From positions 1-34,610 of the forward strand of contig NZ_JAJAQC010000066.1 of assembly GCF_027604915.1 (NCBI RefSeq): a stretch of DNA of 34,610 nucleotides, given 5' to 3'. Shown here piece by piece: positions 1 through 34,610 of this stretch. The notes beneath the pieces were generated by a model that did no database searches, was not told the DNA's origin, and saw nothing but the letters and a program-made list of their open reading frames with translations. Source of the stretch: Streptomonospora mangrovi. GTDB lineage: Bacteria > Actinomycetota > Actinomycetes > Streptosporangiales > Streptosporangiaceae. Each line of letters opens with the position of its first letter. Positions within the stretch are counted from its first letter, which is position 1. The position numbers were made by a program, and so were the translations under genes.

Positions 1-1
1 G

Positions 2-127
2 CTCAAGCAGAACAGGGCGGTCGCGACCAGGTACGACAAGAGGGCCGCGGTCTATGACGGAACCGTCCAACTCGCCTCCATCCGCATCTGGCTGCGCGAC
101 CTCACCCGTTCAAAAAACACTGCCTAG
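2..127 (+). mobile_element. IS5-type transposase, C-terminal fragment (runs in from the left)
   Basis: Frame 2 reads without interruption from the window edge to TAG at 125-127 (41 residues). It contains LKQNRAVATRYDKRA, then a YDGTVQLASIRIWLRDL tail. This is the typical C-terminus of IS5-family (IS427-like) DDE transposases, which move the element by cut-and-paste. The catalytic residues would lie outside the window. The run TTCAAAAAACACTGCC at 109-124 could be the inner part of the right terminal inverted repeat, so the element probably ends within a few bases of the stop codon. No second copy of that repeat is visible here, so the exact end is inferred. It may be an intact element continuing to the left. 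Confidence 0.8.
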
Positions 128-140
128 CCGACCCGGGCCG

Positions 141-170
141 GGCCGCGCCCCGGTTCCCCGGGGCGCGGCC
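141..170. terminator. Perfect 13-bp hairpin between transposase and rocD
   Basis: GGCCGCGCCCCGG (141-153) and CCGGGGCGCGGCC (158-170) are perfect complements around a TTCC loop. The hairpin lies between two convergent genes, 13 bases after the transposase stop and 20 bases beyond the rocD stop. It has no U-tract, which is common for actinobacterial terminators. It probably works in both directions. Confidence 0.7.
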
Positions 171-189
171 GGCGCGGGCCAGACGCGGG

Positions 190-1467
190 TCAGGCGCGGG
201 CGGCGCCCAGGCCGCGCAGGACGGCGGCGAGCTGGTCCAGCGCCCAGTTCAGTTCGTCCTCGGTGATCACCAGCGGCGGCGACAGCCGGATGGTGGACCC
301 GTGGGTGTCCTTGACCAGGACGCCGCGTTCGGCCATCAGCTCGCACAACTGGCGGCCGGTGGCCAGGGCGGGGTCGACGTCGACGCCCGCCCACAGCCCG
401 ATGGAGCGCGCGGCGACCACGCCGTTGCCGACGAACTCCTTGAGCCGGGTGCGCAGGACCTCGCCCAGCCGCCGGGCGTTGTCGAGGTAGGGGCCCTCGC
501 GCAGCATGCGGACCACGGTGCGGCCCATGGCCCCGGCCAGCGGGTTGCCGCCGAAGGTGCTGCCGTGCTGGCCGGGCTTGATGACGCCGAGCACGTCTTC
601 GTCGGCGACCATGGCCGACACCGGGAGGATGCCGCCGCCCAGCGCCTTGCCGAACAGGTAGGCGTCGGGCACGGCGCCGCTGTGCTCGCAGGCGCGCACG
701 GTGCCGGTGCGGCCCAGGCCCGACTGGACCTCGTCGGCGATGAGCAGGGTGCGGGTGCGGTCGCAGATCTCGCGCAGGCGGGGGAGGTAGTCGTTGGGCG
801 GGACGATCACGCCGGCCTCGCCCTGGACGGGTTCGACCAGCACGGCGGCGGTGGTGGAGTCGACGGCCGCGGCCGCGGCGGCGGCGTCGCCGTAGGGGAC
901 GATGCGGAAGCCGGGGGTGTAGGGGCCGTAGCCGCCGTAGGCGTCGGGGTCCTCGGAGAAGGAGACGATGGTGGTGGTGCGGCCGTGGAAGTTGCCGCCG
1001 GCCACGACGATGGTGGCGGTGTCGGCGGGCACGCCCTTGACGTCGTAGGCCCAGCGGCGGGCGACCTTGACGGCGGTCTCGACGGCCTCGGCGCCGGAGT
1101 TCATCGGCAGGACCTGGTCCTTGCCGGCGAGCTGGGCCAGGGCGGTGACGAACGGCGCGAACTGGTCGTTGTAGAACGCGCGGCTGGTCAGGGTGACGCG
1201 GTCGAGCTGGTGGTGCGCGGCGGCCAGGAGTTCGGGGTTGCGGTGGCCGAAGTTGACGGCGGAGTAGCCCGCCAGGCAGTCGAGGTAGCGGCGCCCCTCG
1301 ACGTCGGTGACCCAGGCGCCCTCGCCTTCGGCGATGACGACGGGCAGGGGGTTGTAGTTGTGCGCTGAATGGGTTTCGGCCAGCCGGATGTGTTCGGTGG
1401 TCGACATGACCGGTCCGGCGGGGTCGCCGCCGGCAGGCCGGTTCCCCAGACCGCGGGTGTCGCTCAT
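190..1467 (-). CDS. rocD: Ornithine aminotransferase
   Basis: PLP-dependent class III aminotransferase, 425 aa. It transfers the delta-amino group of ornithine to 2-oxoglutarate, giving glutamate semialdehyde, which leads on to proline/glutamate (arginine catabolism, cytoplasm). Family signatures are NSGAEAVETAVKVARRW (PLP phosphate cup), NFHGRT, LIADEVQSGLGRTG (Asp binds the pyridine nitrogen) and LFGKALGGG with the Schiff-base lysine at about residue 274. LTSRAFYNDQ is characteristic of ornithine aminotransferases rather than acetylornithine enzymes. The ATG at 1467 is preferred because GGAGG lies 7 bases upstream; the ATG at 1407 has no such site, and an ATG at 1506 would put the operator-like palindrome inside the gene. 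It stands alone, ending at a hairpin shared with the IS5 remnant. No arginase gene is adjacent. Confidence 0.93.
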   Translation of the reverse strand: MSDTRGLGNRPAGGDPAGPVMSTTEHIRLAETHSAHNYNPLPVVIAEGEGAWVTDVEGRRYLDCLAGYSAVNFGHRNPELLAAAHHQLDRVTLTSRAFYNDQFAPFVTALAQLAGKDQVLPMNSGAEAVETAVKVARRWAYDVKGVPADTATIVVAGGNFHGRTTTIVSFSEDPDAYGGYGPYTPGFRIVPYGDAAAAAAAVDSTTAAVLVEPVQGEAGVIVPPNDYLPRLREICDRTRTLLIADEVQSGLGRTGTVRACEHSGAVPDAYLFGKALGGGILPVSAMVADEDVLGVIKPGQHGSTFGGNPLAGAMGRTVVRMLREGPYLDNARRLGEVLRTRLKEFVGNGVVAARSIGLWAGVDVDPALATGRQLCELMAERGVLVKDTHGSTIRLSPPLVITEDELNWALDQLAAVLRGLGAARA

Positions 1468-1488
1468 CCAGGATCCTCCGATCGCCCT

Positions 1489-1505
1489 TGATCGATGTTC
1501 GATCA
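1489..1505. promoter_or_regulatory. 17-bp palindrome upstream of rocD (candidate operator)
   Basis: TGATCGA-TGT-TCGATCA is a perfect 7-bp inverted repeat with a 3-base centre. It lies 21-37 bases upstream of the rocD start, where a promoter would be expected. Its A/T-containing arms contrast with the GC-rich surroundings. The binding protein cannot be named from the sequence; Lrp/AsnC, GntR or TetR types would all fit this size. Confidence 0.5.
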
Positions 1506-1679
1506 TGGGATACCCGCTCGGTTAACGAACAAAGCGCACCACGCCTGGCAGACCTGGGCCACCCGGCGCGCCGGTGCCGGGCGCGGCCACCCCCACCCCC
1601 GCCCCGCTGTGACGCGCCCCATAGCGGCATGATCGGTCGTCACACGCGTTCACGGGTACACCGGCGACCTGGGGGACCC

Positions 1680-3389
1680 ATGACTGAGACAGCCCGCGCC
1701 GCCGCCCGCCGGCCGGCGCACCCGCCCGCCCGCGAGGGCGCCGAGCGGCTGACCCTGGCCGCCGTGCTGGCGGCGGTCGCCGCCGCCGTGCCCGGACGCA
1801 CCGCCGTGGTCGCCGGCGAGCGCCGCGCCACCTACGCCGACCTCCTCGCCCGCGCCGACCGCCTGGCCGCGCACCTGGCCGGCGCCGGTGTGGCGCCCGG
1901 CGAGCGCGTGGCGGTCCTGGCGCACAACCGCCTGGAGTGGCTTGAGGCGTTCTTCGGCGCGCTGCGCGCCGGCGCGGTGCCGGTGAACGTCAACCACCGC
2001 TACATCGAGTCCGAACTGGTGCACGTCCTGGCCGACAGCGGCGCGGTCGCGCTGGTGGCCGAGCGCGCCCTGGCCGCGCGGCTCACGCGCGCCGCCGAAC
2101 TGCTGCCGCGGCTGCGCCGCGTCCTGCTGCTGGCCGACCCGGCGGGCGCCGCCCCGGCCGCCCCCGCCGAGAGCGCGGAGGCGGGCGCCTGGGGTGTGCC
2201 GGCCGCCGACTACGAGGCCGCGCTCGCCTGCGCGGCCGGCCGGCCCGACCCCGGCCTGGCCGACCCGGGCGGCGAGGCCCGCTACCTGCTCTACACCGGC
2301 GGCACCACCGGGCGACCCAAGGGCGTGGTGTGGCGCCAGTGCGACCTGTTCCGCGCCGCCCTGGAGCTGCGCCCGGCGGGCGCCCCCCGGGCCGCCTCGC
2401 CCGAGGAGGTGGCCGAGCGCGCCCGCGACCGCGCCCCGCGCCGGCTGCTGGTGCTGGGGCCGCTGATGCACGCCGCCGGGCAGTGGAACGCGCTGGGCAC
2501 CCTGTTCACCGGCGGCACCGTGGTGCTGGACACCGCCCCGGCCTTCGACGCCGAGGCGGCGGTGCGCCTGGCCGACCGCGAGCGCGCGCAGGCGGTGCAG
2601 GTGGTCGGCGACGCCATGGCGCGCCCGCTGGCCCAGCGGCTGACCGCCGTGCCCGACCGCTGCCCGGACCTGACCGCGGTGACCTCCGGCGGCACGCCGC
2701 TGACCCCGGCGGTGCGCGACCTGTGGCTGGCGTGGCGGCCCGGGCTGGCGGTGCACGACAGCTACGGGGGCTCGGAGACCGGGGTGTGCGGCGTGGCCGG
2801 CGGGGGCGCGCCGCGCTTCGCGGTGGGCGCCAGCGTGGCCGTGCTGGACGAGCGCCTGCGCCCGCTGGCGCCGGGGTCGGCCCGCGTGGGCCGCATCGCC
2901 CGCACCGGCCGCATCCCGCTGGGCTACCACAACGACCCCGCCGGCACCGCGCGCACCTTCCCCGTGGACGCCGAGGGGCGGCGCTGGGTGCTGTCGGGCG
3001 ACTACGGCACGGTGGAGGCCGACGGCACGGTGACCCTGCTGGGCCGGGGCTCGGCGGTGATCAACACCGCCGGGGAGAAGGTGTTCGCCGAGGAGGTGGA
3101 GTCGGTCGTCAAGGCGCACCCCGGCGTGGAGGACGCGATCGTGGTGGCCGCGCCCGACGACCTGCTGGGCCAGCGGGTGACCGCGATCGTGGCGCCGGCG
3201 CCCGGCGGCGGCCCCGACGCCGAGGCGCTGCGCGCCCACTGCCGCACCCGGCTGGCCGGGTTCAAGGTGCCGCGCTCGATCCACTTCGTGGACCGGGTGC
3301 GGCGCACGGCCGTGGGCAAGCAGGACTACAGGTGGGCGGCAGGCATAGCCCGCACTGCCCGCACCGGCCGGGGCACCGCCCGGGGGTAA
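1680..3389 (+). CDS. AMP-dependent acyl-CoA synthetase (FadD-type)
   Basis: ANL-superfamily ligase of 569 aa, which activates a carboxylic acid as acyl-AMP and then acyl-CoA. Seen: phosphate-binding loop YTGGTTGRPKGVVWRQ, the adenine-binding YGGSETG region, the hinge motif SGDYG, and a C-terminal GRGSAVINTAGEKVFAEEVE followed by KVPRS and the final lysine in GKQDYRWA. The WRQ after the P-loop and GKxDYRWA at the end recall the mycobacterial FadD3/FadD17/FadD19 group, which acts on long-chain or sterol-derived acids; the substrate here is unknown. ATG 1680 follows GGGGGA and begins the alignable sequence; upstream in-frame codons are proline-rich and unlikely to be translated. It is followed by a hairpin and an unrelated kinase gene, so it is probably monocistronic. 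Confidence 0.88.
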   Translation: MTETARAAARRPAHPPAREGAERLTLAAVLAAVAAAVPGRTAVVAGERRATYADLLARADRLAAHLAGAGVAPGERVAVLAHNRLEWLEAFFGALRAGAVPVNVNHRYIESELVHVLADSGAVALVAERALAARLTRAAELLPRLRRVLLLADPAGAAPAAPAESAEAGAWGVPAADYEAALACAAGRPDPGLADPGGEARYLLYTGGTTGRPKGVVWRQCDLFRAALELRPAGAPRAASPEEVAERARDRAPRRLLVLGPLMHAAGQWNALGTLFTGGTVVLDTAPAFDAEAAVRLADRERAQAVQVVGDAMARPLAQRLTAVPDRCPDLTAVTSGGTPLTPAVRDLWLAWRPGLAVHDSYGGSETGVCGVAGGGAPRFAVGASVAVLDERLRPLAPGSARVGRIARTGRIPLGYHNDPAGTARTFPVDAEGRRWVLSGDYGTVEADGTVTLLGRGSAVINTAGEKVFAEEVESVVKAHPGVEDAIVVAAPDDLLGQRVTAIVAPAPGGGPDAEALRAHCRTRLAGFKVPRSIHFVDRVRRTAVGKQDYRWAAGIARTARTGRGTARG

Positions 3390-3394
3390 GGGGT

Positions 3395-3439
3395 CCCCCG
3401 CCCGGGGGTGGGCGCCGGCCGCCGCCCGCGCGGGCGCCC
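3395..3439 (+). terminator. Tandem hairpins after the acyl-CoA synthetase
   Basis: CCCCC/GGGGG (3395-3399 with 3404-3408) is followed at once by GGGCGCC/GGCGCCC (3410-3416 with 3433-3439). The pair starts 6 bases after the stop codon at 3389. No U-run follows. Confidence 0.45.
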
Positions 3440-3553
3440 GCGCTGCGGCGCAGGTCAGCCGCTGTCCCCCCGACACAACGTGTCCAACCGGTAATACCCG
3501 CGCGATCTCCGCGATCCCCATGAATGTCGCCCCTCGCGCTAAGGTCTGTGCAC

Positions 3554-5128
3554 ATGGCCTCCCACGTACTCGCCGACCGCTATCGGCTCCTTGAGCCGAT
3601 CGGCCATGGCGGCATGGGCACCGTGTGGCGCGCCGAGGACGAACTCCTGCACCGCCACGTCGCGATCAAGGAGGTGCGGGTCGCCCCCGACCTCGACCCC
3701 GACAAGCGCGACGAGCTGATCGCCCGGACCATGCGCGAGGCGCGCATCTGCGCGGGCCTGAGCACCCACCCCGGGATCGTCACCATCCACGACGTGGTCC
3801 GCGAGGGCGGGCGGCCCTGGATCGTCATGGAGCTGGTCAGCGGCCGGGGCCTGGACCGGGTCGTGGCCGAGGAGGGGCCGCTGTCGCCGCGCCGCACCGC
3901 CGAGGTCGGCCGCCAGATCTTCGCCGCGCTGGACAGCGCGCACCGGGCCGGGGTGGTGCACCGCGACGTCAAGCCGGCCAACGTCATGCTGCTGCCCGAC
4001 GGCCGCGCCATGCTCTCCGACTTCGGCATCGCGGTGTCGGACTCCGAGGACAAGCTGACCCTCACCGGCAAGCTGCCCGGCTCGCCGGGCTACGTCGCCC
4101 CCGAGCGGCTGCGGCACAACGTGATGTCGCCGGCCGCCGACGTCTGGTCGCTGGGCGCCACCCTGTACTTCGCCGTGGAGGGCCGGTCGGCCTTCGAGCG
4201 CCCCACCAACGCCGGCCGCCTCACCGCCGCGCTGGAGTCCCCGCCCGACCCGCCCCGCCGCGCCGGCCCGCTGCGCCCCGTGCTCAACGGCATGCTCCAG
4301 CCCGACCCCGAGCACCGGCTGGGCGGCTCCGCGCTGGACTCCGCGCTGGCCGGGGTCGTCGCCGGCGCCGGGGCCGAGGACGCCACCCCCACCCAGCTCG
4401 ACGTCTCCGGCTCCCTGCCGCAGACCCCCGCCGCCGACCGCGCCCCCGGCCTGCTGGACTCCGCCCCGCTGCGCCCGGCCGTCCCGATGACCGCCGGGAG
4501 CCTGGCGCCGGCCCGCCTGGACCGGCGCGGCTGGACCCGGGTGCTGGCCTCGCTCCTGCTCGGCCTGCTCACCCTGATCGCGGCCCCGCTGCTGGTGGAG
4601 TACCTCTCCAGCGTGCTCATCAACGACGACCCCGCCCCCAGCCCCTCGGTCGAGAACACCGCCGCCGACCACGCCAACGCCCTCCAGGACGCCCCGCCGC
4701 TGCCCGAGGGGTTCGTGGAGCACACCGGCGACGGGTTCCGGGTGGCCGCCCCCGGCGACTGGTCGGCCGCCCAGGAACCGGACGGCCTGCGGATCTCCGC
4801 GCCCGACGCCGCCCAGGACGTCCTGCTGACCCGGGTGGACCTCGACGGCGCCACCCCGGTGGAGCACCTGCGCGCCCTGGAGGCCGAGCACGCGGGCCGG
4901 CCCGGCTTTCGCAGCATCACCCTGGAGGAGGTCGACCACCCGGCCGGCGCGGCCGCGCGGTGGACCTTCGAGACCGCCGAGTCGGGCGTGCCGCGGATGT
5001 GCAGCGGCCTGCTGGTGGCCGACTCCCAGGGCCGGGCCGCCATGGTGGTCTACAGCGCCGACCCCGAGCGCTGGGAGCAGGAGGCGCAGACCCGCCAGGC
5101 CGCGCTGGACTCGTTGCGCCGGGCCTGA
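3554..5128 (+). CDS. Membrane-anchored Ser/Thr protein kinase
   Basis: Hanks-type kinase, 524 aa, phosphorylating Ser/Thr on unidentified cytoplasmic targets. Seen: glycine loop IGHGGMGTVW (about 16-25), VAIK lysine about 39, catalytic HRDVKPAN (Asp about 138), DFG about 156-158, activation-loop threonines in KLTLTGKLPGSPGYVAPE. A Pro/Ala-rich linker leads to one membrane helix (about 330-352, LLLGLLTLIAAPLL) and then a 170-residue extracellular part without PASTA repeats. That part (GFVEHTGDGFRVAAPGDW...) resembles the small sensor-like tails common in actinomycete kinases; its ligand is unknown. ATG 3554 starts the conserved YRLLEPIG region; ATG 3524 is an alternative. A TAAGGT -10-like hexamer sits 8 bases before 3554, so the mRNA may be leaderless. 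Confidence 0.9.
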   Translation: MASHVLADRYRLLEPIGHGGMGTVWRAEDELLHRHVAIKEVRVAPDLDPDKRDELIARTMREARICAGLSTHPGIVTIHDVVREGGRPWIVMELVSGRGLDRVVAEEGPLSPRRTAEVGRQIFAALDSAHRAGVVHRDVKPANVMLLPDGRAMLSDFGIAVSDSEDKLTLTGKLPGSPGYVAPERLRHNVMSPAADVWSLGATLYFAVEGRSAFERPTNAGRLTAALESPPDPPRRAGPLRPVLNGMLQPDPEHRLGGSALDSALAGVVAGAGAEDATPTQLDVSGSLPQTPAADRAPGLLDSAPLRPAVPMTAGSLAPARLDRRGWTRVLASLLLGLLTLIAAPLLVEYLSSVLINDDPAPSPSVENTAADHANALQDAPPLPEGFVEHTGDGFRVAAPGDWSAAQEPDGLRISAPDAAQDVLLTRVDLDGATPVEHLRALEAEHAGRPGFRSITLEEVDHPAGAAARWTFETAESGVPRMCSGLLVADSQGRAAMVVYSADPERWEQEAQTRQAALDSLRRA

Positions 5129-5265
5129 CCCCGGCCCGGCCCAAGCGCCCGTGGGATCATGGCGCCGACCGGTGCGAACGGCCGGTCCGCGCGGGCGGCG
5201 CGCCGGACGCGCGGCGGCCGCCGACGCGGGCGCCGGCCCGCCACCCAGCATCCGAAGGGACGCCC

Positions 5266-6090
5266 GTGAGCAGCAGCAACATCCTGTCCATCGCCGGCAG
5301 CGACCCCAGCGGCGGCGCCGGGATCCAGGCGGACCTCAAGACGTTCTCCGCCCTGGGCGGCTACGGCATGGCCGTGATCACCGCGCTCACCGCGCAGTCC
5401 ACCACGGGCGTCACCGGCGTGCACGAGGTGCCGGCGCACTTCGTCGCCGCCCAGTTGGAGACCCTGCTCACCGACGTGCGCGTGGACGCCGTCAAGATCG
5501 GCATGCTGGCCACCGCCGAGGTGGTCGAGGCCGTCGCCGACGCCCTGGACCGCCACGCGCCGCCGCACGTGGTGCTGGACCCGGTGATGGTCGCCAAGAG
5601 CGGCGACCGGCTGCTGGCGCCCGAGGCGATCGAGGCGGTGCGCACCCGACTGGTCCCCCGGGTCGACCTCATCACGCCCAACCTGCCCGAGGCCGCCGAA
5701 CTCCTCGGCGAGGAGGAGCGCCACGACCTGACGTCCATGCGCGAGCAGGCCGAGCGCCTGCTGGACCTGGGTGCCCGCCGGGTCCTGCTCAAGGGCGGCC
5801 ACCTGCACGGGGAGAGCAGCACCGACCTGCTGGTGGCCCCCGACGGCCGGGTGGCGACGTTCACCGCCGAGCGCGTGGCCACCCGCAACACCCACGGCAC
5901 CGGCTGCACCCTGTCCTCGGCGATCGCCGCCCTGCTGCCCCGCCGCCGCGACTACGACGACGCCGTGCGCGACGCCAAGGACTACCTCACCGAGGCGCTG
6001 CGCCGCGCCGACGACCTCGACGTGGGCCGGGGCAAGGGCCCCACGCACCACTTCCACGCCTGGTGGGAGGACACCGGGCGGCGCGGCTGA
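5266..6090 (+). CDS. thiD: Hydroxymethylpyrimidine / phosphomethylpyrimidine kinase
   Basis: Ribokinase-fold enzyme of 274 aa that phosphorylates HMP and HMP-P to HMP-PP for thiamine biosynthesis and salvage. Seen: N-terminal SIAGSDPSGGAGIQADLKTF (the HMP-binding signature), VDAVKIGML, VLDPVMVAKSG, ITPNLPEAAELL, VLLKGGH and the C-terminal anion-hole and catalytic-base motif NTHGTGCTLSSAIAA. The GTG at 5266 has GAAGGGA 5 bases upstream and gives the usual family length. No TPP riboswitch signature was found in the 137 bases after the kinase gene, so it may share the kinase transcript or have a weak promoter. It ends at a very strong hairpin. Confidence 0.93.
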   Translation: MSSSNILSIAGSDPSGGAGIQADLKTFSALGGYGMAVITALTAQSTTGVTGVHEVPAHFVAAQLETLLTDVRVDAVKIGMLATAEVVEAVADALDRHAPPHVVLDPVMVAKSGDRLLAPEAIEAVRTRLVPRVDLITPNLPEAAELLGEEERHDLTSMREQAERLLDLGARRVLLKGGHLHGESSTDLLVAPDGRVATFTAERVATRNTHGTGCTLSSAIAALLPRRRDYDDAVRDAKDYLTEALRRADDLDVGRGKGPTHHFHAWWEDTGRRG

Positions 6091-6140
6091 CACGGCCGCC
6101 GCCCGGGGCGGGGAGAACCGAGGACACGCGGGACAAGCGG

Positions 6141-6175
6141 AAGGGGGCGCCCCGCGCGGTGCGGGGCGCCCCCTT
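6141..6175. terminator. Bidirectional terminator, 15-bp perfect stem
   Basis: AAGGGGGCGCCCCGC (6141-6155) pairs perfectly with GCGGGGCGCCCCCTT (6161-6175) around a 5-base loop. The flanking A and T pairs give a short A/U end on both strands. It lies between the convergent thiD and symporter genes. Confidence 0.85.
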
Positions 6176-6225
6176 CAGAGGCCGCGCGCCGGCCGCCCAC
6201 CCCGGAGGGCCGGCGGCCGGCCCGG

Positions 6226-7644
6226 TCAGCTCGGCCGGACGTCCACGATCGTGGAGTCGGGGTTCTTCCAGTCGGGGTTGGCGAAGTACTTCTTGGTCTC
6301 GGCGACCACCACGCCCGACAGCAGCAGCAGCCCGACGAGGTTGGGCAGCGCCATCAGGCCGTTGGCGATGTCGCTGAAGGACCAGATCACGTCCAGCGGC
6401 ACGGTCGCGCCGATGTAGACCACCGCCACGAACACCAGGCGGAACGGGAACACGCCCTTGCGCCCGACGAGGAAGTCGATGCACCGCTCGCCGTAGTAGG
6501 ACCAGCCCACGATGGTGGTGAAGGCGAAGAACATCACCGAGATCGCCACGCCGTAGGTGCCCAGCGGGGCCAGCGCCGGCGAGATCGCGCCGAGGCCGTC
6601 GGACATCGCCTGGGCGGTGAGCAGCGAGCCGTCGTCGGTGGAGGTCTCCCAGGCGCCGGTGACGATGATGACCAGGCAGGTCATCGACACCACGATGATG
6701 GTGTCGATGAAGGTCTGGGTCATGGACACCATGGCCTGGCGCACCGGCTGGTCGGTCTTGGCCGAGGCGGCGGCGATACCGCCGGTGCCCAGGCCCGACT
6801 CGTTGGAGAAGATGCCGCGCGCCACGCCCTGCTGGATGGCGAACAGCAGCGCCGAGCCCAGCAGGCCGCCGGCGGCCGACCGGCCGGTGAACGCCTCGGT
6901 GAAGACCAGCGCCAGCGCGGCGGGCAGCTCGCCGATGTGGGCGATGAGCACCATCAGCGAGATGACGATGTAGAAGACGATCATCAGCGGCACGACCGCC
7001 GAGGCGAACCGGCCGATGCTCTTGATGCCGCCGATCACCACCAGGGCGGTGACCACCACGAGCACGATGCCCGAAATCCACGGCGGGATGGAGAACACGT
7101 CCTCCATCTGGAGGGCCACGGTGTTGGCCTGCGTGCCGTTGCCGATGCCGAAGGAGGCGATCGCGCCGAACACGGCGAACGCCCCGCCCAGCACCAGCCC
7201 CAGCCCGCCGGGCAGGCCGTAGCGGAGGTAGAACATCGGGCCGCCGCTCTGCTCGCCGCGGGCGTCGGGGCGGCGGTACTTCACGCCGAGCAGGGCCTCG
7301 CTGTACTTGGTGGCCATGCCCAGCAGCGCCACCAGCCACATCCAGAACAGCGCGCCGGGACCGCCGGCGGTGATCGCCAGCGCGGCGCCGGCGATGTTGC
7401 CGACACCGACCGTGGCCGCCAGCGCCGTGCTCAGCGCCTGGTAGTGGGAGATGTCGCCCTGGGCGCTACCGCCCTCGGTGCGCCGGACGAGCGCGAGCCA
7501 CAGGGCGTGGAAGAGGACCCGGAACTGGAGCAGGCGCAGCCGGATCGTCAGGTAGAGGCCGGTGAGCAGCAGCAGGGGGATGAGGACGAAGGGTCCCCAC
7601 ACCACTGAGGAGATAAGGCCCAGGATGTCCTGGAGTTGGGCCAT
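6226..7644 (-). CDS. Alanine/glycine:cation symporter (AGCS family)
   Basis: Polytopic inner-membrane protein of 472 aa that takes up alanine or glycine with Na+ (or H+). Many hydrophobic helices are visible (about 10-11). AGCS signatures present: GDISHYQALSTALAATVGVGNIAG, the GGPGALFWMW loop, ATKYSEALLGVKYR, NESGLGTGG followed by AAASAKTDQPVRQ, and GWSYYGERCIDFL. ATG 7644 has GGGAG 7 bases upstream and starts directly at the first helix region. It is transcribed alone toward the thiD terminator. The 217-base upstream region contains an imperfect CCCGCG/CGCGGG hairpin but no recognisable glycine riboswitch core. Confidence 0.93.
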   Translation of the reverse strand: MAQLQDILGLISSVVWGPFVLIPLLLLTGLYLTIRLRLLQFRVLFHALWLALVRRTEGGSAQGDISHYQALSTALAATVGVGNIAGAALAITAGGPGALFWMWLVALLGMATKYSEALLGVKYRRPDARGEQSGGPMFYLRYGLPGGLGLVLGGAFAVFGAIASFGIGNGTQANTVALQMEDVFSIPPWISGIVLVVVTALVVIGGIKSIGRFASAVVPLMIVFYIVISLMVLIAHIGELPAALALVFTEAFTGRSAAGGLLGSALLFAIQQGVARGIFSNESGLGTGGIAAASAKTDQPVRQAMVSMTQTFIDTIIVVSMTCLVIIVTGAWETSTDDGSLLTAQAMSDGLGAISPALAPLGTYGVAISVMFFAFTTIVGWSYYGERCIDFLVGRKGVFPFRLVFVAVVYIGATVPLDVIWSFSDIANGLMALPNLVGLLLLSGVVVAETKKYFANPDWKNPDSTIVDVRPS

Positions 7645-7861
7645 GGACGGACTCCCTGTCGGTCGGATCGGGGACGCCGGCCGGTGCCCGCGCCGCCGGG
7701 TGTGCGGGGCGTTGGGCGGGCGTGCCGGAGCCCAGCACAGCGGCGCGGGGTCCGGTTCGGCGCAGGGAAAGGGTCACACCCGCGCGTCACGCGGGCATCA
7801 CGTTTCCTCCACACGACGGTTGCGCCTGGTTTGCGTGTTACGCCTGAGTGAAAGGGGCGTT

Positions 7862-8110
7862 TCAGTCGGTGTCGGACTCCCCCGCCTGGGCGCGGGCCAG
7901 CGCCGCGACGGCCGCCGCCGCCTCGCGCGGGTCGGCTCCGCGCCCCACCGCGATCCCCACCAGGTAGGTGGTCACCGGCGCGGCGGGGCGCGCGATCGAG
8001 TGCGCGGCGTCCTTGGCGAGGTCCAGCACGCGGTCCACGTCGGACTTGCCGATCTCCTCGGACAGCTCCAGTTCGGCGCAGACCTGCTGCGCCCACTCGA
8101 CCAGGGTCAT
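7862..8110 (-). CDS. Small DUF6457-type protein
   Basis: 82-aa protein starting MTLVEWAQQVCAELEL, with AGGAG 5 bases before ATG 8110. An earlier in-frame start at 8143 lacks a ribosome site. The pattern (LxEW, then VDRVLDLAKDAAHSIARPAAPVTTYLVGIAVGRG, then an alanine-rich helix) matches what I know as DUF6457, usually found beside molybdenum-cofactor guanylyltransferase (mobA) or fused to it. Function is unknown; it is probably soluble and all-helical. No mobA gene is present next to it here, which is unusual for the family. It is divergent from the glycosyltransferase gene at 8305. Confidence 0.75.
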   Translation of the reverse strand: MTLVEWAQQVCAELELSEEIGKSDVDRVLDLAKDAAHSIARPAAPVTTYLVGIAVGRGADPREAAAAVAALARAQAGESDTD

Positions 8111-8240
8111 TGCGGCTCCTGTGGCTGGTGGGGACGAAAGCACGACAGGTGGCGATCCTACGACGGCCGGGCCGCGGCGGGCCGCCGAAAATGTCGCATT
8201 CCCGGTGGCGGGTCGTTGACCGCGCGTATGCCGCCGGTAC

Positions 8241-8268
8241 GAACCGGTTCATTCTCGCTGCTTAGGGT
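8241..8268 (+). promoter_or_regulatory. Candidate promoter with palindrome for the GT4 gene
   Basis: The perfect 10-bp palindrome GAACCGGTTC (8241-8250) sits where a -35 element would be relative to a TAGGGT -10-like hexamer (8263-8268). Transcription would start near 8275, about 30 bases before ATG 8305. Whether the palindrome is an operator or part of an ECF-type -35 element cannot be decided by eye. Confidence 0.35.
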
Positions 8269-8304
8269 CCCGACCAGGAGCCGTCCCGTGAACGGGAGAG
8301 CCGC

Positions 8305-9483
8305 ATGCGCCCGCCTTACCCATCCCTCAGCCCCGACCCCGACGCCCCGCTGCGCGTGGCGATCGTGACGGAGTCGTTCCTGCCCCAGGTGAACGGTGTC
8401 ACCAACTCGGTGTGCCGGGTGGCCGACCACCTCCGCTCGCGCGGCCACCACGCCATCATCCTCGCCCCCGGCACCGGCCCGGCCGTCTACGCGGGCTTCC
8501 CGGTGCTGCGCCTGCCCAGCGTGCCGCTGCCGGGCTACCGGTCGTTCGCGCTGGGCCTGCCCGCCCGCCGGCTGGTCACCGCCGCGCTGCGCGCCTTCGC
8601 CCCCGACGTGCTGCACCTGGCCTCGCCGGTGCTGCTGGGCGGCGCCGCGGTCGAGGCGGCCCGGCCGCTGGCCCTGCCCACCGTCGCCGTCTACCAGACC
8701 GACCTGCCCGGATTCGCAGCGCGCCACGGGGTGCCCGGCGCCGACGCGCTGTGGCCGGTGCTGCGCCAGATCCACGCGGCGGTGGACCGCACCCTGGTGC
8801 CCTCCACCGCCACGCTGCGCGCGCTGGCCGAACGCGGGTTCCCCCGGCTGGGCCTGTGGCAGCGCGGCGTGGACACCGACCGCTTCCACCCCCGCCACCG
8901 CGACGAGGACCTGCGCCGGCGGCTGGCGCCCAACGGCGAGGTGCTGGTCGGCTACATCGGCCGGCTCTCCCGCGACAAGCGGGTGGACCTGCTGACACAC
9001 GTCGCGCGGCTGCGCGGCGCGCGCCTGGTGGTGGTGGGCGACGGCCCCGAGCGGGCGCGGCTGCGCCGCCGGATCCCCGGCGCGGTGTTCGTGGGCCAGC
9101 GCACCGGCGAGGAGTTGTCGCGGCTGCACGCGTCGATGGACGTGTTCGTGCACACCGGGGCCGACGAGACGTTCTGCCAGGCCATCCAGGAGGCACTGGC
9201 CTCGGGGGTGCCGGTGGTGGCGCCGGCGGCCGGCGGCCCGCTGGACCTGGTCGAGCCCGAGCGCACCGGCCTGCTGTACGCGCCGGAGTCGGTGCGCGAA
9301 CTGCGGGTGGCGGTGGGCCGGCTGGTCCACAACGGGGCGCTGCGGCGGCGCATGGCCGCCGCCGCGCGGCCCGCCGTGGAGGGCCGCACCTGGGAGGTCA
9401 TCGGCGACCAACTGATCGACCACTACCGGTCGGTGGTGGCCCCGGGGCAGGTGGAGGTGCCTCAGATGCGGCTGCACGCCTGA
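8305..9483 (+). CDS. GT4 glycosyltransferase (MgtA/PimB-like)
   Basis: GT-B fold glycosyltransferase of 392 aa. The N-terminal Rossmann half begins RVAIVTESFLPQVNGVTNSV. The C-terminal half carries GYIGRLSRDKRVDLL, VVVGDGPER and the nucleotide-sugar-binding E-x7-E in ETFCQAIQEALASG, followed by GVPVVAPAAGGPLDLV. The N-terminus closely recalls actinobacterial alpha-mannosyltransferases of the MgtA type, which use GDP-mannose on a glycolipid acceptor at the cytoplasmic face of the membrane; donor and acceptor here are inferred. ATG 8305 follows GGGAGA. It is monocistronic and convergent with the aminotransferase gene. Confidence 0.88.
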   Translation: MRPPYPSLSPDPDAPLRVAIVTESFLPQVNGVTNSVCRVADHLRSRGHHAIILAPGTGPAVYAGFPVLRLPSVPLPGYRSFALGLPARRLVTAALRAFAPDVLHLASPVLLGGAAVEAARPLALPTVAVYQTDLPGFAARHGVPGADALWPVLRQIHAAVDRTLVPSTATLRALAERGFPRLGLWQRGVDTDRFHPRHRDEDLRRRLAPNGEVLVGYIGRLSRDKRVDLLTHVARLRGARLVVVGDGPERARLRRRIPGAVFVGQRTGEELSRLHASMDVFVHTGADETFCQAIQEALASGVPVVAPAAGGPLDLVEPERTGLLYAPESVRELRVAVGRLVHNGALRRRMAAAARPAVEGRTWEVIGDQLIDHYRSVVAPGQVEVPQMRLHA

Positions 9484-9582
9484 ACGGGCGCTACGCTGTG
9501 CGCGGCGCGGGAGCGCGCCCGGCCCTTCCGCGATGACCGGGTGTCGCTCCCGCTGACCGCCTGTTCCCCGAACCCCCTCGCG

Positions 9583-9633
9583 CCTCTCCCTCTTCTCCCC
9601 TTTGTTCCTCTTTTTCTTGTTCTCCTCGTTCCC
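9583..9633 (+). other. Polypyrimidine tract in a convergent intergenic region
   Basis: About 51 bases consist almost only of C and T (three G, no A), with a TCTTTTTCTT core near 9609-9618. It lies between the stops of the GT4 gene (9483) and the aminotransferase (9682). The composition is unlike any neighbouring stretch. It could help transcription termination of the plus-strand gene, or be a remnant of slippage. Confidence 0.6.
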
Positions 9634-9644
9634 ACGTGGTGTGG

Positions 9645-9678
9645 GTCCGGCCGGCCATCCGCGCCGGGCCGGCCGGAC
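9645..9678. terminator. Perfect 12-bp hairpin between convergent genes
   Basis: GTCCGGCCGGCC (9645-9656) pairs with GGCCGGCCGGAC (9667-9678) around a 10-base loop. It begins 4 bases beyond the aminotransferase stop (9682, minus strand) and follows the pyrimidine tract on the plus strand, so it can serve both genes. Confidence 0.7.
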
Positions 9679-9681
9679 GGT

Positions 9682-10998
9682 TCACCCCGCCTCGGGCACG
9701 GCCCGCACCGCCGGGGCCGACACCCGCGCGGCCGTGCGCGCGCCCGGACCGACGCGCTCCAGCACCTCGCTGAGGCGGTCGAGGTGGGCGCGGATCCAGG
9801 GCAGCGCCACCGGGTCGTCGGCGGCGAGCGCGGCGTGCCGGCGGGCCTCGGTGTCGCCGTAGAGCAGGCTTGAGGCCACGCGCACGCGCAGCGCCCGGTC
9901 GTTCTCGCCGAACTCCGCGGCGGCCAGCACGCCCATGCCGTAGTCCTCCAGCAGCAGCGCCGCGAGTTCGCGGCCGGTGCGCACGCCGTGCTCGGCGGCC
10001 AGGTGGCCGCGCCACGCCTCCAGGTCGGGGTAGGTGTAGAAGGCCGCCTGCGGCGCGGGCACCAGCGCGCCGGCGGCGGCGAACCGGTCGGCCACCTCGC
10101 GGATGACGATGCCGTGCAGGCGGCGGCTGCGGCCGATGTGGTCGGCGATCTCGGGCGGCTCACCGAAGGCGTAGGCGGCGGCCTGCTGGACCGGCGCGGC
10201 CGGGCTGGACCAGATCTCACTGGCCACCCCGAGCAGGTCGGCGCGCAGCAGCCGGCCGAAGGGGCTGTCGGGCAGCCGGGCCACCCCCAGCCGCCACCCG
10301 CCCAGGGCGAGGTTCTTGCTCAGGCCGGTGGTGACCACGGTGCGCTCGGGGGCGTACTCGGCCAGGCTGTGGAAGTCGGCCCCGGGGTCGTGCACGAGGT
10401 CGCGGTAGATCTCGTCGGAGATGATGACCAGGTCGAGTTCGCGGGCGGTGTGGGCCAGGCGCCGCACGGTGGCGTCGTCGGCGAGGGTGCCGGTGGGGTT
10501 GTCGGGCAGCGTGGCGATCACGGCGCGGATGTCGCGGCCCCGCGAGCGCTCGTCCTCGACGGCGGCGGCCAGCAGGTCGGGCTGGGGCAGCCCGCCCTGG
10601 GCGGGGTCGGTGGGCACCTGCACGCAGCCGTAGCCGGAGAGGTGGGCCTGGGCGGCGTAGCTGACCCAACTGGGCGCGGCCACCGCGACCGCGCCGCCGA
10701 TGCTCAGCAGCAGGCCGTAGAGCAGCGGCTTGCTGCCGGGGCCGGCCACCACCAGGTCGGGGTCGGTGGGCAGGCCGCGGCGGCGCCAGTAGCCGGCGGC
10801 GGCCTCGCGGAGTTCGGCCGAGCCGGCGACCGGGCCGTAGGCGTTCCTGTCACATCCAGCCGACAGCGCGTCGCGCATGGAGGGGTGGACCGGCAGCCCG
10901 GCCTCACCGAAGCCCAGGGGCAGCACGGGCAGGCCGCGGCGGCGGCGCTCGGCCAGGGCTTCGTTGACGGCGAGGGTGGCGGACACGGTGACAGACAT
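9682..10998 (-). CDS. PLP-dependent class I/II aminotransferase
   Basis: Fold-type I aminotransferase of 438 aa. Seen: AYGPVAGSAELREA (start of the PLP domain), GPGSKPLLYG, LPDNPTG with the conserved Asn (about 167), ISDEIYRDL (Asp about 195), Schiff-base Lys about 228 in TTGLSKNLALGGWRLG, and the arginine of GGWRLG. The substrate amino acid is not identifiable; the layout resembles aspartate/aromatic aminotransferase relatives. The C-terminal 60 residues (after RVRVASSLLYGDTEARR) are longer than in minimal members. ATG 10998 has GGAG 11 bases upstream, a loose spacing. The gene is divergent from the LysR regulator 157 bases away, the classic arrangement for a regulator and its target. Confidence 0.87.
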   Translation of the reverse strand: MSVTVSATLAVNEALAERRRRGLPVLPLGFGEAGLPVHPSMRDALSAGCDRNAYGPVAGSAELREAAAGYWRRRGLPTDPDLVVAGPGSKPLLYGLLLSIGGAVAVAAPSWVSYAAQAHLSGYGCVQVPTDPAQGGLPQPDLLAAAVEDERSRGRDIRAVIATLPDNPTGTLADDATVRRLAHTARELDLVIISDEIYRDLVHDPGADFHSLAEYAPERTVVTTGLSKNLALGGWRLGVARLPDSPFGRLLRADLLGVASEIWSSPAAPVQQAAAYAFGEPPEIADHIGRSRRLHGIVIREVADRFAAAGALVPAPQAAFYTYPDLEAWRGHLAAEHGVRTGRELAALLLEDYGMGVLAAAEFGENDRALRVRVASSLLYGDTEARRHAALAADDPVALPWIRAHLDRLSEVLERVGPGARTAARVSAPAVRAVPEAG

Positions 10999-11142
10999 GA
11001 AGCGATCAACTCCGCATCGTCGACGGCTCGAAACGGCTCCGAGCCCGTGGTCTGCGGCCGGGCGCCACGGGCGGCCCGGCTGTCATGTGCCACACTGCCC
11101 AATCCCGTGCATCAGTACCAGCGGATCTTTCGCATGCAGAGG

Positions 11143-11157
11143 ATAAGCTGGGCTTAT
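11143..11157 (+). promoter_or_regulatory. LysR-type T-N11-A box on the regulator start codon
   Basis: ATAAGC-TGG-GCTTAT is a perfect 6-bp inverted repeat and contains T-N11-A, the LysR-family recognition core. Its right arm overlaps the first bases of ATG 11156. TAAGCT at 11144-11149 also fits a -10 hexamer placed for transcription starting at the A of the ATG. Autoregulation by occlusion of its own promoter is inferred. Confidence 0.55.
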
Positions 11158-12100
11158 GCTCGACCTTCGCCGACTCCAGATCCTCAAGGAGTTCTCCGAG
11201 CGCGGCACCATCGCCGCTACCGCCGAGGCGCTGGGTTACACCGCCTCGGCGGTGTCCCAGCAACTGTCGGCGCTGGAGCGCGAGGCCGGGGCCCCGCTGC
11301 TGGACCGCACCGCGCGCAGCGCCGAGCTGACCGAGAGCGGCCGGCTGCTGGCGGAGAACGCCGAGCACATCCTGGACTTGGTCGAGGCGGCGGAGTCGGT
11401 GCTGGCCCAGCGGCGGGAGGTGGTGGCCGGCCGGGTGACCGTCACGGCCTTCCCCACCGGCGCGGTGGCGTTCGCGCCGCCGCTGGCGCGGTGCCTGAAG
11501 GTGCACGGCGACCTGCAACTGGTGCTGCGGCAGAGCGTGGGCGCCGCCGGCGCGCGCCAGGTGGCCTCGGCCGAGGTCGACATCGCGCTGGTGGACGACT
11601 GGTCGGGCGAGCGGCCCGACATCGGCGCGGGGCGGCTGCGGCACGTCCACCTGCTGCACGACCCCATGGTGCTGGCGGTGTCCAAGGACCACCCGCTGGC
11701 CGACCCGGCGGTGCCCGTGGACCTGCGCGCGCTGCGCGACGAGCCGTGGATCGCGGCGCCCGACAGCGAGCCCTCGCGCGCGGGCATCGACCGGCTGTTC
11801 GCCGACGTGGGGGGCGCGCCGGCGGCGGCGTGGGAGTTCGAGGGGCAGTCCACGATCCTGAGTCTGGTGGCGGGGGGCATCGGGATCGCGGCGGTGCCGG
11901 CGCTGGCGCTGGCGGCGGGCACCTCGGGCCTGTCCTTCCGGCGGCTGCCCGGGGTGGGGCCCACCCGCGAGGTCTACGCCGTGGTGCGGTCCGCGAGCAT
12001 GCGGCGGCCGGCGATCGAGGCCACCCTGCGGGCGCTGCGCCGCACGGCGGCCGAGGTGCGCCGCCGCCTGGACCGCGACCTGGGGGCGGCGCCCGGCTGA
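11156..12100 (+). CDS. LysR-family transcriptional regulator
   Basis: 314 aa. The N-terminal winged helix-turn-helix (about 1-60) contains TIAATAEALGYTASAVSQQLSALER; a linker helix and a two-lobed effector-binding domain follow (from about RVTVTAFPTGAV to RREVYAVVRSAS-like sequence near 270). It probably controls the divergent aminotransferase and itself, sensing a small molecule, perhaps an amino acid; this follows from gene order and the T-N11-A box. No Shine-Dalgarno site precedes ATG 11156, which agrees with a leaderless transcript. The arginine-rich C-terminal tail (LRRTAAEVRRRLDRDL) is beyond the usual domain. Confidence 0.92.
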   Translation: MLDLRRLQILKEFSERGTIAATAEALGYTASAVSQQLSALEREAGAPLLDRTARSAELTESGRLLAENAEHILDLVEAAESVLAQRREVVAGRVTVTAFPTGAVAFAPPLARCLKVHGDLQLVLRQSVGAAGARQVASAEVDIALVDDWSGERPDIGAGRLRHVHLLHDPMVLAVSKDHPLADPAVPVDLRALRDEPWIAAPDSEPSRAGIDRLFADVGGAPAAAWEFEGQSTILSLVAGGIGIAAVPALALAAGTSGLSFRRLPGVGPTREVYAVVRSASMRRPAIEATLRALRRTAAEVRRRLDRDLGAAPG

Positions 12101-12183
12101 GGACGGGCTCCCGGGTGCGGGGCGGGGGCCGCGCGCACCCGGTACTCGCGGTGCTCGCGGTGCCGCCAGCGCCTTCAGTGCCC

Positions 12184-12504
12184 TCAGTCGCGGCCGTCGA
12201 AGGGCCGCAGCCGGTGGTGGAGGCGGTCCAGGCGGCGGCGCAGCCGGCGGGCGACGTGGCGGGCGCGGTCGCGCTCCTCGCGCACCGCCCACCAGTGCGA
12301 GTACGCCTCGATCCGGCGGCGGCGCAGCTCGGCCAACTCCTCCTCGGCGCGCTGGACCTGGCGCTGGATCTCGGTGTGGACGCGTTCCAGGCCGACGAGC
12401 GCGGCCTCGCGCTCATCGGCCTCCCGCTGGACCCTGTGCAGCCGGGCCGCGATCCCGTGGATCTGCGCGGCCCTGCTGCTCCGGCCCGTCCCGACGAACC
12501 ACAC
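12184..12504 (-). CDS. Small basic coiled-coil protein (hypothetical)
   Basis: 106 codons from GTG 12504. The predicted protein is almost entirely helical and very rich in Arg, Glu and Leu, with heptad-like spacing (RLHRVQREADEREAALVGLERV, then EIQRQVQRAEEELAELRRRRIEA). It has no membrane segment and no recognised domain. A ribosome site is not evident, so the start is uncertain. It lies downstream of the GT4 gene on the same strand, 213 bases away, and ends 83 bases from the convergent LysR gene. Amphipathic composition argues for a real protein over a chance frame, but at this GC content the call stays tentative. Confidence 0.5.
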   Translation of the reverse strand: MWFVGTGRSSRAAQIHGIAARLHRVQREADEREAALVGLERVHTEIQRQVQRAEEELAELRRRRIEAYSHWWAVREERDRARHVARRLRRRLDRLHHRLRPFDGRD

Positions 12505-12700
12505 AGGGGTTGTCTAACCGCGCGGCGCGAGCACATCACCGGAGAGTCGCGCAAAGAATACGGAAAGTGAGTGAGTTGTCCACCAACGCCCCATAGGCAA
12601 CATAAATGCCGTAGGTCCGTTAGGACCATCAGGCACGTCAAGAGCGTTGGGCCGGGCTTCCCGGGTGCCGCGACGCGCCGGGCGCCCGCGCGGCGGCGCG

Positions 12701-12715
12701 CCCGCCCCGGGCGGG
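12701..12715 (-). terminator. Short hairpin after the GT4 gene
   Basis: CCCGCC (12701-12706) pairs with GGCGGG (12710-12715) across a 3-base loop, 2 bases beyond the stop of the minus-strand glycosyltransferase. It sits in a wider GC-rich stretch, so it could be fortuitous. Between it and the coiled-coil ORF, 12505-12700 shows a relatively AT-rich part with GGTCC-GTTA-GGACC (12615-12628) and nothing else recognisable. Confidence 0.35.
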
Positions 12716-12717
12716 GG

Positions 12718-14028
12718 TCAGGCGGCCATCCCCTGGCGCCGCAGGAGCGCACCGGCCACCGCCGGCGGGCGCAGCCGCGACATCGGGCGCGGCCGGACCT
12801 CGGTGTAGATCTCGACGAACCGGTCCAGGGAGCGCGCGTGGTCGTGGCGCTGGGCGATCTCGCGGCTGGCGGCGCCCATGCCGGCGCGGGTGCCGGGGTC
12901 GCCCAGCACCTCGACCAGCCGCTTGGCCAGCGCCGGGACGTCGCCGGGCGGGTAGAGGTAGCCGTTGCGGCCCTCCTCCACCAGGTGCGGCAGCGCCAGT
13001 GCGTCGGCCGCCACCACGGGCAGCCCGGTGGACATCGCCTCCAGCGTGGCGATGCTCTGCAACTCCGCCACGCTGCCGATGGCGAACACGTCGCCGGCGA
13101 CGTAGACCAGCGGCAGGTCGGCGTCGGGCACGAACCCGAGGAAGTGCACGCGGTCGGCCACGCCCAGCTCGGCGGCCAGCCGGCGCAGCCGCTCCTCGCG
13201 CTGACCGGTGCCGGCCAGGGCGAGCTGGAGGTCGCGCTCCTCGTGGACGCGGGGCAGCGCCCGGATCAGGTCCTCGATGCGCTTCTCCTCGTCCAGCCGG
13301 CCGACGAACACCATGGTGTCGCGGTCGGGCAGGCCGAAGCGGGCGCGGGCGGCGGCGCGCTCGGCCGGGCGGGGATGGAAGCGCTCCAGGTCGATGCCGC
13401 AGGAGACCGCCTCGACGTGGCGGTCCAGGCCCTTGCCGGTGAGCAGGTCGGCGGCGCGCCCGGTGGGCGTGGTGACGTAGTCGGCGGTGCGCGCCACGGC
13501 GATCATGTCGCGCCAGGCGAGGTCGCCCACCAACTCCTGGAGCCGGCCGGGGATGTGGGCGTGGGCGAACAGGTTGTCGGGCATGAAGTGGTTGGTCAGC
13601 ACCACCGGAACCCCGGCCCGGCGGGCGCGGGAGATGGCGGCGCGGCAGGTCGTGAAGTGGCTCTGGGCGTGCAGCACGTGCGGGCGCAGCCGCGCGATCA
13701 GCCGGTCCAGGTGGCCGTGGATCCCCAGCGGCAGGGTGGTGCGCATGGAGTCGTGCACCAGCACCGACACCGAGCGCAGGTGGTGCAGGGTGACCCCGTC
13801 GCGGCGGCTGATCCCGGGCTCGCCGCTGGGCGAGGCGCACACCACGTGCACGTCGTGGCCGCGCGCCGCCAGGCCGGCGGCCAGGCGGTGGGTGAAGTAG
13901 GCGCAGCCGTTGACGTCGGGCGGGTAGGTGTCGGCCGCGATCAGGACGCGCAGCCGGGCCGTGGGCGAAGGCGAAGAGGCGGCTCGGGCGCCGGAGCGGA
14001 GCGACGCGCGCTGGCTCAACGGGGTCAT
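12718..14028 (-). CDS. GT4 glycosyltransferase
   Basis: GT-B glycosyltransferase, 436 aa. N-terminal half begins LRVLIAADTYPPDVNGCAYFTHRLAAGLAARGHDV; the C-terminal half has VFVGRLDEEKRIEDLI, LALAGTGQREERL and the E-x7-E in ELQSIATLEAMSTGLPVV. The acceptor is unknown; a lipid-linked or cell-envelope sugar is likely from the family. The first 25 residues (Ser/Ala/Arg-rich) precede the fold. ATG 14028 overlaps the upstream membrane-protein stop as ATGA with AGGAGA in front, so translation is coupled. A hairpin follows the stop. Confidence 0.9.
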   Translation of the reverse strand: MTPLSQRASLRSGARAASSPSPTARLRVLIAADTYPPDVNGCAYFTHRLAAGLAARGHDVHVVCASPSGEPGISRRDGVTLHHLRSVSVLVHDSMRTTLPLGIHGHLDRLIARLRPHVLHAQSHFTTCRAAISRARRAGVPVVLTNHFMPDNLFAHAHIPGRLQELVGDLAWRDMIAVARTADYVTTPTGRAADLLTGKGLDRHVEAVSCGIDLERFHPRPAERAAARARFGLPDRDTMVFVGRLDEEKRIEDLIRALPRVHEERDLQLALAGTGQREERLRRLAAELGVADRVHFLGFVPDADLPLVYVAGDVFAIGSVAELQSIATLEAMSTGLPVVAADALALPHLVEEGRNGYLYPPGDVPALAKRLVEVLGDPGTRAGMGAASREIAQRHDHARSLDRFVEIYTEVRPRPMSRLRPPAVAGALLRRQGMAA

Positions 14029-14966
14029 CGGGAGTCTCCTGAGGTCGTCGTCGAGTGGACGGAGGTCGTGGAGGGTGCGGGGCCCGCCGGTTCGGCGTCC
14101 CCGGCCGAGTGCCGGGCGGCCTCGGGGTTGCGGTTGCGGGCCATGGCCAGCACCACCGTGCCGGTGATGGCCAGCAGGGCGGCGCCGGTGGCCAGGACCT
14201 GGTCCAGCGGCGTGGCGGGTAGCCCCTCGCCCAGCAGCAGCGCGCCGATCCCCGCCCCCGTGATGGGGTCGACGACCAGCAGCGTGGCGTAGGCGGCGGC
14301 GAAGTGGCCGGTGCGGTAGGCGTTCTGCTGGAACAGCCCGCCGAACAGGGCCACCGCCACGGCCAGCACGGTCAGCCAGCTCAGCACGGCGGTGGGGCTG
14401 AGCACGGCGTTGGCCGCCACCACCCGGGCCAGGGCCGAGGTGGTGCCCAGCGCCACGCCGGCGACCGTGGCCAGCAGCAGCACCCGCAGGGTGGGCGGCA
14501 GCCAGTGGGCGGCGACGTAGGCGGCGCTGCCCACCGCCGCGACCGAGCCGGCCAGCGCCAGGGCGGTGCCGGTGGCCATGTGCGGGGTCTGGGCGGTGTG
14601 CGGGAACAGCAGGAGCAGCCCGGCCAGGCCGACCATGACGGCACCGCCGGCGGTGATCTGGCCGGGGCGGACCCGGCGCCGGTTGAACACCGCCGACAGC
14701 ACGATCGCGAAGATCAGGCCGGTGACCCCGATGGGCTGGATGATGGTGAGCGGGGCGCCGCTGAGGGCCACCAGGTGCAGGGCCACGCCGACCCCGGCGC
14801 CCAGGGTGCCCAGGATCCAGCGCGGGCGCTGGGCGAGGTGGACCAGGAAGCCCAGCCGGGCGACGCTGCGCCCCGGGGCGCGCACGGCGTCGCGCTCCTG
14901 GAGGGCCGACCCGAGGGCCATGCAGAAGGCCCCCGCCAGGGCGATGAGGATGGACCAGATCAGCAT
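14025..14966 (-). CDS. DMT/EamA-like multi-pass membrane protein
   Basis: 313 aa with about nine or ten hydrophobic helices (first: LIWSILIALAGAFCMALGSALQ). The pattern, with LHLVALSGAPLTIIQPIGVTGLIFAIVLSA in the first half and FAAAYATLLVVDPITGAGIGALLLGE in the second, is the internally repeated organisation of drug/metabolite-type transporters. The C-terminal tail is Ser/Thr-rich and cytosolic or exposed. ATG 14966 has AGGAG 6 bases upstream. Its stop overlaps the glycosyltransferase start by 4 bases, so the two are co-expressed. A role in moving a lipid-linked sugar or a precursor for the partner enzyme is inferred only from that coupling. Confidence 0.85.
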   Translation of the reverse strand: MLIWSILIALAGAFCMALGSALQERDAVRAPGRSVARLGFLVHLAQRPRWILGTLGAGVGVALHLVALSGAPLTIIQPIGVTGLIFAIVLSAVFNRRRVRPGQITAGGAVMVGLAGLLLLFPHTAQTPHMATGTALALAGSVAAVGSAAYVAAHWLPPTLRVLLLATVAGVALGTTSALARVVAANAVLSPTAVLSWLTVLAVAVALFGGLFQQNAYRTGHFAAAYATLLVVDPITGAGIGALLLGEGLPATPLDQVLATGAALLAITGTVVLAMARNRNPEAARHSAGDAEPAGPAPSTTSVHSTTTSGDSR

Positions 14967-15482
14967 TCCGGTCTCCTCTCTGGCGGAGCGGTGGGATCCG
15001 GCGGCCGGTGCGGCATCGTCTCCCCCTCGTCGGTACTCGGCGGGCGCCGTCGTGCGCGCTTCGCCTGTCCGAAACGCTACGGCGCGGCTCCTGGGCCGGG
15101 CGATAACGTCACCACCCGGATCGGGGTGGTGCCAGCCCTACCGCGCGGGTGCGCCCCTCCCTCCTGCCGGTGGCGGCCGGCCGACGCCGTCGCGGCGCCC
15201 GCGCCGGGGCGCGCGGCGCCCGGTCCGGCGCCCGGCGCGGACCGTGTATGTCCTGGATAGCGGCCGCGTCTGACCTCTCGCTCGCGTTCCGGGGAATCGC
15301 CGGAAACATCAGGGCAAGAGTCGGTGACGCGAGCCGGTTCCGCCGGGCCCGCTTCCCGGTCGGCGCCGTGTCAACCCCCTTCTTTGCCCGGCACGGCGGG
15401 CGCGGCGCGAAGGGCCGGGCGATCGCGGGCGGATTCGGCAGAATTGGGGGAATCCCCCGGACCAGCCAGGTAGGTGAACGCC
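14967..15482. other. 516-bp divergent intergenic region
   Basis: No credible gene is seen between the DMT-type gene (-) and the AsnC-type regulator (+). It holds a perfect inverted repeat CACCACCC-GGATCG-GGGTGGTG (15110-15131) and, close to the regulator, GGGGG-AAT-CCCCC (15446-15458) 25 bases before the GTG start. Either could be an operator; the second is well placed for autoregulation. Short reading frames in it are arginine/proline-rich and have no ribosome sites. Confidence 0.5.
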
Positions 15483-16370
15483 GTGAGCGCGGTGGAACTG
15501 GACAGCCTCGACGCCGCCATCGTGCGTGAGCTGCGGGCCGACGGCCGCCTGCCGTTCGAGACGCTGGCCGGGCGCGTGGGGCTGTCCCGCGCGGCGACGC
15601 GGCTGCGGGTGCGCCGACTGGTGGACAGCGGCGCCCTGCGGGTGGTGGGCGTGCCCCACCCGGCCGTGCGGGACGTGGGGGCGCCGGCGCACCTGGCGGT
15701 GGCGGTGCGCGGCGGCGCCCGGGAGGCCGCCGAGGCGCTGGCGCGGCTGCCCGAGGCCGCGCAGGTGGGCCTGGCGTCGGGACCGCTGCCGGTGCGGGCC
15801 GAGATGCGCGCCCACGACCTGCGGGGACTGACGGCGGCGGTCGAGCGCGTCCGCGCCCTGCCGGGGGTGCGCGGCGCCGACACGCTGGTCTACACCGACG
15901 TGGTCAAGGACCCCCGCCTCTCCTCGGCGCCGCCGCCGCGCGTGCGGCCTGACGCCGTCGACCTGCGGCTGGTGGGGTTGCTGGAGGCCGACGGGCGGAT
16001 GTCCTTCGCCGACATGGCCGGGCGGGTGGGGCTGTCGGCCGGCGCGGTGCGCACCCGGGTGATGCGGCTGATCCGGGGCGGCGCGGTGCGCGTCACCGCG
16101 CTGCTGGACCCGGGTGCGGTGGGGATGGCGCGGTACGGCGGGTTCACCGCCCGGCTGGAGGAGAGGGGCGGCGCGGCGGTCGCCGAGATCACCGGCTGGG
16201 AGCACACCCGGTTCCTGGCCCGCTGCCTGGGCGGCGCCGACCTGGTGGGAGTGGTCGCGGCGGGCTCGGTGCCGGACCTGGGCGCGGTCTTCGAGCGCCT
16301 GCGGCGGCTGCCGGGCGTGGCGGTGACCGAGACGTGGATCCGGCTGGAGTCGGTGTCGGGGGCGGACTAG
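15483..16370 (+). CDS. Lrp/AsnC regulator with two AsnC modules
   Basis: 295 aa, twice the usual Lrp length. Two helix-turn-helix units are visible: LDAAIVRELRADGRLPFETLAGRVGLSRAATRLRVRRL-type sequence near the N-terminus, and VDLRLVGLLEADGRMSFADMAGRVGLSAGAVRTRV in the second half. Each is followed by an alpha/beta sensor half (the second ending VVAAGSVPDLGAVFERLRRLPGVAVTETW). It is a DNA-binding regulator, probably responding to an amino acid or metabolite. GTG 15483 has AGG 8 bases upstream; the earlier GTG at 15474 is too close to it. It is followed by a hairpin and then the asparagine-synthase-like gene, which is a possible target. Confidence 0.88.
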   Translation: MSAVELDSLDAAIVRELRADGRLPFETLAGRVGLSRAATRLRVRRLVDSGALRVVGVPHPAVRDVGAPAHLAVAVRGGAREAAEALARLPEAAQVGLASGPLPVRAEMRAHDLRGLTAAVERVRALPGVRGADTLVYTDVVKDPRLSSAPPPRVRPDAVDLRLVGLLEADGRMSFADMAGRVGLSAGAVRTRVMRLIRGGAVRVTALLDPGAVGMARYGGFTARLEERGGAAVAEITGWEHTRFLARCLGGADLVGVVAAGSVPDLGAVFERLRRLPGVAVTETWIRLESVSGAD

Positions 16371-16399
16371 CGGGCGGAGCGGACGCGGCGCAGGCCGGA

Positions 16400-16439
16400 G
16401 GCGGGGCGGGGCAGAGTGGGCGGCTCCCCCGGCCCCGCC
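16400..16439 (+). terminator. Hairpin after the AsnC-type regulator
   Basis: GGCGGGGC (16400-16407) pairs with GCCCCGCC (16432-16439), and the inner GGGG (16408-16411) can pair with CCCC (16427-16430) leaving one bulged G. It starts 30 bases after the regulator stop. Confidence 0.5.
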
Positions 16440-16598
16440 GGGACACGCACCCGCACACCCCTGTGCTGAGCGGGAACGACGCCGGACGCCGGAGCCGACC
16501 ACGGCGGCCGATCACGGTCCCGGGTCCGCCGGTTTCCCGTGCCGCCCGGTGTCCGAGACCGGCCGTTGGCCGGTTCCGGCCCCGCACGCCGCAGGCCG

Positions 16599-16626
16599 GG
16601 TGTTCAGCCCCTACCGGGTGAACACC
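16599..16626. promoter_or_regulatory. 8-bp inverted repeat upstream of the asparagine-synthase-like gene
   Basis: GGTGTTCA (16599-16606) and TGAACACC (16619-16626) are perfect complements separated by 12 bases, 135 bases upstream of ATG 16761. The spacing places the half-sites two helical turns apart, as for a dimeric regulator. The AsnC-type protein encoded just upstream is a candidate, without direct evidence. Confidence 0.4.
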
Positions 16627-16760
16627 TGCCGACATCTGCGTGAACCGCCCCGTGCCGGACCGCTCCCCGGGTAGCCGGGGCGTCAACTGGGGACAGCCTC
16701 CTTCGCGCTGCGGCCGCCATCGCGCCACCGCCGCCGAGAGCCACCGCAACGGAGACGCAC

Positions 16761-18596
16761 ATGCGCTTCTACCTGGCACTCTGCTCGTCCGAGCCCGATC
16801 ACCGCGCGCCCGTCGCCGGCCACGTGGTCGCCGCCGCCCGCGCCCTGGCCCACCGGGTCCTCCCGGTCCCGGCCGAGACACTCCGGCACTCCTCCTGGGA
16901 GTCGCCGCGCCACAGCGTCGTGCTGCTGGCGTGGACCAACGAACCCGAGCACCCGTGGCTGCCCCGTCCGCTGACGCCCGTCCGCGTGGGCGGCGAGGAG
17001 GGCGTCTTCGGCTACACCGGCTACCTGGTCCACCCCGACGACGCCGAGCGCCTGGGCGCCGAGCCCGGCGACCCCGGCCCGCTCGCCGACCGCACGGCGG
17101 GCGCGTTCGGGATCTTCCGCGCCCTGCCCGGCGGCGTGGACGCGGTCACCTCGCTCACCCGCAACGACCCGGTCTACTTCTGCGAGCGCGGCGGCCTGCA
17201 CGTGATCGGCAACCGGGCCGCCCTGGTGCATTTGGTGGGCCGCGTCGCCGAGGAGGGGCCCGACTCCCCCATGCCGCCCGTGCCCGACTACGACATCGCG
17301 CCCATGCAGGCGCTGGTGCGCCACGGGTTCTACATCAGCGACCACACGCCCTTCCGGGGCACCTCCACCCTCACCGAGGCGAGCACGCTGCGGGTGCGCG
17401 ACGGGGTGGCGCGCGTGGTGTCGCGGCCGCTGCCCCAGCCCGAGCCGACCCCGCGCGGCCCGCTGGCCCGCCGCGCCCGCCTGGCCGCCCTGACCGACGC
17501 CCTGGTGGAGTCGGTGGCGCCGGTGCGCAAGCACGACCAGGCCATCTCGCTCTCGCTCACGGGCGGGCGCGACAGCCGGCTGGTGGCGGCGCTGCTGCAC
17601 GCCGCCGGCATCCCGTTCCGCGCCACCACGCGCGGGTTCGCCGACCATCCCGACGTCGTGCTGGCCCGCCGGATCTGCGCGCGCCTGGGCGTCACCGACC
17701 ACCGCGTCACCGAGCCCGAAGTGCAGGACGACGCGGTGCTGGCCGAGCACCCGCTGCCGCGCACCGCCCGCCTGGTGCGCATGACCGAGGGCATGAACTC
17801 CGCGTTCGAGAACGTCATCGCGCCCGCGTCGTTCCTGCTGGAGGCGCGGCTGTCGGGGTCGGGCGGCGAGGCGCTGCGGGGCGGGTGGCTCAACGACCAG
17901 TCCTCGCTGGAGCGGGCGGCGCTGCTGAAGAAGTTCGAGACCATCACCCGCGCCCAGGCGGCGCTGATGACGCCCCAGGCCAACGCCGAGGCCGACCGCT
18001 ACTTCCAGCGCTACACCACCGAGACCGGCGACCTCGCCGTGGCGCTGGACCGGATGTTCCTGCGCTTCCGCAGCGGGCGCTGGCTGCCGGGGTCGCGCAC
18101 GGCCACGCTGATCGGGTTCTGCATGTACCACCCGTTCCTGGACCACCGGGTGCGCCGGGAGGCGATGACCCTGTGCCCGCGCTGGCGCTGGTCGGAGGAG
18201 GTGGTCCACCGGCTCGTCTCCCGGCTCGCGCCGCCGCTGGCCGCGCTGCCGGTGGAGGGGCGGCCCTGGCGCTTCGACGCCCGCCGGTCGCGCCGCTGGA
18301 CCGGGCGGGCGCGGCCCGCGCTGACGGCCGTGACCCGCACCGGCGGGTTCGACTGGCGCCGCTCCCTCGGCGGGGAGTACCTCGCGCCCATGCGCGAGCG
18401 CATCCTCGACACGCCGCAACTGTTCGACCTGGTGGACAAGCAGCGCACGGAGCGGCTGCTCAACGAGGACCCCGTCCGCCGCCCGGGGCAGGTGTGGAAC
18501 CTCTACACGATCGCGGTCCTGCTCTCCAACGAGTGGCTGTCCCCCACCGCCCCGCTCGGCCAGGAGAGCGAGCGGATCCGGGTGCCCGTGCGCTAG
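16761..18596 (+). CDS. Asparagine synthase-like protein lacking the glutaminase cysteine
   Basis: 611 aa. The C-terminal half carries an ATP-pyrophosphatase loop variant SLTGGRDS (about 265-272), as in class B asparagine synthetases and the AMP-forming cyclases of lasso peptide and beta-lactam-type pathways. The N-terminal half has the outline of an Ntn glutaminase domain (GVFGYTGYLV, RNDPVYFCERGGLHVIGNRAALV), but the mature N-terminus is MRFY without Cys2, so glutamine hydrolysis is not expected. It should adenylate a carboxylate using ATP; the substrate is unknown. ATG 16761 has GGAG 7 bases upstream. No lasso protease, RRE protein or precursor gene is adjacent, so it stands alone. A housekeeping asparagine synthetase is a less likely reading. 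Confidence 0.8.
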   Translation: MRFYLALCSSEPDHRAPVAGHVVAAARALAHRVLPVPAETLRHSSWESPRHSVVLLAWTNEPEHPWLPRPLTPVRVGGEEGVFGYTGYLVHPDDAERLGAEPGDPGPLADRTAGAFGIFRALPGGVDAVTSLTRNDPVYFCERGGLHVIGNRAALVHLVGRVAEEGPDSPMPPVPDYDIAPMQALVRHGFYISDHTPFRGTSTLTEASTLRVRDGVARVVSRPLPQPEPTPRGPLARRARLAALTDALVESVAPVRKHDQAISLSLTGGRDSRLVAALLHAAGIPFRATTRGFADHPDVVLARRICARLGVTDHRVTEPEVQDDAVLAEHPLPRTARLVRMTEGMNSAFENVIAPASFLLEARLSGSGGEALRGGWLNDQSSLERAALLKKFETITRAQAALMTPQANAEADRYFQRYTTETGDLAVALDRMFLRFRSGRWLPGSRTATLIGFCMYHPFLDHRVRREAMTLCPRWRWSEEVVHRLVSRLAPPLAALPVEGRPWRFDARRSRRWTGRARPALTAVTRTGGFDWRRSLGGEYLAPMRERILDTPQLFDLVDKQRTERLLNEDPVRRPGQVWNLYTIAVLLSNEWLSPTAPLGQESERIRVPVR

Positions 18597-18638
18597 GTGG
18601 TCGAGGGGTGGTCGGCGGCCTGGTCGACGCGGTGGTCG
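18596..18638 (+). repeat. Three copies of GGTGGTCG
   Basis: The octamer GGTGGTCG occurs at 18596, 18607 and 18631, with a shorter TGGTCG at 18621, directly after the asparagine-synthase-like stop codon. Its role is unknown; it may be chance in a G/T-skewed strip. Confidence 0.35.
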
Positions 18639-18811
18639 GGGGCAGGTGGCGACGAGGGGCGCGGCCGTCGCCCCCCGCCCCCGACCCTGGCGGGCGGTCC
18701 GATGGCCGCCCACCCACCTCCGGGCGCGGCACCGTCTCCCCTCCAACTCCATCTAGGCGCGGGCCGCCCATGTCCTTTCCGGGGTGGGCGTGGCACCATG
18801 GTCTGGCCATT

Positions 18812-18821
18812 GGTCTAGACC
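18812..18821 (+). promoter_or_regulatory. DasR-responsive element (dre) of the hexosaminidase gene
   Basis: The palindrome GGTCTAGACC, in the context TTGGTCTAGACCGG, matches 11 of the 12 core bases of the TGGTCTAGACCA element bound by the GntR-family repressor DasR in Streptomyces. A weaker copy ATGGTCTGGCCAT (18798-18810) lies immediately upstream. The site ends 15 bases before the GTG start, so bound repressor would block transcription start or elongation. DasR releases DNA on binding glucosamine-6-phosphate, which fits induction by chitin-derived sugars. Confidence 0.85.
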
Positions 18822-18836
18822 GGATGGGAGCCCCCC

Positions 18837-20420
18837 GTGCCCGCTTTCTCGCTGCTGCCCCGGCCCGCCGAGCTGGCGACCGGCGCCTATGACGGCCTGG
18901 TCCTGACACCGTCCACCCGGATCGACGCCGACAGCGCCGCGCAGGGCACCGAGGCGTGGCTGCGGGCCGAACTGGGCGCGGCCACCGGGCTGCCGTTCCC
19001 GCGCGGCGACGGCGAGAGCGCGCAGATCCGGCTGAGCGTCGACTCCGCCGCCGGGCTCGGGGCCGAGGGGTACCGGCTCATCGTCGACGGCGAGGGCGCG
19101 CTGATCGTGGGCCACGACCCCGCCGGGGTGTTCTACGGCGCCCAGACCCTCCGCCAACTCCTGCCGCCCGACGCCTACCGGCGGGCGCCCCTGGCCGGCG
19201 CCGCGCACTGGACGCTGCCCAGCGTGCGCGTCACCGACCGGCCGCGCTTCGGCTGGCGGGGCTGCATGCTGGACGTCGCCCGGCACTTCCTGCCCAAGCA
19301 CGGCCTGCTGCGCTTCATCGACCTGCTGGCCATGCACAAGCTCAACGTGCTGCACCTGCACCTGACCGACGACCAGGGCTGGCGCATCGAGATCAAGCGC
19401 TACCCGCGCCTGACCGAGGTCGGCGCCTGGCGCGAGGAGAGCCAGGTGGGCGCCGGCCAGCCGCCCCGCTACGACGGCCGACCCCACGGGGGCTTCTACA
19501 CCCAGGACGACATCCGCGAGATCGTCGCCTACGCCGCCGCCCGGCACATCACCGTGGTGCCCGAGATCGACATCCCCGGCCACTCCCAGGCCGCCATCGC
19601 CGCCTACCCCGAACTGGGCGAGGGCGACCCGGTGGGCGTGGGCCGGGAGTGGGGGGTCATCGAGACCGTCCTCAACGTCAGCGACACCACCCTGGAGTTC
19701 TACCGGGGCGTCTTCGACGAGGTGCTGGAGCTGTTCCCCAGCCGCTACGTGTGCGTGGGCGGCGACGAGTGCCCCAAGAAGCAGTGGCGGGCCAGCGAGT
19801 CCGCCCAGCGGCGGATCCGCGAGGAGGGCCTGGCCGACGAGGATGAGTTGCAGAGCTGGTTCGTCCGCCAGTTCGACGCCTACCTCACCGAGCGCGGGCG
19901 GCGGCTGCTGGGCTGGGACGAGATCCTGGAGGGCGGCCTGGCCGAGGGCGCCACGGTGCTGTCCTGGCGCGGGACCGAGGGCGGGATCGCGGCCGCGCGG
20001 GCCGGCCACGACGTGGTGATGTGCCCGACCGCGACCTCCTACCTGGACTACCGCCAGTCGGGCGGCCCCGACGAGCCGGTGCCGGTGGGCACGGTGCTCA
20101 CCACCGCCGACGTCTACACCGCCGACCCGGTGCCGCCGGAACTGGCGGCCTCGGGCGCCAACCGGGTGCTGGGCGCGCAGGTCAACGTGTGGACCGAGCA
20201 CATGGACACCCCGCGCGCGGTCGACTTCATGGTGTTCCCCCGGCTGTCGGCGTTCGCCGAGAAGGTGTGGACCCGGGGCCCGCGCGAGTACGCCGAGTTC
20301 CTGCCCCGGCTGCACGACCACCTGCGCCGGCTGGACGCCCTCGGCGTGGAGTACCGGCCCCCGGCCGGGCCGCTGCCCTGGCAGCGCCGGCCGGGGGTGG
20401 CGGGCTGGTCGCCCCGCTAG
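18837..20420 (+). CDS. GH20 beta-N-acetylhexosaminidase
   Basis: 527 aa. It removes terminal GlcNAc (or GalNAc) from chitooligosaccharides. An N-terminal GH20b-like domain (about 1-130) precedes the catalytic barrel beginning FGWRGCMLDVARHF. Catalytic pair Asp310-Glu311 lies in VGGDECPKKQW; HLHLTDDQGWRIEIKRYP and PEIDIPGHSQAAIAAYP are family motifs. No signal peptide is visible, so it probably hydrolyses imported chitobiose in the cytoplasm. GTG 18837 has GGGAG 6 bases upstream. It is controlled by the dre site just before it. Its TAG overlaps the TAG of the convergent phosphodiesterase gene. Confidence 0.93.
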   Translation: MPAFSLLPRPAELATGAYDGLVLTPSTRIDADSAAQGTEAWLRAELGAATGLPFPRGDGESAQIRLSVDSAAGLGAEGYRLIVDGEGALIVGHDPAGVFYGAQTLRQLLPPDAYRRAPLAGAAHWTLPSVRVTDRPRFGWRGCMLDVARHFLPKHGLLRFIDLLAMHKLNVLHLHLTDDQGWRIEIKRYPRLTEVGAWREESQVGAGQPPRYDGRPHGGFYTQDDIREIVAYAAARHITVVPEIDIPGHSQAAIAAYPELGEGDPVGVGREWGVIETVLNVSDTTLEFYRGVFDEVLELFPSRYVCVGGDECPKKQWRASESAQRRIREEGLADEDELQSWFVRQFDAYLTERGRRLLGWDEILEGGLAEGATVLSWRGTEGGIAAARAGHDVVMCPTATSYLDYRQSGGPDEPVPVGTVLTTADVYTADPVPPELAASGANRVLGAQVNVWTEHMDTPRAVDFMVFPRLSAFAEKVWTRGPREYAEFLPRLHDHLRRLDALGVEYRPPAGPLPWQRRPGVAGWSPR

Positions 20421-21358
20421 GGGCGCACCCGCGCGGTCTCCTCGGCGATCACCCGGCGGGCGACGTCGGGCCGGTCGGAGATGATGCCGTCGACCCCGGC
20501 GGCGATGGCGGCGCGCATGTCGTCGGGGTCGTTGACGGTGTAGGTGTGGACCTCCAGGCCCGCCGCGTGCACCCGCTCGACGTAGTCGGCGTCGATCACG
20601 GTGTGGTTGGGGTTGATCTGGTCGGCCCAGGTGTAGTCGTCGACGTCCTCGGCGGGGACCAGGCCGAGCAGCCCGTGGGGGACGTCGGGCAGCAGGTCGT
20701 GGGAGCGGGCCACCGACTCCCAGTCGAAGCTCTGGACAACCAGCCGGGGCCACTTCCACTCCGGCCGGGGCTTCAGCCACGACGGGTGGTCGGCCAGGGT
20801 GTCGGCGATGTCGGCCTCGATGCCGGGGTAGAGGTCGGGTGACTTGACCTCCAGCAGCAGGTTCAGCCGGTGCCGGGAGAGGCGGTCCAGCGCCTCCTCG
20901 AAGGTGGGCACCCGCTCGCCGGCGAACTCCGCGGAGAACCAGGAGCCGGCGTCGAGCCGGCGCAGCTCGGCGAGGGTGAAGTCGGCGACCGCGTAGGAGG
21001 CGCGGCCGGGGAAGACCTCCTCGGCGTCGGTGGTGCGCGTCAGCGTGGTGTCGTGGATGACGACCAGTTCGCCGTCCCTGGTGCGCTGCACGTCGATCTC
21101 GACCGTGGTGGCGTCCAGCTCGTGGGCGGCGTCGATGGCGGCCAGGGTGTTCTCGGGGGCGTAGGCCGAGGCGCCGCGGTGGGCGACGTCCAGGACGGCC
21201 GGCACCCGGGTGTCGCGGGCGGGATCGGCGGCGGGGCCGGTGGCGGGACGGGCGGGCGGCGCCGAGGGGGCGGGCTGGGCGACCGCCACCGCCGCGCCCC
21301 CGCTGCCGACGAGCGCCAGCGCCATCGCGGCCACAGCGAGGCCGAACCGTCGAATCAT
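20417..21358 (-). CDS. Secreted glycerophosphodiester phosphodiesterase
   Basis: 313 aa with a signal peptide (MIRRFGLAVAAMALALVGSGGAAVAVAQPA, cleavage likely after AVAVA). It hydrolyses glycerophosphodiesters to glycerol-3-phosphate and an alcohol outside the membrane. GDPD motifs: HRGASAYAPENTLAAI, the metal ligands in VEIDVQRTRDGELVVIHD, LLLEVKSP, and C-terminal VHTYTVNDPDDMRAAIAAGVDGIISDRPD. Between signal and domain is a Pro/Ala-rich stretch. ATG 21358 has AGAGGAG 4 bases upstream. The stop codon lies inside CTAG shared with the opposing hexosaminidase stop, with no terminator between them. Confidence 0.93.
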   Translation of the reverse strand: MIRRFGLAVAAMALALVGSGGAAVAVAQPAPSAPPARPATGPAADPARDTRVPAVLDVAHRGASAYAPENTLAAIDAAHELDATTVEIDVQRTRDGELVVIHDTTLTRTTDAEEVFPGRASYAVADFTLAELRRLDAGSWFSAEFAGERVPTFEEALDRLSRHRLNLLLEVKSPDLYPGIEADIADTLADHPSWLKPRPEWKWPRLVVQSFDWESVARSHDLLPDVPHGLLGLVPAEDVDDYTWADQINPNHTVIDADYVERVHAAGLEVHTYTVNDPDDMRAAIAAGVDGIISDRPDVARRVIAEETARVRP

Positions 21359-21546
21359 GTCACTCCTCTGCTGAAGCGCATCACGGACCGTTCCAGGGTC
21401 GGCTCGGACGGTTACCGCGGAGTGTCAGTCAGGCGATCCCGCGGTGCCGCGCCCAGAAACTCCCCCCGGGGGCGGTTGCGCCCTGAAGGACGATCGCACG
21501 ACACGAACCACACGCTGTGAGCAAATGGTCACGTGATGTGCGATTT

Positions 21547-21575
21547 TTGATGAGTGGTGGCATACACGCTACGTA
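21547..21575 (+). promoter_or_regulatory. Candidate promoter of the secreted Q/E-rich protein
   Basis: TTGATG (21547-21552) and TACGTA (21570-21575) are separated by 17 bases and lie in a relatively AT-rich patch. The perfect palindrome GCTACGTAGC (21568-21577) covers the -10 position, and CCAAG-N6-CTTGG (21580-21595) follows at the expected start point. Transcription would begin about 36 bases before ATG 21618. Confidence 0.4.
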
Positions 21576-21617
21576 GCCGCCAAGTACACGCTTGGTAGTC
21601 AACTGAGAGGTCCAAGC

Positions 21618-23054
21618 ATGCGCAAGCACCGCAAGAGGTGGATCGCGCTCGCCGGTGCCGCCGCCGTCTCCGCCGCCGGCCTCGCGGCGGGCGGGGGCGC
21701 CGCGAGCGCCGACGAACAGCCGCTGGCCTGGCCGATGGTCCGCCAGTCCGTCTCCACCTACTCACTCGACGGGTTCGAGATCGGGTACCTGCCGCCCGGC
21801 CTGGAACGCCACGGAATCCACGCCAAGTCCACCGTCGGCCTCGACGGCGACCGCCGCTCCGAGATCGCCTGGGTCCAGGGGGTCGACGCCGTCTACGGCA
21901 GGGTCGGCGTGCTGCGCGGCGAGGACATCGCCGACGTGGACGACGTGCGCGCCGCCCGCTACGACCACCTGGAGGACTCCGAGCTGAAGCGCACCGAGGT
22001 CAACGGCGCCCGCGCCTACGCCTCGGAGAAGACCGGCGACGTGTTCTGGGTGCCCGAGCGCGGGGTCGCGGTGGTCGCCTACCTCCAGCCCGACCGGTGG
22101 GAGGCGGAGGAGCTGTTCGAGTTCGCCGAAGGCGTTCGGCCGCGTCCCAACCCGTGGGAGTCCCCGCAGCAGGAGGACGAGCCGGCCCAGGAGGAGGCCG
22201 CCCAGGAGGACGCCGGGCAGCAGGACACCGCCCAGGAGGACGCCGGGCAGGAGCCCGCCGCTGACGGCGCCGCTGAGGGGGACGGCGCGGACGCCGCCGA
22301 GCAGGAGCCCGCGGCCGGCCAGGAGGCGCAGTCCCCGCCCGGCGAGCCGCAGGAGCCCGCCGAGCCCGAGGCGCCCGCCGAGCCGGACCGGCCCAAGCCC
22401 GAGCAGCAGCCCGCCCAGGACGCCCCGGCCGACGCGCCGCAGGAGCAGCAGGAGCCGGCCCGGCCCAAGCCCGCCGCCCAACCCGCCGCGGAGATGCCCG
22501 CACCTGCCTCGGCGACCGACGGGCAGAAGCCGGTGGCCGAGGGCGCCGAGGAGCCCGCCGACGCCCCGGCCGACCAGGGCACCGACGCCAACGCCGACAC
22601 CAACACCGGCACCGGCGCCGGCACTGACACCGGAACCGACACCGCTCCGGCGGCGGCCGACTCCGGCGAGGTGCCCTCGGTGTCCGTCCTGGACGTGCGC
22701 ACCTGCCTGACCGAGGGCCTGCTGCCGCAGGACTCCCCGGTGCGCCCCGCCGACGCCGCCGTCGACGACGGCGCCGTGCTGCGGCTGTGGCAGGCCGCCG
22801 ACGACCAGACCCGCACGCAGCAGGCCGAGGAGTGCGCCACGCGCTTCCACATCGAGTCCTGGCAGATCGACCAGGTGATCTCCGAGGTCGAGGAGCGGCT
22901 CGCCGAGTCGGGCCTGGACCTGGCCACCGAGGCCGAGCCCGCCGCCGCCGGCCAGGACGCGGCGGCCGAGGACTCCGGCCGCGACACCGGCCTGGTCGCC
23001 ACCCTGGTCGACACCCTGGACTGGGCGCTGCCCGGCGCCTCGGCCCGGGAGTGA
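21618..23054 (+). CDS. Secreted protein with low-complexity Gln/Glu/Ala/Pro linker
   Basis: 478 aa of unknown function. A Sec signal peptide (KHRKRWIALAGAAAVSAAGLAAGGG, cleavage near ASA-DEQ) precedes a globular part (about 35-175: IGYLPPGLERHGIHAKSTVG, VFWVPERGVAVVAYLQPDRW). A 190-residue disordered stretch follows, dominated by QEDAGQ, PAE and TGTDT-type runs. The C-terminal part has two cysteines (VRTCLTEGLLP and QAEECATRFHIE) that could form a disulphide. No LPXTG motif or membrane anchor is seen. ATG 21618 has GAGAGG 7 bases upstream. The linker suggests it spans the cell wall, an inference. It is monocistronic with a strong terminator. Confidence 0.83.
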   Translation: MRKHRKRWIALAGAAAVSAAGLAAGGGAASADEQPLAWPMVRQSVSTYSLDGFEIGYLPPGLERHGIHAKSTVGLDGDRRSEIAWVQGVDAVYGRVGVLRGEDIADVDDVRAARYDHLEDSELKRTEVNGARAYASEKTGDVFWVPERGVAVVAYLQPDRWEAEELFEFAEGVRPRPNPWESPQQEDEPAQEEAAQEDAGQQDTAQEDAGQEPAADGAAEGDGADAAEQEPAAGQEAQSPPGEPQEPAEPEAPAEPDRPKPEQQPAQDAPADAPQEQQEPARPKPAAQPAAEMPAPASATDGQKPVAEGAEEPADAPADQGTDANADTNTGTGAGTDTGTDTAPAAADSGEVPSVSVLDVRTCLTEGLLPQDSPVRPADAAVDDGAVLRLWQAADDQTRTQQAEECATRFHIESWQIDQVISEVEERLAESGLDLATEAEPAAAGQDAAAEDSGRDTGLVATLVDTLDWALPGASARE

Positions 23055-23060
23055 CCGCCC

Positions 23061-23091
23061 GGGGCCGGGCGGCACCGCGCCGCCCGGCCCC
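23061..23091. terminator. Perfect 12-bp terminator hairpin
   Basis: GGGGCCGGGCGG (23061-23072) pairs with CCGCCCGGCCCC (23080-23091) around a 7-base loop, 6 bases after the stop of the secreted protein gene. It can also stop minus-strand transcription from the fumarylacetoacetase gene. Confidence 0.8.
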
Positions 23092-23151
23092 GCGCCTCCG
23101 CTGCCCGCGCACCCCCACTACGCCCGAACCCCCGCCGCCTCCTGCCCCCGC

Positions 23152-23193
23152 GCCCTCAGCCCTCAGCCCTCAGCCCTCAGCCCTCAGCCCTCA
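23152..23193. repeat. Six perfect tandem copies of GCCCTCA
   Basis: The 7-mer GCCCTCA is repeated six times without a mismatch. On the minus strand each unit contains TGA, and because 7 is not a multiple of 3 the array places stops in all three frames. The fumarylacetoacetase gene ends inside it (TGA at 23184-23186). Confidence 0.9.
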
Positions 23194-24380
23194 GCCGGGC
23201 GCAGCGTGCCCGACACCTCGCCCAGGCGGATGGTGCCGCCGTTCATGCCGCGCGCCGTGGCCGTCAGGGTGACGGTGTCGCCGTCCTCCAGGAAGGTGCG
23301 CTCGCCCCCGCCGGGCAGCCGCACCGGCCGGGTGCCACCCCAGCTCAGCTCCAGCAGGCAGCCCTGCCGCCCCGGCTCGGCGCCCGAGACGGTGCCCGAG
23401 GCGTAGAGGTCGCCGGTGCGCAGCGAGGCGCCGTTGCTGGTGAGGTGGGCCAGCATCTGGTCGGGGGTCCAGTACATCGCGGAGTAGGGCGGGCGCGACA
23501 CCACGTGCCCGTTGATCGCCAGCGCCATCTCCAGGTCCAGCCCCCAGTCGGCCACCCGCGCCAGGTGCGGCAGCGGCTCGGGCCACTGCTCGCGCCCGGC
23601 GAACCGGGCCGCGCCCAGCGCGTCCAGCGGCACCACCCACGGCGAGACCGACGTGGCGAAGGACTTGCCCAGGAACGGCCCCAGCGGCACGTACTCCCAC
23701 GCCTGGATGTCGCGGGCGCTCCAGTCGTTGACCAGCACCACGCCGAACACGTGCTCGGCGAAGTCGCCCACGGGCACCGTGCGCCCCAGCGAGGTGGAGG
23801 TGCCCACCACGAACCCCAGTTCGGCCTCGGCGTCCACCCGGGTGCTCGGGCCGTACACCGGACCGCCACCGTCGGGCGACTGGCGCTGGCCCCGGGGCCG
23901 CACCACGCCGGTGCCCGACACCACGACCGTGCCGGCGCGCCCGTGGTAGGCCACGGGCAGGTGCCGCCAGTTGGGGTGCACCGGATCGTCGCCGGGCCGC
24001 AGGATCTGCCCGACGTTGGCGGCGTGCTCCAGGGAGGCGTAGAAGTCCACGTAGTCGGCGACCTCGAAGGGCCGCCGCAGCTCCACCTCGGCCAGCGGCA
24101 CCAGGTGCGGCTCGACCGCCGGGCGGGAGTCCGCCGAGGTCAGCATGCCGCTGATCTTGGCGCGGGTGGCGCGCCAGGCCGAGGAGCCGCGCGCCAGGAA
24201 GGGGTTGAGGGAGGGGGCCGCGAACTCCGCGCCGCCCAGCGCGCCGGCGAGGTCGAGCACGTGGTCGCCCACGCGCACCCCCACGCGCGGCGGCGACCCG
24301 GGCCGGGCGAACACGCCGTAGGGCAGGTTGTCGGCCCCGTATCCGGACTCGTCGGCGCCGGGCACCCATGTGGTCGTCAC
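23184..24380 (-). CDS. fahA: Fumarylacetoacetase
   Basis: 398 aa. It hydrolyses fumarylacetoacetate to fumarate and acetoacetate, the last step of tyrosine/homogentisate breakdown in the cytoplasm. Seen: N-terminal domain with GVRVGDHVLDLAG, then the catalytic FAH domain with metal-ligand region VDFYASLEHAANVG, VAYHGRAGTVVVSG, AEAELGFVVG, LVNDWSARDIQAWEYVPLGPF and FATSVSPWVVPLDAL. C-terminal SNGASLRTGDLYASGTVSG is also typical. GTG 24380 follows GAGGAGGAAC; the gap is short but no better start is near. It is the last gene of the minus-strand catabolic block, 38 bases after the unknown protein, and ends in the 7-bp repeat array. Confidence 0.95.
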   Translation of the reverse strand: MTTTWVPGADESGYGADNLPYGVFARPGSPPRVGVRVGDHVLDLAGALGGAEFAAPSLNPFLARGSSAWRATRAKISGMLTSADSRPAVEPHLVPLAEVELRRPFEVADYVDFYASLEHAANVGQILRPGDDPVHPNWRHLPVAYHGRAGTVVVSGTGVVRPRGQRQSPDGGGPVYGPSTRVDAEAELGFVVGTSTSLGRTVPVGDFAEHVFGVVLVNDWSARDIQAWEYVPLGPFLGKSFATSVSPWVVPLDALGAARFAGREQWPEPLPHLARVADWGLDLEMALAINGHVVSRPPYSAMYWTPDQMLAHLTSNGASLRTGDLYASGTVSGAEPGRQGCLLELSWGGTRPVRLPGGGERTFLEDGDTVTLTATARGMNGGTIRLGEVSGTLRPAEG

Positions 24381-24418
24381 GTTCCTCCTCGAACGGATCG
24401 GCTGCGGACCTCGTGCAC

Positions 24419-25273
24419 TCACACTTCCCAGGAGCCCAGCAGGCCAAGCGCGGCGGCGTCGCGCACCGGGTCGCCGGTGCTGCACGAGGCGTAGCCGACC
24501 AGCAGTTCGCGGGTGCGGGCGGCGGTGGCGGGGTCCAGCCCGGCCGCCGCGCACGCCAGGCGGGCGGGGTCGGTGGCGGTGAGGGCGGGGGCCACGTCGT
24601 CGTAGCGGCCCTGGACCACGGCGGCGGTGGCCAGCAGCAGGTTGAGGTAGCCGTAGTGCGCGGCGCCGGTGGCGGGGTCGGCGCGACCCACCCCCCGGTG
24701 CAGGCCCGCCGCCGCGATGAAGGGGACGTCGCGCTCCACGCACGCCGTGATGAACGCGCCGGCCTCCTGAGCGCTGGGGAACTGGTCGGGGCGGGTGCCG
24801 CCGCAGCGCAGCTTGGCGCCCAGCGGCCGGGCGCCGCTGAGGATGTCCACGGCGTCCAGCCAGCCGGGGTCGCGGTCGAGTTCGAAGTAGACCACGCGGC
24901 CGGCCGCGCCGATGTCGCCGCTGCGGAACAGGTCGGCCACCAGGCGCAGGTCGTCGGGGCGGGCGCGGGTCTCGTAGCGGGCCACCCGCACGCGGGGGTC
25001 GGCGGCGGGCAGGGTGCCGGCCGCGCCGGCGTCGGTGTCCAGCACCAGGCCGACCTCGACGCGCTGGGTGCCGTCGAGGCGGGCCACCAGCTCACCCCAC
25101 CGGCTGGCCGGGCACACCAGGCGGTGGGAGAGCATGGGGTGGGCGACGATCCGGTCGGAGCGGTGCCGCTCGACGGCCTGCACCATGGGCAGCGCCGTGG
25201 GCGGGAACAGGCCCGCGTCGTCGATGAGCCCGCGCAGCAGGACCTGCGCCCCGGTGTCGGCCACGCGCACCAC
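24419..25273 (-). CDS. Uncharacterised protein between hmgA and fahA
   Basis: 284 aa, no signal or membrane segment. Recognisable blocks are LIDDAGLFPP (about 16-25), ELDRD (131-135), GAKLRCGGTRPDQFPS (152-167), FIAAAGLHRG (185-194) and HYGYLNLLLA (206-215). These recall a widespread hypothetical family with KLRTGG and TAGLHH motifs that I believe has a TIM-barrel-like fold; no reaction is known to me. GTG 25273 has GGAG 5 bases upstream. It sits exactly between homogentisate dioxygenase (125-base gap) and fumarylacetoacetase (38-base gap), so it should be co-expressed with both. It could supply maleylacetoacetate isomerase activity, or handle another intermediate; this is inference only. Confidence 0.85.
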   Translation of the reverse strand: MVRVADTGAQVLLRGLIDDAGLFPPTALPMVQAVERHRSDRIVAHPMLSHRLVCPASRWGELVARLDGTQRVEVGLVLDTDAGAAGTLPAADPRVRVARYETRARPDDLRLVADLFRSGDIGAAGRVVYFELDRDPGWLDAVDILSGARPLGAKLRCGGTRPDQFPSAQEAGAFITACVERDVPFIAAAGLHRGVGRADPATGAAHYGYLNLLLATAAVVQGRYDDVAPALTATDPARLACAAAGLDPATAARTRELLVGYASCSTGDPVRDAAALGLLGSWEV

Positions 25274-25398
25274 CCCGTCTCCGCCTCCCGCCGGGAGCGC
25301 CGCGGCGCCCGGCGCACCCAGTCTGCACAACCGGTGTGCCCCGAGCCCGCGCCGCCTCCCCTCTTCGGCGCGCCGCGCGGGCGCCGTCGCCGGCCGGC

Positions 25399-26568
25399 TC
25401 AGCGCGCCCAGGTCCAGGCGTAGCCGGGGTCCTCGCAGGCGCGCCCGGCCGGGCCCAGGTCCAGCGGGCGGAAGGTGTCGACCATGACGGCGGTCTCGCT
25501 GGTGCGCTCGGCGCCCAGGGCGGCCTCCACGGCGCCGGGCTGGGGGCCGTGGGTGAACCCGGCCGGGTGCAGCGACACCGATCCGACGCCGATGCCCGAC
25601 CCCTTGCGGGCCGCGTAGTCGCCGCCGACGTAGTACATGAACTCGTCGCTGTCGACGTTGTGGTGGTTGTAGGGGATCGGCACCGCGTCGGGGTGGAAGT
25701 CCAGCGGGCGCGGGCAGAAGGAGCACACCACGAACCCCGGCCCCTCGAACGTCTGGTGCACGGGCGGCGGGGCGTGGGTCCTCTTCACGATGGGCTCGAA
25801 GTCGGCGATGTTGAGGGCGTAGGGGTAGAGGCAGCCGTCCCAGCCGACCACGTCGAAGGGGTGGTGAGCGAAGGTCATGCGGGTCAGCCCGCCCCGGGTG
25901 CGCACGAGCACCGGGGTGGGGGCGTCGGCCTCGGCGCCCTCGGCCAGCAGCGGCTCGGCGGGGGCGCGCAGGTCGCGCTCGCTGTAGGGCGCGTGCTCCA
26001 GGAACTGCCCGTACTGGGAGAGGTAGCGGCGCGGCGGGCGGATGTGCCCGGACGCCTCGATCACCAGGGCGGTGGCCGCCCCCTGGACGACCCAGCGGTG
26101 GATGGTGCCGGTGGGCACGCACACGTAGTCCCCCTCACCGGCGTCGATGGCGCCGTAGCTGGACTCCAGGCGCACCGAGCCCGACTGCACGTAGACGGTC
26201 TCGTCGCCGACGGAGTTGCGGTACAGCGGGCTGGTCTCGTCCACGGCGGCGAAGCTGAGCCGCACGTCGCCGTTGGCGGCGAGCAGTTGGCGGCCGGTGA
26301 CCAGGTCGCCGCCGGCGGGCAGGTCGCCGGTGCGGAAGTGGCGCGGGGCCAGCGGCAGGTTGGGCTCGGCCGGGGCGGCGGCGCGGGGGTCGGGCACCGG
26401 TTCGGACTTCAGGATGGCGGTGGGCAGGTTGCGGTGGTAGAGCAGCGAGGAGTCCGAGGAGAACCCCTCCTCGCCCATCAGCTCCTCGGCGTAGAGGCCG
26501 CCGTCGGGGCGGCGGAAGACGATGTGCCGCTTGCGGGGCAGCTCCCCGACCGCGCGGTAGTAAGGCAT
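25399..26568 (-). CDS. hmgA: Homogentisate 1,2-dioxygenase
   Basis: 389 aa, non-haem Fe(II) enzyme opening the homogentisate ring to maleylacetoacetate. The iron ligands match the known H-x5-E pattern: His303 and Glu309 in YNHHNVDSDEFMYYVGG and His340 in GFTHGPQPG. Also seen: VYVQSGSVRLESSYGAI and YVCVPTGTIHRWVV (N-terminal cupin), HHPFDVVGWDGCLYPYALNI and FSSDSSLLYH. It is shorter than the roughly 430-450 aa proteobacterial and animal enzymes, as usual in actinobacteria. ATG 26568 follows AAGGAG by 5 bases; the 40 codons further upstream are Pro/Gly-rich and not conserved-looking. It is the central gene of the catabolic block. Confidence 0.95.
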   Translation of the reverse strand: MPYYRAVGELPRKRHIVFRRPDGGLYAEELMGEEGFSSDSSLLYHRNLPTAILKSEPVPDPRAAAPAEPNLPLAPRHFRTGDLPAGGDLVTGRQLLAANGDVRLSFAAVDETSPLYRNSVGDETVYVQSGSVRLESSYGAIDAGEGDYVCVPTGTIHRWVVQGAATALVIEASGHIRPPRRYLSQYGQFLEHAPYSERDLRAPAEPLLAEGAEADAPTPVLVRTRGGLTRMTFAHHPFDVVGWDGCLYPYALNIADFEPIVKRTHAPPPVHQTFEGPGFVVCSFCPRPLDFHPDAVPIPYNHHNVDSDEFMYYVGGDYAARKGSGIGVGSVSLHPAGFTHGPQPGAVEAALGAERTSETAVMVDTFRPLDLGPAGRACEDPGYAWTWAR

Positions 26569-26694
26569 GCCGGCTCCTTCCTCGGCGGGCGCAGGGAGGC
26601 CCCGCGCCGCCTGTGGGCGGTTGCCGGGCGGTGGGCGACCGCCCGGGCGGTGTGGTGGTTGCTCACTGCTGGTGGCGTGCCCGGCCACGCGCCC

Positions 26695-28422
26695 TCAGCG
26701 GTCGGGCCCGGCCGGGCGGTGCGCCGCCGGCGCGCCGGGGGCGGGCGCGGGCGCCTCGGGCCGGTCCAGCCCGCAGGCGCGGCGGATCGCGGCGCGCACG
26801 GCGGCGGTGTCGCCGGCCGGCACGACGGCGCACAGGTGGGCGTCGGGGCGCACGACGTGGGCGGTGCCGGCGCAGCGCAGCGCCTCCGCCACGGCGCCGT
26901 CGGGGGTGTCCAGGTCGCTGAGCACCAGCACGGCCACGGGCGCGGGCAGCCCGGCGGTGGCGGCGGCGACAGGACCGGCCGCGGCGGCGTCGGGCACCAG
27001 CACGGTGAACCCGGGCCCCAGCAGCCGCCGCAGCCGGGTGGGCGCGCCGGCGCCGGGGTCGCGGCAGCTCGCGTCGGGGCAGATGACGCCGGGCACGGGT
27101 GGCCGGGGCCGACCCGGCTCGCCGGGCACGGGTTCGGCGCCGGGCAGCGGGGTGGTCAGCGGCGAGGCGGTGTACCAGTAGGGCTCGGCCAGCTTGCCGG
27201 AGTCGATGCGCTCGCGCGCGCGGGGGTCGGTGAGCGCGCGCTCCAGGGTCTGGCGGCGCAGCCGCGCCTCGTCCTCGCCGTGGGGCACCAGGAACCGCAT
27301 GGTCGCGCCGGTGACGCGCAAATTCTCCTGGGCGGCCGCCCGGCGCTCGGTGTGGTAGCTCTCCAGCAGGGCCTCGGCGGCCCCGGGGGCGGCCGCCTCG
27401 ACGCGGCGGGCCGCCGCCACCTTCCAGGCCAGGTTCTCGGCGTCGTGCACGCCGCTGTTGAGCCCGCGCGCGCCGAAGGGCGCGTAGAGGTGGGCGGCGT
27501 CGCCGGCCAGCAGCACCCGGCCGGCGCGCAGCCGGTCGGCGCAGCGCTGGTGGAACCGGTAGACCGAGGACCACACCACGGTGTAGGGCCGCTCCCCCAC
27601 GATGCGGCGGATGCGGCGGTCCAGTCCGCCCGAGGCGCGCTCGGCCTCGGCGTCGTAGTCCTCGGGGACCTGCCAGTCGATGCGCCAGGTGGAGTCGGGG
27701 CACTGGTGCACCAGCACCTGGCGGCCGGGGTTCCACTCGGGGTCGAAGTAGAACCGCCGCTCGTTGGGGAAGGGCAGGTCGGCGCGGATGTCGCAGATGA
27801 GGAACCGGTCGGCGAAGGAGCGGCCGGGAAAGCCGATGCCCAGCAGGTGGCGGACGGTGCTGCGCGGGCCGTCGGCGGCCACCAGGTGGCTGCCGCGCCA
27901 CTCGGCCGATCCGCCGGCGCCCTCGGTGGCGGCGGTGACCCCGGCGGTGTCCTGGGCCAGCCCGGTCACCCGGTGGCCGTGGACGAACCTGACCAGCGGG
28001 CTGGCCAGGGCGGCGCGCAGGAGTTCCCGCTCGACCCGGGCCTGGGAGATGTTGATCCAGGGCGGCAGCCGGCCGGGGGTGCCGGGGGTGTCGGGGAAGG
28101 TGACGGTGCGGACCTCGCGCCCCCGGTAGTAGGTGCGGGCCGTGGTCCAGGTGGTGCCCTCGGCCAGCAGCGGACCGGCCGCGCCGAGGCGGTCGAACAC
28201 GTCCAGGACGTCGCGCTGGAAGCAGATGGCCTTGGAGCCGGCCGCGCGGGCGGGGTCGGTGCGGGGGTCGGGTCCGGCCTCCAGCACGACCGAGGGCACC
28301 CCGGCGCGGGCCAGGGCGAGCGCGGCGCACAGGCCGACGGGTCCGCCGCCGGCGACGAGCACGGGGTCGGTGCGCGCGCCGTGGTCGTCGGCGGCGGGCG
28401 CGGGGGGCGGCACGGCTCGCAT
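26695..28422 (-). CDS. FAD-dependent aromatic monooxygenase (group A, MhpA/PheA-like)
   Basis: 575 aa flavoprotein hydroxylase using NAD(P)H and O2. Seen: GGGPVGL dinucleotide loop (about 25-31), the DG motif AADGPRSTVR (182-191), and the GD motif LLAGDAAHLYAPFGARGLNSG (GD at 307-308), followed by a C-terminal thioredoxin-like domain as in phenol and 3-(3-hydroxyphenyl)propionate hydroxylases. The substrate is unknown. Its place upstream of hmgA suggests it makes homogentisate or another diphenol feeding the same route, for example from a hydroxyphenylacetate. ATG 28422 has GGGAGG 4 bases upstream. It lies 33 bases after the MBL-fold gene and 126 bases before hmgA. Confidence 0.88.
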   Translation of the reverse strand: MRAVPPPAPAADDHGARTDPVLVAGGGPVGLCAALALARAGVPSVVLEAGPDPRTDPARAAGSKAICFQRDVLDVFDRLGAAGPLLAEGTTWTTARTYYRGREVRTVTFPDTPGTPGRLPPWINISQARVERELLRAALASPLVRFVHGHRVTGLAQDTAGVTAATEGAGGSAEWRGSHLVAADGPRSTVRHLLGIGFPGRSFADRFLICDIRADLPFPNERRFYFDPEWNPGRQVLVHQCPDSTWRIDWQVPEDYDAEAERASGGLDRRIRRIVGERPYTVVWSSVYRFHQRCADRLRAGRVLLAGDAAHLYAPFGARGLNSGVHDAENLAWKVAAARRVEAAAPGAAEALLESYHTERRAAAQENLRVTGATMRFLVPHGEDEARLRRQTLERALTDPRARERIDSGKLAEPYWYTASPLTTPLPGAEPVPGEPGRPRPPVPGVICPDASCRDPGAGAPTRLRRLLGPGFTVLVPDAAAAGPVAAATAGLPAPVAVLVLSDLDTPDGAVAEALRCAGTAHVVRPDAHLCAVVPAGDTAAVRAAIRRACGLDRPEAPAPAPGAPAAHRPAGPDR

Positions 28423-28455
28423 GGGTCCTCCCGGTGGTGGCCGGCGGCAGGGGGG

Positions 28456-29415
28456 TCAGTCCTGGAGTTCGGCCCACACCCGCCGGTCGCGTTCGGCGGT
28501 CCAGACGGTGGGGCGCTCCACGCCCTCGTACTCCTCCCACAGCCGCGCGACGTCGAAGGGCAGGCAGTGCTCGAAGATGGGCCAGTGGCCGTAGCCGGGG
28601 GCCAGGGCGGCGTGGGCGGCGGCGAACGCCTCCTTGCGGGTGCCGCCGCGGCGGTAGACCGCGCCGACCTCGGTGCGCAGGGTGTCCAGGAACCCGCGGG
28701 TCTGGGCCACGGCGGCGTCGCAGGCGGCGCGCCCCCGGGCCACCGCGCCCCGGCCGCCCACCAGGGCCTCGGCGCCGAAGGCGGCGACCCGGTCCAGGGT
28801 GGTGGTGGCCCAGTCGTGGTGGAAGGCGTCGCCGGTGTAGAGGGCGGCCTCGGCCTCGACCAGGTCGCCGGCGAACAGGACTCTCCGCTGGGGCAGCCAG
28901 GCGACGATGTCGCCCTCGGTGTGGCCGCGCCCGCAGTACTGGAGGACGAGGTCGCCGCGGTCGCCGCCGAGGTCGATGGTGAGGCGGTCGGAGAAGGTGA
29001 GGGTGGGCCAGGTCAGGCCAGGGATGGAGGCGGGGTCGGCGAACAGGCGGGGCATGCGGGCGTACTCGCTGTCCCAGTCGGCCTGGCCGCGCTCGGCGAC
29101 CAGCGCGCGGGTGTTCTCGTGGGCCACGACGACGTCGGCGTCGAAGGCGCTGGCGCCCAGGACGCGCACGGCGTGGTAGTGGGACAGCACGAGGTAGCGC
29201 ACGGGCTTGTCGGTGTGCTCGCGCAGGGCGGCCAGCCAGGAGCGGGCGGCGGCGGGGGTGGCCAGCGCCTCGAAGCAGACGAGGAAGTCCTCGCCCTCGA
29301 TCGCGCCGACGTTGGGGTCGCCCTCGGCGGTGAGGGCGTACACGCCGTCGGCGAGCACCTCCAGGGTCTGCGGTTTCGCGTCGAGGTCGGCGGAACTGGC
29401 GAACGGCTTGCCCAT
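28456..29415 (-). CDS. MBL-fold protein with altered metal motif
   Basis: 319 aa. Metallo-beta-lactamase fold signatures: VLSHYHAVRVLG (79-84 region), GRGHTEGDIVAWLP (His165), FAGDLVE (Asp184), TGDAFHHDW. The canonical HxHxDH is here H79-Y-H81-A-V83-R84, so the Asp and His that hold the second metal are missing, and the last motif reads GGRG (220-223) rather than a GH pair. Enzyme activity, if any, probably uses one metal. ATG 29415 has GGGAG 8 bases upstream; the GTG at 29424 abuts that site. It is the first gene of the operon, divergent from the IclR regulator, and may hydrolyse a lactone or thioester intermediate. Confidence 0.85.
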   Translation of the reverse strand: MGKPFASSADLDAKPQTLEVLADGVYALTAEGDPNVGAIEGEDFLVCFEALATPAAARSWLAALREHTDKPVRYLVLSHYHAVRVLGASAFDADVVVAHENTRALVAERGQADWDSEYARMPRLFADPASIPGLTWPTLTFSDRLTIDLGGDRGDLVLQYCGRGHTEGDIVAWLPQRRVLFAGDLVEAEAALYTGDAFHHDWATTTLDRVAAFGAEALVGGRGAVARGRAACDAAVAQTRGFLDTLRTEVGAVYRRGGTRKEAFAAAHAALAPGYGHWPIFEHCLPFDVARLWEEYEGVERPTVWTAERDRRVWAELQD

Positions 29416-29433
29416 GCGGAGCACTCCCGGCGT

Positions 29434-29482
29434 CGATTATCGAATCGGGCGATCGCTTATAGAGTGATCCTAGATGTGATCC
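29434..29482. promoter_or_regulatory. Promoter and operator-like repeats between the MBL and IclR genes
   Basis: On the minus strand TATAAG (plus positions 29456-29461) is a good -10 element with transcription starting about 34 bases before the MBL gene. Around it are CGATT-ATCG-AATCG (29434-29447), the palindrome GCGATCGC (29449-29456), and a direct repeat of GTGATCC at 29464 and 29476, 12 bases apart. The repeats cover the -35 region of the operon. The divergent IclR protein is the obvious candidate to bind here. Confidence 0.5.
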
Positions 29483-29658
29483 ACGGCACTTTCCAGGGGG
29501 TCGCGGCGGATGTCGGCGGCCGCCTCGCGCGCGACCGCAGGGCGCGGTCGCTGTGCGACCATTGGGCACAGATCACCTGCTTCGCCCGCGGCGCGCCCGC
29601 GCGGCGGTTGGCCCGGTCGGCGCTGCCGCGCGGCCGGCGGGCGGCGAGGAGGACGGCG

Positions 29659-30405
29659 ATGACCGAGGACACCACCGCCCCGGCCGGCGGCGGCACCGGG
29701 GCGCGCTCCGGTGCGGCGGGCACCCGCTCCCAGACCCTGGACCGGGGTATCCGCGCCCTGGAGCTGCTGCACCGGGCGGGCCGGCCGATGAGCATCGCCG
29801 AACTCGCGCGCGGCCTGGAGGTGCACCGCTCGATCATCTACCGGATCCTGCGCACGCTGGAGGACCACCGCCTGGTGGCCCGCACCCCCGAGGGCGCCTA
29901 CGAACTGGGCCTGGGGCTGCCGGTGCTGGCGCGGGGGGTGTCCCACGACCTCCAGTCGGCGGCGCTGCCGGTGCTGTCGGCGCTGGCCGACGAGGTCGCC
30001 ATGACGGCGTTCCTGGTGGTGCCCAGCGGCGCCGAGGCGATCACGCTCACCAGCGTCGAGCCGCGGCTGGCGCCGGCGCACGTGGCCCACGCGCCGGGCG
30101 TGCGGCACCCGCTGGACCGGGGGGCGCCGGGGATCGCGCTGCTGGCGGCGCAGGCGCCGCAGCCCCACGAGCGCCCCGAGGTCGCCCAGGCCCGCGCGCG
30201 GGGGTGGGCCTACTCACGCGACGAGGTGCTGGCGGGGATGTCGTCGGTCGCGGCGCCGGTTCCCGGGCCGCCGGCGCGGCCGGGCGCGGCGGCGGTGGCG
30301 GTCATCTACGTGGAGGGCGCGCACGGCGACGACGACACCGACCGGGCGGCGCTGGCCGAGCGGGTGCGGGCGGCGGCAAAGGAAATCGCGGCTGATTTGC
30401 CATGA
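29659..30405 (+). CDS. IclR-family transcriptional regulator
   Basis: 248 aa. N-terminal winged helix-turn-helix (about 23-80): LDRGIRALELLHRAGRPMSIAELARGLEVHRSIIYRILRTLE. A C-terminal IclR effector domain follows (LQSAALPVLSALADEVAMTAFLVV, GVRHPLDRGAPGIALLAA, RGWAYSRDEVLAGMSSVAAPV). It likely controls the divergent aromatic catabolic block in response to an aromatic acid, the usual role of IclR proteins beside homogentisate or protocatechuate genes. ATG 29659 follows GAGGAGG; the frame stays open far upstream but those codons are antisense to other genes. It is monocistronic. Confidence 0.92.
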   Translation: MTEDTTAPAGGGTGARSGAAGTRSQTLDRGIRALELLHRAGRPMSIAELARGLEVHRSIIYRILRTLEDHRLVARTPEGAYELGLGLPVLARGVSHDLQSAALPVLSALADEVAMTAFLVVPSGAEAITLTSVEPRLAPAHVAHAPGVRHPLDRGAPGIALLAAQAPQPHERPEVAQARARGWAYSRDEVLAGMSSVAAPVPGPPARPGAAAVAVIYVEGAHGDDDTDRAALAERVRAAAKEIAADLP

Positions 30406-30465
30406 AGAATGACTTAGTGCCGGTTTTCAGCATGTTTGCGAGCCGGACCGGAGCCGCCACGGGCC

Positions 30466-30494
30466 TTGCCAAATCGGGTAAGCGCTGCTTACCT
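30466..30494 (+). promoter_or_regulatory. Promoter-like element overlapped by a 17-bp palindrome
   Basis: TTGCCA (30466-30471) and TTACCT (30489-30494) are 17 bases apart, a plausible though weak sigma-70-type promoter. GGTAAGC-GCT-GCTTACC (30477-30493) is a perfect 7-bp inverted repeat in the spacer and -10 region, as expected for a repressor operator. The palindrome could instead be a weak terminator for the IclR gene, 72 bases upstream. Confidence 0.4.
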
Positions 30495-30499
30495 TGATC

Positions 30500-30685
30500 C
30501 AGAAGTCAACGGACGCCGCCGTGCGCGGCGCCCGACATATGCCACAGGCAGGGCTGGTTTCGCTGGCTCCCCCTCCCTCAGTGACTTGCCCTGCTTCCCC
30601 TCCTGTGGAGTGCAGCCTCCCCCTCCCGGCTGGACTCGTTCGACAGGAGCCGAAGGGGCGGTGCCGGCGCGGCGCCGCCCCTTCG
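30500..30685 (+). ncRNA. Putative small RNA (hypothetical)
   Basis: Between the promoter-like element and the terminator lie about 185 bases without a convincing reading frame. The segment can fold: CCACAG (30542-30547) with CTGTGG (30603-30608), stacked on GCAGGGC (30548-30554) with GCCCTGC (30588-30594), leaving a 33-base apical part and an 8-base bulge. I do not recognise a known RNA family: it is not RNase P, SRP, tmRNA, glycine, SAM or cobalamin riboswitch. On the minus strand it would be the 3' end of the NlpC/P60 transcript. Confidence 0.3.
30651..30685. terminator. 15-bp terminator hairpin
   Basis: CGAAGGGGCGGTGCC (30651-30665) pairs with GGCGCCGCCCCTTCG (30671-30685), all Watson-Crick except one G-U, around a 5-base loop. 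It can terminate the minus-strand NlpC/P60 gene or a plus-strand transcript. Confidence 0.75.
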
Positions 30686-30818
30686 TCGTGCCCGTGGTGC
30701 CCGCCGCCTGCGGCGCACCTACGCCGCCCGCCCGCCCGCGCGCTCGGCGGGGCGGCACCGGACAGCGGGGCGGCGCGGAACGGCAGGGCGGTACCGGCCG
30801 CCGGGTGCGGGCGGAGTG

Positions 30819-31997
30819 CTAGGCGTGCACCCGCACGACACCGGCCATGTTGGCGGTGCGCACCTCGGTGACGCGGACGTCCAGCCCGGTGCGCGGGGCC
30901 TCCAGCATGCGGCCCTCGCCCAGGTAGATCGCCACGTGGGAGATGTACTCCGGCGCGGTGGGGTCGGTCCGCCAGAAGATGAGGTCGCCCCGGCGGGCGT
31001 CGGCGTAGTCGATCTGCTCGCCGGCGAACCACTGGTCGTGGGTCACGCGCGGCAGCGCCACCCCGGCCTGGGCGAACGCCCACTGCACCAGCCCGGAGCA
31101 GTCGTAGCCGCCCTCGGCCATGGACTCCCCGCCCCACACGTAGGGCACGCCGATGCGCGACTCGGCCGCGGCGATGGCCTCCTCCAGCACGCCGGAGCGC
31201 AGCGGGTCGCCCGGGGCGCCGGCCGGCCGGGGCTCGGGGTCCTCGGCCAGCAGTTGAAGCGACGCCTCCTCGCCCAGGACCTCGCCCAGGCGCTCCTCCA
31301 GCTCCCACAGGTCGGCGTCGGGGGCCGAGACGATGATGGCGTTGCCGCGCGGCATGCCGAGTTCGCGGGCCAGGCCGCGCGAGACCAGGGCGTCGATCCC
31401 GGCCACGCCGGAGGTGGCGTGGGTCCAGACCTCGCGGGTGATCTCGCCGTTGGCGCCCGCGAGGGTGATCTCGCCGCCGACGTCCAGGTCGCGCTGCTTG
31501 CCCACCTCGTCGGAGAGCGCCACGCGGCCCTCGGCGATGCCCTGCCAGATGTCGTCGGAGACGGCGGAGGGCTCGGGCGCGAAGTTGCGGAAGCTGGAGG
31601 CGTTCACGCCCAGCACGGCGGTGCTCTCGCCGTCGACGTCGACGCGGGCGGCGTCGACCACCTCGACGGCCTTCACGCCCGCCAGCCGCTCGACCTCCTC
31701 GATGCGGCGCTGGGGCACGGTGTCGGGCAGCACCGCGAAGTACTCGCGGGAGCGCGCCTTGGCGAAGTCGGCGACCTCGACGTCGCGCCGCAGCTCACCG
31801 GTGTCGCCCACCGGCGGGGAGGGGTCGGCGCCGGTGGCGGGGGCCGCGAACGCCGCGGCGGCGCCGGGGGCGTCGACCGGGGGGCGCTCCGCCACGTTGG
31901 GCCGGGGGTCGGCCCACGCGGGCGCCGCACCGAAGGCGGTGAAGGCCACCGCGAACGCCGCCGTCGTACCCGCGCACGATCTCCACCGACGACCCAC
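30819..31997 (-). CDS. Secreted NlpC/P60 peptidoglycan hydrolase with N-terminal permease-like domain
   Basis: 392 aa. Signal peptide (GRRWRSCAGTTAAFAVAFTAFGAAPAWA, cleavage before DPRP). Residues about 65-240 (VDVDGESTAVLGVNASSFRNF, SDEVGKQRDLDVGGEITLAG, MPRGNAIIVSAPDADLWELEERL) look like the extracellular domain of FtsX/MacB-type permeases. The C-terminal NlpC/P60 domain (about 270-392) has catalytic Cys300 in GGYDCSGLVQWAF and His354 in YISHVAIYLGEG, so it should cleave peptide cross-links in cell wall. GTG 31997 has AGGAGA 11 bases upstream, a long spacing; no better start is visible. It is transcribed alone after the polymerase gene. Confidence 0.88.
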   Translation of the reverse strand: MGRRWRSCAGTTAAFAVAFTAFGAAPAWADPRPNVAERPPVDAPGAAAAFAAPATGADPSPPVGDTGELRRDVEVADFAKARSREYFAVLPDTVPQRRIEEVERLAGVKAVEVVDAARVDVDGESTAVLGVNASSFRNFAPEPSAVSDDIWQGIAEGRVALSDEVGKQRDLDVGGEITLAGANGEITREVWTHATSGVAGIDALVSRGLARELGMPRGNAIIVSAPDADLWELEERLGEVLGEEASLQLLAEDPEPRPAGAPGDPLRSGVLEEAIAAAESRIGVPYVWGGESMAEGGYDCSGLVQWAFAQAGVALPRVTHDQWFAGEQIDYADARRGDLIFWRTDPTAPEYISHVAIYLGEGRMLEAPRTGLDVRVTEVRTANMAGVVRVHA

Positions 31998-32150
31998 GTC
32001 GACCCCGCTCTCCTACCGTCCCGCCGGCGCTGCGCGCCGGGCCGCCAAGCCAGCACTAAGCATGATGGGGGTGCGCCGGTGATTTCAAGCGACCGAGACG
32101 TGAACGCGCGCCGCGACGCGGCCTCCGCCGAGGTCAGCACCCTTGAAAAT

Positions 32151-32170
32151 ACCGAAACGGAACCGAAACG
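32151..32170 (-). promoter_or_regulatory. 11-bp-spaced direct repeat upstream of the NlpC/P60 gene
   Basis: ACCGAAACG occurs at 32151-32159 and 32162-32170, so the repeat period is 11 bases. OmpR/PhoB-type response regulators typically bind such repeats on one face of the helix. It lies about 155 bases before the NlpC/P60 start and 17 bases after the polymerase stop. The regulator is unknown. Confidence 0.35.
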
Positions 32171-32186
32171 CGGCGGGGGCGCCGAA

Positions 32187-33893
32187 TCAGGCGTCGGCGT
32201 AGCAGTCCACCACGGAGACGTCGAGGGGGAACCGCACCGGGGTGGCGCCGAACATGCGGGCGCCGGCCTCGTCGGCGGCGCCGCGCACGATCGCCACCGC
32301 GTCCTCGGCCAGGGCGCGCGGCACGTGCACCACGAGTTCGTCGTGCTGGAAGAACACGATCTGGGGCGTGCCGAGGTGGGTGTCGAGGCCGGCCAGGCCG
32401 CGCCGCACCGCCGCCATCAGCACCAGCGCCCACTCGGCGGCGGTGGCCTGGATGACGAAGTTGCGGGTGAAGCGGCCCCGGTCGCGCGCGGCGCGGTCGG
32501 GGCGGTCGGACCGCTCGCGGGCTTCGGGGTCGCCGGGTTCGGTGTCGTCGCCCGCGCCGGTGCGCAGCGGCGGCGGGCAGGTGCGGCCCAGCCACGAGCG
32601 CACCAGGCGGCCCTGCTCGCCGTCGGCGGCGGCGGAGTCGACGTAGTCGATGGCGCGGGGGTAGGCCCGGCGCAGGACCGGCAGCAACTGGGCGGCGTCG
32701 CCGCTGGTCTGGCCGTACATGGCGGCCAGCAGGGCGATCTTGGCGCGCTGGCGGTCGCCGCCGAAGGAGCCCGCCAGGCGGGCGTAGAGGTCGTGGCTGC
32801 CGGCGGCGGCCGCCAGGCCGGTGTCGCCCGAGACCGCCGCGAGGATGCGGGGTTCGAGCTGGCCGGCGTCGGCGCACACCAGGGTCCAGTCGGGGTCGGC
32901 CACCACGGCGCGCCGGATGACCTTGGGGATCTGGAGGGCGCCGCCGCCCCGGGTGGCCCAGCGGCCCGAGACCACGCCGCCCACCACGTAGTCGGTGCGG
33001 AACCGCCCGCCCGAGACCCAGGTGTCGAGCCACTGCCAGCCGTGCGCGGAGTGCAGCCGGGCCAGCTCCTTGTAGCGCAGCAGCAGCGGCACCACGGGGT
33101 GGTCGACGCGGCGCAGCACCCAGGAGCGGGTGGAGGGCACCGGGTGGCCGACGGCGGCGAAGGCGCGGGTGAGCTGACCCGGGGAGTCGGGGTTGACGGT
33201 GCGGCCGAACGCGGCGGAGATCCGGTCGGCGAGGTCGGCCAGGACGGGCGGACGCGCGCCCGCCGGCGGGCGCGGCCCCAACTGCTCGGTGAGCACGGCG
33301 TCGTGGATGTCGGCGCGCCAGGGCACCCCGGCGTGGGCCATCTCGGCGGCGGCCAGCGCGCCGGCCGACTCCACCGCCGCCAGCAGCGCGAAGCGGTCGG
33401 GGTGCTCGACCTCGGCGATGCGGCGCTGCTGGTCGGCGTGGACCTCGATGAGGGCGTCGAGGCGGTCGGTGCCGGGCGGGAGGGTGGAGCGGTCGGGCTC
33501 GAAGAGGGCGGGCTGGGGCGCCGGGCCGGCGGCGTGGCCGGGGGCGAGGTCGGGCGGCACGGTGCGGCCGTGCAGCCGCGCCCAGGCGGCGCCCAGCGAC
33601 CGGGCCTCGCCGAACCGGCCGTGGTAGCCCAGCAGCAGGGACTCCACCAGGGCGGCGTCGTGGCAGCGGGCGACCCGTACCCCGCGCTTGACCAGCGCGG
33701 GGTAGATCTGGTCGGTGTCGGCCCAGATCCAGCGCACGGGATCGGCGCCGGGTTCGTGCTCGCCCCGGTGTTCGAGGTCGGCCACGGCACCGGCGAGGTC
33801 GTCGACCCGCCACAGCGCACGCCGACCGCCGACGGTGTCCAACTCGCGCAGCCGCCCACCGCCCTCGGCCCCTGGCACCGCCGCTATACGCAT
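32187..33893 (-). CDS. Bifunctional 3'-5' exonuclease/DNA polymerase-like protein (family A)
   Basis: 568 aa, about two thirds the length of PolA. The N-terminal part (WIWADTDQIYPALVKRGVRVARCHD) is a degenerate exonuclease-like domain; the C-terminal half is a family-A polymerase domain. Motif A reads VCADAGQLEPRILAAVSG instead of DYSQIELR, motif B RQRAKIALLAAMYGQTSG, and motif C QHDELVVHVP keeps the catalytic Asp. This is the actinobacterial class usually annotated as a bifunctional 3'-5' exonuclease/DNA polymerase; its cellular role is unclear. ATG 33893 begins the conserved MRIAAVPGAEGGGRL. There is no ribosome site, and a CAGACT hexamer 6 bases upstream could be a -10, so the mRNA may be leaderless. 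Frames further upstream are repeat DNA. Confidence 0.85.
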   Translation of the reverse strand: MRIAAVPGAEGGGRLRELDTVGGRRALWRVDDLAGAVADLEHRGEHEPGADPVRWIWADTDQIYPALVKRGVRVARCHDAALVESLLLGYHGRFGEARSLGAAWARLHGRTVPPDLAPGHAAGPAPQPALFEPDRSTLPPGTDRLDALIEVHADQQRRIAEVEHPDRFALLAAVESAGALAAAEMAHAGVPWRADIHDAVLTEQLGPRPPAGARPPVLADLADRISAAFGRTVNPDSPGQLTRAFAAVGHPVPSTRSWVLRRVDHPVVPLLLRYKELARLHSAHGWQWLDTWVSGGRFRTDYVVGGVVSGRWATRGGGALQIPKVIRRAVVADPDWTLVCADAGQLEPRILAAVSGDTGLAAAAGSHDLYARLAGSFGGDRQRAKIALLAAMYGQTSGDAAQLLPVLRRAYPRAIDYVDSAAADGEQGRLVRSWLGRTCPPPLRTGAGDDTEPGDPEARERSDRPDRAARDRGRFTRNFVIQATAAEWALVLMAAVRRGLAGLDTHLGTPQIVFFQHDELVVHVPRALAEDAVAIVRGAADEAGARMFGATPVRFPLDVSVVDCYADA

Positions 33894-33993
33894 ACGGCAA
33901 GTCTGAAGTACGCAGACGACATTTCCGCACACTACCCGCCCCGTGTCGGATGGCACGGCGAGCGACGGACACGGACGGTGGGATGGGAGGGCG

Positions 33994-34135
33994 GGCGACC
34001 ATCGGGCCGCGCACCAGTGGTTGAGGCGGGTGACGGGGCGGCGACGGCGGCGGATGGCCGGGAAGGCGATCACCGGGCCGCCCACCAGTGGTCGGGGCAG
34101 GCGACGGGTCGCCGACGGCGGCGGATGGCCGGGAA
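33994..34135. repeat. 71-bp tandem repeat, two units plus degenerate flanks
   Basis: Unit 1 (33994-34064) and unit 2 (34065-34135) are both exactly 71 bases and differ at 9 positions (about 87% identity). Both contain CACCAGTGG and end GGCGGATGGCCGGGAA. A decayed third unit follows (34136 to about 34200, sharing GGCGACGGGGCGGCGA), and a partial one precedes (GGATGGGAGGGC at 33981-33992). Confidence 0.85.
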
Positions 34136-34362
34136 GGCGGTGCCCGTGGAGCGGGGCGGGCTGTTGGGGTGGCGACGGGGCGGCGAGGGCGGCGGGCGGC
34201 TCGGGCGGGCGGAACCGGCTCGGCATGGCGGCGGCCTTCAGGCGAACACGGAATCAGAGGCGCGGCGCGGGACCTCTTCGCCGCCCCTCCCGCGACGAGC
34301 GCGCGATCGGCGCGACCACCCGATCCGCAAACCGTCACAAGTTGGACACCAGCACCCCGAAA

Positions 34363-34377
34363 TCTCACATGGTGAGA
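34363..34377. promoter_or_regulatory. Orphan operator-like palindrome
   Basis: TCTCAC-ATG-GTGAGA is a perfect 6-bp inverted repeat in AT-richer DNA. No gene start lies nearby: the polymerase start is 470 bases away, and to the right the IS30-type element begins. It may be the regulatory site of a gene now separated from it by the insertion. Confidence 0.4.
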
Positions 34378-34490
34378 CGAAAACAGCCCTTTTCGCCACG
34401 AGACACGGCCACGAAACGCCCTTCTGAAGAGAACCCGCATCTCGCCGCCCAAAGAATCAGGCATAGAAGACAAAACAACACGGCTTGGTG

Positions 34491-34610
34491 TCAATGGGTT
34501 GTTGCGACTAGCAGTTCGTCCAGCTTCTCGGCCGGGGTGCGATACCCCAGCGTCTTGCGCGGGCGGGTGTTGAGCAGCCCCTCCACCCGGTCCAACTCAG
34601 CCCTCTCCAC
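34491..34610 (-). mobile_element. IS30-type transposase, C-terminal part (runs out to the right)
   Basis: The minus strand reads 39 residues from the window edge to TGA at 34491-34493. The stretch LLNTRPRKTLGYRTPAEKLDELL is the typical end of IS30-family DDE transposases (NxRPRKTLGxxTPAE). The catalytic part lies beyond the window. The stop-proximal sequence GGTGTCAATGGGTTGTTGCG (34488-34507) probably belongs to the terminal inverted repeat, but the exact element end cannot be fixed without the other end. Confidence 0.85.

Follow-up and report, generated by a model that had tools for sequence, protein, structure and literature searches.

Genes at the locus

The window analysed here is a stretch of 34,610 nucleotides from Streptomonospora mangrovi. 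On its minus strand lies a run of five genes that encode, in the direction of transcription, a SoxH-related metallo-beta-lactamase-fold hydrolase (MBL, 28456..29424), an FAD-dependent monooxygenase of the PRK08132 subfamily (26695..28422), a divergent two-cupin homogentisate 1,2-dioxygenase (HGD, 25399..26568), a protein of 284 amino acids (24419..25273) and fumarylacetoacetase (FAH, 23184..24380). We refer to the 284-amino-acid protein and its relatives as family X, and to the gene as X. A divergent IclR-type gene on the plus strand (29659..30405; IclR_C and HTH_IclR over their cut-offs), upstream of the five and pointing away from them, is likely the operon's regulator. The MBL protein matches PF00753 over its cut-off and scores 87 bits, below the cut-off, against TIGR04559; the monooxygenase scores 458 bits against NF006002, whose cut-off is 416.

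The two genes that flank X were assigned as follows. FAH has a GTG start with GAGGAGG upstream, matches PF01557 and PF09298, scores 405 bits against TIGR01266 (cut-off, 375) and matches fumarylacetoacetases in the PDB with a best E of 2.4e-105; by these sequence matches it is a bona fide fumarylacetoacetase. HGD scores 63 bits against TIGR01015, far from the cut-off of 511, but its HgmA_N and HgmA_C domains are over their cut-offs and it aligns with solved HGDs (PDB 3zds and 1ey2), also over the stretch that holds the iron ligands. The HGD that adjoins X in most loci is of this distinct type, far under the hmgA equivalog cut-off, and on plasmids the annotation of the X-linked HGD varies between cupin protein and homogentisate 1,2-dioxygenase.

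An earlier note on this DNA had described a 284-amino-acid gene between those for HGD and FAH and had quoted three motifs from its product. Our reading of the open reading frames recovered the gene, with a GTG start and a TGA stop, and all three motifs (GAKLRCGG, AAAGLHRG and HYGYLN). X lies 125 bp downstream of HGD and is followed after 38 bp by FAH. Against the copy of a congeneric genome (L039), which is 94% identical, its dN/dS is 0.27; because this value lies among those of the other four genes of the operon in this pair (FAH, 0.10; HGD, 0.24; monooxygenase, 0.28; MBL, 0.13), X is maintained as a protein. X in the window is a real gene under purifying selection. We list it as a candidate maleylacetoacetate isomerase with a predicted TIM barrel on the basis of this ratio, of the neighbours of its relatives and of its structure model.

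The tyrosine framing given to the operon by the earlier note does not suit this organism, in which the best HPPD match is partial and far too weak (40.5 bits; cut-off, 277). Homogentisate is therefore more likely to come here from the operon's FAD monooxygenase than from tyrosine, and this enzyme is the probable source of the hydroquinone substrate or homogentisate. MBL and the monooxygenase are both present in 10 of the first set of 40 X loci and in 6 of a set of 80.

Two other features lie at the downstream end of the operon. A perfect 7-bp tandem repeat, GCCCTCA in 6.4 copies (23152-23196), spans the FAH stop codon. Convergent with FAH on the plus strand is an open reading frame of 478 amino acids (21618-23054) whose N-terminus is signal-like and whose long middle part is rich in Ala, Pro, Glu and Gln.

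Sequence searches with family X

The description of the window protein as uncharacterised held up: nothing exceeded the Pfam cut-offs, nothing in NCBIfam matched at E<=1 and no PDB sequence matched at E<=10. An alignment of 24 of 40 sequences (A1; the window and 23 of the 39 extracted relatives) found no credible family in Pfam or PDB searches. The best Pfam match in these searches, Thr_synth_N (13.8 bits; cut-off, 25), was rejected. None of the known isomerase families matches X. The window protein has no match at E<=1 to PF11716 (MDMPI_N), nor is that family among the seven that Pfam lists for the A1 sequences at E<=0.5, and TIGR01262 (GstZ/MaiA) does not match it among the NCBIfam models at E<=1. 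We inspected 11 of 18 plasmid matches, two of them without annotated features, and X is annotated as 'hypothetical protein' in all nine annotated stretches. At the level of titles and abstract openings, we found no literature on the family.

At least 563 stretches encoding relatives of X were confirmed in GTDB contigs, of which the best 80 were kept. They were found without use of neighbouring genes and selected by two peptide patterns, LxDDA..FPP and K.T.GLH; the conservation of residues within the patterns is biased in this set because the loci were selected by them, and E130, K152, R154 and C263 (numbered as below) fall outside both. Two further alignments (A2 and A3) comprise the window and 64 of the 80 loci. 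One relative (L140) comes from a record titled Eremiobacterota. Another (L158), on a contig titled Acidobacteria, comes from a genome assigned to the phylum of the Actinomycetota sample, and we do not count it as a second phylum.

X accompanies fumarylacetoacetase

The earlier note had made its proposal depend on the family tracking hmgA and fahA, and it does so. Among the best 80 GTDB relatives both HGD and FAH are present at 68 loci, FAH alone at five, HGD alone at one and neither at six, so that a link to one or both, as in the window operon, is found for 74 of the 80. At 66 loci the two genes flank X. A co-directional FAH starts no more than 400 bp downstream of X at 70, and HGD has the same orientation as X at 39 and the reverse at 30; because FAH follows X so regularly while the orientation of HGD varies, we take the link to be tightest to FAH. 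In the first set of 40 loci FAH follows X in 34, and five lack FAH (L043, L049, L051, L053 and L061).

A corresponding picture came from 296 genomes sampled from the phylum. X is present in 16, FAH in 34 (at more than 250 bits, a threshold that we set; 29 of the 34 pass the curated cut-off) and both in 15, a co-occurrence with a Fisher p of 4e-15 when kinship among the genomes is ignored. In the sole X genome without FAH (G307), X is at the edge of a short contig. Sequence distances of the three proteins are also correlated, most strongly for X and FAH (r = 0.81; X and HGD, 0.72; FAH and HGD, 0.75; species kinship ignored), over the 86 of 120 loci in which all three genes are present, HGD has more than 40% identity and the FAH stretch exceeds 900 bp.

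Annotated operons illustrate the arrangement. In Tsukamurella tyrosinosolvens the order is hppD-HGD-X-fahA, with 4-bp overlaps both between HGD and X and between X and fahA. On plasmids of Streptomyces sp. Alt3 and NBC_01213 the order is HGD-X-fahA-CoA transferase A/B, a gene set suggestive of a route to fumarate and acetoacetyl-CoA. In the cyanobacterium Kovacikia minuta X and FAH overlap by 4 bp, and HGD and an HPPD-like gene adjoin. HGD of the classical type also adjoins X (G124; 631 bits). In one genome (G317) X shares a contig with MBL and the monooxygenase, and a second contig carries HGD and FAH. In a Sphaerisporangium MAG (L087, 5992-8013) X and FAH share one open frame. We dropped the argument from fusion, since this is the only case among 120 loci and the frame holds an internal GTG with a Shine-Dalgarno-like stretch.

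Other isomerases, and genomes with FAH alone

The earlier note had predicted that GstZ would be absent and had seen no GST-like or DinB-like isomerase in the operon block. The second statement holds for the maiA and MDMPI_N profiles, because the window's own genome has no maiA match and its seven MDMPI_N-family genes are all off the window's contig. As to the first, maiA is over its cut-off in none of the 296 actinobacterial genomes (best, 89 bits; cut-off, 171) and in none of 50 X-bearing records, which are 49 genomes drawn from the 80 GTDB loci and one plasmid record, together 50 of the 56 initially chosen. GST-like matches below the cut-off occur in 52 of the 296 genomes, in only two of the 34 FAH genomes among them and in three of the 50 X-bearing records. 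The premise of GstZ absence is thus right for this sample of the phylum. On two Streptomyces plasmids a protein with a maleylpyruvate isomerase N-terminal domain is encoded about 4 kb or less from X-fahA (L212, 1006-1662; L231, 2376-3032); PF11716 was confirmed for the second, and the first is so named by annotation.

X is absent from 19 of the 34 FAH genomes, eight of which belong to one genus (g35). In 11 of these 19 we examined the 20 open reading frames near FAH as delimited by a rough gene caller: none encodes a GST or MDMPI protein, 16 match other families and four match none. In such genomes, therefore, either the step dispenses with X or another enzyme acts. Maleylacetoacetate also isomerises non-enzymatically. 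Not every organism with HGD and FAH requires X, and there may be another route, enzymatic or spontaneous. Bare HGD-FAH pairs occur among these genomes; in one of them (L161 in G273, 5310-8282) the two genes are directly adjacent, an isomerase candidate is lacking, and a PF06983 (3-dmu-9_3-mt) protein is encoded next to them. Rhodococcus ruber Chol-4 grows on homogentisate, and its description names hmgABC in the text and only hmgA and hmgB in a figure legend (PMC6498646).

A predicted barrel with conserved strand ends

We modelled the window protein and a typical member of the family, the Rhodococcus qingshengii homolog (L143), whose residue numbering is used throughout. AlphaFold gave mean confidences (pLDDT) of 93.1 and 95.8, respectively, and the predicted fold of X is a beta/alpha (TIM) barrel. 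Foldseek returned generic TIM barrels only, for the typical member with a best E of 1.3e-4 and a TM of 0.40, and no match at E<=1e-3 for the window model. The window model is an alternating strand/helix barrel and not a GST fold.

Ten residues are kept in nearly all of 132 sequences: D13 (131), E99 (129), E130 (132), K152 (129), R154 (131), K184 (124), T186 (125), H190 (128), N209 (130) and C263 (126). In the predicted secondary-structure string most of these residues are on or just after strands 1, 4, 5, 6, 7 and 8, where the active site of a TIM barrel usually lies. Strand 6 of the family reads K-x-R-x-G-G and strand 7 reads F-K-x-T-A-G, and the near-invariant C263 (Cys264 in the window protein) is placed by the model at the end of strand 8. 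Of the three motifs quoted by the earlier note, two are departures of the window's clade from the family consensus: AAAGLHRG and HYGYLN stand where the family has KATAGLHHAVR and HHGFLN.

The window protein keeps E130, K152, R154, H190 and C263, and departs from the family at K184 (Ile), T186 (Ala) and H205 (Tyr). Loss of K184 is seen in eight of the 132 sequences, on one branch with an SH-aLRT of 98 in a tree of 61 of them; judged from this tree, the window copy is a member of a derived clade that lost K184. There are two candidates for a Schiff-base lysine, K152 on strand 6, kept in the window, and K184 on strand 7, lost in it. A DERA-like origin, prompted by the likeness of strands 6 and 7 to the KTSTG and KPAGG motifs of the relatives' own DERA, is unsupported by profile comparison: hhalign of X against groups of 18 DERA, three LacD-like and seven FbaB-like sequences from relatives, sorted by eye and shallow as templates, gave probabilities of 0.2%, 0.6% and 0.4%.

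Proposed reaction and alternatives

From these genomes we infer, with a probability of roughly 0.55, that X is a maleylacetoacetate isomerase that works without a thiol cofactor, perhaps with the strand-8 cysteine as its nucleophile. X would turn the maleylacetoacetate made by HGD into the fumarylacetoacetate used by FAH without glutathione. The assignment of the reaction is drawn from genomic context; the role of the cysteine is drawn from its conservation, from the window clade without K184 and from the established chemistry of isomerases that use thiol catalysis. In our picture, strands 6 and 7 would supply the residues that bind the carboxylates and the diketone of the substrate at the barrel's C-terminal mouth, namely K152 and R154 and, in typical members, also K184, T186 and H190. 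C263 would then add to the cis double bond, the bond would rotate, and the cysteine would leave by elimination to give fumarylacetoacetate, so that a thiol of the protein itself would play the part that the glutathione sulfur has in GstZ. A Schiff base at K152 would be the chief alternative chemistry. If the window copy is active, K184 is non-essential, which favours the cysteine or K152. A stronger formulation, to which we give even odds, is that X is an unrecognised TIM-barrel isomerase of maleylacetoacetate that needs no thiol cofactor and uses a catalytic cysteine. It would supply the gene so far lacking for glutathione-independent isomerisation in many actinobacteria and in at least one cyanobacterium, and would add to GstZ and the DinB-type enzymes a third, unrelated answer to this kind of step.

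The earlier note had already put forward the isomerase interpretation as a possibility, and it is partly supported: the linkage to hmgA and fahA and the absence of GstZ speak for it; the 19 FAH genomes without X and the seven MDMPI_N genes elsewhere in the window's genome count against it. These same two observations, and the MDMPI_N-type proteins near X-fahA on two Streptomyces plasmids, could also mean that a mycothiol-dependent MDMPI/DinB-type enzyme encoded elsewhere carries out the isomerisation and that X serves the pathway differently, for instance by removing a toxic side-product or protecting FAH. We consider this rather unlikely, as the gene fixed beside FAH is X (70 of 80 loci) and the 8-11 kb annotated at the operons of Tsukamurella, Pseudonocardia, Rhodococcus and two Streptomyces include no MDMPI protein. 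X is also present in Kovacikia, a cyanobacterium, which makes glutathione and is not known to make mycothiol. The predicted barrel itself invites a further reading, in which X is a lyase or aldolase-like enzyme with a Schiff-base lysine that cleaves or bypasses the ring-fission product: class I aldolases are among the generic Foldseek matches, and K152 and K184 resemble the two lysine motifs of the relatives' DERA, which have catalytic roles. Such a function looks improbable, given that the FAH adjoining X in most loci would then be redundant, that the window clade is without K184 and that the hhalign comparisons, with their shallow templates, stayed below 1%.

The remaining alternatives concern which neighbour X serves. 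HGD is also present in 69 of the 80 loci, and X might act upstream, on homogentisate or its quinone and not on maleylacetoacetate; this is quite improbable in view of the pairing with FAH over HGD (five FAH-only loci against one HGD-only locus), the varying orientation of HGD (39 against 30) beside an FAH that follows X in 70, and three Streptomyces plasmid loci at which X-fahA has no annotated HGD within 4-5 kb in an incomplete gene table. That X is a partner of FAH and no enzyme of the step, with isomerisation being spontaneous, would suit the genomes that have HGD and FAH without X, and the frame that X and FAH share in one of 120 loci, a MAG, could be cited for it. However, that frame contains the internal GTG with its Shine-Dalgarno-like stretch, and the conserved charged and cysteine residues at the barrel's strand ends look catalytic, which makes this reading very improbable.

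Relation to known enzymes

GstZ/MaiA has the GST fold, and MDMPI is a DinB-like helical bundle. X would share with GstZ/MaiA (TIGR01262) its reaction and its place between HGD and FAH, and differs in having no sequence match to it, a predicted TIM barrel and no proposed thiol cofactor. Maleate isomerase, of the Asp/Glu racemase superfamily, carries out a cofactor-free cis-trans isomerisation by an enzyme cysteine; this chemistry is like that proposed for X, whereas the fold differs. MDMPI_N proteins (PF11716) perform the same type of cis-trans isomerisation in actinobacteria (PMC6498646), but X has no Pfam match and a predicted TIM barrel, and MDMPI acts in the gentisate and not the homogentisate pathway. 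Class I aldolases (DeoC/DERA, PF01791; DHDPS/HypD) resemble X in the barrel, in conserved lysines on neighbouring strands and in the Foldseek matches; they differ in that X shows no profile similarity to them, has an extra near-invariant Cys and is found in another operon context.

Some Gram-positive bacteria degrade homogentisate with no identifiable maleylacetoacetate isomerase, and biochemical reports of 1985 reportedly described a glutathione-independent activity of this kind in Gram-positive bacteria. A family of hundreds of members at this step allows a direct test of gene against reaction. The assignment of X would improve the annotation of tyrosine and aromatic pathways in actinobacteria and, if it is true, a cysteine of the protein would be seen to replace the thiol cofactor; the novelty would be in the enzyme family and not in the pathway. 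In Bacillus thuringiensis, one study states, the genes for maleylacetoacetate isomerisation could not be directly identified from genome data (PMC6193087). X would not explain this case, because the operon as described there, hppD, fahA and hmgA, lists no such gene (PMC6193087).

Copies that have lost conserved residues

C263 is lost in six copies of X (L040-L043, L050 and L066). Five genomes with such a copy (G001, G002, G004, G005 and G013) have a second copy in which the cysteine is kept. The sixth copy (L066, in G095) has lost C263, K152 and H190, lies in an HGD-X-FAH operon and is the only copy that we found in its genome. Across these sequences the pattern fits a catalytic cysteine and does not prove one.

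Four congeneric genomes (G004, G001, G002 and G005) carry two copies each. One set (L070-L073) is of typical X in the full MBL-monooxygenase-HGD-X-FAH operon. The other (L040-L043) is window-like, with K184 and C263 lost; L041 and L042 have another FAH beside this copy, L040 has a partial FAH match there and L043 has none. Beside the window-like copy in L043, which belongs to G005, is an open reading frame whose N-terminus resembles, by eye, that of the 478-amino-acid frame in the window.
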